In this document: positions 1 to 64,000 of the stretch, one piece after another
Numbering within the stretch: position 1 is the first letter of the stretch
Layout: every line of letters begins with the position of its first letter
Assembly (NCBI RefSeq): GCF_003544855.1
Contig: NZ_CP032101.1
Location: 1,178,001 to 1,242,000, forward strand
Length of the DNA stretch: 64,000 nucleotides
Direction: 5' to 3'
From: Malaciobacter marinus
GTDB taxonomy: Bacteria; Campylobacterota; Campylobacteria; Campylobacterales; Arcobacteraceae
Program-made: the position numbers and the translations under genes
The notes under the pieces: generated by a model
Database searches by the model: none
Seen by the model: only the letters and a program-made list of their open reading frames with translations
What the model was told of the DNA's origin: nothing

Positions 1-1
1 T

Positions 2-1615
2 AGAGCCAAACTAAAAGATGGGCAAGAGTGCTTTTTATGTGGTTCAAAAGAGCATCCATATATAAACCACTCTTTAAATATAGATACAGAGATAAGTCAA
101 ACACTAGCTAAAATAAAAGAGCAAGAAAGCTATCTACAAGAGCAAAACAGCGAACTAAACAAGGCTCAAATAAACCTAGCAAAACTTAGCTCAAAACTTG
201 AAAGCTCAAACCTAGAAATACAAAAACAACAAACTACAAAAGAGCAAATAGAAGAGTACTTCAAAACAAACGATTTCAAACTACAAGAAGACTCAAAAGC
301 CACACTACAAGAGCAAATGCAATTTTGCGAAAATGAGTTAAAAGAGTATGTAACTTTAAGAGAGCAAAAAGAGTCTTTACAAGCAAAAAAAGAGTCTCTA
401 CAAACATCTGTAAACAAAGAGCTACAAAAACAACAGCAGATAAACACAAGCATAAACACTATAAAAGAGTTAAAAGAGGAACAATCAAAACTAAAAGAAG
501 AGATAACAAAGCTTCAAACCCAAAGCAAAAGTATCTTAGATATAGAAGATTTAGACCTTTTTGAAAAAAATATCCAAGAGAGTTTAGACACTGTTTCAAA
601 ACACTTTAACAGTTTGCAAAACCATCTTTCAAGCCTAAAATCAAAAGATGAATCCCTATCAAAACAGATAATCCAATTAAACAAAAAACAAGAAGATGAT
701 AAACAAAACCTAGTACACATAAAAGAGAAGTTTGAGAAAGCTTTAGTAGAGTATGGCTTCAACTCACAAGAGGAGTTTGAAAAAGCAAACTTAGCAAAAG
801 AAGAGTTTGAAACCCTAACAAACCTATGCAAAACCATAGAAGAGAAATATACACAAATACAAACTCTAAAAACAGACACAAACAAAAAACTAAAGGAACA
901 CAAACTCTTAGAAAAAGAGATAAACCCAACAAATCAAAACAAAGATGATACAAACAAAGAGTTACAAAAACTACAAAGCACAATAGACCAACTACAAGAA
1001 ACCATAGGAAGCATCTCAAAAGAGTTAGAGATAAATACCCAAAATATAAAAAAATCAGAAGACAAAATAAAACAACTTGAAAAGAAAAAACAAGCCTTCC
1101 AAGTATGGGTAAAACTAAACGATATGATAGGCTCAAGCCAAGGGGACAAGTTCGCCAAATTTGCCCAAGGTATCACCCTAGACCAACTAATCTACCTAGC
1201 AAACAAACACCTAGAAATCTTAAGCCCAAGATATGAACTTCAAAGAAATACAGAATCAAACAAACTCTTAGATATAGAGATAATTGACGGCTTCCAAGGA
1301 GACGCAGTCCGAGGTGTAAATACACTCTCAGGGGGAGAAAGCTTCATAGTAAGTCTATCTTTAGCTTTAGGACTTTCAAGTCTAGCAAGCCAAAAGATAA
1401 GTATAGACTCACTTTTCCTAGATGAAGGGTTTGGAACACTAGATAGCGATAGCCTAGAACTAGCACTAAATGCACTAAATCAATTACAAAGCTCAGGAAA
1501 AATGGTAGGTGTGATTTCCCATGTGGAAGCACTAAAAGAGCGAATTCCATTGCAGATAAAGGTTGAGCCTAAGGGTGATGGGACGAGTGGTTTGGATTTG
1601 AATAATTTAATATAA
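2..1615 (+). CDS. sbcC: SbcC exonuclease subunit, 3' part
   Basis: This is the C-terminal part of the SbcC (Rad50-like) ATPase that works with SbcD on hairpins and DNA ends. The frame is open from base 2, so the gene starts upstream of the window. The zinc-hook CxxC is visible (Cys codons at 29-31 and 38-40, sequence ECFLCG). A long Gln/Lys/Glu-rich coiled coil follows to about base 1100. Then come the ABC signature LSGGES (1325-1342), a Walker B segment with FLDEGFGTLD near 1410-1443, and an H-loop in VISHVE. Codon use is A/C-rich up to about base 1500 and turns G/T-rich for the last 35 or so codons. The next gene starts 8 bp after the stop. Confidence 0.95.
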   Translation, partial: RAKLKDGQECFLCGSKEHPYINHSLNIDTEISQTLAKIKEQESYLQEQNSELNKAQINLAKLSSKLESSNLEIQKQQTTKEQIEEYFKTNDFKLQEDSKATLQEQMQFCENELKEYVTLREQKESLQAKKESLQTSVNKELQKQQQINTSINTIKELKEEQSKLKEEITKLQTQSKSILDIEDLDLFEKNIQESLDTVSKHFNSLQNHLSSLKSKDESLSKQIIQLNKKQEDDKQNLVHIKEKFEKALVEYGFNSQEEFEKANLAKEEFETLTNLCKTIEEKYTQIQTLKTDTNKKLKEHKLLEKEINPTNQNKDDTNKELQKLQSTIDQLQETIGSISKELEINTQNIKKSEDKIKQLEKKKQAFQVWVKLNDMIGSSQGDKFAKFAQGITLDQLIYLANKHLEILSPRYELQRNTESNKLLDIEIIDGFQGDAVRGVNTLSGGESFIVSLSLALGLSSLASQKISIDSLFLDEGFGTLDSDSLELALNALNQLQSSGKMVGVISHVEALKERIPLQIKVEPKGDGTSGLDLNNLI

Positions 1616-1623
1616 GGAACAAT

Positions 1624-3738
1624 ATGATTTTTAAAAATATTAGAGTTAAAAATTTTAAAGGATTAAAAGATATATCTACTCCTTTATCAGATTTTACTTG
1701 TGTAATAGGAGAAAATAATGCAGGGAAATCAACTTTTATACAAGCTTTATTACTTTTTATAAAAGGTACAAAATTAACACAAGATGATTTTTTTGATAAA
1801 GATAAGGATATCTTTATATTTGTGGAAATTGATAATATTAAAAAGAAAGATTTAGAACTAATTGATGAAATACATAGAGATAAGCTTGAAAAAAATATTG
1901 ATTTTGATGAAAAAGGTATTGGTAGTTTTAGGTTAGTAAGAAGATATTCTCATGTAGATTATTCTTCTAAATTAAAGAATATAAAGTTTGTTCCGAAAGA
2001 AAAGAAGTTTGAAAAAAAAGAAATAGATAATTTGCTAAAAAGTAAAAAAGGTGATGAATTAATTTCTACATTAAAATCTAATTATGCTGAAATAGATGAT
2101 GAAAAAATTGATAAGCTTAAAACACAAAAAGCAGCAAAAGAATTAATTGAAGAATATATCAATACATTATCTAAAGATGATTTAATAGAAAAAGATGTTC
2201 CTTTAGATACAGGAATTGATAATTCAATTAAAGCTTTATTTCCTGAACCCATTTATATTCCTGCTGTAAAAGATTTATCTGATGATATGAAGACAAAAGA
2301 TAGTGCATCTTTTGGAAAACTTCTAAATATACTTTTAGATGTTATTGAAGATGATTTAAATGAAGCAAAAAGCGTTTTTGAAGTATTAAGAACAAATTTA
2401 AATAAAATATATGATGATAATGGTAAGCTTATCTCAGATAAAAGGTTAGAAAAGGTAAAAAGAATTGAAAATACAATACAAAGAAATTTAAACCAGACAT
2501 TTAAGAACGTATCAATTGACTTAGAAGTTCCACCTCCAGAAATAAAAACTATTTTATCAACTGCAAATATAATTGCAAATGATGGAGTCAAAGGGCCAAT
2601 ACAAAATAAAGGTGATGGGTTTAAAAGAGCTATCACTTTTAGTATTCTAAGAAGTTATGTAGAATTGTCTCATTCTGAAGGTTGGCAAAAAGATAAAGAA
2701 CAATTTAAACAAAAAGATAGATTTCTATTTTTATTTGAAGAACCAGAGTTATACTTACATCCTAAAGCTCAGAATATTTTATTTGAAGCATTATCTAAAA
2801 TATCTGCTAATCATCAAATGATTGTATCTACTCATTCTCCACTTTTTTTCTCTTCTGATGCTACTAAAACTTTTATAAAAATAAAAAAAGTTGATGATGG
2901 GGAGAAATCATATTCTAAAACTTTACATATAGACTTGACTGAAATAAGTAATAAAGATAAGTTTCAATTAATTTCATTTGAAACTAGTAATCATGCATTT
3001 TTTTCAGATAGAGTTGTATTGGTTGAAGGGGATACTGAACTAATTGTACTTCCTCATATATCAAAAATAATTGATTCTAGATACGATTTTAAAAATAATT
3101 CAATTAACTTGGTCAAAATTAATGGAAAAGGAAGTTTTAAGAGATATAAAGATTTTTTTAAGAAGTTTGATTTAGATATATATTTTGTTGCAGATCTTGA
3201 TGTATTATTAGATGGTTTTGAAAAGTTAGAACCAAGTGATGAAATAAAAAAAGTTCACAGTGAGTTATTGTCAATTGTAAATGAAAAAGTAGTAAGTATT
3301 GATGTAAAACCTTTACCAACAAGAAAATATAAAGATAAATTATTAAAGAATAATAGTAAAAGTATATATGAACAAATAAAAGATGCCAGAAGTGATGATG
3401 ATAAAGAAAAAGTTTTAGAATTACTTGATGAATTATTTTCATTTGAACAGAAAAAGATTGAATTAGTTATTCTTCAAGATAAGGAAAATGAATTTAATGA
3501 TGTTGTTTTAAAAAAAAGAGAATTATTAAAACTACTAAGAAAAGAAAATATTTTTGTACTAGAATCAGGTGATATAGAATCTTATTATCCTGAAGGAATC
3601 GTTAGTGATGATAAGCCTACTCAAGGACAAAAGTATTGTGAAATCATTGATTCAAAAGAAAAACTTTTCGAAGAATACTCTAAAATAGATGAACAAAAAA
3701 TTGAATTTGAATTAATATTTGAACAAATTTTTGCTTAG
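1624..3738 (+). CDS. OLD-family ATP-dependent endonuclease (AAA + TOPRIM)
   Basis: A 704-residue overcoming-lysogenization-defect (OLD) family protein. It has an N-terminal ABC-type ATPase followed by a TOPRIM nuclease domain. Visible motifs are Walker A GENNAGKST at residues 29-37, Walker B with LFEEPE at about 370-375, a THSP H-loop at 403-406, the TOPRIM acidic motif VEGDTE with Glu468, and the DxD pair Asp524/Asp526 in VADLD. Family members cut or nick DNA and many act in phage defence (GajA of Gabija is one). No UvrD-like GajB gene follows. Instead a PD-(D/E)XK nuclease and an HNH nuclease follow with 9 and 16 bp gaps. Codon use is more AT-rich than in sbcC upstream and the DUF2779 gene downstream, which suggests a transferred cassette. 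The exact OLD class is not assigned. Confidence 0.9.
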   Translation: MIFKNIRVKNFKGLKDISTPLSDFTCVIGENNAGKSTFIQALLLFIKGTKLTQDDFFDKDKDIFIFVEIDNIKKKDLELIDEIHRDKLEKNIDFDEKGIGSFRLVRRYSHVDYSSKLKNIKFVPKEKKFEKKEIDNLLKSKKGDELISTLKSNYAEIDDEKIDKLKTQKAAKELIEEYINTLSKDDLIEKDVPLDTGIDNSIKALFPEPIYIPAVKDLSDDMKTKDSASFGKLLNILLDVIEDDLNEAKSVFEVLRTNLNKIYDDNGKLISDKRLEKVKRIENTIQRNLNQTFKNVSIDLEVPPPEIKTILSTANIIANDGVKGPIQNKGDGFKRAITFSILRSYVELSHSEGWQKDKEQFKQKDRFLFLFEEPELYLHPKAQNILFEALSKISANHQMIVSTHSPLFFSSDATKTFIKIKKVDDGEKSYSKTLHIDLTEISNKDKFQLISFETSNHAFFSDRVVLVEGDTELIVLPHISKIIDSRYDFKNNSINLVKINGKGSFKRYKDFFKKFDLDIYFVADLDVLLDGFEKLEPSDEIKKVHSELLSIVNEKVVSIDVKPLPTRKYKDKLLKNNSKSIYEQIKDARSDDDKEKVLELLDELFSFEQKKIELVILQDKENEFNDVVLKKRELLKLLRKENIFVLESGDIESYYPEGIVSDDKPTQGQKYCEIIDSKEKLFEEYSKIDEQKIEFELIFEQIFA

Positions 3739-3747
3739 GACACTAAA

Positions 3748-4824
3748 ATGAAAAAAAGTCAAATGAGAGGGTATTTATACGAAATATTTATTTCACATCT
3801 TTTACAGAAGAATGGTTTTCTAAAATGTACTCAAGGGTCTCAACAATTTATTGATATGGGAATAATATCTAATGATGGTGAAATTGAAGGACGTGGTACT
3901 CAACACCAAATTGATTTTATAGGTTTATATACTAGGAATATTCCTTTTGTTTTTCCTATTCGGTTATTAGGAGAATGTAAGTTTTGGGAAAAAAAGGTTG
4001 ATAAATCATTTATAAGACAATATATCGGTGTACACAAGGATATTTCGGAAAACTATATCTCTTCTATGAGAGGGAGAACAAATAGGTTTTTAGATGTACC
4101 TGTTATTTTCTCAGCAAGTGACTTTGATAAAGAAGCAGTAAATTTAGCTTGGGCACAAGGTATTAATTTAGTTTCTCATTCTAGGTTGCCAATATTAAAA
4201 AATATAATCGAAGTAATTAAAATAATTGTAGAAACTTTATATGATCATTATGATTATCAACCAATAAAAAGATTTGTGGAAAAATTTCTTAATGAGGAAG
4301 ATATTGAAATGAGTGAAACTTATTTAGATTTCATAACTAGATTTATTGAATATTTAAATAATAATTTAATTATCTTTGATATTGAGGATTTTGAAGATTC
4401 ATTAAGTAGGTTACAGAATAGCAGAATCAATACATTTCTATTTGCTACGAATGAGAAAGGAATTTTAATTAATTTAGTTAGTGAAGATACATTCCCAAAT
4501 AAAGATGATAATTTTAATGTAGATTTTTTTGAAACAGACTCAGAAGATTGTATGATTTATTTTGATGATGAAAATAGTGATGAAAATGGTGAAAGGGTAT
4601 TTTATATTACTTTAAATCGAGACTCCTCTCAAAGAAAATTTTATTTTCAAGCAAATAATGCTTTATTGAGTAAAGATTTTCCACAATTGTCTTTAAAGGA
4701 TAGAATGCAAAGAAAATTAAAGTATTTCTCTGAACTTTCAATAATTAAAGAAGTAAATGGTTTGACAAGAATAATAAAATTAAATGTTAATCTTGAAACA
4801 GTTATGCATAATAATGTAAGATAA
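3748..4824 (+). CDS. PD-(D/E)XK (Mrr-like) restriction endonuclease-like protein
   Basis: A 358-residue protein whose first 130 residues look like an Mrr/Holliday-junction-resolvase type nuclease fold. Asp56 (in HQIDFIG) and the Glu76-x-Lys78 pair (GECKFW) form the PD-(D/E)XK signature. The N-terminal helix resembles the usual start of this fold (RGYLYEIFISHLLQKNGF). A conserved-looking VPVIFSASDFDKEA segment near residue 120 fits the later core strand. The C-terminal 200 residues are acidic and unrecognised, and may recognise target or partner. The RBS AGGA lies just before the start. The gene sits between the OLD nuclease and the HNH gene on the same strand, so co-transcription is likely. 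I infer a defence effector; the nuclease call rests on motif only. Confidence 0.75.
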   Translation: MKKSQMRGYLYEIFISHLLQKNGFLKCTQGSQQFIDMGIISNDGEIEGRGTQHQIDFIGLYTRNIPFVFPIRLLGECKFWEKKVDKSFIRQYIGVHKDISENYISSMRGRTNRFLDVPVIFSASDFDKEAVNLAWAQGINLVSHSRLPILKNIIEVIKIIVETLYDHYDYQPIKRFVEKFLNEEDIEMSETYLDFITRFIEYLNNNLIIFDIEDFEDSLSRLQNSRINTFLFATNEKGILINLVSEDTFPNKDDNFNVDFFETDSEDCMIYFDDENSDENGERVFYITLNRDSSQRKFYFQANNALLSKDFPQLSLKDRMQRKLKYFSELSIIKEVNGLTRIIKLNVNLETVMHNNVR

Positions 4825-4840
4825 TTATCTAAGGACATAT

Positions 4841-6040
4841 ATGAGTAATAATATATTATTTGAAAACTTTATTAAATATGGTATTGATGAAGAATTATCA
4901 AAAAAATTAGTAGGTTTAGGTTTGACAGTTTCTAAATGTAAAGTGTTATCCCAGAATGATTTAAAAAATAAGTATAAACTAAATGAAAATGAAATATCTA
5001 TAGTAAAAACTTCTACAAAAAGACAACCTATTGATGAAAAAGTTGTTGATATACTATTAAAAAATAGCAATTATATATGTAATGTATGTAAAGGTGAAAA
5101 AAGTCATAGCTTTATAATTCATCATATTGAGGAGTATGAAAAATCACAAGATAACTCATATGATAATTTAATAGTATTATGTCCATCTGATCATGATCTT
5201 GCTCATAAACAAGGTGTTTCGTTAACAAATAAAATTTCAAAACCACAATTAAGAAAATTAAAAACTGAGTGGGAAGAAGAAGTTAGAAAAAAAAACGAGA
5301 TAAAAGCAAGTGAGAATATTAATATTAGAGATGAAGTAGTAGATTTCGTCAATATTCAAAGGTTAGAAGAACTAGCTTTATTAACTTTTAAAGAAATACC
5401 AGATACTTATGTAACTCCTTCTTTAAAAAATAAAAAAATTTTGAATAATGATGGTCTTTTTGATGAAGAATATGTAAGAAAAAATCTTTCATCTTCTCCT
5501 ATGCTATTTAGTTATATCAACGCAGGAGAAGGTATTCATTATTTAGAGTTATTAAGGAAAATAGCGAAGAAAAAGAATTTTATTGATATAAGAAGTTTTT
5601 TTAAAATACGTTCAATAAATAAAAAACAGATAAATGGTCAATATGTTTTTTTTACAGGAGGTTTTTATAGCCGTTCTGTAGGATTATCTTTAAAAGGCAA
5701 TGAACCATTAGTTATTTTTCATTATAAAAAGCAAAATATTAGAATTGAATGTAAAATAGATTCACAATATGCACTATCTCAATCAGCATTGGGAAGGTTA
5801 GGGGTAAAAACAGTTTATTCTATTTATGGTGTTGTTAAAAATACATTTAAAGATAAAGATAATATTTGGGTAATATCTATCAGTCCTTATATAGTTGGAT
5901 TTCCTGACGAATATTCTCGTATAGGTTCATTTTATTCTAATTATGAATTTGATGAAGAGCCATTTTTTGAAGATATTGAATTAGAAAACTCAAGTTTTGA
6001 TATCGATGAATGGCTTCAAGAAATTAAAGAAAAATCTTAA
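4841..6040 (+). CDS. HNH endonuclease family protein
   Basis: A 399-residue protein with a clear HNH (beta-beta-alpha metal) module: zinc cysteines Cys80 and Cys83 (YICNVC), the HH pair His94/His95, a central Asn near residue 109, and Cys114 with His118/His122 in LCPSDHDLAH. The first 60 residues are helical with a GLGLTVSKC segment that may be a small DNA-binding domain. Residues 150-399 are unrecognised and could bind target or partner. It is the last gene of the OLD/PD-(D/E)XK/HNH string, 16 bp after the previous stop with an AAGGA RBS. Acidic, AT-rich coding like its two upstream neighbours supports joint acquisition. Confidence 0.8.
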   Translation: MSNNILFENFIKYGIDEELSKKLVGLGLTVSKCKVLSQNDLKNKYKLNENEISIVKTSTKRQPIDEKVVDILLKNSNYICNVCKGEKSHSFIIHHIEEYEKSQDNSYDNLIVLCPSDHDLAHKQGVSLTNKISKPQLRKLKTEWEEEVRKKNEIKASENINIRDEVVDFVNIQRLEELALLTFKEIPDTYVTPSLKNKKILNNDGLFDEEYVRKNLSSSPMLFSYINAGEGIHYLELLRKIAKKKNFIDIRSFFKIRSINKKQINGQYVFFTGGFYSRSVGLSLKGNEPLVIFHYKKQNIRIECKIDSQYALSQSALGRLGVKTVYSIYGVVKNTFKDKDNIWVISISPYIVGFPDEYSRIGSFYSNYEFDEEPFFEDIELENSSFDIDEWLQEIKEKS

Positions 6041-6048
6041 GTATAAAT

Positions 6049-7524
6049 ATGAACCTATCTAAATCCCTCTACACAAAAGGTATCCAATGCCCAAAAGCAC
6101 TTTGGCTTAAAAAATATAAGCCAAGTGTTTTAACACCACCAGATGAACAAGCACAGGCTATATTTGAAACAGGAAATATAGTAGGAGATTTAGCTTGCGA
6201 GCTTTTCCCTGATGGTAGAGAAGTTTCATACACTACAAACTATGATGAGATGATATCTACTACAAAAGAGTGGATGGAAAAGGGTGTATCAAATATCTAT
6301 GAAGCTACTTTTAGTTATGAGGGTATACTTATCATGGTAGATATTTTAAAAGTAGAAAGTGATGGCGTATCTATCTATGAGGTTAAAAGTTCCACGGAGG
6401 TAAAAGATATATATCTTCATGATGTATCTATTCAGTATTATGTACTTCAAAACTTAGGCTTTAGTATAAAAAATGCAAGTGTAGTACATATAAACAATGA
6501 GTATGTAAGAGGTGAGTTTTTAGAGTTAGACAAGCTTTTTAAGATAGTTGATGTCACAAGTGAAGTGCAAAGTTTACAGTCAAATATTCCAAGCATATTA
6601 AAAGAGTTTGAAACTTACCTAGAAGACAAAGTAAATGAGCCAGATATAGATATAGGGAAACATTGTAATAAACCTTATGAGTGTGATGCCAAAAACTATT
6701 GTTGGAAAGTTCAAAGAAATATACCTGAGTACTCTATCTTTAATATTTTCAATCTAGGAAGTAAAAAGCAAATAGAATTATACAATCAAGGTATTATAGA
6801 TATAGAAGATATCCCTGAAGATTTTGATATGACTGCAAACCAAAAACAAGCAGTAGCAAACTACAAATCAAAAGCAAGTTATATAGACAAAGAAAATATC
6901 AAAGCCTTTTTACAAAACCTTACATACCCAATCTATCACTTAGACTTTGAAACCTACCAACAAGCCATACCACAATATAAAGGTATAAAACCCTTCGAGC
7001 AAATCCCTTTTCAATACTCACTTCATATTGAGTATGAAGATGGCACTTTGGAGCATAAAGAGTATTTGAGTAAAGATAGCGTAGATAGTAGATATGAGTT
7101 AGCGTTAAAACTATGTGAAGATATCCCAAGTGATGTTACAGTATTAGCTTACAATATGAGTTTTGAAAAAGGTGTGATAAAAAGACTTGCCAACCTTTTC
7201 CCAGATCTAAGTACTCACTTATTAGCCATAAATGAAAATATGCAAGACCTAATGGTACCTTTCCAAAAGAAATGGTATGTAACACCAAGTATGCAAGGAA
7301 GCTACTCTATCAAGTATGTATTGCCAGCACTTGTACCAGAGTTTGAAAAAGCCTACAAAGAGTTAGAAGGTGTACAAAATGGAAGCCAAGCTATGAATGC
7401 TTTTGCAAATCTTAGTAAACTAGATGAGGTAAGTAAAGAGAAGATGAGAATTTCACTTTTAGAGTATTGTAAACTTGATACTTTAGCTATGGTGAAGATA
7501 TTAGATAAATTAAAGGAGACATAA
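6049..7524 (+). CDS. DUF2779 protein: Cas4-like Fe-S nuclease fused to DEDD exonuclease-like domain
   Basis: A 491-residue protein. The N-terminal half resembles Cas4/AddB-type PD-(D/E)XK nucleases. It has Cys14 (GIQCPKALW), Asp98, Glu111 and Lys113 (YEVKSS), then Cys206, Cys212 and Cys218, giving the one-plus-three cysteine pattern of a 4Fe-4S nuclease. The C-terminal half (about 290-491, DUF2779) looks RNase H-like: LDFET with Asp299/Glu301, an AYNMSFEKG segment, and Asp477 in EYCKLDT, as in DEDD 3'-5' exonucleases. Its codon use (CTA, CCA, AAC) matches sbcC rather than the three genes in between, so it may originally have followed sbcC directly. No strong RBS is seen. Biochemical function is inferred. 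Confidence 0.8.
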   Translation: MNLSKSLYTKGIQCPKALWLKKYKPSVLTPPDEQAQAIFETGNIVGDLACELFPDGREVSYTTNYDEMISTTKEWMEKGVSNIYEATFSYEGILIMVDILKVESDGVSIYEVKSSTEVKDIYLHDVSIQYYVLQNLGFSIKNASVVHINNEYVRGEFLELDKLFKIVDVTSEVQSLQSNIPSILKEFETYLEDKVNEPDIDIGKHCNKPYECDAKNYCWKVQRNIPEYSIFNIFNLGSKKQIELYNQGIIDIEDIPEDFDMTANQKQAVANYKSKASYIDKENIKAFLQNLTYPIYHLDFETYQQAIPQYKGIKPFEQIPFQYSLHIEYEDGTLEHKEYLSKDSVDSRYELALKLCEDIPSDVTVLAYNMSFEKGVIKRLANLFPDLSTHLLAINENMQDLMVPFQKKWYVTPSMQGSYSIKYVLPALVPEFEKAYKELEGVQNGSQAMNAFANLSKLDEVSKEKMRISLLEYCKLDTLAMVKILDKLKET

Positions 7525-8462
7525 TGGCAGGAGCATATGCACACTTAACAATAGTAAATAAAGCATGTACGGAAAGTGAATTAGAAGAGTTAGGACTTAG
7601 TAATGATTCCCTCATAGCATTAGAAGAATATACAACTTTTATAGAGCTAGGTTCTGTTAGTCCAGATTATCCATATCTGGCAATTACAGAAAAACATAAA
7701 AAATGGGCAGACTCAATGCACCTAGATATGAAAACAAAATCTTTTATTTTAAAAGGTATTGAAGAAGTTAAAGCAATAGAAAATGAAGAAGATAAAAGAA
7801 AAGCTTTTGCCTGGCTTTGTGGACTTGCAGGGCATATTGTTACAGATGTAGTTATTCATCCTGTTGTTGAATTAAAAGTTGGTCCATACGAAGGAAATGA
7901 AGCAGAACACAGAAACTGTGAAATGCATCAAGATGTTTATATCTATAAAAAGATTACAGGATATGGAGACATTTCTGAAACTGAACAATTATCTTTGTTT
8001 GGTAAAGAGTGTAGTCAAGATGGTGATACTGACAAGCTAAATAAAGTTATCTCTTCAGTATGGGGGAAAATGCTTGAAGAATTAAATAAAGAAGAATACT
8101 TAAATAACAAACCAGAATTTGATACTTGGCATAGTAGATTTCATAATTTAGTATCGACAGTGGAAGAGACACAAAACTTTCCTACTATATCAAGACATGT
8201 AATAGGATTAGATGGTGGAATAATTTATCCTAAATCTGAGGAAGTAAATATTGAAGAGTATATTGAGAATTTAGAAGTTACAGGTAATAAAACTATGCAT
8301 TATGATGATATTTTCAATAAAGCTGTACTACAAGTACAACAAACTTGGAAAGTTTTAGATGAATCTGTATATGGCAATGGAAATAGTCATTTAGAATATT
8401 TTGCGGATTGGAACTTAGATAATGGTAGAACATCGTCTGATGAATTAGAGTATTGGGCATAA
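7524..8462 (+). CDS. zinc-dependent phospholipase C family protein
   Basis: A 312-residue protein resembling the zinc-dependent phospholipase C / S1-P1-like fold. Candidate metal ligands are the His in AYAHL (residue 7), Asp in GSVSPDYPY, His in DSMHLD, the HxxxD-x3-H arrangement in GLAGHIVTDVVIHP, and the His in CEMHQD. No signal peptide is present, so it is probably cytoplasmic, unlike secreted PlcC enzymes. The ATG overlaps the TAA of the DUF2779 gene by one base (TAATG) after an AAGGAG RBS, so translation is coupled. The substrate is unknown. In this nuclease-rich setting a membrane-damaging role is possible but not shown. Confidence 0.75.
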   Translation: MAGAYAHLTIVNKACTESELEELGLSNDSLIALEEYTTFIELGSVSPDYPYLAITEKHKKWADSMHLDMKTKSFILKGIEEVKAIENEEDKRKAFAWLCGLAGHIVTDVVIHPVVELKVGPYEGNEAEHRNCEMHQDVYIYKKITGYGDISETEQLSLFGKECSQDGDTDKLNKVISSVWGKMLEELNKEEYLNNKPEFDTWHSRFHNLVSTVEETQNFPTISRHVIGLDGGIIYPKSEEVNIEEYIENLEVTGNKTMHYDDIFNKAVLQVQQTWKVLDESVYGNGNSHLEYFADWNLDNGRTSSDELEYWA

Positions 8463-8473
8463 AAGGAAATAAA

Positions 8474-8860
8474 ATGAAGAAGATATTAATAAAAAGTTTA
8501 TTGATTGTTTTTGTAGCTAATTTAATTACTGGTTGCTCTTTAAAAAGTAATGACTTAATTGAATTAAAACCTAAGTTAAATAACCTAACAAAAAGAGCAA
8601 ATAGTGCAATCAAAAGAAGAGGTATTGAAGTATCTAAAGTAAATGAGTATTTGGCTACTAAAAATCCTATTTTAATAGAAAGTTTTAAAGATTATGATTT
8701 AAAGATTAAGTATGAAAATAAAATTACCATAGTTCTTGTATGTAAAGATGAAAAAGCACTTTATGAAGATTTGTCTTGTGATTTGAAAATTGATAAAGAC
8801 TATACAAAAGAAGATAAATTATGTGATTTTCATATCATAAACCCTAGTTGTGATAAGTAA
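8474..8860 (+). CDS. small lipoprotein, unknown function
   Basis: A 128-residue protein starting MKKILIKSLL with a hydrophobic signal and a lipobox ending ITGC (Cys about residue 20), so it should be lipidated and anchored in the envelope. The ATG at 8474 is chosen over an upstream in-frame start because an AAGGA RBS lies at 8463-8467. Three further cysteines sit in the C-terminal third (about Cys90, Cys99, Cys117 and a final one), which may form disulphides. I do not recognise the family. It lies 11 bp after the phospholipase-like gene and ends before the large helicase, on the same strand. Confidence 0.75.
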   Translation: MKKILIKSLLIVFVANLITGCSLKSNDLIELKPKLNNLTKRANSAIKRRGIEVSKVNEYLATKNPILIESFKDYDLKIKYENKITIVLVCKDEKALYEDLSCDLKIDKDYTKEDKLCDFHIINPSCDK

Positions 8861-8888
8861 ATATATATATAAAGGACAATATAGAAAT

Positions 8889-11800
8889 ATGAAAAAAGAA
8901 GAGTTTTTAAACAATTTATTTAAATATTATGATTTAGCACTTAGAATTGACAATGTTCTTGGAACAAAATATACAAAAAAACAGATATCTTCATATCATG
9001 TAAGTGAGAAAATTGATAAAGTATATAATGAAAAGCTAGAAAAGAGTCATTATTTTTCATTGGATAGTGATTTTAAAAATAGTTTTTTGCCTATTGAATA
9101 TCTTAGTGAAGATACAATAGAATCGTTTATCCATGAAGTCTCATATTTTGAAAGAACTGTAAATTTTGAAGGACAAAAACTTAAAAAAAGATATGATCCT
9201 CAAAATATCTATGAACATAATAAATTTATTTTTTCAAAAGACTCAAACTTCTTTCAATATGGAATAGCATTTAATCTTTTAAAAGAAAATCCTTTTTCTA
9301 ATTATTCTAAGTTTGTTCCTTCTTTTGTGATACTTTTTCCAAACTATGACGAAGAGTTTAATTTTTTGACACCAGATAAAATATTTATTGAGATAAAAAG
9401 ATACCTAGGATATAGCTTGACAGAAGATGAAGAAGAGTTTTCTTGTGAGATAAAGCCTTATTTGTTATTTAATCCAAAAATACTTGAACCATATTTTTTA
9501 GAAACGCCAGATATTAAATTGTCATCATTTGAAGATACTCAAAAGCAAATAATTAAATTTTTAGAGCCTATTCTTGAATTAGATAAATATAATATAGAAA
9601 AAGAGTTTCAAGATAAAGCTTTTATCATTGGAATTTCTCAAAATCTAAATATGGGATTGACAAAAATATATGATACTATTTTTGAACATCAAAATATTAA
9701 TAGTTTAATAAAGTCATACTTTAAAGTACATAGAAGAAAAAGCAATGACATAATCTATCCCAAAATAGAAAAAAGTGAGATTATAACTACAAAGAAAATT
9801 GTAAATTCTTATTCTTCTCATTTTGGTTCTTTTGATAAAGAGTATTCTTTAGCACAAACACAAAGAGAAGCATTGAGTTGTTATCTTGAAGATAAAAAAG
9901 TATTACCTGTAAATGGTGCACCAGGAACAGGTAAAACTTCATTATTGAGAGGTATATTTGGTGATTATACAGTAAAAGCAGCTATTAAAAGTTATGAAAG
10001 TTATTTAAAAGAGAAAGTTGTTTTATTTTCTACTCCTATAGTTTGCTCCTCTACAAACAATCAAGCCTTAACAAATATTTCTGAGGGAATAGACTCAGGC
10101 TTTATTGAAACTTCTAAAAAGAACGAGAGCAATTTATATAAAAGATGGTTGACTGATGATGTTAAATTAGAAAAAAAGACTATAAACTTTAATAATAACT
10201 TGTTTGTTCCTTCTGTTAGAAGTACAGTAAAGAGAACATATGAACTCTCTAAAAATGATATGAAAACAGTAGGAAATATAATATCAAAAAATCCTCTAAC
10301 TTTTATAAATGAATACTTTAAATATAGAAAAATAGATATGTTTTGTGAAAAAGTTGATAAAAGAACTTTAGACCTTTTAAATAAAGCTGCAAGGTTTTTC
10401 TTTAATAAAATAAATGAAAACATAGAAGAATTAAAAAGTTTAACATCTCTTATTCAAGATAAAGTAGATGAATTAACCAAGATTGAACTACATCTAGTAA
10501 CAAAATATATAGAAAAAGGTATTCAAGAAGATCTTATAAAAGCTACACTTTTTGAAATAAAAGAGCATTCAGAAAAACTTTCTTCTTCATTGGATAGGTT
10601 AAGGTCTTTTGAAAAAGAGTATAAACAAATAGAAAAAAATATACAAAATTTAAAAAACAGAATAAAAGAGTATAAAGAAGAAGCCTTAGAGATTGAAGAT
10701 TCTATATCTTTAAGCGCAAGTGAAATTGAGGTTATAGATAAACAAATAAAAATAGAACAATCTTATTTAAATGATTATAAAATATCTCCATATTATAGTA
10801 GTTGCTATGAAGAGATTAAATATAAATATAGAGATGACTTTACTAATGAAAAAAATAATATAAAAGAAGTTTTAAAAACTGATATTGAAAAAGTATTTAA
10901 AAATGCTAATATATTAGAAAAACTTTCTTATGGGCTTTTAAAAAAAGGCGCTATAAAAGATAAGATTGAACTATTAAATAATTTATCCCAAGAACAATTA
11001 TCTAATCTTAATACTACTTTCTATGAGCAAGATTTTTTTATAAATGATTTAAAAGAAAATATATCAAATAAACATAGTAAGGTTATTAAAAAACTAAAAG
11101 AAAAATTAAGTAAAATTGATGCAAATATTACTAAATTTAGTGTAAAACATAGTGAATTAAAATTAGAGATATATCAATTAGAAAATGAAGTAGATGATAA
11201 AGATATTAAATTATATCAAATAGAAAACTTATTAGATAAAGAGTTTGGTATTTTATCAAATGATATTTTTGAGTTTGAAGATATTGAAAGACTAATTGAA
11301 TTTGAGGATACATATAAACAACTTGCTAGATTAAATGAAAAAAATGAAAGATATGATACTACACAAAGAACAGATAACTTTTATTTTGCTTTACATCTTT
11401 TAGAAGCACTATATTTTATATCAAATACAAATATGTGGAATACTAAAATAGAGTTAAATAATTTTGATAATAAAGTTATCAAGTGTCCTATATGTCATGA
11501 AGGTTCTATGGTTCAACGTGATAGTGTAATTAAATGTTCAAAGTGTGATAGAAAGTTTTCTTTTAATAATAAGTATTTACCTAAAGAATTAGATGAAGAA
11601 AAAATTTTATATATATTAAAAAATTCAAAAGCTACTATTGATGAAATTTCATACTATGTTAACGCAACAGAAGATTTTATAAATATTTCTACAAACGATA
11701 CAAATAATGATGAACTTTTTAGCAGTTTATATCCTATTTTTCCTATTATAAATATCACTTGTAATAGTTTTGGTACAATAGTTTCTAATAGAAATGATAC

Positions 11801-12797
11801 TTATATAAAAGAAAATATTTTTGACTTTTTATTAATCGATGAAGCAGGTACGATACCTCCTTCTAAAATGATAATATTAAACTGTGCCAAAAAAGTGATG
11901 CTATTTGGAGATACTAAACAATTAAAACCTGTCTTTTCTTATGATACTAAAATTGAAAATAGAATATTAGAAGACTTTTACTCTTCAAAAAAAGATATAA
12001 GTATTGTTTCAAAATATTTCTCATGTGCTTCTAAAATGAGTAATGAACCGATAATCAAAAAAAACAATAACTCAATGGATATAGCTAATTCAAGTGTTAC
12101 TTATTTCCTTCCTTATAATAAAAGTAAAATGGAAGGTGATATTTGGTTAAAAGAACATTTTAGATGTCAAACTCCTATTGTTCAAATCTCAAATGAAATA
12201 TCATATTTTAATGAAATTAAACCATTAAAAAAAGATAAATATCATGATAAGAGTTGGAGTACATTGTTATTTATAGAACATGAACATCAAAAAAGCTCAT
12301 ATAATACAAATCAAGGTGAAATTGAAGAAATTATAAACTTTATTATAGATAGAAAAGAACGTTATATTAATGAGTTTTTAAAACGAATTAAAAATAAAGA
12401 GGAAATTACTGATGAGGATTATTATAATTCAATAGGAATTATTACACCATTTGTAAATCAAGAAAATTTATTAAAAAAAGAAATTATTAATAAAATTGGA
12501 AGCCATAAAGACGATGCTAAAGAACCAATTATTAAAGTAGGTACTGTGCATAAATATCAAGGTTCTGAAAGAGATATAATAATTTTTTCATCCGTTTATA
12601 ATAAAGAAAATCAAGGGAAAGCCCAAAATCTATTTTTTAATAGAGATGAACCTGATATGATAAATGTTGCAGTAACTAGAGCAAAAGAAATATTTGTACT
12701 ATTTGGGAATAGAAATACAATATCAAATAGTGAAACTTTTTCTGGAGTGATGGTAAAACATATTGATGAATATAAAAACAAAAAGACAAAAAAATAA
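8889..12797 (+). CDS. large SF1B (UPF1/DNA2-like) helicase with coiled-coil and zinc-ribbon insert
   Basis: A 1302-residue ATPase. The motor domain is split: Walker A GAPGTGKT at residues 343-350, Walker B LLIDEAG with Asp984/Glu985, motif III GDTKQLKPV, motif IV-like HFRCQTPI, motif V GTVHKYQGSE, and motif VI VAVTRAKE (Arg1264). About 600 residues of mostly coiled-coil sequence (roughly 480-840) separate Walker A from Walker B. Behind them is a zinc ribbon with Cys866/Cys869 and Cys883/Cys886. The first 300 residues are unrecognised. Motif order fits superfamily 1B helicases used in RNA or DNA transactions and in several phage-defence systems. ATG 8889 is preferred over GTG 8850 because AAAGGAC precedes it; the spacing of 12 is a little long. 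Confidence 0.85.
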   Translation: MKKEEFLNNLFKYYDLALRIDNVLGTKYTKKQISSYHVSEKIDKVYNEKLEKSHYFSLDSDFKNSFLPIEYLSEDTIESFIHEVSYFERTVNFEGQKLKKRYDPQNIYEHNKFIFSKDSNFFQYGIAFNLLKENPFSNYSKFVPSFVILFPNYDEEFNFLTPDKIFIEIKRYLGYSLTEDEEEFSCEIKPYLLFNPKILEPYFLETPDIKLSSFEDTQKQIIKFLEPILELDKYNIEKEFQDKAFIIGISQNLNMGLTKIYDTIFEHQNINSLIKSYFKVHRRKSNDIIYPKIEKSEIITTKKIVNSYSSHFGSFDKEYSLAQTQREALSCYLEDKKVLPVNGAPGTGKTSLLRGIFGDYTVKAAIKSYESYLKEKVVLFSTPIVCSSTNNQALTNISEGIDSGFIETSKKNESNLYKRWLTDDVKLEKKTINFNNNLFVPSVRSTVKRTYELSKNDMKTVGNIISKNPLTFINEYFKYRKIDMFCEKVDKRTLDLLNKAARFFFNKINENIEELKSLTSLIQDKVDELTKIELHLVTKYIEKGIQEDLIKATLFEIKEHSEKLSSSLDRLRSFEKEYKQIEKNIQNLKNRIKEYKEEALEIEDSISLSASEIEVIDKQIKIEQSYLNDYKISPYYSSCYEEIKYKYRDDFTNEKNNIKEVLKTDIEKVFKNANILEKLSYGLLKKGAIKDKIELLNNLSQEQLSNLNTTFYEQDFFINDLKENISNKHSKVIKKLKEKLSKIDANITKFSVKHSELKLEIYQLENEVDDKDIKLYQIENLLDKEFGILSNDIFEFEDIERLIEFEDTYKQLARLNEKNERYDTTQRTDNFYFALHLLEALYFISNTNMWNTKIELNNFDNKVIKCPICHEGSMVQRDSVIKCSKCDRKFSFNNKYLPKELDEEKILYILKNSKATIDEISYYVNATEDFINISTNDTNNDELFSSLYPIFPIINITCNSFGTIVSNRNDTYIKENIFDFLLIDEAGTIPPSKMIILNCAKKVMLFGDTKQLKPVFSYDTKIENRILEDFYSSKKDISIVSKYFSCASKMSNEPIIKKNNNSMDIANSSVTYFLPYNKSKMEGDIWLKEHFRCQTPIVQISNEISYFNEIKPLKKDKYHDKSWSTLLFIEHEHQKSSYNTNQGEIEEIINFIIDRKERYINEFLKRIKNKEEITDEDYYNSIGIITPFVNQENLLKKEIINKIGSHKDDAKEPIIKVGTVHKYQGSERDIIIFSSVYNKENQGKAQNLFFNRDEPDMINVAVTRAKEIFVLFGNRNTISNSETFSGVMVKHIDEYKNKKTKK

Positions 12798-12915
12798 AAA
12801 ATCTTACGTTATATATTCTTTATGATTTTTTTCTGAAGAAAGAAAATAGCAAAAAAGGGATAATGACCTTTTAATTAGCAAGATAGAATTTAATTTATTA
12901 AGCAAGAGATAACAC

Positions 12916-13383
12916 ATGACACTTATATACAAAATAATAGCCTATATCATAACTATACCATTGTTTACCATCTGGCTACTTTTTTGCTTTATCATTTCAC
13001 TTATTGGTTCGGTACTTTATAAAAAGAGAATTTATATTGATTTAGATAGGGTGCAAAAAAGAGAGACTATTTGTAGTGTGTTAAATAATAAAAAATATCT
13101 AAGTGATGAAGAGTATGAGTTTGAGACTGTTGAGGTGGCTTGTATTTATGATGAGCTTACTTTTAGGGGATACTTGTTTGTTTTAGCTCCTGTGATTTTT
13201 TTGCTAAAGCATTTTAGTTTTGCTGATGATTTTGTTTTTTATCTTGTAAAAAAGTGGATGGATTTACATAAGTTTCAAAGAGAACACAAAAAAAGACCTA
13301 AGAGTTTTTTTTCTTTTCTTATGTCTTTATGTGTTTTACTTGCCTTTTTTGTAGGACAGGTTTTATATAGGATAAAATCTTAA
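12916..13383 (+). CDS. membrane protein of unknown function
   Basis: A 155-residue protein with two closely spaced hydrophobic segments at the N-terminus (residues 1-35), one in the middle (about 85-100) and one near the C-terminus (about 130-150). The loop between is acidic, with a paired-cysteine stretch around VACIYDE. I do not recognise the family. It stands alone, 119 bp after the helicase and 89 bp before the GarR-like gene, and shows more ordinary codon use than its upstream neighbours. Confidence 0.6.
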   Translation: MTLIYKIIAYIITIPLFTIWLLFCFIISLIGSVLYKKRIYIDLDRVQKRETICSVLNNKKYLSDEEYEFETVEVACIYDELTFRGYLFVLAPVIFLLKHFSFADDFVFYLVKKWMDLHKFQREHKKRPKSFFSFLMSLCVLLAFFVGQVLYRIKS

Positions 13384-13472
13384 TTATTTACTAGTTGTTT
13401 ATTTATTATTTTGTAATAATTAAATAAATGATACTATTTATACAAAAACTTTAATCACTTAAGGAAATAAAT

Positions 13473-14357
13473 ATGAAAATCGGATTTATAGGATTAGGTA
13501 TCATGGGAAAATCTATGGCGAAAAATCTATTAAAATCAGGGTATGAGCTAGTTGTTACAAATAGAAGTAAAGCTTCTGTTGATGAGTTAGTATCTGCTGG
13601 TGCGCTTGGTGCAAGTAGTGCTAAAGAGCTTGCTCAATCTTGTGATTTAATTATCACCATGCTTCCAAACTCTCCACAAGTTAAAGAAGTGATTTTAGGT
13701 AAAAATGGTGTGATAGATGGCATAAAAGCTGGCAGCATTGTTATAGATATGAGTTCTATCGCTCCTTTAGCTTCACAAAGTATAGCTCATGAGTTAGCAA
13801 AAAAAGATGTAGAGTTTCTAGATGCTCCTGTAAGTGGTGGTGAGCCTAAAGCAATTGATGGAACACTTTCTGTTATGGTTGGTGGCAAAAAAGAAATATT
13901 TAACAAGTGTTACGATATTTTACTTTCTATGGCTGGTTCTGTTGTTTATACAGGAAAAGTTGGGGCTGGAAATACTACAAAACTAGCAAACCAAGTTATC
14001 GTTGCACTAAATATTGCTGGTATGTGTGAGGCTTTAGTTTTAGCTACAAAAGCTGGTGTAGAGCCAGAGTTAGTTTATGAAGCAATTAGAGGAGGACTAG
14101 CAGGAAGTACTGTTTTAGATGCTAAAGCTCCTTTAGCAATGGATAGAAAATTTGATCCAGGTTTTAAAATCAATCTACATATAAAAGATTTGCAAAATGC
14201 ACTTGATACAGCCCATGAGATTGGAACACCTGTTCAGCTTACAGCTAGTGTTATGGAGATTATGCAAGCTATGAAAGCTGAGGGGGAAGACCATTTAGAC
14301 CATGGTGCTTTGATAAGATATTATGAAAGATTGGCAAAAGTTGAAGTAAAAAGGTAA
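13473..14357 (+). CDS. garR: 2-hydroxy-3-oxopropionate (tartronate semialdehyde) reductase-like
   Basis: A 294-residue beta-hydroxyacid dehydrogenase. It shows the NAD(P)-binding GFIGLGIMG loop at residues 4-12, the LPNSPQV segment typical of GarR/GlxR, the substrate motif DAPVSGGE near residue 116, and the catalytic-lysine region GNTTKLANQ near 165-173. Length matches the family. The reaction expected is NAD(P)H-dependent reduction of tartronate semialdehyde to D-glycerate. 3-hydroxyisobutyrate-type substrates cannot be excluded. It has an AAGGA RBS and converges on a YheO/DauR-like regulator gene. Confidence 0.85.
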   Translation: MKIGFIGLGIMGKSMAKNLLKSGYELVVTNRSKASVDELVSAGALGASSAKELAQSCDLIITMLPNSPQVKEVILGKNGVIDGIKAGSIVIDMSSIAPLASQSIAHELAKKDVEFLDAPVSGGEPKAIDGTLSVMVGGKKEIFNKCYDILLSMAGSVVYTGKVGAGNTTKLANQVIVALNIAGMCEALVLATKAGVEPELVYEAIRGGLAGSTVLDAKAPLAMDRKFDPGFKINLHIKDLQNALDTAHEIGTPVQLTASVMEIMQAMKAEGEDHLDHGALIRYYERLAKVEVKR

Positions 14358-14378
14358 GTAAAAATACTCTACCTTTTT
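14348..14378. terminator. convergent hairpin between garR and regulator
   Basis: A 9-bp inverted repeat AAAAAGGTA / TACCTTTTT with a 13-base loop lies across the ends of the two convergent genes. T-rich tracts on each side fit a weak bidirectional terminator. Confidence 0.5.
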
Positions 14379-15007
14379 CCTCTAATGCTATCTAAGTAAC
14401 TGTATATTGTCACTTTTGAAACGCCCATATATTTTGCGACTTTATCAATAGAGCCTTTTACTAAAAAGATGCCTTTTTCATCCATAAATTTGATGATTTC
14501 TAGGCTATCTTTTCTTGTTAGTTTTTCTATGTTAGTATTTTCAAAAATCTTTTCTATAAGATTGTCAAGGATACTTACTATATCTTGGTCAAGAACATAT
14601 TTCTCTGATTCTTTTGTTTCTTGCCCTGTTGGTGCTCCTAAAAAGTCTTCCAACTCTTTTTGCAAAAGATGAGAAAGAGTCAAATCATAGTTTAAGCATA
14701 GCATACCTATTACTTCATCTTTTTCATCACGAATCAAAGCTGATGAAGATTTGATTTTTTTTCCATCTTCTGTTTCAAAAAAGTAGTTAACTACATAGTC
14801 ATCTTTAAAATCTTTATTAAGTAATACCATTTTTATTAGATGATCAAAACTTTGACCAACTTTTCTACCAGTAACATCACCATTTGCAGCGTAAACTACA
14901 GAGTTTTTAGGTTGTGTTAAATCATGCAATACCACTTCGCAATTTTTTCCAAATGTTTTTACAATCATATTTGCAATGGGTATATAAGCTTTAAGAACTA
15001 AGTGCAT
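14369..15007 (-). CDS. YheO/DauR-like PAS-HTH transcriptional regulator
   Basis: A 212-residue protein. An N-terminal YheO-type PAS domain (about 10-115, with EVVLHDLTQP and SALIRDEK segments) is followed by a C-terminal helix-turn-helix (VAKYMGVSKVTIYSYLD). DauR of this family controls D-arginine use in Pseudomonas; the ligand here is unknown. The ATG at 15007 is chosen because AAGGAG lies 7 bases before it; an in-frame start 11 codons upstream lacks this. It lies downstream of, and co-oriented with, the RidA and PLP-enzyme genes, so it probably regulates amino-acid catabolism. Confidence 0.8.
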   Translation of the reverse strand: MHLVLKAYIPIANMIVKTFGKNCEVVLHDLTQPKNSVVYAANGDVTGRKVGQSFDHLIKMVLLNKDFKDDYVVNYFFETEDGKKIKSSSALIRDEKDEVIGMLCLNYDLTLSHLLQKELEDFLGAPTGQETKESEKYVLDQDIVSILDNLIEKIFENTNIEKLTRKDSLEIIKFMDEKGIFLVKGSIDKVAKYMGVSKVTIYSYLDSIRGKR

Positions 15008-15056
15008 TAAAAGTCTCCTTGTCAAAGTGTAATATATCAAAAAAATGCTAAATTAT

Positions 15057-16151
15057 TTAGTGGTCAGATTTCAATCCAGCCCCGCACATAGATATTAAGC
15101 AATCACTTAGTTTCTCATTTGTTTTGCAATACTCTAAATATGCTGCATATGAAGCAGCTGTTGTATGTTCACAATATACTCCTTTTTTAGCAAGGATTTT
15201 TCTACTTTCAATTATTTTATCTTCTGGTGCAATAATTGTTTTGATATTGTATTTATAAATATACTCTAAAATCTCTTCTCCACGCATTGGTACACCAATT
15301 GCAATACCTTCTGCCAATGTGGGTTTTAGACTTACTTTTGCAGGTTTTGATTCTTTGTTTTTTACAGCTTCTACAAAAGGAGGGCAGTATTGGCTTTGTA
15401 TTGCATAGATATTTGGCATAGATTTGATTAGTTTACTTTCAAGTAACTCTTCTAAAGCTTTAATTACACCTATAAATAAAGTTCCATTTCCAAGTGGTAC
15501 AAATATGTTTTTAGGGATTCTGTTTAGTTGTTCATATACTTCATAGATATAAGTTTTTGTTCCTTGATAAAAAAATGGATTATAAACATGATTTGCGTAA
15601 AAAACTTTTTCTTTTTCTACTTTTTGTCTGCAAATATCAGCACAATCATCCCTTGAGCCATCTGTTATTGTAACTTTTGCATTATGAGATTTTATCATAT
15701 CTATTTTTTTAGGAGATGTTCCTTTGGGAACAAATATTTCACACTTTATATTTGCTTTTGCACAATATGCAGCGATACTATTTCCTGCATTTCCACTGCT
15801 ATCTTGAACAACACTTTCTACTCCTATTGATTTGCAATGAGATATTAACATAGCTGCACCTCTATCTTTAAAAGATAGTGTTGGCATAAAATAGTCCATT
15901 TTTAATAAAACATCTTTATCAAACTCAATAATAGGAGTCATTCCCTCTCCTAAAGTGATATCTTTGTAACTATCATCTATTATGGGCATAAACTTTCTAT
16001 ATCGAAAAAGTCCCCATGTGTTTTTATCTACTAAATCTAAATTAAATTTTGGTACATGAAAGTGTAATTTCCACAATCCACCACAATCACACTTTGCTTT
16101 GTGTGTTCTTATATCTTCAGTTTTTTCACATTTACTACAAATATATTTCAT
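15057..16151 (-). CDS. threonine-synthase-like PLP-dependent enzyme
   Basis: A 364-residue fold-type II PLP enzyme. The N-terminus has a zinc-ribbon-like CSKC...CDCGG. The PLP lysine is Lys95 in LSFKDRG, the phosphate-binding loop is SSGNAGNS, and a glycine-rich PLGNGT loop follows. These match the threonine synthase / threonine dehydratase group. Pairing with RidA, which hydrolyses enamine/imine products of PLP dehydratases, favours a catabolic lyase or dehydratase rather than biosynthetic threonine synthase. ATG 16151 has a strong AAAGGAG RBS. The start overlaps no neighbour and RidA ends 12 bp upstream of it. Confidence 0.75.
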   Translation of the reverse strand: MKYICSKCEKTEDIRTHKAKCDCGGLWKLHFHVPKFNLDLVDKNTWGLFRYRKFMPIIDDSYKDITLGEGMTPIIEFDKDVLLKMDYFMPTLSFKDRGAAMLISHCKSIGVESVVQDSSGNAGNSIAAYCAKANIKCEIFVPKGTSPKKIDMIKSHNAKVTITDGSRDDCADICRQKVEKEKVFYANHVYNPFFYQGTKTYIYEVYEQLNRIPKNIFVPLGNGTLFIGVIKALEELLESKLIKSMPNIYAIQSQYCPPFVEAVKNKESKPAKVSLKPTLAEGIAIGVPMRGEEILEYIYKYNIKTIIAPEDKIIESRKILAKKGVYCEHTTAASYAAYLEYCKTNEKLSDCLISMCGAGLKSDH

Positions 16152-16162
16152 AATAATCTCCT

Positions 16163-16537
16163 TTAACAAGCTGCTATAACATCAATTTCAACTTTAAAAC
16201 CAAAGTGAAGTTTTGCTAAAGCTGTAATTGTTCTTGCAGGTGTATGTTCTGCAAAAAAATCACTATATATTTTATCAACTGTTCCCCATTCATCCAAATC
16301 ATTAATATAAACATTAACTTTTAAGACTTTTTCTTTAGCTGAACCTGCTTCTTGTAGAATTAATTCTATATTGTTTAGAACTTGTTTTATTTCTTCTTGC
16401 ATTGTTCCAAACTTTTTTTCTCCAGTTTTTGGATTAATAGAGAATTGCCCTGATATATAGACTCTACTCTCTTCTATTACTGCTAAAGCATAGTGTCCAT
16501 TTGCTTTTAGATTTTGTACTTTTCTAATTATTTTCAT
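16163..16537 (-). CDS. RidA family (YjgF/UK114) reactive enamine deaminase
   Basis: A 124-residue RidA-fold protein. It has YISGQFSINPKTGE near residues 27-40 and the conserved Arg of PARTITALAKL near residue 100, the residue that binds carboxylates in active RidA members. The final VEIDVIA motif is typical. It is first in a two- or three-gene minus-strand operon with the PLP enzyme, so it likely clears 2-aminoacrylate or related imines made by that enzyme. The RBS AAAGGTGA precedes the ATG. Confidence 0.9.
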   Translation of the reverse strand: MKIIRKVQNLKANGHYALAVIEESRVYISGQFSINPKTGEKKFGTMQEEIKQVLNNIELILQEAGSAKEKVLKVNVYINDLDEWGTVDKIYSDFFAEHTPARTITALAKLHFGFKVEIDVIAAC

Positions 16538-16564
16538 AAGTTCACCTTTTATGTATTTTTAAAA

Positions 16565-16615
16565 GTATATAATTTTTTATATATTATGTCAAGTATTTGT
16601 ATAAAAAATTATATA
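16565..16615. promoter_or_regulatory. 16-bp perfect inverted repeat, putative operator
   Basis: TATATAATTTTTTATA (16566-16581) and its exact reverse complement (16600-16615) are separated by 18 bases. The pair lies 28 bp upstream of the ridA start, in its promoter region. A near-identical third copy lies at 16691-16707. The arrangement fits a multi-site operator for the adjacent PAS-HTH regulator. Confidence 0.5.
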
Positions 16616-16690
16616 TTAAAGCTAATATTGTCTAGTAAATCACTATTAAAATGAATTATATTCTTATTTTAAAGTGTGTTATATAAAAAA

Positions 16691-16707
16691 GTATATAAAT
16701 TTTTATA
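16691..16707 (+). promoter_or_regulatory. third copy of the AT-rich operator motif
   Basis: GTATATAAATTTTTATA differs at one base from GTATATAATTTTTTATA at 16565-16581, in the same orientation. It lies 64 bp before the potassium-channel gene, so the regulator could act on both divergent units. Confidence 0.4.
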
Positions 16708-16771
16708 ATTAAAGCCTTTATGCTTTTTTTGATAAACTACGCGTATTTTAATTTAATAAGGTTTAATCATA

Positions 16772-17506
16772 ATGAATTTAAAAAGTCAGTTGTACTTAAT
16801 ATTTGAAGATCCCTCAAAACATAAATATGGATATTTTCTACAAGTTGCTATATATATAAATATTATTGTAAGTATTGTTGTTATGTTTCTTGAAACAGAA
16901 AAAAGCTTAAATGAATATTTTGATTTATTTAAAACAATAAATATGGTAAATATATTTATATTTACTTTAGAGTATGTATTAAGAGTCTATTCTATAAATA
17001 AAAATAAATTAAAGTATATGTTAACTCCTTTGATGATTGTTGATTTGATTGTACTTTTACCTTTTTATCTTACTTTCTTTAATATTGATTTAGGTTTTTT
17101 AAGAGGTCTTAGAATAATAAGAATTTTTAAGCTATTTAGATTGGCAAAGTTTAATGAGTTTGATAAAATCATAACAGAAATTTTAAAAGAGAAAAAAGAG
17201 GAGTTTTTATATATTGTTATTGCGATTTTTATTCTTTTATTTACATTAACTCCACTTGTTTATTTTGTAGAAACAAAAGCTCAACCTGAAGTTTTCACTA
17301 GTATGTCTACAACTTTATGGTGGTCAGTTACTACTTTTACAACAGTAGGTTATGGTGATATGTATCCCATTACTACAATTGGAAGAATGCTAACAACTGT
17401 TGTTAGTGCTTTAGGAATTGCTTTTTATGCTATTCCTGGAAGTATTTTTACAAGTAGTTTACTAGATAAAATAAATGAAAAAAGAAAAGAAAAAGATAAT
17501 GAATAA
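16772..17506 (+). CDS. voltage-gated potassium channel
   Basis: A 244-residue six-segment ion channel. It has S1-S3 hydrophobic segments, an S4 with regularly spaced arginines (RGLRIIRIFKLFRLAKF, about 109-125), S5, a pore helix with WWSVTTFTTV, the selectivity filter GYGD at residues 193-196, and S6 with AFYAIPGSIF. It forms tetramers in the inner membrane and passes K+. The short charged tail has no RCK domain. It starts 235 bp from the divergent ridA gene and is followed by the binding-protein/kinase pair. Confidence 0.92.
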   Translation: MNLKSQLYLIFEDPSKHKYGYFLQVAIYINIIVSIVVMFLETEKSLNEYFDLFKTINMVNIFIFTLEYVLRVYSINKNKLKYMLTPLMIVDLIVLLPFYLTFFNIDLGFLRGLRIIRIFKLFRLAKFNEFDKIITEILKEKKEEFLYIVIAIFILLFTLTPLVYFVETKAQPEVFTSMSTTLWWSVTTFTTVGYGDMYPITTIGRMLTTVVSALGIAFYAIPGSIFTSSLLDKINEKRKEKDNE

Positions 17507-17569
17507 GTAAATATTCTGAGTTATTATCTATGATATGTTATCATTAAGTAATAAAATTAAAGGTTTAGG

Positions 17570-18520
17570 GTGTTTTACTTCAAATTTCTTATTATTTTTG
17601 CTATTTTTATGACTTCTTATGTAAATGCTTCAGAAAAAAAATTAATTTATATTGTTTCTGATATTAGAATTCCTTTTTGGGAGATTATGAGTAAAGGCAT
17701 TAAAAGTAAGTCATCTAATTATGATTATGATATTCAAATACATAGCTCATCAAATAGTGCAAAAATTGAGCTAGAAAATACTGTAAAAGCTATTAGAAGT
17801 AAGCCTGATGGTTTGATTATATCTCCAACAAATTCATCTGCTAGTGTTACTATTTTAAAACTTGCAAAAGAAGCAAATATTCCTGTTGTTATTTTAGATA
17901 TAGGAACTGATAGTGGAGAGTATTTATCTTATATCTCTTCTGATAATAAAACGGGTGCTTATAATATAGGAAAAGTTTTAGTAAAGAAGATGCAAAAATT
18001 AGGCTATGAAGATGGTTCAGTTGCAATTGTTGCTATTCCTCAAAAAAGAATAAATGGACAAGAAAGAACAAGAGGTTTTTTAAAAGCACTAAGTGAATCC
18101 AAAATTAAAAGTGTAGATTTAAAACAACAAATAACTTGGACTCAAGCAGAAACATATATTTATACAAAAGAGTTTATTAAAAAATATCCAAATTTAAGAG
18201 CTGTATGGTTACAAGGTTCAGATAGATATCAAGGAGCACTTGATGCTATAAATGAATTAGATAAAAAAGGTGAAGTTTTATTACTGACATTTGACGCAGA
18301 GCCAGAGTTTATAGAGTTAATACAAGATGATATACTTGTAGGTTCAGCCATGCAACAACCTTATTTGATGGGGCAAAAAGCTATTGAACAATTTTATAAT
18401 TATTTTAATAACAAAGAGATAATAAAAAATATCCAAATGCCAATACTTGCTATTTCAAAAGATAATATCAAGAAGAAATTACCTCTTATAAAAAGAAATG
18501 TTTTAGGTATAGAAAAATAG
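17570..18520 (+). CDS. periplasmic sugar-binding-type sensor protein (PBP1 family)
   Basis: A 316-residue periplasmic binding protein with a signal peptide (MFYFKFLIIFAIFMTSYVNA). A LacI/ribose-binding fold follows: LIYIVSDIRIPFWEIMSKGI, PDGLIISPTNSSA, and a late LTFDAEPEF segment. It starts at GTG with AAAGG 6 bases before. The stop is immediately followed by the ATG of the sensor kinase and no transporter genes are nearby. It is therefore probably the ligand-sensing partner of that kinase, as TorT is for TorS or LuxP for LuxQ. The ligand is unknown. Confidence 0.85.
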   Translation: MFYFKFLIIFAIFMTSYVNASEKKLIYIVSDIRIPFWEIMSKGIKSKSSNYDYDIQIHSSSNSAKIELENTVKAIRSKPDGLIISPTNSSASVTILKLAKEANIPVVILDIGTDSGEYLSYISSDNKTGAYNIGKVLVKKMQKLGYEDGSVAIVAIPQKRINGQERTRGFLKALSESKIKSVDLKQQITWTQAETYIYTKEFIKKYPNLRAVWLQGSDRYQGALDAINELDKKGEVLLLTFDAEPEFIELIQDDILVGSAMQQPYLMGQKAIEQFYNYFNNKEIIKNIQMPILAISKDNIKKKLPLIKRNVLGIEK

Positions 18521-20686
18521 ATGAAAAATGTCAAATCCCTTTATGTTACATTTGCAATTAGTATCTTTTTTATAGTAACTATCTTTATGAGTATTAGTGC
18601 TACTTTTTCATATGTAAGTACCAAAAATAGCATCATAGAAAACATGAAAGAGAGTTCAGAAAATACAGTCAATACTTTAAAAAATAATTTAGCAATTCTT
18701 ATTCCATCATATGCAGTAAATGATTACACAAATCTTTTATATAATGAAATTAAAAATAAAGAAATCTTTGCAATAGTTGTAAAAGATTATAGTATGGGAA
18801 AAGTTGTAGGAAAAGAGGCTTATATAACTGGAAAAATCAGACAAGGTGACAATATTGTTGCTTTTGATACGAAAAATAAATCTCATGTTTCTTCTTTAAA
18901 AACTTGTTATTATAAAAAAGAGTTTGATATAAAATCAATGTTAAAAAAAGATTTAGGTCATATTACTTTGTGTATATCTGATGAAAAAATGAAAAAAGAG
19001 TTACATGGAATTATTTATAAGACTATAAATAATACTATACTTATATCTTTATTTTTAATAATATGTCTTTTTGCTCTTTTTCATTATCTTTTAATGAAAC
19101 CTATTTCAAAGATAATATCAAGTTTAAATAATACTGACAAAGATGGAATTCCTATAAATGAACTTCCTTTAGCTTTTTCAAAAGAATTAAATTTACTGGC
19201 TATTACAGCAAATAAAATGTTGTATTCAATAAAATCTTCAAGAAATATATTGAAAAAAAGTGAAAGCAGACTAAAGTATTTATTAGAAATGAGTCCTATT
19301 GCTGTAAGAATTGCAAAAGATAAAGGTACTAAAGTTGTATTTTCAAATCATACATATGCTTCTTTGATAAAAGAAGATTATGTAATTGATTCAGACCCCT
19401 CAAAATATTATAAAGATAAAAATGAATATAAACAAATAGTTGAAAAGATAAAAAATAAAGAAAAAATCTTTAATAGATTAGTTGAATTTAAAATAAAAGA
19501 TAAAACAGTTTGGGCACTTGCTTCATATATGAGTATTAAGTTTGATCAAGAAGATTCTGTTATTGGTTGGTTTTATGATGTTACACGAGAAAAAAACTTA
19601 CAAAAAGAGTTAACAAATCAAAAAAATGAATTTGAAGCAATATTTAAATATACAAAAGATGGATTAGCACTTTTAGATTTACAAAGTAATTTTTTAAAGT
19701 TCAATGAAGCTTATTTAAAACTAACAGGTTATACAAAAAAAGAGTTATTGACAAAATCTTGTATAGGTTTGACAGCCATTGAAGATAAATCAAGAACTCA
19801 AGAAGCAATCAATGATGTTTTAAAAGATGGTTCAAAAATAAATTTTGAGAAAAGTTGCTTAGTTAAAGATGGACGAACAGTAAGAGTTAATATGTCTTTG
19901 GTATTACTTCCTGATAAAAAAACAATTCTTTTAAGTGCCAAAGATATTACAGAACAAAATATTATACAATCACAAGCAAAACTAGCTTCAATGGGTGAAA
20001 TGATAGGTAATATTGCTCATCAATGGAGACAACCATTAAATATCATATCAACAATTGCAAGTAGTATAAAAGTTAAAAATGAGTTTGGACAAAAAGTTGA
20101 ACTTGATGATTTGTTATTTGATATGACACATATTATGCAACAAACACAATATCTTTCAAAAACAATAGATGATTTTAGAAATTTTATAAAAGATACAAAT
20201 GAAAAAGAGGTTTTAAGTATTGTTAATACTATTGAAAAAACATTAGTTATAATTCATTCATCTTTCTTAAATAATAATATAAAAATCATAAAAGATTATG
20301 AAGATGATATAGAAATATTAGGTTATGAGAATCAACTTATTCAAGCTATTATGAATATATTAAATAACTCAAAAGATGCAATTGTTGAAAATGTGTTAGA
20401 TGATGATGAAAAAATAGTTTATATAAGCACTAAAATTGTAAATAAAGAATTGATTGTTTCTATAAAAGATAGTGGTAAAGGAATAGATAAAAATAATATT
20501 GATAAGGTTTTTGAACCATATTTTACTACAAAACATCAAAGTGTTGGTACTGGTATTGGCTTATCTTTAGCACATCAAATTATTACAGAACATCACAATG
20601 CTTTGATTGAAGTTTCAAATTGTACTTTTACTGCAAACTCAAAAAAGTATAAAGGTGCTTGTACAAATCTAATATTTAAAATCTAA
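18521..20686 (+). CDS. PAS-domain sensor histidine kinase
   Basis: A 721-residue membrane kinase with transmembrane helices at about 8-30 and 168-190 enclosing a periplasmic domain. A HAMP-like linker and two PAS domains (about 245-360 and 365-485) follow. Then come HisKA with the phospho-acceptor His500 in IAHQWRQPLN and HATPase motifs (NILNNSKDA, DSGKGI, GTGIGLSLA). This H-box form is common in Campylobacterota. It directly abuts the binding-protein gene, so it likely reads the ligand-bound protein in the periplasm. No response regulator gene lies in the window. Confidence 0.93.
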   Translation: MKNVKSLYVTFAISIFFIVTIFMSISATFSYVSTKNSIIENMKESSENTVNTLKNNLAILIPSYAVNDYTNLLYNEIKNKEIFAIVVKDYSMGKVVGKEAYITGKIRQGDNIVAFDTKNKSHVSSLKTCYYKKEFDIKSMLKKDLGHITLCISDEKMKKELHGIIYKTINNTILISLFLIICLFALFHYLLMKPISKIISSLNNTDKDGIPINELPLAFSKELNLLAITANKMLYSIKSSRNILKKSESRLKYLLEMSPIAVRIAKDKGTKVVFSNHTYASLIKEDYVIDSDPSKYYKDKNEYKQIVEKIKNKEKIFNRLVEFKIKDKTVWALASYMSIKFDQEDSVIGWFYDVTREKNLQKELTNQKNEFEAIFKYTKDGLALLDLQSNFLKFNEAYLKLTGYTKKELLTKSCIGLTAIEDKSRTQEAINDVLKDGSKINFEKSCLVKDGRTVRVNMSLVLLPDKKTILLSAKDITEQNIIQSQAKLASMGEMIGNIAHQWRQPLNIISTIASSIKVKNEFGQKVELDDLLFDMTHIMQQTQYLSKTIDDFRNFIKDTNEKEVLSIVNTIEKTLVIIHSSFLNNNIKIIKDYEDDIEILGYENQLIQAIMNILNNSKDAIVENVLDDDEKIVYISTKIVNKELIVSIKDSGKGIDKNNIDKVFEPYFTTKHQSVGTGIGLSLAHQIITEHHNALIEVSNCTFTANSKKYKGACTNLIFKI

Positions 20687-20713
20687 AAAAGTCTATATGT
20701 TAGTTTTTTTAGA
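20682..20713. terminator. A/T-stem hairpin between convergent kinase and MarR genes
   Basis: TCTAAAAAA and TTTTTTAGA form a 9-bp stem with a 14-base loop across the overlapping 3' ends. Strength is doubtful because the stem is A/T only. Confidence 0.3.
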
Positions 20714-21159
20714 ATCTTTTTTAAAGTTTTTGTCTCTTCTTCTGATAATATATCAAAAAAGTATTTTCTATTTTCAATCATTTCATCCATGCACTTAAGT
20801 GTTAGTTCTTCCCCTTTTTGCTCAAGTGAGACTAACATACTTCTTTTGTCTTGTGCTGATGGTATTCTTGAAATTAATTTTCTACATTCTAATTTTTTTA
20901 GAACCTTTGTCATTCCACCAGATGAAAAAACTGTTGCTGAGTATAAATCTGTGGGAGATAATGTCTTACCATTAAAATACAATGCTGCTAGTACATCTAT
21001 TTCTGAATGGCTTAAATCATACTTTTCTTTTATATAGTGTTCTGTTTCATTAAACAAATTTCTATATATTAAAGTAATTGGAAGTGCTATTGCAAACTGC
21101 TCATAACGAGGGTTGCTAACTGTTTCTTTAAAGAATTGGTCTAAATGTTGTTTTTCCAT
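20683..21159 (-). CDS. MarR family transcriptional regulator
   Basis: A 158-residue winged-helix protein. A helical dimerisation N-terminus is followed by the DNA-binding core (SHSEIDVLAALYFNGKTLSP, then SSGGMTKVLKKLE) and the wing with SAQDKRSMLVSLEQKG, which holds the DxR motif of MarR proteins. It is divergent from the efflux operon and two near-palindromic sites lie in the shared intergenic region. It probably represses that operon and itself until a toxic ligand binds. Its 3' end overlaps the kinase gene by 4 bp. Confidence 0.9.
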   Translation of the reverse strand: MEKQHLDQFFKETVSNPRYEQFAIALPITLIYRNLFNETEHYIKEKYDLSHSEIDVLAALYFNGKTLSPTDLYSATVFSSGGMTKVLKKLECRKLISRIPSAQDKRSMLVSLEQKGEELTLKCMDEMIENRKYFFDILSEEETKTLKKILKKLTYRLF

Positions 21160-21195
21160 TTTAAAATTCTATCTAAAATAAGATTAAAAAGATAA

Positions 21196-21211
21196 ATCTT
21201 TCTGGAAAGAT
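21196..21211. promoter_or_regulatory. MarR-type operator, copy 1
   Basis: ATCTTTCTGGAAAGAT is a near-perfect dyad (7-bp arms, 2-base centre) in the promoter region shared by marR-like and tolC-like genes. Confidence 0.6.
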
Positions 21212-21232
21212 ATATTTAAGCTAATTAATGTT

Positions 21233-21248
21233 ATCTTTCTAGCAAGAT
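21233..21248. promoter_or_regulatory. MarR-type operator, copy 2
   Basis: ATCTTTCTAGCAAGAT differs from copy 1 at two bases. It lies 37 bp further on and ends 2 bases before the AAGGAG RBS of the efflux operon, where a bound repressor could block expression. Confidence 0.6.
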
Positions 21249-21261
21249 AAAAGGAGTTATT

Positions 21262-22491
21262 TTGAAAAAAATTTATTTTCTATTTTTTATCCCAATTTTA
21301 CTTATGGGACAAACCTTAGATGAACTAATAGATTTATCTATTAAAAATAGACTAGTTGATTCATATAAAAGTGATTTAGAATCGTTAAAAAAAGAGTATA
21401 ATAGTGTAAAAAGCGGTTATTTACCAAGTTTAAATCTTGGTGTAAACTATTCAAAAGCAAATAAAGAAATTGCTTCAACACCTGATAATAATACAACACT
21501 TAATGCTTCGATTGATTACACTTTATATGATGGTGGAAAAAAATACGACAGATATTCAAGTTATGAAATGAGTATAAAAGGTAAAAAAGAAGATTTATCT
21601 TCTATTAAAAATCAAATATCTTTAGATGTTACTAAATATTATTATGATTATTTGTCATTATTAGCAAAAAAAGATGCAAAAAATAAAGAAATTGAACAGT
21701 TAAAAGCTCAATATGAAAGATTAAATAGATTTTTAGAAGCTGGAACTACAACAGAAGATGAAATACAAAAAATTATTTCAAGAGTTCAAAGTGCAAATGT
21801 AAGTTTGCATGAAATAGAGTTAGAACTTCAAACTATTATTCATAATTTAAAATATATCACAGGGCAAACAGTAAGCATTGATGATGGTTCATTTGTAGAG
21901 CCTTTAAAACAAGAGCAAATTCAAAGTAATAGAGCAGATATAAACTCTTTGAAGTTTCAAGTAAAAGCTTTATTTGAAGATGCAAGTGCACAAAAAAGTG
22001 ATTATTTGCCAACAATAAGTGTAAGCAATACTTACACTCATGCAGATATGAATTATGATAATAGTGACTTTAAAGCACCTTATGATGAACAAAATATATT
22101 TTCAGTTAATTTAAAATGGAATATTTTTTCATTTGGAGAGACAAAAAATAGATTTGAATCAAAATATAGAAAATATATTAGTGCAAAATCAAAATATGAG
22201 TATGAAAAAAATAGAGCAAATGTTGATTTACAATTGGCAAAAAAAGCATATGAAATTGCAAAATTAAAGATTGATTCTGCACAAGCTGGATTAAAAGCAG
22301 CAAATAGTGCATATGAAGTAATAAAATCAAAATATCAAAGTGGACTAATTGATAATGTTGCTTTTTTAGAATCTCTTAGTGAAAAATATGAAGCAATAAG
22401 TGTATTAAAAAGTGCTTTATATGATATAGAAGTTAAAAAAGCAAATCTTATTTATCATAGTGGAAAAAATTTAAAGGAATATATTAGATGA
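21262..22491 (+). CDS. TolC-family outer membrane efflux protein
   Basis: A 409-residue outer membrane factor with a signal peptide (MKKIYFLFFIPILLMG). Two repeats of the OEP family are rich in long helices, including SLNLGVNYSKA and the second-half match TISVSNTYTHA, plus a late YQSGLIDNVAFLESL segment. It should form the trimeric channel-tunnel of the RND pump encoded next. The start is TTG, set by AAGGAG 5 bases before. The stop overlaps the next ATG by 4 bp (ATGA). Confidence 0.93.
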   Translation: MKKIYFLFFIPILLMGQTLDELIDLSIKNRLVDSYKSDLESLKKEYNSVKSGYLPSLNLGVNYSKANKEIASTPDNNTTLNASIDYTLYDGGKKYDRYSSYEMSIKGKKEDLSSIKNQISLDVTKYYYDYLSLLAKKDAKNKEIEQLKAQYERLNRFLEAGTTTEDEIQKIISRVQSANVSLHEIELELQTIIHNLKYITGQTVSIDDGSFVEPLKQEQIQSNRADINSLKFQVKALFEDASAQKSDYLPTISVSNTYTHADMNYDNSDFKAPYDEQNIFSVNLKWNIFSFGETKNRFESKYRKYISAKSKYEYEKNRANVDLQLAKKAYEIAKLKIDSAQAGLKAANSAYEVIKSKYQSGLIDNVAFLESLSEKYEAISVLKSALYDIEVKKANLIYHSGKNLKEYIR

Positions 22492-23591
22492 GAAAAAGAG
22501 TTTTACCCTTAATAGTTTTAATAGTTTTAGGTTTTAATGCTTGCAGTGATGATACTCAAGCAAAGCAACAAGCAAACTCGAAGCAACAAAGACCTGCTTT
22601 ACCAGTAAAAGTATTTGATGTTAAAAATGAAACACCAACTATTTCAAAAGAGTATCCTGCTGTTATTACACCTTTTGAAGAGGTAAAGGTAATTGCAAGG
22701 GTTTCAGGAACTTTAGAAGAAAAGTTTTTTAAAGAAGGTCAATATGTAAAAAAAGGACAACTTCTATATAAAATAGAAGAAGATGTTTATAAAACAAATT
22801 TAAATATGGCAAGTGCAAATGTAAAAAAAGCACAAGCAAATTATAATAAATCATTGAAAGATTATCAAAGAGCAAATAAACTTTTAAAAAGTAAAGCTAT
22901 TAGTGTTCAAAAGTATGATGAATATGTATATATTTATCAAGATGCGAAAGCTCAATTAGAAAGTAGTAAAGCTAGTTTAGAAAAAGCAAAAATTGAGTAT
23001 GATTATGCAACAGTTGAAGCTCCAATTAGTGGTATAGTTGGTATAAAACAGAGTGATATTGGAGATTATGTTGGAACAAATGCATCTAATTCACTATTAG
23101 TTACTATAACTTCAATAAATCCAGTTCATGCTGAGTTTTCACTAACTAAAAATGATGTTGTAAGTTTTATTGAACAAGTAAGAAGTAAAAAGGTATATGT
23201 TACATTAGATGTTCTTGGAAAATCTTATAAAGGAGAGATTGATTATATATCTCCTAGATTAGATTTAGATACAGATACTTTACTTTTAAGAGCAAAATTT
23301 AATAATGATGATAATAACTTAATTGTTGGTGAATTTACAAAAATCAGTTTAAATAATATTACAGTTAAAAATGTACATATTATTCCAGAAGAGGCTATTT
23401 TAAAAACTGCAAATGGGGATTTTCTTTATGTAGTACAAGATGGTATAGCAAAACTTAAACCAATAAAGCTTGGAAGTTTATTACAAAGTGGTGTAGTAGT
23501 TAAATCAGGTTTAAAAACAGGTGATAAAATAATTGTTAGTAATATAGCAAAAGTAAGACCTGACACAAAAGTTCAAGTGTTAGGTAAATAG
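22488..23591 (+). CDS. RND efflux periplasmic adaptor (membrane fusion) lipoprotein
   Basis: A 367-residue AcrA/MexA-type adaptor. The signal ends in a lipobox-like FNAC (Cys about residue 19), so it is probably anchored to the inner membrane. The lipoyl half-motifs (EVKVIARVSGTLEE and YATVEAPISGIVG) flank a helical hairpin, followed by beta-barrel and membrane-proximal domains. It links the RND pump to the TolC-like channel. It overlaps the upstream gene by 4 bp and ends 1 bp before the pump gene. Confidence 0.95.
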   Translation: MRKRVLPLIVLIVLGFNACSDDTQAKQQANSKQQRPALPVKVFDVKNETPTISKEYPAVITPFEEVKVIARVSGTLEEKFFKEGQYVKKGQLLYKIEEDVYKTNLNMASANVKKAQANYNKSLKDYQRANKLLKSKAISVQKYDEYVYIYQDAKAQLESSKASLEKAKIEYDYATVEAPISGIVGIKQSDIGDYVGTNASNSLLVTITSINPVHAEFSLTKNDVVSFIEQVRSKKVYVTLDVLGKSYKGEIDYISPRLDLDTDTLLLRAKFNNDDNNLIVGEFTKISLNNITVKNVHIIPEEAILKTANGDFLYVVQDGIAKLKPIKLGSLLQSGVVVKSGLKTGDKIIVSNIAKVRPDTKVQVLGK

Positions 23592-23592
23592 T

Positions 23593-26500
23593 ATGTTTTC
23601 TTCATTTTTTATTAAAAACCCAGTGTTTGCTGCTGTTGTTTCTATAATTATTGTACTTACAGGAACAGTATCTATGATAAATTTACCAATAGAGCAGTAC
23701 CCAAGAGTTATTCCTCCTCAGATTATTGTATCTGCTGCTTATCCAGGTGCAAGTGCTGAAACTATTGCAAAAACAGTAGCTGCACCAATTGAAGAGCAAA
23801 TAAATGGTGCAACAGATATGATTTATATGAACTCTGTTGCTTCTGATAATGGAACAATTAGTATAAATGTCTTTTTTGAAGTTGGAACAAATCCAAATGA
23901 TGCAAAAATTGATGTAAATAATAGAGTGCAAGCAGCCTTGTCTAAACTGCCTGAACAAGTACAAAGACAAGGAGTAAATGTAAGAGAGAGATCTCCTAGT
24001 ATGTTGCAAGTTGTTATGCTTCATTCACCATCAAATGCCCATGATATTAAGTATTTGTCAAATTATGCATTAATCAATATAGTTGATGATTTAAAAAGAA
24101 TTAGTGGTGTAGGTGATGCTACTATTTTTGGTGCAAAAGATTATGCTATTAGAGTTTGGATTGACCCTCAAAAATTAGCAAAACAAAAGCTAACAACAGC
24201 AGAAGTTATTGATGCAATAAAAGAGCAAAATGCACAATATGCAGCAGGTAAGTTTGCAGCAGAACCAATTGTAAATAAACAAATGTTTACTTATACTTTA
24301 CAAACACAAGAAAGAATGAGTACTCCTGAGCAGTTTGGAAATATTATAATTAGAGCAAATGAAGATGGTAGTGCTTTAACATTAAAAGATGTAGCAACTA
24401 TTGAGCTTGGTGCACAAAGTTATAATATGACAACAGAGTTAAATAATCAACCAGCTATTCCTATTGGTATATTTTTACAAAGTGGGGCTAATGCTTTAGA
24501 AACAGCAAAAGCTGTTGAAAATGTACTTGAAAATGCAAGTAAAACTTTTCCTGCAGGATTAGAGTATAAAATACCTTATGATAGTACAGAGTTTGTTGAG
24601 ATATCTATAAAAGAAGTTGCAAAAACATTTGTTGAAGCAATTATTTTGGTTATTGCAATTATTTTCTTATTTTTACAAAATTGGAGAGCAACATTAATTC
24701 CAGTTTTAGCAGTTCCTGTATCTATTATTGGTGCTTTTATAGGAATGTATGCTTTAGGATTTAGTATTAATTTACTTACACTATTTGGACTTGTTCTTGC
24801 AATTGGTATTGTTGTAGATGATGCTATTATTGTTATTGAAAATGTCGAAAGGCATATGAGTGAAGGAAAAAGTGCAAAAGAAGCTTCTTTTATGGCAATG
24901 AAAGAAGTATCAAGTGCTTTAATTGCTATTGTATTAGTATTGTCATCTGTATTTATTCCTGTTGCATTCATGGGAGGATTAAGTGGTGAAATGTATAGAC
25001 AATTTGCAATTACTATTGTTGTATCTATTGCAATTTCTGGTTTTGTAGCACTTACACTTACTCCATCGCTTTGTGCAATTATGCTTAAAGATGTACATAC
25101 TAAGCCAAAAGGTTTTTTCAAATGGTTTAATAACATGTTTGACAAAGCAACACAAAAGTATTCAGTTTTGGTTCAAAAAACAATTAGATATTCAATATTG
25201 AGTATTCTATTATTTGGTGGATTAATTTTTGTATCTTATGATATGTTAAAAGATTTAAAAACAGGACTTGTTCCACAAGAAGATCAAGGAACGATTTTCT
25301 TATTTAGTTATAACCCACCAGGGGCTTCTTTAAGTAGAACTGAAAAATTAACTAAAGAAATAAATCAAATAGTAATGGATAATGAAAATGTTGAAGAAGT
25401 AGTCTCTTTAGCAGGTTTGGATTTAGTTACATTTGGTCAAAGAACACATGCAGCAGCTACAATTATTAAATTGAATGATTGGGAAGAAAGACCTAATGCT
25501 ATGCAACATGCAACTGTAATTAATGAAAAATTCAATAAACAACTAATGGCTACTTCAGATGGATTTACATTTGGTGTTTTACCACCTCCAATTATGGGAA
25601 TGAGTATTTCTGGTGGATTTGAAATGTATGTTCAAGATAGAAGTGGTGGAAAGATAGAGAATTTAAGTAAATATGTAAATGAGATTGTTTCTAAAGCAAA
25701 CAAAAGAGAAGAGTTACAAGGTGTTAGAACATCATTAAATCCAAATATTCCACAATATAGAATATTAGTTGATATTAAAAAAGCAAAAGCAAAAGGTGTA
25801 AGAGTTGATGAAATCTATAACACTTTAAGTGCAACATTTGGAAGTTACTATGTTAACGATTTTAATTTATATGGAAGAACATATAAAGTAAATCTTCAAG
25901 CAAAAGGTGAGTATAGAAAAGGTGTAGAAGATCTTAAATTTGTACTTGTAAGAAGCAAAGATGGACAACTAGTTCCTATTAGTTCTTTAGTAACTGTAAA
26001 ACCAATTGTTGGTGCAGATATTGTTGAAAGATTTAATCTTTTCCAAGCAGCTAAAGTTTCTGGACAACCTGCATTTGGTTTTAGTTCAGGTGATGCTTTA
26101 AATGCAATTGAAGAAGTTGCAAAAGAAGTACTTCCTCAAGGATATACAATTAGTTGGGTTGGTACAGCATATCAAGAAAAACAAATTTCTAGTAGTAGTG
26201 CACAAGCATTTATTTTTGGTATTGTTTTACTGTTTTTAATCTTAGCTGCTCAATATGGAAAATGGCTAATGCCTATTTCTGTACTTCTTGCAGTACCATT
26301 TGCAATTTTTGGGGCAATTGTAGCTACACATTTAAGAGGATTGGAAAATGATATATATTTCCAAGTTGGATTACTTGTTCTAACTGGACTTGCAGCTAAA
26401 AATGCAATTTTGATTGTAGAGTTTGCTTTACAAAAACAAAAAGAGGGCTTAAGTTTAGTTGATTCTGCTGTTGAAGCAGCAAAAATTAGATTAAGACCTA

Positions 26501-26691
26501 TTATTATGACTTCACTTGCTTTTACTTTAGGAGTAGTACCTTTAGCATTAAGTAGTGGAGCAGGTGCAGCAAGTAGACATTCATTAGGTACTGGTGTAAT
26601 TGGTGGAATGATATCAGCAACATTTATAGCTATTATATTTATTCCATTATTTTATATTCTAGTCTCAAAGTTAAGTAAAAAACAAAAATAA
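23593..26691 (+). CDS. RND multidrug efflux permease (AcrB/MexB type)
   Basis: A 1032-residue HAE1-type inner-membrane pump. It has the usual duplicated layout of 12 transmembrane helices and two large periplasmic loops. The proton-relay aspartates of TM4 are Asp409/Asp410 in GIVVDDAIIVIENVER, matching AcrB Asp407/Asp408. SIIGAFIGMYALGFSINLLTLFG and LAAQYGKWLMP are typical. It exports drugs, bile-like or solvent compounds using the proton gradient. It is third gene of the operon, with a TetR gene 1 bp after its stop. Confidence 0.97.
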   Translation: MFSSFFIKNPVFAAVVSIIIVLTGTVSMINLPIEQYPRVIPPQIIVSAAYPGASAETIAKTVAAPIEEQINGATDMIYMNSVASDNGTISINVFFEVGTNPNDAKIDVNNRVQAALSKLPEQVQRQGVNVRERSPSMLQVVMLHSPSNAHDIKYLSNYALINIVDDLKRISGVGDATIFGAKDYAIRVWIDPQKLAKQKLTTAEVIDAIKEQNAQYAAGKFAAEPIVNKQMFTYTLQTQERMSTPEQFGNIIIRANEDGSALTLKDVATIELGAQSYNMTTELNNQPAIPIGIFLQSGANALETAKAVENVLENASKTFPAGLEYKIPYDSTEFVEISIKEVAKTFVEAIILVIAIIFLFLQNWRATLIPVLAVPVSIIGAFIGMYALGFSINLLTLFGLVLAIGIVVDDAIIVIENVERHMSEGKSAKEASFMAMKEVSSALIAIVLVLSSVFIPVAFMGGLSGEMYRQFAITIVVSIAISGFVALTLTPSLCAIMLKDVHTKPKGFFKWFNNMFDKATQKYSVLVQKTIRYSILSILLFGGLIFVSYDMLKDLKTGLVPQEDQGTIFLFSYNPPGASLSRTEKLTKEINQIVMDNENVEEVVSLAGLDLVTFGQRTHAAATIIKLNDWEERPNAMQHATVINEKFNKQLMATSDGFTFGVLPPPIMGMSISGGFEMYVQDRSGGKIENLSKYVNEIVSKANKREELQGVRTSLNPNIPQYRILVDIKKAKAKGVRVDEIYNTLSATFGSYYVNDFNLYGRTYKVNLQAKGEYRKGVEDLKFVLVRSKDGQLVPISSLVTVKPIVGADIVERFNLFQAAKVSGQPAFGFSSGDALNAIEEVAKEVLPQGYTISWVGTAYQEKQISSSSAQAFIFGIVLLFLILAAQYGKWLMPISVLLAVPFAIFGAIVATHLRGLENDIYFQVGLLVLTGLAAKNAILIVEFALQKQKEGLSLVDSAVEAAKIRLRPIIMTSLAFTLGVVPLALSSGAGAASRHSLGTGVIGGMISATFIAIIFIPLFYILVSKLSKKQK

Positions 26692-26692
26692 A

Positions 26693-27283
26693 ATGGCACA
26701 AAAAATTTGTAAACATCAAAAAAGAGAATCAATAGCCTTTTCTTGTAAGAGTTTAATCTTACAAGAAGGCTTAAAAGATTTAACAATTTCAAGTTTAGCA
26801 AAAGAGGCTAATATTGGAAAAGGTACTATTTATGAGTATTTTGAAAATAAAGAAGATATAGTTTTAGAATTGGCAAATATACTTCATACAGAGTATCTTG
26901 ACGAAGTTTACAAATTAGCAGCAAAAAAAAATAGTATTGAAGATAAAATTAAAGTGTTGATTTTAACTTCTTATGAAAAAAGATTTATTGAGTATAGAAA
27001 AATTTTCAAAGAGTTAATAGGTGTTTCTTACTACAAAACAAACTGTGCTTTTATGCTTTTTCAAAATCATTGGTATAAGCAAAATTATCAACTTTTATAT
27101 AAATATATACAAAAAGCTATAAAAAATAAAGAGATTAAAGAGAATTCAACTATTTTTATAGATAGTATTTTGAGTACATTTGTAGGATACTTTATGCTCT
27201 CTTTTTCCAAATCAGACTTACAAAAGACCATCAATTCCATTGATTCATATATTAATAATCTTTTTTTAATGCTAAGAGTATAA
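26693..27283 (+). CDS. TetR family transcriptional regulator
   Basis: A 196-residue TetR protein. The N-terminal helix-turn-helix is in LTISSLAKEANIGKGTIYEYFENKEDIV (about 27-54) and a helical ligand domain follows. It is the last gene of the efflux operon, so the operon has two regulators: MarR at the head and TetR at the tail. Its ATG is 1 bp after the pump stop and there is no separate promoter space, so it is probably made along with the pump and acts as feedback control. Its stop codon lies inside a terminator hairpin shared with the BCCT gene. Confidence 0.9.
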   Translation: MAQKICKHQKRESIAFSCKSLILQEGLKDLTISSLAKEANIGKGTIYEYFENKEDIVLELANILHTEYLDEVYKLAAKKNSIEDKIKVLILTSYEKRFIEYRKIFKELIGVSYYKTNCAFMLFQNHWYKQNYQLLYKYIQKAIKNKEIKENSTIFIDSILSTFVGYFMLSFSKSDLQKTINSIDSYINNLFLMLRV

Positions 27284-27302
27284 ATAAAACTATTTATACT
27301 CT
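27275..27302. terminator. bidirectional terminator overlapping both stop codons
   Basis: AGAGTATAAATA / TATTTATACTCT forms a 12-bp stem with a 4-base loop. The TetR TAA (27281-27283) and the BCCT TAG (27290-27292, minus strand) both lie in it. T-runs flank it on each side. Confidence 0.7.
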
Positions 27303-28936
27303 GGTTTTTCAAGTTTTTTAATATTTGGATTAAACTCATCCATTATTGTTGGTTCTTCACCCACATCTTCATCTAAAATCCATGGTTCTCTTGCGCTTAA
27401 TTGTTCATTACCAGATCGTGCTGGTGTGTTTTCTAAACTTAGACTTTTTAATAATCCAGCTATCATAATGATTATAATAACTGAAAAGGGCAATGCAGCT
27501 GTTATAACTGCTGCTTGTAAGGTTTCTAATCCTCCTGCTAGTATAAGTACACCTGTTAATAATGTTAAAATTATTCCCCATAAAACTCTATGTACAGCAG
27601 GTGGTGTTGTTGAGCCTGCTGATAAGATTGTAGTTATTACTAATGTTCCTGCATTTGCAGAAGTGATTAAATAAGTAGCAATTAAAACAATCATTAAAAA
27701 TGACATTATTTCTCCAAGAATACCAACTTCAAGATTTTCAAGCATAACAAATAGTGCAGAAGATATATCATTGTTTACAGCTGCAACTATATCTTTTCCT
27801 AAAAATAACTCTTCATATAAAGCTGTTCCTCCAAATAGTCCTATCCAAACAATTGTGATAAGTGTTGGTGTTAGTAGTACTCCTGCTACAAATTCACCAA
27901 TAGTTCTACCCCTTGAAATTCTTGCTATAAACATCCCAACAAATGGAGACCAAGCTATCCACCAACCCCAAAAAAATACTGTCCAAACAGATTGCCAATT
28001 TGTATCATGTGTTACATTAGTATGGAAAGTTAATCTAACTATATTTTGTATGTAGTGACCTGTTGCTTCTACTGTTACTCCAATTAAGTATTGAGTAGGT
28101 CCAAATACTAGTAAAAAAAGCAATACTATTATACTTAACCAAAAGTTCCCAATTGATAAAAGTTTTACTCCTTTATTTACTCCTGAGACTACAGAAATAG
28201 TTGCAATAATCATAATTGCAGTCATTACTCCTAGTTGTAAAAATAAAGATGGCTTAATATTTAAAACCTCTTTTAATCCAGCATTCATTTGCTCAACTCC
28301 CAAGCCTAGAGTTGTTGCAATACCAAAAACAGTACCAAATACTGCAAGAATATCTACAAAATCACCTAAAATTCCATCCACTTTTCTTCCAAATATTGGA
28401 TATAGTGCAGAACGAATAGTCAAAGGATAGTCATGACGAAAAGAAAAATATGCCATTGTAAGTGCAATAAATGAAAAAATCGCCCAGCCATTTAAACCCC
28501 AATGAAAAAAACTAAGACTCATTCCTGTAATTGCAGCTTCTGGAGTCATAGCTGAACTTGTAAAGGGATTATTTTGAAATTGTATTATTGGTTGTGCTAC
28601 AGACCAAAAAAGGATACCTACACCTGTTCCTGCTGCAAAAAGCATAGAAACCCAAGAAAAAAATGTAAATTCAGGTTGTTCTAAATCTCCCCCAAGTCTT
28701 ACATTTTTATATCTTCCCATTCCCAGCCAAATCATAAAAGCTAATAAAAATGCTACTAATAAAACATAATACCACTCTAAAAAAGGGTTTAAAAATTCCC
28801 TTATATCTTTTAAGTAAATAGCACTTTTTAAAGGAAAATATCCAGTAATAGCAACACTTAAAAGTATCAAAAAAATACTTAGTATTGACATTTTCTTATT
28901 CATTCCTTTAAATATACCAATATTTGAAATTTCCAT
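27290..28936 (-). CDS. BCCT family transporter (betaine/choline/carnitine)
   Basis: A 548-residue, 12-segment secondary transporter. The family hallmarks are present: GTGVGILFWSVAQP near residue 105-120, FFHWGLNGWAIF, and the Trp-rich FFWGWWIAWSPFVGMFIARISRGRT segment that forms the substrate box and connecting helix. It imports glycine betaine or similar osmolytes with Na+ or H+. The charged C-terminal tail (about 500-548) could sense osmotic state, as in BetP. ATG 28936 has an AAGGAA RBS. An 8-bp dyad lies 30 bp upstream. Confidence 0.92.
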   Translation of the reverse strand: MEISNIGIFKGMNKKMSILSIFLILLSVAITGYFPLKSAIYLKDIREFLNPFLEWYYVLLVAFLLAFMIWLGMGRYKNVRLGGDLEQPEFTFFSWVSMLFAAGTGVGILFWSVAQPIIQFQNNPFTSSAMTPEAAITGMSLSFFHWGLNGWAIFSFIALTMAYFSFRHDYPLTIRSALYPIFGRKVDGILGDFVDILAVFGTVFGIATTLGLGVEQMNAGLKEVLNIKPSLFLQLGVMTAIMIIATISVVSGVNKGVKLLSIGNFWLSIIVLLFLLVFGPTQYLIGVTVEATGHYIQNIVRLTFHTNVTHDTNWQSVWTVFFWGWWIAWSPFVGMFIARISRGRTIGEFVAGVLLTPTLITIVWIGLFGGTALYEELFLGKDIVAAVNNDISSALFVMLENLEVGILGEIMSFLMIVLIATYLITSANAGTLVITTILSAGSTTPPAVHRVLWGIILTLLTGVLILAGGLETLQAAVITAALPFSVIIIIMIAGLLKSLSLENTPARSGNEQLSAREPWILDEDVGEEPTIMDEFNPNIKKLEKPEYK

Positions 28937-28965
28937 AAGATTCCTTATAGTTAAAATAGAATTTT

Positions 28966-28988
28966 TTAAGATAACATAAATATCTTAA
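28966..28988. promoter_or_regulatory. dyad upstream of BCCT gene
   Basis: TTAAGATA and TATCTTAA are separated by 7 bases, 30 bp upstream of the BCCT start. It could be an operator or promoter element. No regulator is identified. Confidence 0.35.
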
Positions 28989-29102
28989 CATATAATTAAG
29001 AAATCACTTTTGTGTAACTATGCCTAGGTAATCATATTTTTAAAGCTAGAATTAGCTCTTTTTAGATAAAATTTATCAAATTATACTAAATGGATTTTAT
29101 AT

Positions 29103-30140
29103 ATGATAGTAAATATTACTTTACCAAATAACACTTCTTATGATATTACAATTGATAGGTTAAATGAAATATATTATGATACAAAAGTTGTCATAGTTAC
29201 AAACCCAACTGTAAGTTCATTTCACTTAGAGTATTTAAAAGAAAAAATTACAGCAAAAGAGATAAGTGTTGTTACTGTGCCAGATGGAGAACAGTATAAA
29301 AATATGCAAACAATTGATATGATTTTAGATCATTGTTTTGAGAATAGACTTGATAGAAAGTCACTTTTAGTTGCTTTTGGTGGTGGAGTTATTGGAGATA
29401 TGACAGGTTTTGCTGCTTCTATTTATCAAAGAGGAATTAATTTTGTGCAAGTTCCAACAACACTGCTTTCTCAAGTTGATGCAAGTGTTGGAGGAAAAAC
29501 AGGAATAAATAATAAGTATGGGAAAAATCTTATTGGTGCTTTTCATCAACCAAAAGAGGTATTAATTGATCCATATTTTTTAACAACTTTGCCAAAAAGA
29601 GAGTTTGGTGCAGGTATTGCAGAAATTATTAAGATGGCTGTAACTTTTAATAAAGATTTTTTTCAATGGCTAGAAGAAAATGATTTAACAAAAGAAGAGA
29701 ATATTAAAATAGCAATTCAAAAATCAGTTGAAACAAAAGCAAATGTAGTTATTCAAGATGAAAAAGAGAATGGCATTAGAGCAGCTTTAAATTATGGGCA
29801 TACTTTTGGACATGTAATTGAAAATGAAACCCAATACAAAACATATTTACATGGTGAAGCTGTTGGTATTGGTATGGTTATGGCAAATGAACTTGCAGTA
29901 AAGTTAGGTCATATAAGCCAAGAAGAAGCTTCAAGAGTAAAAAAATTACTAGAAAAGTATAATATTCCTACAAGTTACAAAATTGTAGATGTTGAAGAGT
30001 TTTATGAGCATTTCTTTTTGGATAAAAAATCTCTTGATAATAAGATTAAGTTTATTCTTCCAAAAAAAATAGGAAGTTGTCTAATTACAGATGAAATAAA
30101 TAAAGATGACGTAATAGAAGTTTTAAAGGTTTTTAATTAA
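29103..30140 (+). CDS. aroB: 3-dehydroquinate synthase
   Basis: A 345-residue AroB, second enzyme of the shikimate pathway, converting DAHP to 3-dehydroquinate with NAD+ and a divalent metal. Visible motifs are the NAD-binding GGGVIGDMTGFAAS, PTTLLSQVDASVGGKTGIN, the metal-binding Glu region FGAGIAEIIK, and the histidines in NYGHTFGHVIE and LHGEAV. Full length. Its TAA overlaps the ATG of the MscS gene by one base (TAATG). This heads a core operon known in the same order in Helicobacter. Confidence 0.97.
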   Translation: MIVNITLPNNTSYDITIDRLNEIYYDTKVVIVTNPTVSSFHLEYLKEKITAKEISVVTVPDGEQYKNMQTIDMILDHCFENRLDRKSLLVAFGGGVIGDMTGFAASIYQRGINFVQVPTTLLSQVDASVGGKTGINNKYGKNLIGAFHQPKEVLIDPYFLTTLPKREFGAGIAEIIKMAVTFNKDFFQWLEENDLTKEENIKIAIQKSVETKANVVIQDEKENGIRAALNYGHTFGHVIENETQYKTYLHGEAVGIGMVMANELAVKLGHISQEEASRVKKLLEKYNIPTSYKIVDVEEFYEHFFLDKKSLDNKIKFILPKKIGSCLITDEINKDDVIEVLKVFN

Positions 30141-31816
30141 TGAAAAAAGGTTTCTTTACTTATATTTTTGCAGCTTTATTGCTTCTTAACTTTTGTGTTT
30201 ATGCAAATGAATTAGATGATGATATTTTAGATGAACCAAAAGAGTTAACAGCACAAGATTTAGCAAACCAAGAAATAGCTCAAAGACAAGCGGCTTTAAA
30301 AGAAAGAAGTATGCAAGATCTTGCTCAAATTGGTGTATTGCAAAAAAGAATAGAAGAGTTAAATGAAAAGTTAAAAGATAATATTTTATTAAAAAGATAT
30401 AGTAATTATTTAGCTTATAGAAAAATATCTAAAGAGCTTGAACTATTAAAACAAAGTGCAAAAAGTGAAGGCAAAACAGATGAACATTATTCTCAATTAA
30501 ATAATAAAATTAGAATTAAACAAAATGAGTTAGAACTTATATCTGAGTATAAAGGTTCACCAATTGGGAGTTTATTAAGTCCCCCAGAAGTTGAAAAATA
30601 TGAAGATATAACTAATCCTTTTGGAATAATTAATGCATTGTCATATATAAAAAAACTTGAAAACAATAAAAAAGAGTTTATAACAATAGAAAAAGATATC
30701 GCAAATCTTATATCTTTATTGGGAAAAAAAGTTTTTTTATATTTGGAATTATATAATTTAGATCAAAAAACTCAATATAAAGAGATATTGACTTTTTTAG
30801 ATAAGCAAAAAAAAGATTTTAATATGGTACTTGAAATTGTATCAACAACAGAAGAAGTTTATACAAGAAAAGTTGAACAAGTAACATTAGAAATAAAATC
30901 ACAAATTTCAAGTCAAATAGAGAAAATTTTTACAATTTTTATAATTGTTTTTTTACTATTTTTTATATCTTTTTTAATAAAACTAGGTTTAAAAAAATAC
31001 TTTTCTCAAAATGAGAGTTATTATCTCACAAATAAAATTATCAATTTTCTAGTTGTATTTATAATAGTTTTAATAGTTTTATTTTCATATATAGATAATG
31101 TTTCATATGTAGTAACAATCTTAGGTTTCGCATCAGCTGGTATTGCGATTGCTTTAAAAGATTGGTTTATGTCTATATTTGGATGGCTTGTAATTGTAAC
31201 ATCTGGTTCTATTCAAGTAGGAGATAGAATTAAAGTTACTAGAAATGGTCTTGAAGTTGTAGGAGATGTTTTAGATATTTCATTATTTAAAATTACTATT
31301 AGAGAGGATATAACTTTAACATCATATATGGTAAATAGAAGAACGGGAAGAATATTTTTTATTCCTAATAATTATGTTTTCTCAGAGATGATTGCAAACT
31401 ATACACACTCAGGTCTTAGAACTGTTTGGGATGGTATTGATATTACTATTACCTTTGATTCAAACCATAAAAAAGCTCAGCATATTGCAAAAGAGATTTT
31501 AAAACACTATTCTAAAGGATATACTGATATTACTAGAAAACAGTTATCAAAAATGAGAAGTAAGTATCAATTAAGAGCAACAGGAGTTGAACCTAGAGTT
31601 TATACTTTTGTTGAACCTTATGGTATTGTAATATCTTCTTGGTATCTTACTAACTCATATGCTGCATTGGTGCTTAGAAGTACAATGTCACCTGAAATTT
31701 TAAAAGCATTTATGGCAGAAGATGATATCCATATTGCTTATCCTACTCAAAGTATTAATCTTAATGAAAAAAGAGAAAAACCAGCAGATTTACCAGAAGA
31801 GGGCAAAATTATATGA
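30140..31816 (+). CDS. MscS-family mechanosensitive channel with long periplasmic N-domain
   Basis: A 558-residue membrane protein. A signal peptide (MKKGFFTYIFAALLLLNFCVYA) is followed by an acidic and then coiled-coil periplasmic region to about residue 255. Two or three transmembrane helices come next, the pore helix with FASAGIAIALKDWFMSIFGW, and the MscS beta domain (SIQVGDRIKV). It should release osmolytes on membrane tension. It is translation-coupled at both ends (1-bp overlap with aroB, 4-bp with mtaB). Its constant place between aroB and mtaB is a Campylobacterota trait. Confidence 0.88.
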   Translation: MKKGFFTYIFAALLLLNFCVYANELDDDILDEPKELTAQDLANQEIAQRQAALKERSMQDLAQIGVLQKRIEELNEKLKDNILLKRYSNYLAYRKISKELELLKQSAKSEGKTDEHYSQLNNKIRIKQNELELISEYKGSPIGSLLSPPEVEKYEDITNPFGIINALSYIKKLENNKKEFITIEKDIANLISLLGKKVFLYLELYNLDQKTQYKEILTFLDKQKKDFNMVLEIVSTTEEVYTRKVEQVTLEIKSQISSQIEKIFTIFIIVFLLFFISFLIKLGLKKYFSQNESYYLTNKIINFLVVFIIVLIVLFSYIDNVSYVVTILGFASAGIAIALKDWFMSIFGWLVIVTSGSIQVGDRIKVTRNGLEVVGDVLDISLFKITIREDITLTSYMVNRRTGRIFFIPNNYVFSEMIANYTHSGLRTVWDGIDITITFDSNHKKAQHIAKEILKHYSKGYTDITRKQLSKMRSKYQLRATGVEPRVYTFVEPYGIVISSWYLTNSYAALVLRSTMSPEILKAFMAEDDIHIAYPTQSINLNEKREKPADLPEEGKII

Positions 31817-33081
31817 TATTTTCACAGACTAAACCAAAGGTATATTTTAAAACTTTTGGTTGTAGAACAAATGTTTTTGATACTCAAGTTATGATGAGTA
31901 ATTTAGAAGATTTTGAAGTAACAAAAGATGAAAAGCAAGCTGATATTGTAGTTATAAATTCATGTACAGTTACAAATAGTGCAGATTCAACTGCAAGGGG
32001 TTATATAAATCAATTAAATAGATTTCCTAAAAAACCAAGAGTTATTTTTACTGGATGTGGAGTATGGACTAAAGGTGAGAATTTATTTAAAGAAGATAAA
32101 GTTGATTCTTTATTTGGTCATAGTGAAAAAGAGAAAATCAATGAACTTTTGAAAAAAGAAGAGAGATTTTTTCAAGCTGGAGATTTAGAACATATTGATG
32201 ATACTATTGTTGAAGAGTTTATAGGTAAAAGTAGAGCTTTTATAAAAATACAAGAAGGATGTGACTTTAGATGTAGCTACTGTATTATTCCTCACGTAAG
32301 AGGTGATGCAAGAAGTTATAAAGAAGATAAGATTTTAGAACAAATAGAAAAACTTGCAAGTAATGGTTTTGGTGAGTTTATTTTAACTGGTACGAATGTA
32401 GGAAGTTATGGAAAAAAACAACATACATCATTGGCTAAACTTCTTAAGAAAATGTCACAAATAAAAGGTGTTAGACGTATTAGAATGGGAAGTATTGAAC
32501 CTATTCAAATTGATGATGAATTTAAAGAGATTATAAATGAACCTTTTATGGCAAAGCACTTGCATATTGCACTTCAACATACTTCAAAAGAGATGTTAAA
32601 AATAATGAACAGAAGAAATAAAGTTTTAAAAGATTTAGAACTTTTTGAGTTTTTAAAAGAGAATGGTTATGCTTTAGGAACTGATTTTATTGTAGGTCAT
32701 CCAGGCGAGACTAATCAACTTTGGGCTGAAGCTATGGAGAACTTAAAAAGGTTTCCTTTAACTCATGTTCATGCATTTACATATTCAAAAAGAGATGGAA
32801 CACCAAGTGCATCTATGAAAGATATTGTAAAAGGTAATATTGCAAAAGAAAGATATAATGAATTAACATTTATAATAGAGAAGAAAAACTATGAGTTTAG
32901 AAAAAATAATACTCAAACATTAGAGGTCTTGATAGAACAAGAAAAAAATGGAAAATACATAGGATTAGATCAATTCTTTAATCAAATTGAAGTTGAAAGT
33001 AGTGTTGATTTAACAGGAGATTGGATTTTCCTTGATGATTATGAAAGAAGGCAAGATAAAAATGTCGCAAGATTCAAATAA
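31813..33081 (+). CDS. mtaB: tRNA t6A37 methylthiotransferase MtaB
   Basis: A 422-residue radical-SAM methylthiotransferase that converts t6A to ms2t6A at position 37 of tRNA. The N-terminal UPF0004 cluster cysteines are in FGCRTN, NSCTVTN and FTGCGV. The radical SAM motif CDFRCSYC lies near residue 152-159. The C-terminal TRAM region is short. Signature SIEPIQID and VGHPGET segments fit MtaB better than MiaB or RimO. It overlaps the MscS gene by 4 bp, and the FtsH-like gene begins inside its last codons. Confidence 0.93.
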   Translation: MIFSQTKPKVYFKTFGCRTNVFDTQVMMSNLEDFEVTKDEKQADIVVINSCTVTNSADSTARGYINQLNRFPKKPRVIFTGCGVWTKGENLFKEDKVDSLFGHSEKEKINELLKKEERFFQAGDLEHIDDTIVEEFIGKSRAFIKIQEGCDFRCSYCIIPHVRGDARSYKEDKILEQIEKLASNGFGEFILTGTNVGSYGKKQHTSLAKLLKKMSQIKGVRRIRMGSIEPIQIDDEFKEIINEPFMAKHLHIALQHTSKEMLKIMNRRNKVLKDLELFEFLKENGYALGTDFIVGHPGETNQLWAEAMENLKRFPLTHVHAFTYSKRDGTPSASMKDIVKGNIAKERYNELTFIIEKKNYEFRKNNTQTLEVLIEQEKNGKYIGLDQFFNQIEVESSVDLTGDWIFLDDYERRQDKNVARFK

Positions 33082-34537
33082 TAAGTTAGACAAAAATTTA
33101 AAACTTATGATTTTATCAGCAACCATATTGCTGGTTTTATTTATTTATACTATGTATAAAAGTAGTACTCAAATTGAAGGGAGTTCTTACTATGTAGGGC
33201 TTCTTTTTTTATTTTTATTGTTAATATTTGCAATATTTTTAAAACTCAAGCAAAATAAAATTAAAGAGTTTTTTGATAAAAAAGGTATTAAAACTAGTGC
33301 TTTTGAAAAAGAACTTAGTAAACAAAAAGAGCATTCAATATCTAAAGAAGATGTAGACTCTTCAAGTAATATCAAAGCTGTTACATCAAACCTTTCATTT
33401 AAAGATGTTGCTGGTATTTCGGAGATTAAAGCTGAACTTGAAGAAATAGTTGACTTTTTAAACTCTCCTAAAAAATATATTTCTCATGGAGTCAAACTTC
33501 CAAAAGGTGTACTTTTAGTAGGTCCTCCAGGTGTTGGTAAAACGCTTATTGCAAGAGCTGTTGCAGGAGAAGCTGATGTCCCATTTTTCTATCAAAGTGG
33601 AGCTAGTTTTGTTCAAATATATGTTGGTATGGGAGCAAAAAAAGTAAGAGAGTTATTTATAAAAGCAAAAGCTAGTGCTCCTGCTATTGTATTTATTGAT
33701 GAGATTGATGCAATTGGTAAAAAAAGAACTGGTACATCAAATGATGAAAGAGAAGCAACACTAAATGAACTTTTAACTCAAATGGATGGTTTTGAGGGAG
33801 ATAGTGGAGTTATTGTAATAGCTGCAACAAATAAAATTGATGTGTTAGATGATGCCTTATTAAGAGCAGGAAGATTTGATAGAAGGGTATTTTTAAATTT
33901 ACCAAATATAGAAGATAGAAAACATATCTTAGAGCTTTATTTAAAAGGTAAAAATATTGAATTTAATGTAGAAAAACTTGCAGATACAACAGCTGGTTTC
34001 TCTTCTGCTGCACTTGCTACTTTGGTAAATGAAGCTTTATTAAATATGATAAAAAGAGAATCAAAAGTTTTAGAAGATGAAGATATTGAAATAGCAAAAA
34101 ATAAATTGCAGTTTGGAAAAAAACAAACAAAAATCTTAAATGAGAAACAAAAAGAGATTTTATCTATTTATCAAGCAAGTAAAGCTTTTGTTTGTAAAAG
34201 TAAAGTTTCACTTTTTGATGAAGATGTACCTAAATTAGAATCGACTTATCCCTCATATAATGAACTTATAGAAAATATCAAAAGATATTTAGCTGGTAGC
34301 ATTGGTGTTGAAGTTATTAAAAAAGAACAACATGCAGTTAATAGTGATGATTTAAAGCATGCTATGAAGATTGCTTTAAATATGGTTGAAAAATATAAGA
34401 TGGCAAATGATGCAAATGAACTTATAAATAGAGTCAAAAATGAGTTAAGAGCAGAGCTTTCACATAATGCAATTGAAATTAATAGACTAAAAGAGATTAT
34501 GTTAAAAAATGAGGTGATTTTAGAAAATGATTTCTAA
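33062..34537 (+). CDS. FtsH-like AAA protein lacking the protease zinc motif
   Basis: A 491-residue protein with two N-terminal transmembrane helices and an FtsH-type AAA domain. Walker A is GPPGVGKT at residues 154-161, Walker B is IVFIDEIDAIG, and the SRH reads ALLRAGRFDR with its arginine fingers. The peptidase-like C-domain follows, but where FtsH has HEAGH this protein reads IYQASKAFV, so zinc binding is lost. It is a predicted unfoldase or assembly factor, not a protease. The same paralogue (HP0286) follows mtaB in Helicobacter, as I recall. ATG 33062 is preferred over an upstream in-frame ATG because it follows an AAGG-containing region. It overlaps mtaB by 20 bp. Confidence 0.87.
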   Translation: MSQDSNNKLDKNLKLMILSATILLVLFIYTMYKSSTQIEGSSYYVGLLFLFLLLIFAIFLKLKQNKIKEFFDKKGIKTSAFEKELSKQKEHSISKEDVDSSSNIKAVTSNLSFKDVAGISEIKAELEEIVDFLNSPKKYISHGVKLPKGVLLVGPPGVGKTLIARAVAGEADVPFFYQSGASFVQIYVGMGAKKVRELFIKAKASAPAIVFIDEIDAIGKKRTGTSNDEREATLNELLTQMDGFEGDSGVIVIAATNKIDVLDDALLRAGRFDRRVFLNLPNIEDRKHILELYLKGKNIEFNVEKLADTTAGFSSAALATLVNEALLNMIKRESKVLEDEDIEIAKNKLQFGKKQTKILNEKQKEILSIYQASKAFVCKSKVSLFDEDVPKLESTYPSYNELIENIKRYLAGSIGVEVIKKEQHAVNSDDLKHAMKIALNMVEKYKMANDANELINRVKNELRAELSHNAIEINRLKEIMLKNEVILENDF

Positions 34538-35039
34538 GTATTATAATGGATTTTGTTTAAAGGATGAAAAAGAGCTATTTAATCAATATTTAGTTGAAAA
34601 TGATTTTACTATTAGTGGTTTTTCTTATGGTGCAATCAAAGCTTTTAAACAAGCTTTAAAAAGTGAAAAAAGAGTTGATTTACTGCAACTTTTTTCTCCA
34701 GCTTTTTTCCAAATCAATGATAAAAAATACAAAAGAATGCAACTAATGTTTTTTAAAAAAGATGCAAAAGCTTATTGCTTGAATTTTTTAGAAAATATCT
34801 CTTATCCTAAAAGTATTGATACTTCAAACTATTTTGAACTTGGAACTTATGAACAATTAGAAGAGTTACTAAATTATGAATGGAAAGAAAAAGAGCTTAA
34901 AGAACTTATAAAAAAAGGTACTAAAATAGAAGTTTATCTTGGTTCAAAAGATAAAATAATAAAATCATATGAAGCAAAAGAGTTTTTTAAAGAGTTTGCA
35001 ACAGTTTATTTTATAAATGATGCAGGACATATACTATAA
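34527..35039 (+). CDS. bioV: pimelyl-ACP methyl ester esterase BioV-like
   Basis: A 170-residue compact alpha/beta hydrolase. The nucleophile elbow is SGFSYGA (Ser about residue 33). An Asp in GSKDKII and the final DAGHIL His complete a likely triad. Size and motifs resemble BioV of Helicobacter, which cleaves pimelyl-ACP methyl ester and ends the BioC pathway for the biotin precursor. No other bio genes are in the window. It overlaps the FtsH-like gene by 11 bp and precedes mogA, so it is part of the same transcript. Confidence 0.7.
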   Translation: MISKYYNGFCLKDEKELFNQYLVENDFTISGFSYGAIKAFKQALKSEKRVDLLQLFSPAFFQINDKKYKRMQLMFFKKDAKAYCLNFLENISYPKSIDTSNYFELGTYEQLEELLNYEWKEKELKELIKKGTKIEVYLGSKDKIIKSYEAKEFFKEFATVYFINDAGHIL

Positions 35040-35055
35040 ATATAAAAGGATTATT

Positions 35056-35592
35056 ATGAGCAACACAGCAAAGATAGGAATAATTACAGCAAGTGATAGA
35101 GCAAGTAAGGGAATATATGAAGATATTAGTGGAAAAGCTATAGTTGATACTATGAATGATTATCTTACTTCTTCTTGGGAACCTGTATATAGATGTATAG
35201 AAGATGACCAAAAAACTATTGAAGATACTTTAAAAGAGTTAGTAGATAAAGAAGATTGTTGTTTAGTTGTTACAACAGGGGGAACAGGGCCTGCAAAAAG
35301 AGATGTAACTCCAGAAGCAACAGAAGCAGTTTGTGATAGAATGATGCCAGGATTTGGTGAATTAATGCGTGCTGAGTCATTGAAGTTTGTTCCAACTGCA
35401 ATTCTTTCAAGACAAACAGCAGGACTTAGAGGAAGCTCACTTATTGTAAATTTACCTGGAAAACCAAAATCAATTAGAGAGTGTTTAGATGCAGTTTTTC
35501 CTGCAATTCCATATTGTATTGATTTAATGGAAGGGCCATATTTAGAATGTAATGAAGAGGTAATTAAACCTTTTAGACCAAAGAAAAAATAG
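35056..35592 (+). CDS. mogA: molybdopterin adenylyltransferase
   Basis: A 178-residue MogA. It has IITASDRASKGIYEDISG at the start, the molybdopterin-binding loop TTGGTGPAKRDVTPEA near residue 73-88, and NLPGKPKSI near 140. It adenylylates molybdopterin before molybdenum insertion. ATG 35056 follows AAAGGA at 35045-35050; the in-frame ATG 13 codons upstream overlaps bioV and lacks an RBS. Last gene of the aroB-mogA string. Confidence 0.95.
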   Translation: MSNTAKIGIITASDRASKGIYEDISGKAIVDTMNDYLTSSWEPVYRCIEDDQKTIEDTLKELVDKEDCCLVVTTGGTGPAKRDVTPEATEAVCDRMMPGFGELMRAESLKFVPTAILSRQTAGLRGSSLIVNLPGKPKSIRECLDAVFPAIPYCIDLMEGPYLECNEEVIKPFRPKKK

Positions 35593-35792
35593 ATTTCAAA
35601 AGAGCATATGTTACTTAAAAATGTATAAAGAGTGTGGTTTAAATGTAGAAATAATGTTTTATAATTTTTTTGTGTAACTTTATGTAATATTTTTATTTTT
35701 ATTTATTAAAAAAATTCAAATATAAAAGTAATTTAGTTTTTTATAATTACAATAAATATAACAACAGTAAATTTTTATACAAAAGGAATATT

Positions 35793-37127
35793 TTGAAACG
35801 ACTACTTACTGCATTGATTTTATCAATTGCTATGTTTTTAATAGCAAGCATAGCTTTTAGTACTCAACACTCAATTTTATTAGCAATAATAGTTTTACTT
35901 GTAGTACTATGGACAAATGAGGGATTACCAATTGGGGTAGTGTCACTTTTGCCTATTCTTTTATTTCCCTCATTTGATATTATGAGTACAAGTGCTACTA
36001 CTGCAAATTACTCAAAATCAATTATTTTCTTATTTCTTGGTGGTTTTATGGTTGCAATTGCAACTCAAAAAACTAATTTACATAAATATTTATCAAATAA
36101 ATTATTGACCATATTTCCTAATACCCCAAGAGGAATAATTTTTTCATTAGCGATTACTTCTGCTTTTTTAAGTTCACTTATTTCAAATACTACAACTGCT
36201 TTGCTTTTAATACCTATTGCAATGTTTTTGACTAATGATACAAAATTAAAAGTAAGACTTGTACTTGCTATTGCTTATGGGGCTAGTATTGGTGGAATTG
36301 TAACACCTATTGGGACACCTCCAAACTTGATTTTATTAGGTTTTATGGATCAACACTCAATTGAGGCTATTCCTTTTATAAAATGGATTTTATTAACTGC
36401 TCCATTGGCCTTTTTAATGTTAACTTTAATTCCTTTTTTCTTATCACTTGGAGTTCAACATCTAAAATTTGATACACATTTGGAAGATAGGGAACATTTG
36501 ACAACTGATCAAAGAAGGCTTATGTATTTTCTTGGTAGTTTAATTCTTTTACTTTTTGTAAATTCAAAAATCGAACCTTTTTATTCTGGTTTAGGTTTAA
36601 ATGAAAAAGGTATTTTACTTGGATATGGTTTATTGATGTTTATGCCTAAAATTGGATTTTTAACTTGGGAAGATACAAAGAAAATTCCATATGAAATTAT
36701 TTTCTTATTTGGTGCAGGTTTTTCTATTGCAGCAGCATTTGCATCAACAGGTTTAGCAAATGAAATTGCACACTATTTACTTGACTTGATAAATCTTCCT
36801 GTTATTTTTCTTATAATATTAGTTGCTGCATTAATAACATTTACAACAGAAGTTACATCAAATACTGCATTGATTTCAATTGCTTTACCAATTATTTATT
36901 CTCTTGGTCAAGTAGCAGATGTTAATATGACTCTTATTTTATTTGTATCAACTATTTGTGCTTCATATGCCTTTATGCTTCCTATTGCTACTCCTCCAAA
37001 TGCCATTGCTATGAGTAGTGGTGCTGTTAAAGTTAAAGACATGGCAAAATTTGGATTACTATTTAATATTTTAGGAATTCTTTGCATTACAGCAATCGCT
37101 TTATTATATTGGCAGTTTTATTTATAA
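35793..37127 (+). CDS. SLC13 (DASS) family anion transporter
   Basis: A 444-residue sodium-coupled di/tricarboxylate or sulfate transporter. It has paired SNT motifs (ISNTTTALLLIPIA near residue 131 and TSNTALISIALP near 357) and the proline loops VTPIGTPPNLILL and PIATPPNAIAMSSG of the DASS fold. Substrate is likely a C4-dicarboxylate, citrate or sulfate, and sequence alone does not decide. The start is TTG with AAAAGGAAT before it. The 200-bp upstream gap is AT-rich with a probable promoter (ATAATTTTT) and a 12-mer shared with the aroB/BCCT gap. Confidence 0.88.
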   Translation: MKRLLTALILSIAMFLIASIAFSTQHSILLAIIVLLVVLWTNEGLPIGVVSLLPILLFPSFDIMSTSATTANYSKSIIFLFLGGFMVAIATQKTNLHKYLSNKLLTIFPNTPRGIIFSLAITSAFLSSLISNTTTALLLIPIAMFLTNDTKLKVRLVLAIAYGASIGGIVTPIGTPPNLILLGFMDQHSIEAIPFIKWILLTAPLAFLMLTLIPFFLSLGVQHLKFDTHLEDREHLTTDQRRLMYFLGSLILLLFVNSKIEPFYSGLGLNEKGILLGYGLLMFMPKIGFLTWEDTKKIPYEIIFLFGAGFSIAAAFASTGLANEIAHYLLDLINLPVIFLIILVAALITFTTEVTSNTALISIALPIIYSLGQVADVNMTLILFVSTICASYAFMLPIATPPNAIAMSSGAVKVKDMAKFGLLFNILGILCITAIALLYWQFYL

Positions 37128-37129
37128 AA

Positions 37130-37155
37130 GTATTATAGCCCTTTGGCTATAATAC
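37130..37155. terminator. 11-bp hairpin before mutS2
   Basis: GTATTATAGCC / GGCTATAATAC forms a perfect 11-bp stem with a 4-base loop, 3 bp after the SLC13 stop. No T-run follows. The right arm contains TATAAT at 37148-37153, so it may double as the mutS2 promoter. Confidence 0.5.
37148..37153 (+). promoter_or_regulatory. candidate -10 box giving a leaderless mutS2 mRNA
   Basis: TATAAT ends 7 bases before the A of the mutS2 ATG, so transcription could start at the start codon itself. No Shine-Dalgarno is present between them. Confidence 0.4.
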
Positions 37156-37159
37156 GCAA

Positions 37160-39361
37160 ATGAAAGATATAATAAAAAAACTAGACTTAACAGAGTATAT
37201 AGAATCCTTCCAAGAGCTTTTTTCAAGAAAAAAATCAATTATACTTGAAGGTGATATAAATTTACATTTTAAACTAATAGAAGAACTTTCAAAGTTTGAT
37301 ATAAATGCACCAAAAGAGGTTGCAAACTTAGATAAATCCTTAATTTATATACAAAAACAAGGTGTTTTAAAACTTAATGATATCTATGAATTTACTAAAA
37401 TAATTAGATACTTTTTATATTTAAAAAGATTTAATTTTGAGGGAAAATTAAAAGAGTGGATAGATAAAATTATCATTCCAAGTGATATTTTAAAGTTAGA
37501 TGATTATTTTGATTCAAAAGGTAATTTAAAAGAGGGTGTTGATGAAGATTATGACAATATCCAAAATGCTATTTATAAAAATAAAGATTTAATTAGACAA
37601 TCTTTATACAAAGTAATAAATTCATCAAAATTAAGACCATATTTAGTTGATTCACAAGTACATTTAGTAAATGACCAAGAAGCTATTTTAGTAAGAGGTG
37701 GATTTAATCATGTAATAAAAGCAACAGTTGTACATAGATCAAATTCTGGATTTTTTTATGTGGTTCCTCACAATATTAGTGAATTAAAACAAAGAAGAAG
37801 TGATCTTATAAATAAACAAGAAGAGGTTCTATTGAAATTTTGTAAACAAATCTCTTCAATGTTTGAAAAACATTTGATGTTTTTAAAGTTTATAAATAAA
37901 GAGTTTGATAGAGTTGATCACTACCAAGCAAGAATATTTTTTGCAAAAGCAAATGATAGAAACTTTTTATTACCAAGTAAAAATAACAGTTGTAAACTAG
38001 TAGACTTTAGACATCCAGCACTTCATGGTGCAAAACCTATTACTATTGATTTTACAAAATCAGTTATTATGATTACTGGGGTAAATGCTGGTGGTAAAAC
38101 TATGATGTTAAAATCTATTTTATCTGCTGTTTTATTGTCTAAATATTTACTTCCATATAATGCACATAAGTCTTCACAAATTGGAAGTTTTAAAAATATA
38201 TTAGCAGTATTAGATGATCCTCAAAGTGTAAAAAATGATATTTCAACTTTTGCAGGAAGAATGGTTGAGTTCTCAACTCTTTTTTCAAAGAAAAATGCAA
38301 TTGTTGGTGTAGATGAGATAGAGCTTGGAACTGATTCAGATGAAGCTGCTAGTTTATTTAAAGTAATAATTGAAGAACTTATAAAAAAAGATATAAAGAT
38401 TATTATTACTACACATCATAAAAGATTGGCAGCATTACTTGCTTCAAATGATAAGGTAGAATTAGTAGCAGCCCTTTATGATGAAAAAAATCAAAGACCA
38501 ACTTATGAGTTTTTACAAGGTACAATAGGTAAATCTTATGCTTTTGAAACTGCAAGTAGGTATGGAATTCCTCACAATATAATTAAACTTGCAAAAAAGG
38601 TTTATGGTGAAGATAAGGATAAGTTAAATGAACTTATTGAAAGAAGTAGTGACCTTGAAAGAGAATATAAACAAAAAATTGAAAAATTAGATAAAGAATT
38701 AGAAGATACTCAAAGAATTAAAAAAGGTTTAAAAGAACAAAAAGAAAATCTTGATGAGTTAGTTTATTCTGAAAAATCTAAACTTCATAAAGAGTATAAA
38801 GATGCAAGAGAAGAAGCAAAAAAAGCTATAAAAGCAAAAATTTCAAAAGAGGGACATAGACACTTAAATGTTGCTCATACAAAAGCCTCTAATATTAAAA
38901 CTCAAAAAATAACAGAAGTAGAAGAGTTAAAAATTGGAGATAGAGTTAAATATAGAACTTCAAAGGGTGTTCTTGTCTCAATCAAAGGACAACAAGCTTT
39001 CATTGAAAATGACTCAGGAATGAAAATGAAAGTTCCCCTTAAAGATTTATCAAGAAGTGGAAATATGCCAAAACCTACTATAAAACCAAAAACAACTCTT
39101 ACAGTTGCAAAACCTGATAGTGGAGATGTGAAGTTAGATTTGCATGGACAAAGAGTAGATGAAGCTTTAGAAAATTTAGATAAGTTTTTATCTGATGCTT
39201 TAATTGCAGGTTTTGATGAAGTATTAGTTTATCATGGAATTGGTACAGGAAAATTAGCAGCAGCAACAAAAAAATATCTTGATAAACATCCTAAAATTAG
39301 AAGCTATGAAGATGCACATCCAAGTAGTGGCGGATTTGGAGCAAAAGTAATAAAACTATAA
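37160..39361 (+). CDS. mutS2: MutS2 endonuclease/ATPase with Smr domain
   Basis: A 733-residue MutS2. The Walker A is GVNAGGKT at residues 307-314, with Walker B VGVDEIELGTDSDEAA and a THHKRLAALL switch after it. A coiled-coil stalk (about 490-580) follows, then a C-terminal Smr nuclease domain (LDLHGQRVDEAL to GSGGFGAK-like end, about 650-733; HGIGTGKL is the key loop). MutS2 suppresses recombination and acts on stalled ribosomes or branched DNA. No RBS precedes the ATG; see the leaderless promoter call. Confidence 0.95.
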   Translation: MKDIIKKLDLTEYIESFQELFSRKKSIILEGDINLHFKLIEELSKFDINAPKEVANLDKSLIYIQKQGVLKLNDIYEFTKIIRYFLYLKRFNFEGKLKEWIDKIIIPSDILKLDDYFDSKGNLKEGVDEDYDNIQNAIYKNKDLIRQSLYKVINSSKLRPYLVDSQVHLVNDQEAILVRGGFNHVIKATVVHRSNSGFFYVVPHNISELKQRRSDLINKQEEVLLKFCKQISSMFEKHLMFLKFINKEFDRVDHYQARIFFAKANDRNFLLPSKNNSCKLVDFRHPALHGAKPITIDFTKSVIMITGVNAGGKTMMLKSILSAVLLSKYLLPYNAHKSSQIGSFKNILAVLDDPQSVKNDISTFAGRMVEFSTLFSKKNAIVGVDEIELGTDSDEAASLFKVIIEELIKKDIKIIITTHHKRLAALLASNDKVELVAALYDEKNQRPTYEFLQGTIGKSYAFETASRYGIPHNIIKLAKKVYGEDKDKLNELIERSSDLEREYKQKIEKLDKELEDTQRIKKGLKEQKENLDELVYSEKSKLHKEYKDAREEAKKAIKAKISKEGHRHLNVAHTKASNIKTQKITEVEELKIGDRVKYRTSKGVLVSIKGQQAFIENDSGMKMKVPLKDLSRSGNMPKPTIKPKTTLTVAKPDSGDVKLDLHGQRVDEALENLDKFLSDALIAGFDEVLVYHGIGTGKLAAATKKYLDKHPKIRSYEDAHPSSGGFGAKVIKL

Positions 39362-39371
39362 AGGTTAATTA

Positions 39372-40196
39372 ATGCAACAAGAAATTGAGTCAATTCAAAA
39401 GGTTTATGATCTTTTAATAGAGTTTTTTATGAATTATAGTTTCCAAATTCTTGGAGCTATAATAATACTTATTTTGGGATTTTTTATTGGTAAAAAGCTT
39501 TCTTTAGCAATAGAGAAACTTTGTCATAAAAATAACCTAGATGTTACTCTTACAAAGTTTATTGTAAATATTGTAAAATTTAGTATTATAATTGGAGCAG
39601 TAATTATTGCTGTTGGAAAACTAGGTATTACTTTAACTCCATTTATTGCTGGTATTGGTGCTGCTTCTCTTGGTGCAGGACTAGCATTACAAGGAACTTT
39701 ATCAAATTATGGTGCAGGGCTTTCTATTATAATTACAAGACCTTTTATTGTAGGTAATACAATAACAGTTCAAGATGTATTTGGAATAGTAGAAGAGATA
39801 AAACTTGGACATACTATTTTACTTACAGAAGATGGAGAAAAAATAACTGTTCCAAATAAGTATATTATTGGTGAAGTGATTGTCAACTCTTTTGATTTTA
39901 GAATAGTTGAATCAACAATTGGTGTTGCTTATGACAGTGATATTAAAAAAGCAAATTCTTTGATATTGGAAGTATTTGATGAGTTTAAAGAGTATATTTC
40001 AAGTAGTGCTAAACCTCAAGTTGGTATCAAAGAATTTGCTGATTCATCTGTGAATATAGAGTATAGATATTGGGCTAAAACAGATAGTTATTTTGAAATA
40101 CAATATAAAGTAAATTTAGCAATTTTTGAAACCTTAAAGAAAAATAGTATTCAAATACCTTATCCTATAAGAGATGTATATATTCATAACAGTTAA
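39372..40196 (+). CDS. mscS: small-conductance mechanosensitive channel (MscS)
   Basis: A 274-residue canonical MscS. TM1 and TM2 lie in residues 20-85. The pore helix TM3 has AGIGAASLGAGLALQGTLSNYGAG (about 88-112), and the beta domain has PFIVGNTITVQDVFGIVEEI. An alpha/beta C-domain follows. Length and the Gly/Ala-packed TM3 match E. coli MscS. It lies 10 bp after mutS2 on the same strand and ends at a bidirectional terminator. Confidence 0.93.
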   Translation: MQQEIESIQKVYDLLIEFFMNYSFQILGAIIILILGFFIGKKLSLAIEKLCHKNNLDVTLTKFIVNIVKFSIIIGAVIIAVGKLGITLTPFIAGIGAASLGAGLALQGTLSNYGAGLSIIITRPFIVGNTITVQDVFGIVEEIKLGHTILLTEDGEKITVPNKYIIGEVIVNSFDFRIVESTIGVAYDSDIKKANSLILEVFDEFKEYISSSAKPQVGIKEFADSSVNIEYRYWAKTDSYFEIQYKVNLAIFETLKKNSIQIPYPIRDVYIHNS

Positions 40197-40213
40197 AAAA
40201 GATTTTCTTTTTT
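40195..40213. terminator. bidirectional terminator between mscS and convergent gene
   Basis: AAAAAAGA / TCTTTTTT forms an 8-bp stem with a TTT loop between two convergent genes, in A- and T-rich flanks. Confidence 0.5.
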
Positions 40214-40754
40214 ATTTTATAGAAACAAATGATTTAATTGAACAATCAATTCTTTCTTTTAAATCACTTGTATCCATATTCATATAATCAGTTTGGATTT
40301 TATAAACACTTTTGTTATTTAGTTTAAACTCCATAAGAATATATCCCGCATAAAGTTTTGCTTTTTTGCTTTTTTTACCCTTGTCTTCTTTGTCATTTTC
40401 ATAAAGATATGCATGAATAGTTAGATTCTTTTTAACACTTTTATCTTCATCTTCATAGTTACTTATTACATCTTTTATCATTTTTTCTAATTTTTGTTCA
40501 TCTAAAATAGATTTTAAATTACTTTTCATATATTTTGAATAGTCAATAATTATTGATAAGTCATAGTTTGAAGTTAGAAAAAGTTCTTTTGCCTTTTGAA
40601 TATTTGCATTTTTATTTATTTTTTCAAAAGTAGTCGTTTTATTTTGACAAGATACTCTTTTTGTGCTTAAAGGTTTTTTTGTAACTTGTGTATAAATCCC
40701 ATAACTAGTTGCTATAATAAACAATCCAATAAAAGCATATAATATTTTATTCAT
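40212..40754 (-). CDS. membrane-anchored protein of unknown function
   Basis: A 180-residue protein with one N-terminal transmembrane or signal segment (about residues 4-23) and a lysine-rich periplasmic remainder. Two cysteines (about 35 and 171) could pair. I recognise no family. It lies 106 bp downstream of the DUF748 gene on the same strand, so they may share a transcript and both face the periplasm. Confidence 0.6.
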   Translation of the reverse strand: MNKILYAFIGLFIIATSYGIYTQVTKKPLSTKRVSCQNKTTTFEKINKNANIQKAKELFLTSNYDLSIIIDYSKYMKSNLKSILDEQKLEKMIKDVISNYEDEDKSVKKNLTIHAYLYENDKEDKGKKSKKAKLYAGYILMEFKLNNKSVYKIQTDYMNMDTSDLKERIDCSIKSFVSIK

Positions 40755-40859
40755 AAATATTCCTTATAAAAATTATAATAAAAGTAAATTGATTAATATT
40801 ATCAAAAAAACTAATACAAAGTCAATAGATATAATAAAAAATTATATAACTATTCTTTA

Positions 40860-43598
40860 TTATTTTGCTACATCTACTTGTAAATCGAAGCTTGTAAAGC
40901 TTTTGTTTGTATTTGTTTTATCTGTTTTTTTAATAATAACTCTATTTTGTTTTATCTGTTTTTTATCTATTAGGTACTTATTAATATTCTCTATTCTTAA
41001 TTTTGTTAAATTAAAAAGTGTATCATCTGAAATAACTTGTTTTGATATGATAATATTTTTTATATAGTTTAAATATGCATCTTTTTGAAAAATCTCTTTT
41101 TTCTTCTCTTTTATTATAAACTCTTTTTTTAACTCTACTAATTTTTTGCTATTTTTATATGAAAGATATATTTTTTCAATTGCAAGTTGATATTTATCTC
41201 CTTTTTTAAACTCTTTCATTGTTTTTTCTATATTTTCTTCGGCTTTTAATTCTTTTAGTTTATTGATATCTTCTTGTGTAAAACTAGGATTTATCTTAAT
41301 TGCTATATTGGGTCTTTTGTTCATAATTTTTGCAATATTATCTAAAGCTTCTTTTTCTGATGGAAGTATTTTTGCATCTGCAAAATGAAAATCTATTGAT
41401 TTTATTTCATCTGCTTCAATTCCTAACAATGAAGCCAAAAAACTAAATGGAGCGCTAACTGCTTTTACTATTAGATTTGTAAACGCTTTCCATACAATTG
41501 GAGCAATTGCAAACTTTGGATCATCTACATTTCCAGATATTGGAATATCCAAATCAATTATTCCATCAGCATCCTCAAGTAATGCTATGGCTAAGTCTAA
41601 AGGTAATGATACTGCATCTTCACTTTTTACTTCATCACCAAATTTTATATCACTAATAATAATGCTATTTTTTGCATCAAGGTTTGATTTTTTGATATTG
41701 TATTTTAAATCAAGATTTAATTTACCAGTTTCAATCTCTTTTCCTATAAATTTTCCAGAATAAGGAGTAAAGTTTTTAATAGCTATATTTTTAAATAGTA
41801 AATTTACATCCGTAAGTTCTTTTATATTTTGATGGTTTACAAGCCCTGTAATCTTTGTATATCCATACTTGTCAACTTTACCCTCAAGCTTAAGTTCTGT
41901 TGGCTTTGAACTTGTAGTACTAAATTCTGAAAACTTACCATTTAATTTTGAGACTAAAGTTTTAAAAGGAATTGGTAAGTTTTTATCTTCAAAATTCAAT
42001 GATGCATTTTTTATATTAAAAGGACCAATTTGCATATTTAAACTATTTTTAGTTTCCACATTTTTACTATTTTTAGCAACTACTTTTTTTACTTCTTTTG
42101 CTTTATCTTTTTTTGGTAGGATTATACTAATATAAGGATTTTTTAAAATACTTTTTTCAATACTTAGTGTTTTATTATTGAAGTTGAAATTTTTTATACT
42201 TAAATCAATATTTTTTGTAATTATTTGATTTTTTAATTTATCACTTAAAAATAGTGATTTTTTATCTAAGTTTATTGTATCAATTTGAATTTTTTCTTTC
42301 TCTTTTGATAAGTTTTTTATGTGAAGATTTAGATTGTTTATATTAATACCTAATTTTTCTTTTTTATTTTCAAAATTTACTTTTGGCTCTTTTAGTGATG
42401 CTGTTTTTAAAAAGATATTATTATTTTTAAGTTTAAACTTTTCAAAAGTTAAAGCTAGATTTTCTAAGTTTAGTTTATTTGTCGTTTTTAAATCTTCATA
42501 ATTAATATTTGTATTTGAAATATTTGCACTTCTTAGGTCTATATTCCATGGATTTTGTTTTTCTTGTGTTTTTTTGTTTTCTTGTTTTGAATTATCTTGA
42601 TTTATCAATGTTGTTAGATTTATAACTTCATCTTTAGAACTTATGATGTTTGTTTTTAATTTATCTAAATTTATGCTATCAATATTGATTTCTTGCTTTA
42701 AATAGTCTAAGAATAGACTATTTATAGTAAAATTTTTAAAACTAATTAAAGAGTTTTTTTCTTGAATTAATTCAAAATCTTTAATATTTAAGTTTAAATC
42801 TTGTATTGATAAATCAAATTTATCTTTAAAGCTTAGTTGATAACCAAAATTTAAATCAAGTGATGTTTTATCTGATATATCAAAATTTAGCATACTTTTT
42901 TTGTATACAATTAGTTCAGATGGTTTTAACCCTTTTAACTTCACATTTGCATGCATAGATAAAGGCTCAATTTGAAATCCACCTTTTATTGTAAGTAAAG
43001 TATCTTTGTTGATTTTTGTTGTTAGTGTTTGAGAAGCAAGGATATTTTTGAAATTTCCTAAATCATAAAAAGTATAATTTAATTCACTTAGTGTGATTGA
43101 AAATGGCTCAATATCACTTTTCTTTTCAAAGTTTATTGCTGCGTTTTCAATAACTGCTTTACGGATTAAAAAATTTATCAAATTCTCTTTTGATTGTTCT
43201 TTTTCTTGATTATTATTTGTTTTTGTTTCTTTTAAAATTTTTGCAAGATTTATAGTTTGATCTTTGTTTTCTACTATATTTACTAAAGCATTTTTAAGTA
43301 AAACTTTTTCAAATCTAATATGTCTTTTATCAATAGATTTAAATAAAGAAAAATCAATATAAAATTCATCAAATGATAAAAGAGTGTTCTTTTTGTCTTT
43401 TATCTCAAAGCCTATTAAATTAGTTTCAAAAGTAAAAGGGTTAAATTTTAAATCTTGAATAAAAGCCTGTTTTGTGATGTTTTGGTTAATAACTTCTTGA
43501 AGTTTTGGCTTTAAAAAGTAAGGTAACACAAAAAAACCAAGTAAAGAGTATAAAGCAAATACTGCTATTAATATTTTTATAAATTTATTGTTTTTCAT
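40860..43598 (-). CDS. DUF748 / AsmA-like large periplasmic protein
   Basis: A 912-residue protein with one N-terminal transmembrane helix (about 7-30) and a very long repetitive beta-rich body of alternating short strands (for example FEKVLLKNALVNIVENKDQ and INLDKLKTNIISS). A DUF748 core follows near 640-760 (IDLDIPISGNVDDPKFAIAPIVWKAFTNLIVKA), then an OmpA-like or charged helical tail. AsmA-like proteins bridge inner and outer membranes and are linked to phospholipid transport. That role is inferred here. It is divergent from dapE. Confidence 0.85.
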   Translation of the reverse strand: MKNNKFIKILIAVFALYSLLGFFVLPYFLKPKLQEVINQNITKQAFIQDLKFNPFTFETNLIGFEIKDKKNTLLSFDEFYIDFSLFKSIDKRHIRFEKVLLKNALVNIVENKDQTINLAKILKETKTNNNQEKEQSKENLINFLIRKAVIENAAINFEKKSDIEPFSITLSELNYTFYDLGNFKNILASQTLTTKINKDTLLTIKGGFQIEPLSMHANVKLKGLKPSELIVYKKSMLNFDISDKTSLDLNFGYQLSFKDKFDLSIQDLNLNIKDFELIQEKNSLISFKNFTINSLFLDYLKQEINIDSINLDKLKTNIISSKDEVINLTTLINQDNSKQENKKTQEKQNPWNIDLRSANISNTNINYEDLKTTNKLNLENLALTFEKFKLKNNNIFLKTASLKEPKVNFENKKEKLGININNLNLHIKNLSKEKEKIQIDTINLDKKSLFLSDKLKNQIITKNIDLSIKNFNFNNKTLSIEKSILKNPYISIILPKKDKAKEVKKVVAKNSKNVETKNSLNMQIGPFNIKNASLNFEDKNLPIPFKTLVSKLNGKFSEFSTTSSKPTELKLEGKVDKYGYTKITGLVNHQNIKELTDVNLLFKNIAIKNFTPYSGKFIGKEIETGKLNLDLKYNIKKSNLDAKNSIIISDIKFGDEVKSEDAVSLPLDLAIALLEDADGIIDLDIPISGNVDDPKFAIAPIVWKAFTNLIVKAVSAPFSFLASLLGIEADEIKSIDFHFADAKILPSEKEALDNIAKIMNKRPNIAIKINPSFTQEDINKLKELKAEENIEKTMKEFKKGDKYQLAIEKIYLSYKNSKKLVELKKEFIIKEKKKEIFQKDAYLNYIKNIIISKQVISDDTLFNLTKLRIENINKYLIDKKQIKQNRVIIKKTDKTNTNKSFTSFDLQVDVAK

Positions 43599-43681
43599 AC
43601 AAAACCTTTATTATGTTCTATATTTATTATAGCAAAATAAACATAACTTAGGTACAATCACACCTAATAAAAGGAGAGAAA

Positions 43682-44782
43682 TTGACAGTTATAGAGTTAT
43701 TTCAAAAGTTATTAAGGTTTAAATCAATTACACCAGATGATGACAAAGCATTTGATTTTATTGAAGAGTATTTAGGGAATGAGTGGACTTGTATAAATAT
43801 AGATAAAGAAGATACAAAAAATAGATTTTATTACAAAAAATTCAATAACAATCCACAACATCTGTGTTTTGCTGGACACATTGATGTAGTTCCTACTGGT
43901 GAGGGTTGGGATGTTGATCCCTTTGCAGCTGATATTATTGATGGTGTTATAACTGCAAGAGGAACACAAGATATGAAAAGTGGAGTTGCAGCTTATCTTT
44001 ATGCTTGTAAACATGCAAAAAACTTTGATGGTACACTTTCAATTCTTATGACAAGTGATGAAGAGGGTGAGGGAACTTATGGAACTATTAAAGCACTTGA
44101 ACATTTAAAAGAGATTGATTTTATTCCACAATATGCAGTTGTAGCAGAACCAACTTGTGAAGAAGTATTTGGAGATGCTATAAAAGTAGGGCGACGAGGA
44201 AGTATAAATGGATACATCACTATAAAAGGAAAGCAAGGACACGCAGCTTATCCTGAAAAATGCATAAATCCAGTACATGATTTTGCGCATATTTTACCAA
44301 AAATAGCTGCACATAATCTTGATGATGGAGATGAATACTTTGCTCCAAGTAAGATGGTAATAACTGATATAAGAGGTGGTATGCAAGTTACAAATGTAAC
44401 TCCACCAAATCTAAAACTAATGTTTAATGTAAGAAACTCAACAAATACAAAAAGAGAAGATGTTGAAAAGTTTATCCATAAAAACTTAGAGGGCTTAGAC
44501 TATGAGTTTAGAACTACACAAGGCTCATTTCCTTTTGTAACAAACAAAGAGTCAAAAGTTGTACGTGCTATGGAAACTTCAATATCAAAAGTACTTGGAG
44601 TAACTACAAAGCACTCAACAGCAGGTGGAACAAGTGACGCTAGATATTTTGGAGCATTTGGCATAGAAGCTATCGAATTTGGTGTTATAAACGATACTAT
44701 TCACTCTGTGGGTGAGAGAACAACAGTTAAAGAAGTAGAGGGTTTAACTGATGTTTATGTGGATTTGATTAGGAATTTTTAA
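43682..44782 (+). CDS. dapE: succinyl-diaminopimelate desuccinylase
   Basis: A 366-residue M20-family metalloenzyme of lysine and peptidoglycan precursor synthesis. It hydrolyses N-succinyl-LL-DAP. Metal ligands are in AGHIDVVPTGEGW (His), GTQDMKSG (Asp), TSDEEGEGT (Glu pair) and VAEPT (Glu); the dimer motif is GRRGSINGYITIKGKQGHAAYP. It has the final HSVGERT with ligand His. The start is TTG with AAAAGGAGAGAA before it. Downstream is a 106-bp gap holding a likely promoter for the next gene. Confidence 0.95.
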   Translation: MTVIELFQKLLRFKSITPDDDKAFDFIEEYLGNEWTCINIDKEDTKNRFYYKKFNNNPQHLCFAGHIDVVPTGEGWDVDPFAADIIDGVITARGTQDMKSGVAAYLYACKHAKNFDGTLSILMTSDEEGEGTYGTIKALEHLKEIDFIPQYAVVAEPTCEEVFGDAIKVGRRGSINGYITIKGKQGHAAYPEKCINPVHDFAHILPKIAAHNLDDGDEYFAPSKMVITDIRGGMQVTNVTPPNLKLMFNVRNSTNTKREDVEKFIHKNLEGLDYEFRTTQGSFPFVTNKESKVVRAMETSISKVLGVTTKHSTAGGTSDARYFGAFGIEAIEFGVINDTIHSVGERTTVKEVEGLTDVYVDLIRNF

Positions 44783-44864
44783 TACTATATATTGTGTAAA
44801 TATGCAGTGAATTTAAAGTAAAATTTATTTAAATCATTTATAAAAAATCAATGATTACAATGAT

Positions 44865-44870
44865 TATAAT
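44865..44870 (+). promoter_or_regulatory. -10 box for the 29-aa leader gene
   Basis: TATAAT 18 bp before the ATG at 44889. An AGGGG RBS lies between. Confidence 0.4.
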
Positions 44871-44888
44871 AAGATTTAGGGGTTAATT

Positions 44889-44978
44889 ATGGATAATGAT
44901 TTAATAAAAATACATAATTGTAAAAATTATTTAGAAGAAAAGATAAGGGTTAAAAAAATGACATACAAGGCATTGTAA
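44889..44978 (+). CDS. 29-residue leader peptide, translationally coupled
   Basis: ATG 44889 has an AGGGG RBS at a good distance and opens 29 codons rich in Lys, Ile and Leu. Its TAA shares one base with the ATG of the next gene (TAATG), so ribosomes finishing it can restart on the 294-residue gene, which has no RBS of its own. It could be a regulatory leader, a small protein partner, or the remnant of a longer upstream gene. Confidence 0.5.
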   Translation: MDNDLIKIHNCKNYLEEKIRVKKMTYKAL

Positions 44979-45862
44979 TGCAATGTATGATATGTGGTAG
45001 ACAAGTAGGTGGCGAAAAAAGTATTAGAAATAGAAATTTGAACGAAATTCCACCTTTTAATGAAAAGATTAATATAGAAATAGAAAAATCTTTACAAAAA
45101 AGAGTTGATTCTTTTAGAAAAAAAAAGTTTTATTATGTATTGTATGAAAAAATTAAAGAAAAAAATAATTATTCAGATGAAATGATGTATGGATTATTAA
45201 AGTCAATGCTATCTTTAGCTACGGAAGCAAAAATTAAAACTATAGAAGAATCTAAGTTTTGTAAACTAAATAATGAACCAAAGTTAACAGAGTGGCTTAT
45301 TAAATTCTTAGATAGAGATTTTCATATAAGATCAGAATTAAAAGGGAAATATATTTTAACTAAAAAAAATGTGAAAGTAGATTTAATGTTGTATCCTAAG
45401 GAGCACTTAATAGAATGTGGTTTTGATAAAGATTATTTTGCAATTGAAATAAAATATTTAGATCCTTTTCATGAATTATTTAAAAAAGGTTCTGAAATGT
45501 TTTGGCAAGCGATAACATATAAAGACTCAGCATTTGAAATAAAGAATAAAACAATAATACCTAAGTTTACACTTGTCTTTACTAATTTGTCATTTAAGAA
45601 TCAAAGAAAGAAATTATTATCAAGAGTTGATTGGGATATGCCTAGTATGTGGCGAGCTTATAGTCATTTAGCTAGTCATGCTGGGGTTGGAATTTTAGAA
45701 ATTTTAGAACCATATATAGATTATAAAACAAAAGAAAAAAGTCAAACTGGCTGGAAAATATTTTTTGCTACGAGTGAATATTTTACTAAAGATAGAGAAG
45801 GTAACTATAAATTGAATAATCCGTATGTATCAAGAAAAAAGAGTGCAGGAAATATTTCTTAG
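44978..45862 (+). CDS. nuclease-like protein with N-terminal CxxC
   Basis: A 294-residue protein I cannot name. It begins MQCMICGRQVGG, half of a possible zinc knuckle. Around residues 125-165 it has VDLMLYPKEH and FAIEIKYLD, i.e. an Asp followed by Glu-x-Lys as in PD-(D/E)XK nucleases. Later comes a VFTNLSFKNQ strand and an aromatic DWDMPSMWRAYSH stretch. Very AT-rich, with no operon partner except the coupled 29-residue leader. A restriction or repair role is only inferred. Confidence 0.55.
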   Translation: MQCMICGRQVGGEKSIRNRNLNEIPPFNEKINIEIEKSLQKRVDSFRKKKFYYVLYEKIKEKNNYSDEMMYGLLKSMLSLATEAKIKTIEESKFCKLNNEPKLTEWLIKFLDRDFHIRSELKGKYILTKKNVKVDLMLYPKEHLIECGFDKDYFAIEIKYLDPFHELFKKGSEMFWQAITYKDSAFEIKNKTIIPKFTLVFTNLSFKNQRKKLLSRVDWDMPSMWRAYSHLASHAGVGILEILEPYIDYKTKEKSQTGWKIFFATSEYFTKDREGNYKLNNPYVSRKKSAGNIS

Positions 45863-45945
45863 TTTTAATATAAAAGTAAAACAAAATAGATAGAACAAAG
45901 TTATAAAAGAAGAAATATATAACTCAAGGTAGATTTTAGTATAAA

Positions 45946-46401
45946 ATGCAAATAATAAAATACAATAAAAACTATTCAAAGCAAATACCTGAACTATTTA
46001 CAAACAGCATTCACAAAACATGCAATAAAGACTATACAAAAGAGCAGTTAAATGCTTGGGCAAAGTTAGATATTGATTATGAGGCTTGGGAAAAAAGATT
46101 AGATAAAACAAAACCATATTTAGCTATAGATGATAAAAAGTTAGTTGGTTTTGCAGAGTTTTATGAAGATTATATTGATTGCTTTTATATACATCATGAG
46201 TATCAAGGAAAAGGGCTTGGAAAAGCATTTCTACTTTATATTTTAAAAAAAGCAAGACAAAATGAGATTAAAAAATTAAGAGTTGATGCAAGTATTACTG
46301 CAAAACCTTTTTTTGAAAAGTATGGGTTTAAAGTAGTAAAGAGAAATATTATAAAAAGAGATAATCAATTACTTATTAATTATTTAATGACTTTTAATTA
46401 G
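45946..46401 (+). CDS. GNAT family N-acetyltransferase
   Basis: A 151-residue acetyltransferase. It shows LVGFAEFYEDYIDCFYIHHEYQGKGLGKAFLLYIL (about 65-100), which holds the acetyl-CoA pyrophosphate loop Q/R-x-x-G-x-G/A as YQGKGLG. The last conserved PFFEKYGFKVVKR block is also present. The substrate is unknown. Confidence 0.88.
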   Translation: MQIIKYNKNYSKQIPELFTNSIHKTCNKDYTKEQLNAWAKLDIDYEAWEKRLDKTKPYLAIDDKKLVGFAEFYEDYIDCFYIHHEYQGKGLGKAFLLYILKKARQNEIKKLRVDASITAKPFFEKYGFKVVKRNIIKRDNQLLINYLMTFN

Positions 46402-46465
46402 AAAGATATTATAGTAATGCATAATTGAAATTTATTTATTTTTATAAGTAAAAAAAGGAAAACAA

Positions 46466-47182
46466 ATGGAACAAAATAGTAAAACAAACTTTTTTATTTT
46501 GGGGGTATTTATATTTTTGGGTTTAAGTACTTTAGGATATTTTTTTAAAAATGCTGTTGTTGAGTATAAGCAGTATGATAGAACAGTAAAGGTAAAGGGC
46601 TTATCTCAAAAAGAGTATAAAGCAGATATTGTTATTTGGCCAATCTCTTATACACAAGTTAGTAACAATCTTGAAGAGTTATATAAAACAGTAGAACAGA
46701 ACAATAAAAAAATAGATGATTTTTTGAGTTCAAATGATATAGAAAAAAGTGAAATAAGTTTTTCTGCTCCTATAATTACAGATAAAGTTGCACAACAGTA
46801 TGGAAGTGAGAAGATAAACTATAGATATAATGCAAAACAAACAATAACTGTATATTCAAAAAATATTGATAAAGTAAGAGATGTAAAAAAATCTTTATCA
46901 AAACTTGGAAAACAAGGTATTGTTTTTTCAGGAGAAAATTATAACAATAAAACAGAGTATATTTTTACAAGATTAAATGAAGTAAAACCTAAAATGATAG
47001 AAGAAGCGACAAAAAAAGCAAGAGAAGTAGCACAAAAATTTGCAATAGATTCAAAAAGTAAATTAGGTAAGATAAAAAAAGCTTCACAAGGTCAATTTTC
47101 AATCTCACAAAGAGATAAAAACAACCCTCAAATAAAAAAAATAAGAGTTGTTTCAACAGTTGAGTATTATTTAACTGATTGA
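46466..47182 (+). CDS. SIMPL-domain (DUF541) protein
   Basis: A 238-residue envelope protein with one N-terminal transmembrane segment (residues about 9-27) and a SIMPL domain: VKVKGLSQKEYKADIVIWPISY and a later KAREVAQKFAIDSKSKLGKI segment. Function of the family is poorly defined (OmpA-like periplasmic, stress-linked). Its last 38 codons (47070-47182) are duplicated exactly 529 bp downstream, fused to a broken racemase gene. Confidence 0.88.
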   Translation: MEQNSKTNFFILGVFIFLGLSTLGYFFKNAVVEYKQYDRTVKVKGLSQKEYKADIVIWPISYTQVSNNLEELYKTVEQNNKKIDDFLSSNDIEKSEISFSAPIITDKVAQQYGSEKINYRYNAKQTITVYSKNIDKVRDVKKSLSKLGKQGIVFSGENYNNKTEYIFTRLNEVKPKMIEEATKKAREVAQKFAIDSKSKLGKIKKASQGQFSISQRDKNNPQIKKIRVVSTVEYYLTD

Positions 47183-47183
47183 T
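47070..47183 (+). repeat. 114-bp perfect direct repeat, copy 1 (3' end of SIMPL gene)
   Basis: Identical to 47599-47712. This copy lies in the SIMPL reading frame and includes its TGA. The copies part at 47069/47598 and 47184/47713. Confidence 0.95.
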
Positions 47184-47215
47184 AAAATAAAATTTATAAT
47201 AAGGAATAATTTATA

Positions 47216-47518
47216 ATGATTATAGCTATAGTAAAAGCAAAAATAAAAAAAGATAAACATGAAGAATTAAGAAAGATAGCTGATATTTTACAATATGAAT
47301 ATGCAGTAAATGAAAAAGGTTGTGAACAATATGAATCATTTATTGATGGTGATGTATTTTTAACTATTGAGAGATGGAGTTCACAAGAGCTACTTGATTT
47401 ACACCTTGAAGCAGAACATGTTAAAACATATGTTCCAAAATTAAGAGATTGTGTTGAAAATGAAACATTTGACGTTCAATTTATAAAAAGTGATGATGTG
47501 TCTTTTGTAAAGATTTAA
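47216..47518 (+). CDS. antibiotic biosynthesis monooxygenase (ABM) family protein
   Basis: A 100-residue ferredoxin-like dimeric-barrel protein. It has the usual EKGCEQYESFIDG and LTIERWSSQELLDLHLEAEHV pattern with His in the last helix of a quinol monooxygenase. It may oxidise quinols or act on reactive aromatics. The AAGGA after its stop precedes the broken racemase gene, suggesting an old two-gene operon. Confidence 0.85.
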   Translation: MIIAIVKAKIKKDKHEELRKIADILQYEYAVNEKGCEQYESFIDGDVFLTIERWSSQELLDLHLEAEHVKTYVPKLRDCVENETFDVQFIKSDDVSFVKI

Positions 47519-47527
47519 AGGAATAAA

Positions 47528-47711
47528 ATGAAAACTTATAGGATTACTTAGTGGATTGCATAGTGCAAAAGTAGTTCTTTATAGTGTAGATTTTCATGAG
47601 ATAAAAAAAGCTTCACAAGGTCAATTTTCAATCTCACAAAGAGATAAAAACAACCCTCAAATAAAAAAAATAAGAGTTGTTTCAACAGTTGAGTATTATT
47701 TAACTGATTGA
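47528..47711 (+). pseudogene. decayed aspartate/glutamate racemase gene fused to SIMPL tail
   Basis: ATG 47528 has an AAGGA RBS. It reads MKT, then an extra T at 47537 shifts frame. The corrected reading gives IGLLSG, then LHSAKVVLYSVDFHEI, matching the start and the GGLHSA-VLLHSVDFHEIE block of YgeA/RacX-type racemases. The 25 or so residues usually between them, with MSWEST, are missing. At HEI the frame passes into the duplicated SIMPL tail (47599-47712) and runs to its TGA. So it carries a frameshift, an internal deletion and a foreign 3' end, and is surely non-functional. Confidence 0.75.
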
Positions 47712-47712
47712 T
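47599..47712 (+). repeat. 114-bp perfect direct repeat, copy 2
   Basis: Exact copy of 47070-47183. The junction reads GAGATAAAAAA where the racemase reading would continue, so a short GAGATAAAA-like homology may have guided it. The copy also supplies the last codons of the convergent minus-strand gene. Confidence 0.95.
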
Positions 47713-48845
47713 TTATGAGGGTATATTTTCTCTCTATTTTGAAATGATAAAACTAATTTATTAAGAATTGTTCCAGAATCTATATTGATAGCTTTTTGAA
47801 TAGTTTGAGATTTATGCCAATTTTCTTTGCCTGTTAAGAATATTGGTAAATATACAATTAAAGCAGCGGAAATAGAACGCGTAGCACTTTCCCACAAGTA
47901 ACTAGGCGTGTGATCTACTGCATAGTAGTCTGTTGTATCATATTTAAACATTGGGTTTTTAAAAGTGGTGGGTTTTGCAAAGAAAAAGCCCATTTTTTCA
48001 TCACAACTAATATCTATAATTAGACTATTTGGCTTTAAAGATTGACTCTCTTTTTCAATTAGAAAATTAGTGGGATTTGTAGTGTCTTGAAAAATTCCAT
48101 TAACTATAATATCAGCTTGACTAATTAGTTCTTCAAGTGGTGTTACAAGGCCATCATGTTCTACAACTTCCATTCGAGAATCATCTGTATTTCCTTCTTG
48201 TATTCTTACATAATGACAATCTAAAATCTCTTCTCTGACTTCATTGTCAGGTCGTTGAACGCAAATAGTAATATCTCTAAAACCATGTGCTTTTAAAGCA
48301 TATATTGCCCCACGACTAACTGCACCAAATCCAAAGATTATAGTTTTTCTTTGATTCCCATAATGTCCATCTATTCCTTTTAGTTGTAAAGCATGTAAAA
48401 CAGCACAATATCCTGCCATTTCATTATTTTTATAAAAGGTGTGTCTTCCTATTTGACCTGTGGGCGACCAAATAAACATATCTTCAAAGGCTATAAGTGT
48501 TAGTTTTCTTTCTATTGCAATTTGTGTTATATCTTCTTGTTGTACACAATGTACATATCCCCAAAGTGTTCCACCAATTTTTAGCTCTTTTAAATCTTCA
48601 AGAATAGGTTTATTTATTATTACTGTTCCTATTTTTGATAATAAATTATGTCTTGTATCAACACCACCACTTAAAGCTATAATTTTTTCATCTGAAAAAC
48701 CAAAAGGTTCACCATAGCCTTTTTCAAATATTAATTGTTCTCTTAAATTTTTTGGAATACGAATTAAGTGTTCAGGGTGAATTGGAAGTCTTTTTTCATC
48801 TACTTTTTTAGAAGTTCCAATGACTCCTATTTTCAATTTATTCAT
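47700..48845 (-). CDS. alanine dehydrogenase/PNT-family enzyme, likely N5-(carboxyethyl)ornithine synthase
   Basis: A 381-residue enzyme of the alanine dehydrogenase / transhydrogenase fold. The substrate-binding N-terminus has EKRLPIHPEHL and IFEKGYGEPFG. The NAD(P)-binding loop is IIFGFGAVSRGAIYALKAHG near 165-185. HTPSYLWESATRSISAAL near the C-terminus fits carboxyethylornithine synthase better than alanine dehydrogenase. The product would be made by reductive condensation of pyruvate with ornithine or lysine. The last codons and the stop lie inside the 114-bp duplication, so the native C-terminus was probably replaced. It has an AAAGGAAATG RBS region. Confidence 0.7.
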   Translation of the reverse strand: MNKLKIGVIGTSKKVDEKRLPIHPEHLIRIPKNLREQLIFEKGYGEPFGFSDEKIIALSGGVDTRHNLLSKIGTVIINKPILEDLKELKIGGTLWGYVHCVQQEDITQIAIERKLTLIAFEDMFIWSPTGQIGRHTFYKNNEMAGYCAVLHALQLKGIDGHYGNQRKTIIFGFGAVSRGAIYALKAHGFRDITICVQRPDNEVREEILDCHYVRIQEGNTDDSRMEVVEHDGLVTPLEELISQADIIVNGIFQDTTNPTNFLIEKESQSLKPNSLIIDISCDEKMGFFFAKPTTFKNPMFKYDTTDYYAVDHTPSYLWESATRSISAALIVYLPIFLTGKENWHKSQTIQKAINIDSGTILNKLVLSFQNREKIYPHKSIS

Positions 48846-48974
48846 CTTGTCATTTCCTTTGTTGAATAAGTAAGTATGACCTTATGGACGAAGATGTAAG
48901 TTCCGTAGATATGTCTGCTATCATTTTAGTTTATCTAAATAAAATTTTTAAAGCAAATGAACTATAACAATAAT

Positions 48975-49313
48975 TTAATTATTTAAAAGCCTTTGGTTTC
49001 CAAATAAAATTATACTAATTCCTACAAAGATGATAAGTGAACCAATAATATCATATTTTGAAAAGCTTTGTTTCTCTACAAAAAAAAGCCAAGCCAAAGA
49101 AGATATAATATAAACACCACCATAAACAGCATAAGCTCGTCCAGCAAACTCTAAGTCTACTTTCGTAAGTAAAAATGCAAATAGTATAAGTGAAATAGTT
49201 CCAACAAAAAGCCAAAAAGATGATTTTTGAAGTTTAAATACCATCCAAAAACTATAACAACCAAGTATCTCAAAAAATGCTGCTAAAAAATATATACTAA
49301 ACTCTTTTATCAA
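48975..49313 (-). CDS. YnfA/UPF0060 membrane protein
   Basis: A 112-residue, four-helix small multidrug-type membrane protein. The family block AGRAYAVYGGVYIISSLAWLF is clear at about 57-77. UPF0060 proteins are of the DMT superfamily, and their role in efflux is only suggested. Downstream of the SLC13 gene on the minus strand, 90 bp away. Confidence 0.9.
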   Translation of the reverse strand: MIKEFSIYFLAAFFEILGCYSFWMVFKLQKSSFWLFVGTISLILFAFLLTKVDLEFAGRAYAVYGGVYIISSLAWLFFVEKQSFSKYDIIGSLIIFVGISIILFGNQRLLNN

Positions 49314-49402
49314 AAGAACTCCAAGTGTTAATTTTAGTATTGAAAATCATTACTAAATTGAACTTTATTGAAAATATATTTAAAAGCTTCTAAATATAAA
49401 AT

Positions 49403-50749
49403 TTATTTTATAAAATTTATCCATAAATATTCTAAAGGATATAAAAAAACTATGCAAATAATAGCTAACACAAGTACAATTTTCAACATATGTTTTTGTT
49501 TCATACCTGACAAGGCAAGTCCTACTGCTAAAGGTGGTGCTTGAAAAGGAAAATATACATTAGAAAATGCAGCAACTTGCATCATGAAAATTTCATTTAA
49601 TGAAAAGCTACTTATATTACTTAACTGTTCTGCCATAGGTGTAAAAATAGCTGGGATTGTTGGTTGAGTAATAATGATTCCACTTAAAGACATCAATGTA
49701 GTGACTTTTATATAATCAAACAATTTATATTCTGATGGCGAATATAAATTTATAACACTTAGCAAACTCTCTTTGATAAACTCATTGTTTGCAATAATAC
49801 TTCCAAGACTTATAATGGCAGCTACAAAAATCAAAGAAGAAAAGTTTATACTATTTATATCTTTATTTTTTATGATATTTATACTTGGATATGCTAAAAA
49901 TAAAACTCCAATCATAGCTATTACACTTGGTGAGATTTTATGAATAAAGTCTGTTAACCAAAAGCTTAACATGATAAGTAGAGTTATCATAACTATCTTT
50001 TCGTTTTTACTAAAAGAACTATTCTCTTTTTTAATTTTGTTTTGTTTTATTTCATCTTTAAAAAATAGGTATATTAAAGCAACGATTATAATGTTTTTTA
50101 AAAAACCTAAAACAAAGAAGTTTGATAATAAATAATGAGAAAATAAAAGCTCAAAATCATAAATCTCTTTTGTAAGACCACTTAATATCATATTTGGAAC
50201 ATTTGCAGGCAAAATTGTAAATGCTGGAATAGAACTACAAAGTATAAAAGTAAGTAGTATTCCAATATAACCTTTGTCTTTTTCTTCAAAACCTAAGGCA
50301 TTTGCTATTGTTATAGCTAAGGGTACTAATAAAACAACTCTAACAACGCTAGAGGGCATTAAAAAACTAAATGCTATACAGAAAATAGAAATATAGATTA
50401 AAAGTTTTAAATAGCTAATATTCTTAATTATAGAAAAAAAGTTAGAAAATCTATTGTTTAAGTTTACATTCTTTATAGCAGTTGCTATTAGCATACCAGA
50501 AAAAACTAACCAAAAAGCAGAAGATGAAAAACCAGAAAAGATCATTTCTTTAGGGCTTAATGTAAAAACTAAACAAGTAAATAAAAATATCAGTGATGAA
50601 AAATATAAAGGTATAATATTTGTTGCCCAATAAGCAATAGTAGAAAATATCAAGGTGATTAGTATCAGATCTTTTGTTTCATTAATAAAATTATTTAAAA
50701 TAAAATATAAAAATAATGGAATAGATATAAAAGCAATATTTTTTATCAT
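49403..50749 (-). CDS. SLC13-family permease (second copy)
   Basis: A 448-residue transporter with many hydrophobic segments. The SLC13 features are weaker than in the 35.8-kb copy: PSSVVRVVLLVPLAITIANALGF, a LPANVPNMILSG loop, and QPTIPAIFTPMAEQL. The Na+ ligand SNT motifs are altered, so substrate may differ (a carboxylate or sulfate-like anion). It follows an AraC regulator gene on the same strand by 67 bp, which may control it. Confidence 0.75.
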   Translation of the reverse strand: MIKNIAFISIPLFLYFILNNFINETKDLILITLIFSTIAYWATNIIPLYFSSLIFLFTCLVFTLSPKEMIFSGFSSSAFWLVFSGMLIATAIKNVNLNNRFSNFFSIIKNISYLKLLIYISIFCIAFSFLMPSSVVRVVLLVPLAITIANALGFEEKDKGYIGILLTFILCSSIPAFTILPANVPNMILSGLTKEIYDFELLFSHYLLSNFFVLGFLKNIIIVALIYLFFKDEIKQNKIKKENSSFSKNEKIVMITLLIMLSFWLTDFIHKISPSVIAMIGVLFLAYPSINIIKNKDINSINFSSLIFVAAIISLGSIIANNEFIKESLLSVINLYSPSEYKLFDYIKVTTLMSLSGIIITQPTIPAIFTPMAEQLSNISSFSLNEIFMMQVAAFSNVYFPFQAPPLAVGLALSGMKQKHMLKIVLVLAIICIVFLYPLEYLWINFIK

Positions 50750-50816
50750 AAAACTTTTCCTTTTTTATAAAATTTTAGCAAGTAAAAAAGTTATTGTATT
50801 GTATTATCTTGAACAA

Positions 50817-51626
50817 TCATGGAATATTCTTGAAGTTTTTAGGAGTAATTCCATGATATTTTTTAAACTCTTTTGTAAAGTGTGATTGATCATAAAAGCC
50901 ACAATCTTGTGCAACAGAAGCCAAGGAATCATATTTTTTCAAAAGTTTTGTTGCTTTTGAGACTCTTAAAAAGTTTATAAAACTTTGAGGTGTAAGACCT
51001 ATTGTTTTTGAAAAAATTCTATGAAAATAGTAAGGATTCATTTTCATAATTTCAGCCATTTTATAAAAGTTTAGCTCTTTTAATTCATAGCTTTCTTCTT
51101 TTAGATATTTAAATAGTAGTTCAAACTTTTCGTTTTCTATTGTTTTAATCTTTTCTTTATATGTCATATATTTTTCACAAAACAAAGTTATAAAATTAAT
51201 AATCTCTTCATCAATAAGTTTTTCAGATAATAAAGTTGTACGTATCAATTCTTCTAAGTGGCTAAATAATTTATCATCTTTTATAAAATACTCTTTAAAA
51301 GTATAATTACTTTTTGAGCAGATACTACTAGCAATATTTTCAAAAAAATCTTTTGGAATAAAACAAGTTAAAAAATTCCATTTACCATCTATATCATATG
51401 ATATACAAGAATGTACAGTATTAGGAGGTATAATAAAAATCATTTTTTCATTTACTTCATTTTTTTCATTTTCTAATGTAAATACTCCTTTCCCATGTAA
51501 ACAAATTCCAATCATATAAGTGTCTTCATGTATATGTTTTGCAAATGAATGTTTTTTGATTATATTTTTAAAGATAAGTTTGTGTTCTTTGAAAGATATC
51601 TCTTTCATAGTAGAGTTCTTTTTCAT
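50817..51626 (-). CDS. AraC family transcriptional regulator
   Basis: A 269-residue regulator. A cupin-like sensor domain (KHIHEDTYMIGICLHGKGVF, about 25-45) is followed by the double helix-turn-helix (MAEIMKMNPYYFHRIFSKTIGLTPQSFI and SVAQDCGFYDQSHFTKEFKKYHGITPKNF, about 190-262). It activates or represses in response to a small ligand. It lies between the MocR gene and the SLC13 gene, all on the minus strand. The RBS is AAAGAG-like. Confidence 0.92.
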   Translation of the reverse strand: MKKNSTMKEISFKEHKLIFKNIIKKHSFAKHIHEDTYMIGICLHGKGVFTLENEKNEVNEKMIFIIPPNTVHSCISYDIDGKWNFLTCFIPKDFFENIASSICSKSNYTFKEYFIKDDKLFSHLEELIRTTLLSEKLIDEEIINFITLFCEKYMTYKEKIKTIENEKFELLFKYLKEESYELKELNFYKMAEIMKMNPYYFHRIFSKTIGLTPQSFINFLRVSKATKLLKKYDSLASVAQDCGFYDQSHFTKEFKKYHGITPKNFKNIP

Positions 51627-51659
51627 TTTTTCTCTTTATTGATTTTGTTATTTTATTAA

Positions 51660-53039
51660 CTAATTAGTATTTTTAATAGATTGAAACCATACTGTTGCAA
51701 ATGATTTTACAGCAATAGAAATCTCATCTTCTTTAAAACCTCCAAAACCTAGATAAATTGTATTATCATTTAAGTTTGAATCATAAGTAGTAGAGTAAAC
51801 CTTTATTGATTTTTCTTCTAATAAAAGATGTAATTTCTCCCAATTTATATTTATCTTTGATTTAATAAGTATAGTTAAGCCACTTCCTTCTCTTATAATC
51901 TCTACACTATCTTCTAAATACTCTTTTATAGCTTTTTTCATTAGGTCATGTTTCTTCTTATTTAGAGTTCTCATTTTTCTTATATGCTTATCCCAATATC
52001 CTTCTTTTATAAATAACTCTAAACTCTTTTGTATATCAATTGGTACTCCTGAAAAAGAGAAATAAAATATCTTCTTATACATAGATATAAGCTTTTTAGG
52101 TAAAACTATATAACTTACTCTAATAGCAGGGGATAAAGCTTTTGAAAAGGTTCCAGAGTAAATAACTCTTTGATTGTCATTTATTCCTTGTAAAGAAGGA
52201 ATTGGTCTATTGTTATAACTAAGTTCACTATCATAATCATCTTCTATAATATAAGCATCATTGTCACAAGCCCAGTTTATAAGGTCTATTCTTTTTGAAA
52301 TAGGAATAGTTTTTCCTGTTGGATATTGATGAGAAGGGGTTACATAAATGAGCTTACTTTTAGTTTGTTTTAATGCTTTTAAATCTATACCATTTCTTAA
52401 AATAGGAATATTTGTAATTTTATAGTTTTGGAGAGAAAAAACTTCTTGTACAACCTTATATCCTGGATACTCAATAGCAATTGAAGAACAAAACTCTTTT
52501 AAGATGTTTGAGATAATAAACATAGAGTCAGAAAAACCACTACATATAACAATTTGTTCTTCATCACAAATTACAGCTCTTGATTTTGAAAGATAAGAAG
52601 AAAGCTCTTTTCTAAGACTTAAGTCTCCTTGTTTATTTGGATAAGAACCAAAGTTTATTGAAGAAATAGCCTTACTATGAAGTTTAGACCAAAGCTTTTT
52701 AGGAAAAACATCTTCACTATGCTTTGCCTGATAAAAATCATATTTATACATTTTTTCTATTTGTTGATTACTATTTTTTATAGGAAAAGTTGTGAAATTT
52801 TGTATAACATCTTTACTTACATAATAACCACTTTGAGGATGACTTTCAATATAACCTTCTGCATATAACTGACTATATGCGGACTCTACTGTTGTTTTAC
52901 TGATTTTATAATCACTTGACATCTTTCTTATAGATGGAAGTTTAGTATTGGCTTTTAGGATATTATTTATTATATCTTCTTTTATTTGTGTATATAGCTG
53001 TATATATAAAGGCAAAGCAGATTTTTTTAATTTATACAT
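51660..53039 (-). CDS. MocR/PdxR-type GntR regulator with aminotransferase domain
   Basis: A 459-residue MocR protein. The GntR winged helix (LPLYIQLYTQIKEDI, then LPSIRKMSSDYKISKTTVESAYSQL, about 8-60) is joined to a fold-type I aminotransferase domain. That domain carries the PLP lysine in SGTFSKALSPAIRVSY and the SNEQ-like loops ICSGFSDSM and ITPSHQYPTG. MocR proteins often sense PLP or amino acids. ATG 53039 has AAGG before it; the longer form upstream lacks an RBS. It is divergent from the MOSC gene, with a 12-bp inverted repeat between. Confidence 0.92.
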   Translation of the reverse strand: MYKLKKSALPLYIQLYTQIKEDIINNILKANTKLPSIRKMSSDYKISKTTVESAYSQLYAEGYIESHPQSGYYVSKDVIQNFTTFPIKNSNQQIEKMYKYDFYQAKHSEDVFPKKLWSKLHSKAISSINFGSYPNKQGDLSLRKELSSYLSKSRAVICDEEQIVICSGFSDSMFIISNILKEFCSSIAIEYPGYKVVQEVFSLQNYKITNIPILRNGIDLKALKQTKSKLIYVTPSHQYPTGKTIPISKRIDLINWACDNDAYIIEDDYDSELSYNNRPIPSLQGINDNQRVIYSGTFSKALSPAIRVSYIVLPKKLISMYKKIFYFSFSGVPIDIQKSLELFIKEGYWDKHIRKMRTLNKKKHDLMKKAIKEYLEDSVEIIREGSGLTILIKSKININWEKLHLLLEEKSIKVYSTTYDSNLNDNTIYLGFGGFKEDEISIAVKSFATVWFQSIKNTN

Positions 53040-53072
53040 AACTGACCTTGTCAAAAAATATAATTTTGTATC

Positions 53073-53112
53073 TTTTAAAAAGTACAATTTATTGATATTA
53101 TACTTTTTAAAA
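53073..53112. promoter_or_regulatory. MocR operator candidate
   Basis: TTTTAAAAAGTA (53073-53084) and its exact reverse complement (53101-53112) are separated by 16 bases in the region divergent for MocR and MOSC genes. Confidence 0.55.
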
Positions 53113-53131
53113 CTTATTAAAGGATTATAAG

Positions 53132-53830
53132 ATGCAAAATAAGGCACAAATACTTTTTATAAAAGTAGGAAAAGTAACTACAACAAAACTTGAAAACCAA
53201 AAAAGAAAAGAGTTGATCTCAGGAATTAAAAAATATCCAGTACAAAAAGCATACTTAAAAAGAACAGGTTTTTTAGAAGATGAACAAGCTGATTTAAATC
53301 ATCATGGAGGAGAGAATAAAGCTTTATTTTTATTTGCAAGCTCAAGCTATGAAAAAATAAATAAACAATGCAATACAAACTATAAAATAGATGAGGTGTC
53401 ACATTTTGGTGAAAATGTAGTTTTATCAAATATAAATGAAGATGATATTTGTATTGGAGATGTTTATAAAATAGGAGAGACAATAATACAAATAACTCAA
53501 CCAAGACAACCATGCTGGAAGTTAAGTGCTAATACAAATAAAAAAGAGATGACAAAGTTTATTTTTGAAAGTGGTTTAACAGGCTGGTATGCAAAGGTTA
53601 TAAAAGAGGGCGTAATTAGAAAGAATGATATGTTTGAACTTATACAAAGAGTAGAAGAGAAATTAAATATTAGTATTTTAAATAAGCTTATTGTAAATCC
53701 AAGTATAGATATAGGTTTAGCAAAGAAAGCTATTGAGTCAAAATATTTAGGCAAAGCTTTTCAAAACTCATTAAATAAAAGAGTTCAAGCTAAAGAAAAA
53801 GATACTCAGTTTGAAGCTTATCATACTTAA
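53132..53830 (+). CDS. MOSC domain protein (YiiM-like)
   Basis: A 232-residue MOSC protein. It has DLNHHGGENKALFLFASSSYE (about 55-75), HFGENVVLSNINEDDICIGDVYKIG, and the conserved cysteine in QPRQPCWKLS (about residue 129), the likely Mo ligand. YiiM-type proteins are implicated in reductions of N-hydroxylated compounds and 6-N-hydroxyaminopurine. It is divergent from the MocR gene and followed by a PNPOx-like gene. Confidence 0.92.
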   Translation: MQNKAQILFIKVGKVTTTKLENQKRKELISGIKKYPVQKAYLKRTGFLEDEQADLNHHGGENKALFLFASSSYEKINKQCNTNYKIDEVSHFGENVVLSNINEDDICIGDVYKIGETIIQITQPRQPCWKLSANTNKKEMTKFIFESGLTGWYAKVIKEGVIRKNDMFELIQRVEEKLNISILNKLIVNPSIDIGLAKKAIESKYLGKAFQNSLNKRVQAKEKDTQFEAYHT

Positions 53831-53891
53831 TGAATACACAGATTTTAATCATCAAATTAGATTTAATAAAAATAAAATAAAAGGAAAAAAT

Positions 53892-54365
53892 ATGAGGCAT
53901 AGAACAAAAACCCATTTATTAACACAAGAACAAATAGATAATTTATTATATCGTGTAGAAATAGGACGATTAGGAACATATAGCCAAGATGGTTATCCTT
54001 ATGTTTTACCTATGCACTTTGTACATTTTGATAATAAAATATATATGCATGGTCTACCAAAAGGTAAGAAAATAGATAATATAAAGTTTAATTCTAATGT
54101 TTGTTTTGAAATAGATGAAATGCTTTCTTTATTATATAAAGGAGTTGAAGACCCTTGTGATGTTAATACAGAGTTTAATAGTATTATTCTTAGAGGAAGT
54201 GCAAGTCTTGTTAGTAACTTAAATGAAAAATATAGAGCTTTATCAAAAATTGTTGAAAAGTTTACTCCACACTTAAAAGATAAAGAATTACCTGAAAAAA
54301 TGGTAAAAGGAACTGCCGTAATTAAAATAGATATTCTTGATTATGTGGGTAGATATTATAAATAA
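53892..54365 (+). CDS. pyridoxamine 5'-phosphate oxidase-like flavoprotein
   Basis: A 157-residue split-barrel protein. It has HLLTQEQIDNLLYRVEIGRLGTYSQDGYPYVLPMHFVH (about 5-45) and NVCFEIDEM, patterns of the NimA/PNPOx-like flavin reductases that bind FMN at barrel edges. Several of these resist nitroimidazoles or reduce F420. ATG 53892 has an AAGGAAAAAA RBS; the earlier in-frame start lacks one. The MocR-MOSC-PNPOx set suggests a shared B6, flavin or nitro-compound theme. Confidence 0.75.
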   Translation: MRHRTKTHLLTQEQIDNLLYRVEIGRLGTYSQDGYPYVLPMHFVHFDNKIYMHGLPKGKKIDNIKFNSNVCFEIDEMLSLLYKGVEDPCDVNTEFNSIILRGSASLVSNLNEKYRALSKIVEKFTPHLKDKELPEKMVKGTAVIKIDILDYVGRYYK

Positions 54366-54389
54366 GATATGAGGTATTAAAAAATAATA

Positions 54390-54974
54390 ATGAATAAGAA
54401 AAACTATTTAAAAGAGAGTAAAATAATAGATTTTAAAAATGAAAATATTAAAAAGTTAGCAAAAGAGCTATTTTTAAATAGTTCTAGTAAAGAACAAATA
54501 GTTAAAAATTGTTTTGAGTATGTAAGGGATGAAATTAAACATAGTGGTGATTATAAAATTGATAAAGTTACTTGTAAAGCAAGTGAAGTTTTAGAATCAA
54601 AAACTGGTTGGTGTTTTGCAAAGTCTCATTTGCTTGCGGCACTTTTAAGAGCAAATAATATTCCTACTGCTTTTTGTTATCAAAGACTTTCATGTAAAGA
54701 GTATAAAGAAAATCTATTTTCCTTGCATGGATTTAATGCTGTTTATTTAGAAGAGTATGGTTGGTTAAAAATAGATGCAAGAGGAAATAAAAAAGAAGTT
54801 GATGCTCAGTTTATTCCTCCAAAAGAGAAGCTAGCTTTTGAATTAGATGAAAGTGAGTTTGATTTAGGAGTTTACTATTCAAATCCTTTAGATATAGTTA
54901 TCAAAGCATTAAAAATTAATAGTAGTTATAAACAAATGATTAACAATATGCCAGATATAAAAAGTACTATTTGA
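54390..54974 (+). CDS. transglutaminase-like cysteine peptidase-fold protein
   Basis: A 194-residue transglutaminase core. The Cys of GWCFAKSHLLAALLRANNIP (about residue 73), His of LHGFNAV (about 110) and Asp of LKIDARGNK (about 125) form the triad. It may hydrolyse or cross-link peptides. It lies 24 bp after the flavoprotein gene. Confidence 0.85.
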   Translation: MNKKNYLKESKIIDFKNENIKKLAKELFLNSSSKEQIVKNCFEYVRDEIKHSGDYKIDKVTCKASEVLESKTGWCFAKSHLLAALLRANNIPTAFCYQRLSCKEYKENLFSLHGFNAVYLEEYGWLKIDARGNKKEVDAQFIPPKEKLAFELDESEFDLGVYYSNPLDIVIKALKINSSYKQMINNMPDIKSTI

Positions 54975-55157
54975 AAATATAGCATTTTTATATTTAAACA
55001 TATGAAGAAAGGACTAAATAGCTTAAAATCCAATGATATTAGCCTTATAATTGATAGATTCTAAGGTAAAATTACAAACTAAAGCTTTATAATATGGAAC
55101 AGTATGAAAAGCTTTAGTAATTAAAGTATATATAAATAATAAAATTATAGGAAATAT

Positions 55158-55790
55158 ATGAATATTGAAAATTTAAAAGATTTAGAAGCAGAGTTTTTAG
55201 ATGAATATCCAAAAGGTTTTGATGATGAACGACTTTTAAAATTAATGAAAAAATTCAACCCTGATAAGTTAGAAAAGATTTCAAAAGAAGCCTTTGATAA
55301 AAAGAATTTTTCACAACCAGATTTAATTTGTCAAAATTTTATAAATATAATTTCAAAATCTGTTGTAATCTCTTTTTATGATAAATTGAAGTTAAAAGAT
55401 GCTTTTATAAATATGGGAATGTATGAAAAAGATATGTTTAGTATTGCATTGTATGATATTTTATATAAAAACAAGAAAGAAGGATTTGATAGTATTGTAG
55501 AAATTTTATCAAAGTATAATCTTGCGAAATGGACTTTAATAACTATCATTCCATATTATATGAATAGAAAAAATGATTATTTTATTAAACCTACTACTGC
55601 AAAAAATATTATAAATTATTTAGAACTTGATAATTTAATATATAAACCTAGACCTTCATATGAATTTTATGTAAATTATAAAAAAAATTTAGATAAACTA
55701 AAAAAAGTAACGCAGAAATCTTTTACAAAGGATAACATCTGTTTTACGGCTTTTTTACGATTGGGAATAGAGATATGTATTACACATTAA
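55158..55790 (+). CDS. hypothetical protein, helical
   Basis: A 210-residue, Lys/Phe-rich, mostly helical protein I cannot name. It starts EAEFLDEYPKGFDD and includes FINIISKSVVISFYDKLKLKDAF and IIPYYMNRKNDYF. No signal or membrane segment. It lies 16 bp before the YciI gene, so it may be in the same transcript. The 183-bp gap upstream holds only a short 20-codon ORF. Confidence 0.5.
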   Translation: MNIENLKDLEAEFLDEYPKGFDDERLLKLMKKFNPDKLEKISKEAFDKKNFSQPDLICQNFINIISKSVVISFYDKLKLKDAFINMGMYEKDMFSIALYDILYKNKKEGFDSIVEILSKYNLAKWTLITIIPYYMNRKNDYFIKPTTAKNIINYLELDNLIYKPRPSYEFYVNYKKNLDKLKKVTQKSFTKDNICFTAFLRLGIEICITH

Positions 55791-55805
55791 TGAGGAGAGA
55801 ATAAG

Positions 55806-56099
55806 ATGTTTATAATTAATTTAAATTATGAAAAACCATTAGAAGAGGTTGATAAGTATTTAGATGCACACCTTAAATACTTAGAAGAACAATATAGCTT
55901 AGGAAACTTTGTAGCATCAGGTAAAAAAATACCAAGAACAGGTGGAGTTATCCTTTCAAAAATGAATTTTTTAACAGATTTAAAAAAGGTTTTAAGACAA
56001 GACCCTTTTCATAAAGCAAATTTAGCAACTTACGAAATTACAGAGTTTGTTCCTTCAATGGCAGCAAAAGAGTTTGAGGGTTTAAAAGAACTTACATAA
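55806..56099 (+). CDS. YciI family protein
   Basis: A 97-residue ferredoxin-like protein. It has HLKYLEEQYSLGNFVASGKKIPRTGGVIL near 23-51 and a QDPFHKANLATYEITEF end, as in YciI-family small dimeric proteins. The His (His23 region) and Asp of the family are visible. A muconolactone-isomerase-like role is suggested for the family. Confidence 0.88.
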   Translation: MFIINLNYEKPLEEVDKYLDAHLKYLEEQYSLGNFVASGKKIPRTGGVILSKMNFLTDLKKVLRQDPFHKANLATYEITEFVPSMAAKEFEGLKELT

Positions 56100-56106
56100 A
56101 TAACTT

Positions 56107-56138
56107 ATTAACTTAGAAGTTTAAACTTCTAAGTTAAT
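56107..56138. terminator. 32-bp perfect palindromic terminator after yciI
   Basis: ATTAACTTAGAAGTTT and its reverse complement abut with no loop, followed by TTTCT. In RNA it would fold with a small loop. Ends the yciI unit. Confidence 0.65.
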
Positions 56139-56223
56139 TTCTACTAAATACAAAAAATTTACAAAAAATGTGATATTATTTCTGTTGATTTTAATACTAT
56201 TATTTACAATATCAAGGAGAATT

Positions 56224-57591
56224 ATGTTTAAAATTTTTATAATTTTAATATTGTGTGTGTTTAATGTTGCATATGCAACTAATACGGAACAAATAAATTT
56301 AGTCGATACTTGGGTTGGTATAACAACTCTTGGTGTTTTTATTGTTGGATATTATGTGATTGCAAATGAAGAAAAATATGATGTAGATAAATCACTTCCT
56401 GCACTTTTTGTTGGGATATTTACATTTTTATTGATTGCAGTTTATTTTATACTAAATGGTTTAGATATAAAGCTCGTACATGAAGAAGCTGAAAATGTTA
56501 TTCTTGAAATTGCAGAGATATTTTTCTTTTTATTTGTAGCAATGACATATATTGAATCTTTAATTTATATGGGTGTTTTTGATAAGTTAAAATATAATCT
56601 TGTATCAAAAGGATTTACTTATAAAAAACTTTTTTGGGCAACAGGTTTTATTGCTTTTTTCTTATCTCCAATTGCTGATAATTTAACAACAGCGCTTATT
56701 TTATCAACTGTTTTAATAACTATTGAAAAACAAAAAAAAGAGTTTTTAGTTCCAGGAGCTATAAATATAGTAGTTGCTGCAAATGCAGGAGGTGCATGGT
56801 CGCCTTTTGGTGATATTACTACACTTATGGTATGGAGTTCAGGAAAAGGTGATTTCTTAGACTTTATTTATCTATTTCCAGCTTCAATTGTAGGGTATTT
56901 GATTACTGCTTTTTTACTCTCTCTTGTTGTACCAAATACAAAACCAGAATTTGATGCAAATATACCTATTCCTAAGATGAAAGAGGGTGCAAAAGCTATA
57001 ATAATACTTGGAATTTTAACAATTGTTATGGCAGTAGTTTCTCATCAAGTTTTAGATTTTCCAGCTATGTGGGGAATGATGGGTGGATTGGTTTTATTGA
57101 AAATATATTCATATAAACTAAAAAAAGAGTATGGAAGTGAGCATTTTGATATATTTCAATCTATGTCAAAAATAGAAAATAATACACTTATGTTTTTCTT
57201 TGGTATTTTAGCAGCTGTTGGTGCATTGTATTTTGTTGGTTGGCTAACACTTGCTTCTGTAATTTATGAGCCAAACTATTTAGGAGCAACATATTCAAAT
57301 ATTGCAGTTGGTTTTTTATCAGCAATAGTTGATAATGTTCCTGTAATGTCAGCAATATTAAAAGCAAATCCAAATATGGATCATGCAAATTGGTTATTAG
57401 TTACATTAACAGCTGGAATTGGAGGTTCATTGATCTCTTTTGGAAGTGCTGCTGGAGTAGGGGTTATGGGTAAATTAAAAGGTATTTATACATTTAATAG
57501 CCATATGAAATATGCATGGATGATATTGATTGGTTATTTTGTATCTATTGCTATTTGGTATGTGCAGTTTGATATTTTGAAGTTTTATTAA
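56224..57591 (+). CDS. nhaD: NhaD-type Na+/H+ antiporter
   Basis: A 455-residue antiporter with an N-terminal hydrophobic leader and about 12-13 hydrophobic segments. NhaD hallmarks include AFFLSPIADNLTTALILSTVL, NIVVAANAGGAWSPFGDITTLMVW and DNVPVMSAIL. It exports Na+ or Li+ for H+ at high pH. ATG 56224 has AAGGAG before it; an upstream in-frame start 18 codons earlier has none. It is flanked by terminators at both ends. Confidence 0.93.
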   Translation: MFKIFIILILCVFNVAYATNTEQINLVDTWVGITTLGVFIVGYYVIANEEKYDVDKSLPALFVGIFTFLLIAVYFILNGLDIKLVHEEAENVILEIAEIFFFLFVAMTYIESLIYMGVFDKLKYNLVSKGFTYKKLFWATGFIAFFLSPIADNLTTALILSTVLITIEKQKKEFLVPGAINIVVAANAGGAWSPFGDITTLMVWSSGKGDFLDFIYLFPASIVGYLITAFLLSLVVPNTKPEFDANIPIPKMKEGAKAIIILGILTIVMAVVSHQVLDFPAMWGMMGGLVLLKIYSYKLKKEYGSEHFDIFQSMSKIENNTLMFFFGILAAVGALYFVGWLTLASVIYEPNYLGATYSNIAVGFLSAIVDNVPVMSAILKANPNMDHANWLLVTLTAGIGGSLISFGSAAGVGVMGKLKGIYTFNSHMKYAWMILIGYFVSIAIWYVQFDILKFY

Positions 57592-57598
57592 TTATAAT

Positions 57599-57630
57599 AT
57601 TAAACTACTATATTATTATAGTAGTTTAAT
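57599..57630. terminator. bidirectional terminator nhaD / Crp-Fnr
   Basis: ATTAAACTACTATA / TATAGTAGTTTAAT forms a 14-bp stem with a TTAT loop between two convergent genes. Confidence 0.75.
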
Positions 57631-57641
57631 GTTTATCCTAC

Positions 57642-58250
57642 TTAATTAATTTTATTTTTTAATTCTTTTCTGATACGACTTAAATGAGTAGGTGAAATAC
57701 CTAAATACGATGCTATATAATACTTAGGAACTCTTTTTATAATATTTTTAAATTGTTCATTGAATTTTTCATACCTTTGTTTAGCATTATCAAGAACAAG
57801 AGAAGAGCTTATATCATCTCTTTCTAATACCCAATGTTTTTCTAAATAAAATATATGGAAATATTTCAAGTCATCATATTTTTCTAAAAGCTTTCTATAT
57901 TCATTATGTTTAATATCTATAACTATTGAATCCTCTATTGCTTGAACTACTGCATTTATTGGTTTTTTATATAATAGGGCAACCATTGGCCCATAAAATT
58001 TAGTTTCCCAGAAAAATTTCTTTGTATATTCTTCTGCTTTTTCATTAAATGAAAATGTTCTAAATAAACCTTTATATACATATGAAAATACATCTACTTT
58101 ATCATAGAGTTCAAATGCATATACATTTTTCTTTATTTCTTTTATTATGCATATATTTTTAAATTCTTTCCACGTTTTTTCTGAAATAGGATAATAAGAA
58201 TCTAAAGTTTTTTTAAGTGAATTAAATATTTGTTCTGTATTTATGTTCAT
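57642..58250 (-). CDS. Crp/Fnr family transcriptional regulator
   Basis: A 202-residue regulator. A cyclic-nucleotide-binding-type beta roll (about 20-110, with FSYVYKGLFRTFSFNEKAEEY) is joined to a C-terminal HTH (IASYLGISPTHLSRIRKELKN). The cysteines expected for an FNR Fe-S cluster are missing, so it senses something else. It is divergent from a DMT exporter gene, and a 21-bp dyad there overlaps that gene's RBS. Confidence 0.88.
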   Translation of the reverse strand: MNINTEQIFNSLKKTLDSYYPISEKTWKEFKNICIIKEIKKNVYAFELYDKVDVFSYVYKGLFRTFSFNEKAEEYTKKFFWETKFYGPMVALLYKKPINAVVQAIEDSIVIDIKHNEYRKLLEKYDDLKYFHIFYLEKHWVLERDDISSSLVLDNAKQRYEKFNEQFKNIIKRVPKYYIASYLGISPTHLSRIRKELKNKIN

Positions 58251-58328
58251 ATACCATCTTTATAATTTTAGAAAGGATATTATAAATTTATTAAAAAATC
58301 AACATATGTATATGACAAAACTAAATAA

Positions 58329-58349
58329 TTTTGATAATCTATATCAAAA
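58329..58349. promoter_or_regulatory. Crp/Fnr-like dyad over the DMT gene RBS
   Basis: TTTTGATA, 5 bases, TATCAAAA. FNR boxes are TTGAT-N4-ATCAA; here the spacing is 7. It ends at the AAAGGA RBS, so binding would repress the DMT gene. Confidence 0.5.
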
Positions 58350-58359
58350 AGGATATTTT

Positions 58360-59241
58360 ATGTCAAAAACTTTTTATGCACATATTTTAATTTTATTAGC
58401 AACGTTTATATCAGGAGGTTCATTTTTAGTATCTCAAAAGTTATCAGGAGTAATTAATCCTATATCAATTAATTTATTAAGATTTCTAATAGCAACAGTA
58501 ACTTTAATTCCTTTTATATTTTTAAAAAAAGAGTATAGAATAAAACTTATTTCAACTTTTAAAAGAGCATTTATAATAAGTTTTTTTTACACATCATTTT
58601 TAATAGGAATGTTTATCTCTTTAGAACACACAAGTGCTTTAAATACTGGAGCAATATTTACTCTTGTGCCTTTACTTACTGCATTATTATCAATAATATT
58701 TTTTAAACAAAAGATTCCCAAAAAACAATATATAGTGTATTTTTTTGGAATTATTGGAACTTGTATTGTAATATTTAAAGGAGATATAAAACTTCTTTTG
58801 TCACTAACTTTAAATAAAGGAGATATATTTTTTCTTATTTCTATTTTATTTATATCTATGTATTCTATTTGTGCAAAATATTTTTATAAAGAGGATGATA
58901 AATTAATTGTTTTAGTTTTTATGACATTAGTTGGCGGTTGCATTTGGATGTCACTTGCTTTATTCATATTTAATGTACCTTTACAATGGAATAGAATCAG
59001 TAGTGATAATTTTGTTTCTTTAGGGTATATTAGTATAGCTGCAACTTTGATTACTGCTTATTTATACCAAAAATGTACAGTTGTTTTAGGACCTAAGAAA
59101 ATCATGGCTTATACTTATTTAACTCCTGCTTCAATTGCAATACTTATGTTTATTGTTACATCTCAAGTTTTAACTTATTGGGTAATTATTGGTATATTGA
59201 TATCTACTTTTGCTACAGTATTGCTTTTGATAAAAAGTTAA
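58360..59241 (+). CDS. DMT family (EamA) transporter
   Basis: A 293-residue, ten-helix EamA exporter. It has two EamA repeats: ISGGSFLVSQKLSGVINPISINLLRF at the start and LGYISIAATLITAYLYQKCTVVLGPKK in repeat two. It exports amino acids, metabolites or drugs. ATG 58360 follows AAAAAGGA. Ends at a strong terminator. Confidence 0.9.
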   Translation: MSKTFYAHILILLATFISGGSFLVSQKLSGVINPISINLLRFLIATVTLIPFIFLKKEYRIKLISTFKRAFIISFFYTSFLIGMFISLEHTSALNTGAIFTLVPLLTALLSIIFFKQKIPKKQYIVYFFGIIGTCIVIFKGDIKLLLSLTLNKGDIFFLISILFISMYSICAKYFYKEDDKLIVLVFMTLVGGCIWMSLALFIFNVPLQWNRISSDNFVSLGYISIAATLITAYLYQKCTVVLGPKKIMAYTYLTPASIAILMFIVTSQVLTYWVIIGILISTFATVLLLIKS

Positions 59242-59242
59242 G

Positions 59243-59267
59243 TAAAAAGGGAGTCTTTCCCTTTTTA
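59243..59267 (+). terminator. Rho-independent terminator after DMT gene
   Basis: TAAAAAGGGA / TCCCTTTTTA with a 5-base loop, followed by TTA. Confidence 0.8.
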
Positions 59268-59356
59268 TTAATGTTCACAATAAATATTTTGGCAAATTTA
59301 TTACAAAAGGCGTTTTATTGTATAATACACTTTCAAATAAAAGTTAAAGGAAATAA

Positions 59357-59701
59357 ATGGAGCAATTACCAAACTGTCCAAAATGTAATAGCGAATATAC
59401 TTATGAAGATGGAAGCTTACTTGTATGCCCAGAGTGTGCACATGAGTGGTCTTTAAACGATACACAAGAAGATGAAGATATTTTAGTTGTAAAAGATGCA
59501 AATGGTACACTTTTAAATGATGGAGATGATGTAACAGTTATAAAAGATTTAAAAGTAAAAGGAAGCTCTTCTGGTATAAAAGTTGGAACAAAAATCAAAG
59601 GTATTAGACTTGTTGATGGAAATGATGGTCATAATATTGATTGTAAAGTACCAGGTGTTGGTGCAATAAAATTAAAACAAGAGTTTGTTAAAAAACAATA
59701 A
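59357..59701 (+). CDS. yjdM: PhnA/YjdM-family zinc-ribbon protein
   Basis: A 114-residue PhnA-like protein. The zinc ribbon is CPKC...CPEC (residues 7-10 and 24-27) and the C-domain has [29 protein letters not shown]. The link of this family to phosphonate use is historical; the role is unknown. Confidence 0.93.
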
Positions 59702-59711
59702 TTTAATATAG

Positions 59712-60566
59712 ATGATTATTACCTTACCTAATTATATATTTGAAAATAAGCACTTATACCAAATAATAAATGACGACTCTGTTATTGCCTCAAAATCATC
59801 TATTTACAAAAAAGATATGATGTCTTTGAGAAATAGTATGCATTTGGTTATTTTGCTAGTAAATGGTAGTAAAATTTTACATCTTAAAAATAGTGATATT
59901 ACAATTAATAGTACAGATATACTCTATTTATCACAATCTAGTTATTTCATGAGTGAAATAACTGGAGATAAAAATAATTTTGAATCTATATTGATATTTT
60001 TTGATGATGAATATGTATTTAATTTTATTAAAAAATATAATATTATCTTAGATACAATTGAAAAAAAAGATGTTTTAGTATTAAATAGAGATCATTTCAT
60101 AAATAATTGTGTGAATATTGTAAATCAATTTTTCCAAACTAGTATAAATAATAGCCTTGATTTAGTAAAACTAAAACTAGATGAATTGTTTTTATATTCT
60201 CTTTCGAAAGATAAAGAAAGATTTAGTGCTTTTTTAAATAAAATTATACAAACAAAATCTTCAAGAACAAAATATATTTTAGAAGAAAACCTTGATATTA
60301 TAAATAGTGTTGATGATATGTGCAAACTTACTAGGCTTAATTCAAAAGCCTTAAGAAAAGAGATGATTAGATTATATAATCAAAATCCAAAAGAGTGGCT
60401 AGATGAAAAAAGACTTTCTCTTGCTAAAGCACTTCTTAAAAATACTCAAAAAAGTGTATCTCAAATAGCAACTTCATGTGGATATTCAAGTGTTTCATGG
60501 TTTATCATACAATTTAAAAAATATTATAAAACTACCCCTTTACTTTATAGGGAACAAAACTTATAA
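59712..60566 (+). CDS. AraC family transcriptional regulator
   Basis: A 284-residue regulator. An N-terminal sensor (about 20-150) is followed by AraC HTHs (NSVDDMCKLTRLNSKALRKEMIRLY and SVSQIATSCGYSSVSWFIIQFKKYYKTTP, about 195-280). It is 71 bp upstream of a co-directional monooxygenase/decarboxylase set and probably controls it. Confidence 0.92.
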   Translation: MIITLPNYIFENKHLYQIINDDSVIASKSSIYKKDMMSLRNSMHLVILLVNGSKILHLKNSDITINSTDILYLSQSSYFMSEITGDKNNFESILIFFDDEYVFNFIKKYNIILDTIEKKDVLVLNRDHFINNCVNIVNQFFQTSINNSLDLVKLKLDELFLYSLSKDKERFSAFLNKIIQTKSSRTKYILEENLDIINSVDDMCKLTRLNSKALRKEMIRLYNQNPKEWLDEKRLSLAKALLKNTQKSVSQIATSCGYSSVSWFIIQFKKYYKTTPLLYREQNL

Positions 60567-60607
60567 AAAAAGAAACTTTTCTTATACCTTATTTTTCTAA
60601 ATTCTTT

Positions 60608-60613
60608 TATAAT
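60608..60613 (+). promoter_or_regulatory. -10 box of the monooxygenase operon
   Basis: TATAAT followed 25 bp later by the start codon, with AAAAGGAG between. Confidence 0.5.
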
Positions 60614-60637
60614 CTTCTAAATCTAAAAGGAGATTAT

Positions 60638-60931
60638 ATGAAAACTATAGTATTTATTTTCGCTACATTACATCCTAAAAAGGATAGTTTTGAAAAAGTA
60701 AGTGAGATAATAAAATCAATTATTGATAATACAAGAAAAGAAGTGGGGTGTATAGAATTTAATTTATATGAAGATTTTGAAAAGAAAAAATTATATCTAT
60801 ATGAGCAATGGAGAGATGAGTTATCTATAACAAAGCACTTTACCTATGATTATACTTTAAAAGCAATTGCAAATTTAAAAGATTATCAGGAAAAAGAGAC
60901 TGATGTAATAAAAATGAAGAAGATAAAATGA
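60638..60931 (+). CDS. antibiotic biosynthesis monooxygenase (ABM) family protein
   Basis: A 97-residue ferredoxin-like dimer-barrel protein. It has the EVGCIEFNLYEDFEKKKLYLYEQWRDE and a His in the KHFTYDY helix. Probable quinol-type monooxygenase. Its stop overlaps the next gene's ATG by 4 bp (ATGA). Second ABM gene of the window, at 13 kb from the first; the two are not near-identical. Confidence 0.88.
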   Translation: MKTIVFIFATLHPKKDSFEKVSEIIKSIIDNTRKEVGCIEFNLYEDFEKKKLYLYEQWRDELSITKHFTYDYTLKAIANLKDYQEKETDVIKMKKIK

Positions 60932-61302
60932 AATCAGAAAGATATAACAAAGGTTGGGAAAAGTTAAAAGAAGTAGATGGTAGTGCAGGGGAAAAAGTAA
61001 TTGAGTCATTAAAGGATATTGCTCCAGAGTTTGCAGATTTACTTATTGAGTTTCCTTTTGGAGATATTTATTCAAGAGAGAAGTTAGATTTAAAATCAAG
61101 AGAAATTGCAACTATTGCTGCACTTACTGTGATGGGTAACGCTACAGAACAATTAAAAGTACATATTCATGCAGGATTAAATGTGGGGTGTACAAAAGAA
61201 GAAATTGTTGAGATTATAATACAAATGTCAGTTTATGGTGGCTTTCCTTGTGCTCTAAATGGTTTATTTGCAATGAAGGAAATATTTAATAATGATAGAT
61301 AA
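60928..61302 (+). CDS. carboxymuconolactone decarboxylase (CMD/AhpD-like) family protein
   Basis: A 124-residue helical CMD-type protein. It has LKSREIATIAALTVMGNATEQLKVHIHAGLNVGCTKEEIVEIIIQM (about 52-97). The HIHAGLNVGCT with no CxxC resembles CMD rather than AhpD peroxidase. It overlaps both neighbours. Confidence 0.92.
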   Translation: MKSERYNKGWEKLKEVDGSAGEKVIESLKDIAPEFADLLIEFPFGDIYSREKLDLKSREIATIAALTVMGNATEQLKVHIHAGLNVGCTKEEIVEIIIQMSVYGGFPCALNGLFAMKEIFNNDR

Positions 61303-61516
61303 AAGATATGAATTTTATATTTTTAGTTTTCTAGTAACTATGTTTATGTCATTTATTATTTCTGCTATTTTAATAATTATAAACTTAGGATTTACAAATG
61401 AGTTTTTATTACTTTTGTTAAATGCTTGGTGGAAAGCATGGATAGTAGCTTTTTTTTCTGTTATTTTTATAATTCCTTTCGTTAGAAAGATAATGAAAAA
61501 AATTATAAAATATTAA
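61292..61516 (+). CDS. DUF2798 membrane protein
   Basis: A 74-residue two-helix membrane protein. Helices are at about 10-30 and 45-65, with the family's NAWWKAWIVAF segment. Overlaps the CMD gene by 11 bp, so part of that operon. Confidence 0.85.
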   Translation: MIDKRYEFYIFSFLVTMFMSFIISAILIIINLGFTNEFLLLLLNAWWKAWIVAFFSVIFIIPFVRKIMKKIIKY

Positions 61517-61588
61517 AGTAGTAATTTTATGTTTCAAGTTTATTTATATTATTATTACATGGTATAATAATCTAACAAAAGGAGTTTT

Positions 61589-61987
61589 ATGGAAAAAAAT
61601 GAAAAAAAAGAGCTTATAAAAAAAATATTTTCAGAAGTATTAGGTGCTTCTAATGTAGATACTAAAATTATAGAAAAATATATCTCTTCTGATTATATAC
61701 AAAATGTAGATGGTAATACTTTAGATTATGATGGCTTTATAAGTCATATGAAAAAGCAAAAAGAAGTTATAGATTCTTTAGATGTTAATTTTTTGGCTAT
61801 TGCACAAGATGGTGAAAATGTTTTTACAAATCACATAGTAACAGCTGTTAAAAAAGATGAAAGTATAGTAAAAGTAAAAGTTATAGCACAATTTGTAATT
61901 AAAAATAATTTATTAGTAAAGTGTGATGAATTAACACAAATGTTATCAGGAAAAGATGAGGATAAAGATATAGGTTCAAGACATTAA
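61589..61987 (+). CDS. SnoaL/NTF2-like protein
   Basis: A 132-residue cone-fold protein. It has IIEKYISSDYIQNVDGNTLDYDGFISHMKKQKE and a central VFTNHIVTAVKKDESIVKVKVIAQFVI strand set. Possibly binds a small hydrophobic substrate. Own AAAGGAG RBS. Ends at a hairpin shared with the dsbC-like gene. Confidence 0.82.
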   Translation: MEKNEKKELIKKIFSEVLGASNVDTKIIEKYISSDYIQNVDGNTLDYDGFISHMKKQKEVIDSLDVNFLAIAQDGENVFTNHIVTAVKKDESIVKVKVIAQFVIKNNLLVKCDELTQMLSGKDEDKDIGSRH

Positions 61988-62010
61988 GTTTTGATGAAAT
62001 ACTTATAAAA

Positions 62011-62031
62011 TAAACCACAAAATGTGGTTTA
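62011..62031. terminator. bidirectional terminator
   Basis: TAAACCACA / TGTGGTTTA with an AAA loop, then TTTTATT; sits between the convergent SnoaL-like and DsbC-like genes. Confidence 0.8.
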
Positions 62032-62033
62032 TT

Positions 62034-62768
62034 TTATTGTAAGTCAATATTGTATTTTTTCAACAATTCTACCCAAACAAGTTTTTTGCCATCTTTATTA
62101 AAAAGAGTAGGTGTTCCTCTTATATTTAATTTTTGAGCAATAATCATCTGTTCTTCTAAACTCTTTTCAAGTTTTGCTAACTCATCTTTTGAGATTTTTC
62201 TATTTTTAAACTCTTTTGAATCAGCATTTGTATTTAACATAGCTTTGATTTTTTCTTCATTTGTTTTTTTACTCATAAAATATATAGATAAATCTCTTGC
62301 ATTATTATGAAAACTTAATGGGAAGAAAAATACTCTAATTTTTACATGTTTTTCAAGTTTTGGAAAAAATGATTCAAGTTTTTTACAATATGGACATTCA
62401 GGATCAGTAAATAATACATACTCATCTTTTCCGCTTCCATAAGTTAAAGCTTCTTTCCCAATTGTATTTGATAAATCAACAGGTAAAGTAATAGCATCAC
62501 CACTATTTACATCCATTACATTTCCCGCAATTAGAACTTTTTTATCTTTTGTTAAAAATAATTCTTGAGGTTTTCCTTGAATTATTGAATCAAGTATATA
62601 AATACTACCCATATCAAAAGCTTTACTAACTTTAATATCTGCTTTTTGTAGAAGATTCAAGTTATTGATTTGTTTTATCTCTTCTTTTGTAACTTCTTTT
62701 GGCTCATAAGCATTTAGCACACTAAGAAAAGAAAACACTAATAAACTTAATTTTAAGATTTTTGTCAT
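62034..62768 (-). CDS. DsbC-like periplasmic thiol:disulfide oxidoreductase
   Basis: A 244-residue periplasmic protein with a signal peptide (MTKILKLSLLVFSFLSVLNA). A dimerisation-type N-domain is followed by a thioredoxin fold with the CPYC active site (FTDPECPYCKKLE, about 136-148) and cis-Pro loop RGTPTLF. CPYC fits DsbC/G-type isomerase or thiol oxidase. ATG 62768 has AGGAA before it; the 35-codon longer form lacks an RBS. Confidence 0.9.
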   Translation of the reverse strand: MTKILKLSLLVFSFLSVLNAYEPKEVTKEEIKQINNLNLLQKADIKVSKAFDMGSIYILDSIIQGKPQELFLTKDKKVLIAGNVMDVNSGDAITLPVDLSNTIGKEALTYGSGKDEYVLFTDPECPYCKKLESFFPKLEKHVKIRVFFFPLSFHNNARDLSIYFMSKKTNEEKIKAMLNTNADSKEFKNRKISKDELAKLEKSLEEQMIIAQKLNIRGTPTLFNKDGKKLVWVELLKKYNIDLQ

Positions 62769-62960
62769 ATAAGTTCCTATTATATAAAATTTATCTGTGT
62801 ATGATACACAAAGTTTGTTTAGATTGTGTAAAAGAATAAGAATAATTAATAATTTATGATAAATATTTGGCAATAATTATGTATATATTAGTTGCATTAC
62901 AACAAAATTAAGAGCTAAAGATTTTAAAAAGAAGAGTTCTATTAGTTAATATATTTGAAG

Positions 62961-63212
62961 CTAGTATCCGTACTCTTCTTTAAGTTTTTCAATTTTGTTT
63001 CTTATTAAACTCTCTTTCCAACCATGTCTTCTTGCAAAATTAGAAATTTCTTTTTCTCTTTGCTCTTTATCGCAAAATACAAAGATTCTTTTAATAAAAG
63101 GTTTTGGTATTTGAATTGCTACCATTTGAAAATAATTGTCTTTACAATCTCTTGAACAAAAGACTTTACTTATTGATATTTTCTTTTGACAGTAGGGACA
63201 ATGATTAGACAT
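62961..63212 (-). CDS. small zinc-ribbon protein, unknown function
   Basis: An 83-residue protein. It begins MSNHCPYCQKKISISKVFCSRDC, a zinc ribbon of four Cys, and has a basic C-half with ISNFARRHGWKESLIRNKIEKLKEEYG, perhaps a helix-turn-helix. ATG 63212 follows AAGGATATTT. It may bind DNA or RNA. I do not know the family. Confidence 0.65.
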   Translation of the reverse strand: MSNHCPYCQKKISISKVFCSRDCKDNYFQMVAIQIPKPFIKRIFVFCDKEQREKEISNFARRHGWKESLIRNKIEKLKEEYGY

Positions 63213-63373
63213 AAATATCCTTTTTTGTATTTTAAAATTTGGAGTATAACAAATAAACTTTAAATGCAACTAAGTTGCCAGCTAAATATTAGAATAATTA
63301 ATTAGTTTTGATATAAATCATACAAATATTTCATTTTTTTGTTTAAAATCTTAAAAATTTTAGAGGCTTGTAT

Positions 63374-63925
63374 ATGATTCAAAAATATTTTCATAGAATG
63401 AAATCAAAATCAAAAAGAGAATCAAGAAAACCAATAAGCAAAATCTTATGGTCGTTTATTGGTTCATTTTTAGGAATATATTTTATTGCTATATTTGGAA
63501 AATGGTTCTCTATTGAAGATAGCTTTTTTCTACTTGGTTCTTTTGGAGCTTCTGCTGTACTTGTATATGGCGCACCACAAGCACCTTTTTCACAACCACG
63601 AAATTTAATTGGTGGGCATATTTTATCTGCATTAGTCTCTGTTTGTATTGTAAAAGTTTTTTTAGGAGTTCTTTCTTTAGAAATATTATGTGCTCTTAGT
63701 GTCTCTTTGTCTATATTACTTATGCATTATAGTTGTACCATGCATCCTCCAGGTGGAGCAACAGCACTTATTTATGTAATAGGAAGTAGCCAAATTCAAG
63801 ATTTAGGGTGGTTATACCCTTTTACTCCAATTGCAATAGGTGCATTACTAATGCTCCTTGTAGCACTATTTGTAAATAACCTATCGCAAAATGAAAAAAG
63901 GCATTATCCAACTTATTGGATTTAA
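63374..63925 (+). CDS. HPP family membrane protein
   Basis: A 183-residue, four- to five-helix protein. HPP hallmarks are GSFGASAVLVYGAPQAPFSQPRNLIGGH (about 55-80) and MHPPGGATAL (about 122-131). HPP proteins are candidate nitrite or nitrogen-linked transporters. ATG 63374 follows AGAGG; a TTG two codons earlier is also possible. Its stop overlaps that of the next, convergent gene. Confidence 0.9.
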   Translation: MIQKYFHRMKSKSKRESRKPISKILWSFIGSFLGIYFIAIFGKWFSIEDSFFLLGSFGASAVLVYGAPQAPFSQPRNLIGGHILSALVSVCIVKVFLGVLSLEILCALSVSLSILLMHYSCTMHPPGGATALIYVIGSSQIQDLGWLYPFTPIAIGALLMLLVALFVNNLSQNEKRHYPTYWI

Positions 63926-64000
63926 AGTATCCTTGAAATTACATATGTAGTTAAAAAAGATACAACTATACCATAACCAACAATAGCAGTACTAAGTCTT
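63922..64000 (-). CDS. C-terminal end of a membrane protein (partial)
   Basis: A minus-strand frame is open from the window edge for 25 codons, ending with TAA inside the HPP stop region. It reads as one hydrophobic helix (about STAIVGYGIVVSFLTTYVIS). Its product is not identifiable from this fragment. Confidence 0.5.
   Translation of the reverse strand, partial: RLSTAIVGYGIVVSFLTTYVISRIL

What the first reader, a model, noticed from the sequence alone, without database searches (positions are those of the whole stretch)
8889..12797. SF1B helicase with about 600 residues inserted between Walker A and Walker B
Walker A is at 343-350 but Walker B is at 984. The insert contains coiled coil and then a Cys4 zinc ribbon (866-886). 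Such a coiled-coil insert in the motor core is unusual and suggests an SMC-like arm or oligomerisation.
Basis: seen in the sequence. Interest (0 to 1): 0.6.

Follow-up and report, generated by a model that had tools for sequence, protein, structure and literature searches.

The report
UPF1-like defence helicase with coiled-coil insert
The gene encodes a UPF1-type helicase whose motor is split by a long helical arm and a zinc ribbon; the split is real, but a long insert at this place is a known, common feature of bacterial UPF1-like defence helicases, so it is mostly ordinary.

Summary
The insert is real and conserved in orthologues. It is not unusual. In a core tree, 33 relatives from several phyla form one supported clade, all with a Walker A-B gap of 377-645 residues; canonical UPF1-like proteins fetched alongside have 113-137. 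PLD-bearing Mokosh type II helicases (MkoC) have 385-464. Particular here is a six-member Zn-ribbon clade without the PLD nuclease that defines MkoC, with longer coiled-coil stretches. Most likely it is a PLD-less, Mokosh-II-like 5'-3' motor in a defence island, its arm docking a nuclease; the nearest candidate is the upstream DUF2779 protein. Defence role and docking are inferred. In passing: in 24 of 29 Arcobacteraceae genomes with this sbcC, DUF2779 or its 5' remnant lies 2.7-8.3 kb downstream, with swapped cargo between.

The parts
8889..12797 (+). UPF1-like SF1B helicase, 1302 aa (alternative GTG start 8850)
9915..9938 (+). Walker A GAPGTGKT, aa 343-350
10116..11723 (+). Insert between motif Ia and the strand before Walker B, aa about 410-945
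10527..10781 (+). Long predicted helix, ascending arm, aa 547-631
10950..11294 (+). Long predicted helix, descending arm, aa 688-802
11484..11546 (+). Cys4 zinc ribbon CPIC...CSKC, aa 866-886, kept in the clade (second Cys of each pair invariant in A2)
11838..11849 (+). Walker B DEAG, aa 984-987
11907..11924 (+). Motif III GDTKQL, aa 1007-1012
12537..12683 (+). Motifs V and VI, VGTVH..VAVTRA, aa 1217-1265
6049..7524 (+). DUF2779 protein: Cas4/RecB-like N-terminal half (C14, EVKS 111, C206/C212/C218) plus DEDD exonuclease fold; candidate nuclease partner
   Evidence: PMC3985635
7524..8860 (+). Zn-dependent phospholipase C-like gene and small lipoprotein-like gene, a pair lying between DUF2779 and helicase and absent at that place in sister genome G078
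1624..6040 (+). Cargo between sbcC and DUF2779: OLD-family nuclease, unknown 358-aa protein, HNH endonuclease
1..1615 (+). 3' part of sbcC, cut by the window edge (full gene with sbcD upstream)

Best explanation
An accessory, horizontally moving UPF1-like (SF1B) helicase of the Mokosh-II/CnuH-related group, lacking its own nuclease domain. The two RecA domains form a motor predicted, from its relatives, to run 5' to 3' on single-stranded RNA or DNA. Between motif Ia and Walker B, roughly where UPF1 and Sen1 carry subdomain 1C/prong, sits an enlarged helical insert: a long coiled-coil hairpin of about 500 residues closed by a Cys4 zinc ribbon next to Walker B. The hairpin most likely reaches away from the motor to bind a partner (probably a nuclease, DUF2779 being the nearest candidate), with the ribbon holding the base of the arm or touching nucleic acid, so that ATP-driven movement is coupled to cleavage of invader nucleic acid. 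Shown: motor family, insert, ribbon conservation, clade, mobility, defence-island setting. Inferred: polarity, substrate, docking, antiphage role.
For: AAA_12 1.6e-22 and AAA_11 9.5e-9; core fold matches Upf1, Sen1, Dna2, Ighmbp2 (Foldseek E 3.5e-12 to 1e-9; Z 18-20). PADLOC MkoC 8e-100, 333 bits, in three stretches and without the PLD part. Tree: 33 long-insert rows 99/98, the Zn-ribbon clade 100/100, separate from the mainly PLD-bearing clade 100/99. Precedent: CnuH insertion proposed to contact the CnuE nuclease (PMC11090510). DUF2779 lies directly upstream of the orthologue on two Aliarcobacter plasmids and of its deleted remnant in G078; a 3' scar of DUF2779 precedes it in G064. In 12 of about 24 Arcobacteraceae genomes with MkoC-type helicases the helicase is within 10 kb of DUF2779 or its 5' remnant. 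Neighbours are defence genes: OLD and HNH in the window, Mokosh I (MkoA 7e-186, MkoB 2e-52) and NACHT on the plasmids.
Against: No experiment. DUF2779 is not obligatory: the helicase stands alone in G014 and on the Hydrogenimonas plasmid, and lies in a type I restriction locus in G058. DUF2779 neighbours many unrelated cargos, so adjacency may reflect a shared insertion site. The structure model is of middling confidence. True MkoC inserts are shorter and mostly less coiled-coil-like.
Confidence: 0.55

Rival explanations
1. The arm works like an SMC/Rad50 arm: two helicases meet through their coiled coils and bridge two nucleic-acid segments or ends.
For: Two long helices with proline-free runs; weak Foldseek match to Rad50 (E 2.7e-3) and weak NCBIfam match to an SMC-related protein at 360-839 (3e-7); SbcCD is a frequent neighbour.
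Against: No hinge or hook motif seen at the tip; the zinc ribbon is at the base next to Walker B, not at the tip as the Rad50 hook is; low-complexity coiled coils match each other by composition.
Confidence: 0.15
2. A DNA-repair helicase rather than a defence protein: with SbcCD and the Cas4-like/DEDD DUF2779 protein it forms a split Dna2-like end-processing machine.
For: Core fold matches Dna2; COG2251 proteins fuse the same two nuclease folds to AAA domains (PMC3985635); SbcCD and DUF2779 share the locus.
Against: Orthologues in only 6 of 104 genomes of the family, with plasmid copies, deleted in sister G078, surrounded by changing defence genes: an accessory pattern.
Confidence: 0.2
3. A HelD-like factor: the coiled-coil insert enters RNA polymerase or another machine and the helicase dislodges it.
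For: HelD is an SF1 motor with long coiled-coil insertions (own knowledge); HelD chains are among the VIA core matches (Z about 18).
Against: HelD is SF1A/UvrD-like; this protein has UPF1-family motifs and groups with MkoC.
Confidence: 0.05

Closest known systems
Mokosh type II helicase MkoC (PADLOC PDLC03924)
   Same: UPF1-like core, large insert between Walker A and B (385-464 residues), best family hit 8e-100
   Different: No C-terminal PLD nuclease; Zn ribbon before Walker B; gap about 170-250 residues longer; separate supported clade
CnuH of type II/III CoCoNuT systems (PMC11090510)
   Same: UPF1-like SF1 helicase with a large helical, partly coiled-coil insertion after Walker A
   Different: No CnuB/CnuC or wHTH CnuE genes recognised beside it; no sequence of CnuH was compared here
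Eukaryotic UPF1/SEN1/DNA2
   Same: SF1B motor fold and motifs
   Different: Their Walker A-B spacing is short (about 140 in UPF1, own knowledge; 113-137 in the canonical relatives fetched here); Dna2's Cas4-like nuclease is fused, here it would be a separate gene
HelD
   Same: SF1 motor with coiled-coil insertions
   Different: SF1A, binds RNA polymerase, different motifs (own knowledge)

Membership tests
UPF1-like SF1B helicase (COG1112 type) | SF1 motifs I, II (DEAG), III, V, VI with AAA_11/AAA_12 domains and UPF1-like fold | tested here: met
Mokosh type II (MkoC) | Similarity to MkoC over the helicase part | tested here: met
   8e-100, 333 bits in three stretches
Mokosh type II (MkoC) | C-terminal PLD nuclease with HKD motif | tested here: not met
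   protein ends about 40 residues after motif VI; no PLDc hit, whereas L060, L062, L063 and L074 have one
Mokosh type I (MkoA) | N-terminal Ser/Thr kinase domain and MkoB neighbour | tested here: not met
   no kinase hit and no MkoB hit among the window neighbours scanned
CoCoNuT CnuH | Large helical insert after Walker A, partly coiled coil | tested here: met
CoCoNuT CnuH | Encoded with CnuB (McrB GTPase) and CnuC | tested here: not met
   no McrB/McrC hit among the ten window proteins scanned
SMC/Rad50-like arm | Antiparallel coiled coil with dimerising hinge or hook at the tip | tested here: inconclusive
   helices predicted, geometry not measurable, no hook motif seen at the tip

The most novel reading that the evidence does not exclude
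The helicase belongs to a modular defence platform of Arcobacteraceae: a constant frame of sbcD-sbcC and the DUF2779 nuclease with exchangeable cores (OLD/HNH, Mokosh I, ABC-3C, other helicases), in which the coiled-coil arm plugs UPF1-like motors into the shared DUF2779 nuclease, and the 5' end of DUF2779 serves as the recombination site by which cores are swapped.
Probability: 0.15. Interest if true: 0.65.

Novelty: new variant of a known kind. Interest (0 to 1): 0.3.

Why it matters
It shows that a split motor core is the rule, not an oddity, in bacterial UPF1-like defence helicases, and it defines a Zn-ribbon clade that lacks the PLD nuclease of Mokosh II. If the arm docks DUF2779, it would show how nuclease-less members get their cutting partner. 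The frame of sbcC and DUF2779 with swapped defence cargo is a tractable hotspot for further study.

Tried and rejected
Frameshift or gene-fusion artefact: rejected, orthologues keep the spacing. SbcC as a fragment: rejected, it is cut by the window edge. Strict DUF2779 partnership: weakened, because DUF2779 also borders other cargos and is absent beside several members. First fold job (residues 103-1302, 12 sequences) gave mean pLDDT 48 and was not used for claims; the second (305-1302, 16 sequences) gave 62. PDB sequence searches found no Mokosh or CnuH structure. The genome-contig scan found one locus only; the first viral scan with the broad alignment found one. Literature searches found no description of this locus, but only open-licence papers are held. 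Absence of a further fold match for the arm was not taken as novelty.

Full report
Observation. The ORF at 8850-12797 (+) is intact; the ATG at 8889 gives 1302 residues. Orthologues with 91, 55 and 50% identity keep the same spacing, 637-642 residues, so it is no assembly error.

What the protein is. Pfam finds AAA_12 and AAA_11. The best defence-family hit is MkoC of Mokosh type II, 8e-100, but the match stops before the PLD nuclease and the protein ends about 40 residues after motif VI. The modelled core matches Upf1, Sen1, Dna2 and Ighmbp2. It is an SF1B UPF1-like helicase.

Is the insert unusual? No. Relatives from Campylobacterota genomes, plasmids of several phyla and viral contigs were measured. 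Canonical UPF1-like proteins in the set have 113-137 residues between Walker A and B; the MkoC-like group has 377-645. MkoC proteins carrying the PLD domain have 385-464; four of them score 1000-1500 bits against the MkoC model. In a tree of helicase cores with the insert removed, 33 long-insert rows form one group (99/98), the window's six-member clade is 100/100, and a mainly PLD-bearing group is 100/99; some members of that last group also lack the PLD domain, and one PLD-bearing protein (L062) branches elsewhere. A viral-contig relative outside this group (L095, a long branch whose place is unsure) has an even longer gap, 697. The literature already describes the feature: CnuH helicases of type II and III CoCoNuTs contain, following Walker A, a large helical insertion partly predicted to be coiled coil, proposed to contact the CnuE nuclease (PMC11090510).

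What is particular. The window clade has a Cys4 zinc ribbon just before Walker B (the second Cys of each pair invariant in alignment A2). The ribbon also occurs in relatives with shorter gaps in other Campylobacterales families, so it is probably older than the full-length arm. The coiled-coil character is stronger here (longest proline-free run 232) than in the MkoC proteins with PLD (72-148). AlphaFold2 predicts helices 547-631 and 688-802, compatible with an antiparallel hairpin; mean pLDDT is 62, so this is moderate evidence, and I could not inspect coordinates.

Setting. The host genome is Arcobacteraceae (2.9 Mb, one contig; family inferred from the relatives). The helicase occurs once there, and near full-length orthologues or clade relatives occur in 6 of 104 genomes of the family. 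It lies downstream of sbcD, sbcC, an OLD nuclease, an unknown protein, an HNH protein, DUF2779, a phospholipase C-like protein and a small lipoprotein-like protein. On the Aliarcobacter faecis plasmid the orthologue follows Mokosh type I (MkoA 7e-186, MkoB 2e-52) and DUF2779; on the A. cryaerophilus plasmid it follows sbcCD, a NACHT protein and DUF2779, though there the helicase gene is split by a frameshift. In sister genome G078 the helicase is deleted except codons 1-58, directly behind DUF2779, and the phospholipase/lipoprotein pair is absent; in G064 a 45-bp 3' scar of DUF2779 stands before the 91% orthologue. This shows ancestral adjacency, dispensability and mobility.

DUF2779. It carries a Cas4-like arrangement (C14, EVKS at 111, C206, C212, C218) and DEDD exonuclease motifs, in line with its assignment to the 3'-5' exonuclease clade with an N-terminal DUF83 domain (PMC3985635). 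In 12 of about 24 Arcobacteraceae genomes with MkoC-type helicases the helicase is within 10 kb of DUF2779 or its 5' remnant (counted by hand from the listed places, leaving out PLD-only hits and weak hits in roughly 800-residue proteins); chance would give well under one. This makes it the best candidate partner but does not prove partnership, because DUF2779 borders many cargos.

Mechanism. Most likely the motor pulls single-stranded nucleic acid 5' to 3' (polarity from family knowledge), and the arm brings a nuclease or another partner to it. Motor identity, insert, ribbon and setting are shown; polarity, substrate, docking and antiphage function are inferred.

Passing result. Of 29 genomes with this sbcC, 24 carry DUF2779 or its 5' remnant 2.7-8.3 kb downstream on the same strand, with different genes between (counted by hand; of the other five, three lack DUF2779 and two have it on another contig). 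Cargo includes OLD proteins, an ABC-3C set and Mokosh I. Short 5' copies of DUF2779 (77 or 126 bp) are left between cargos, and the first 75 bp of the gene are more conserved than the rest (94% against 79-89%). This looks like a recombination hotspot and deserves its own study.

Noticed in passing
window 1-7524; L106, L107, L108, L109, L110, L111, L114, L116, L117, L118: Hotspot framed by sbcD-sbcC and DUF2779, genes codirectional, with swapped defence cargo between: 24 of 29 Arcobacteraceae genomes with this sbcC have DUF2779 or its 5' remnant 2.7-8.3 kb downstream.
   Followed up: partly
L013 1757-1833; L106 5177-5259 and L107 5197-5287 (oriented along DUF2779); L023 and L108 126-bp copies: 5' remnants of DUF2779 ending at the same place (77 bp before MkoA in three genomes, 126 bp before an 896-aa helicase in two) mark cargo insertions; the first 75 bp of DUF2779 are more conserved than the rest.
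   Followed up: partly
L023 (G078): Natural deletion of the helicase leaving codons 1-58 behind an intact DUF2779 gene.
   Followed up: yes
window 7524-8860; L110 7314-8650: The phospholipase C-like plus lipoprotein-like pair seems to move together: it also follows a decayed DUF2779 copy in G032.
   Followed up: no
L014 8001-11923: The orthologous helicase on the A. cryaerophilus plasmid is split by a frameshift in the coiled-coil region.
   Followed up: partly
L013 12059-13504; L014 12058-13503; L112 9827-11269: A dGTPase gene directly follows the helicase on both Aliarcobacter plasmids, and a dGTPase-looking ORF follows a different MkoC-like helicase in G102 (the last judged by eye only).
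   Followed up: no
L016 1934-6914: ORFs that look like a type I restriction-modification locus lie about 8 kb upstream of sbcD in the host genome (by eye, no family search).
   Followed up: no
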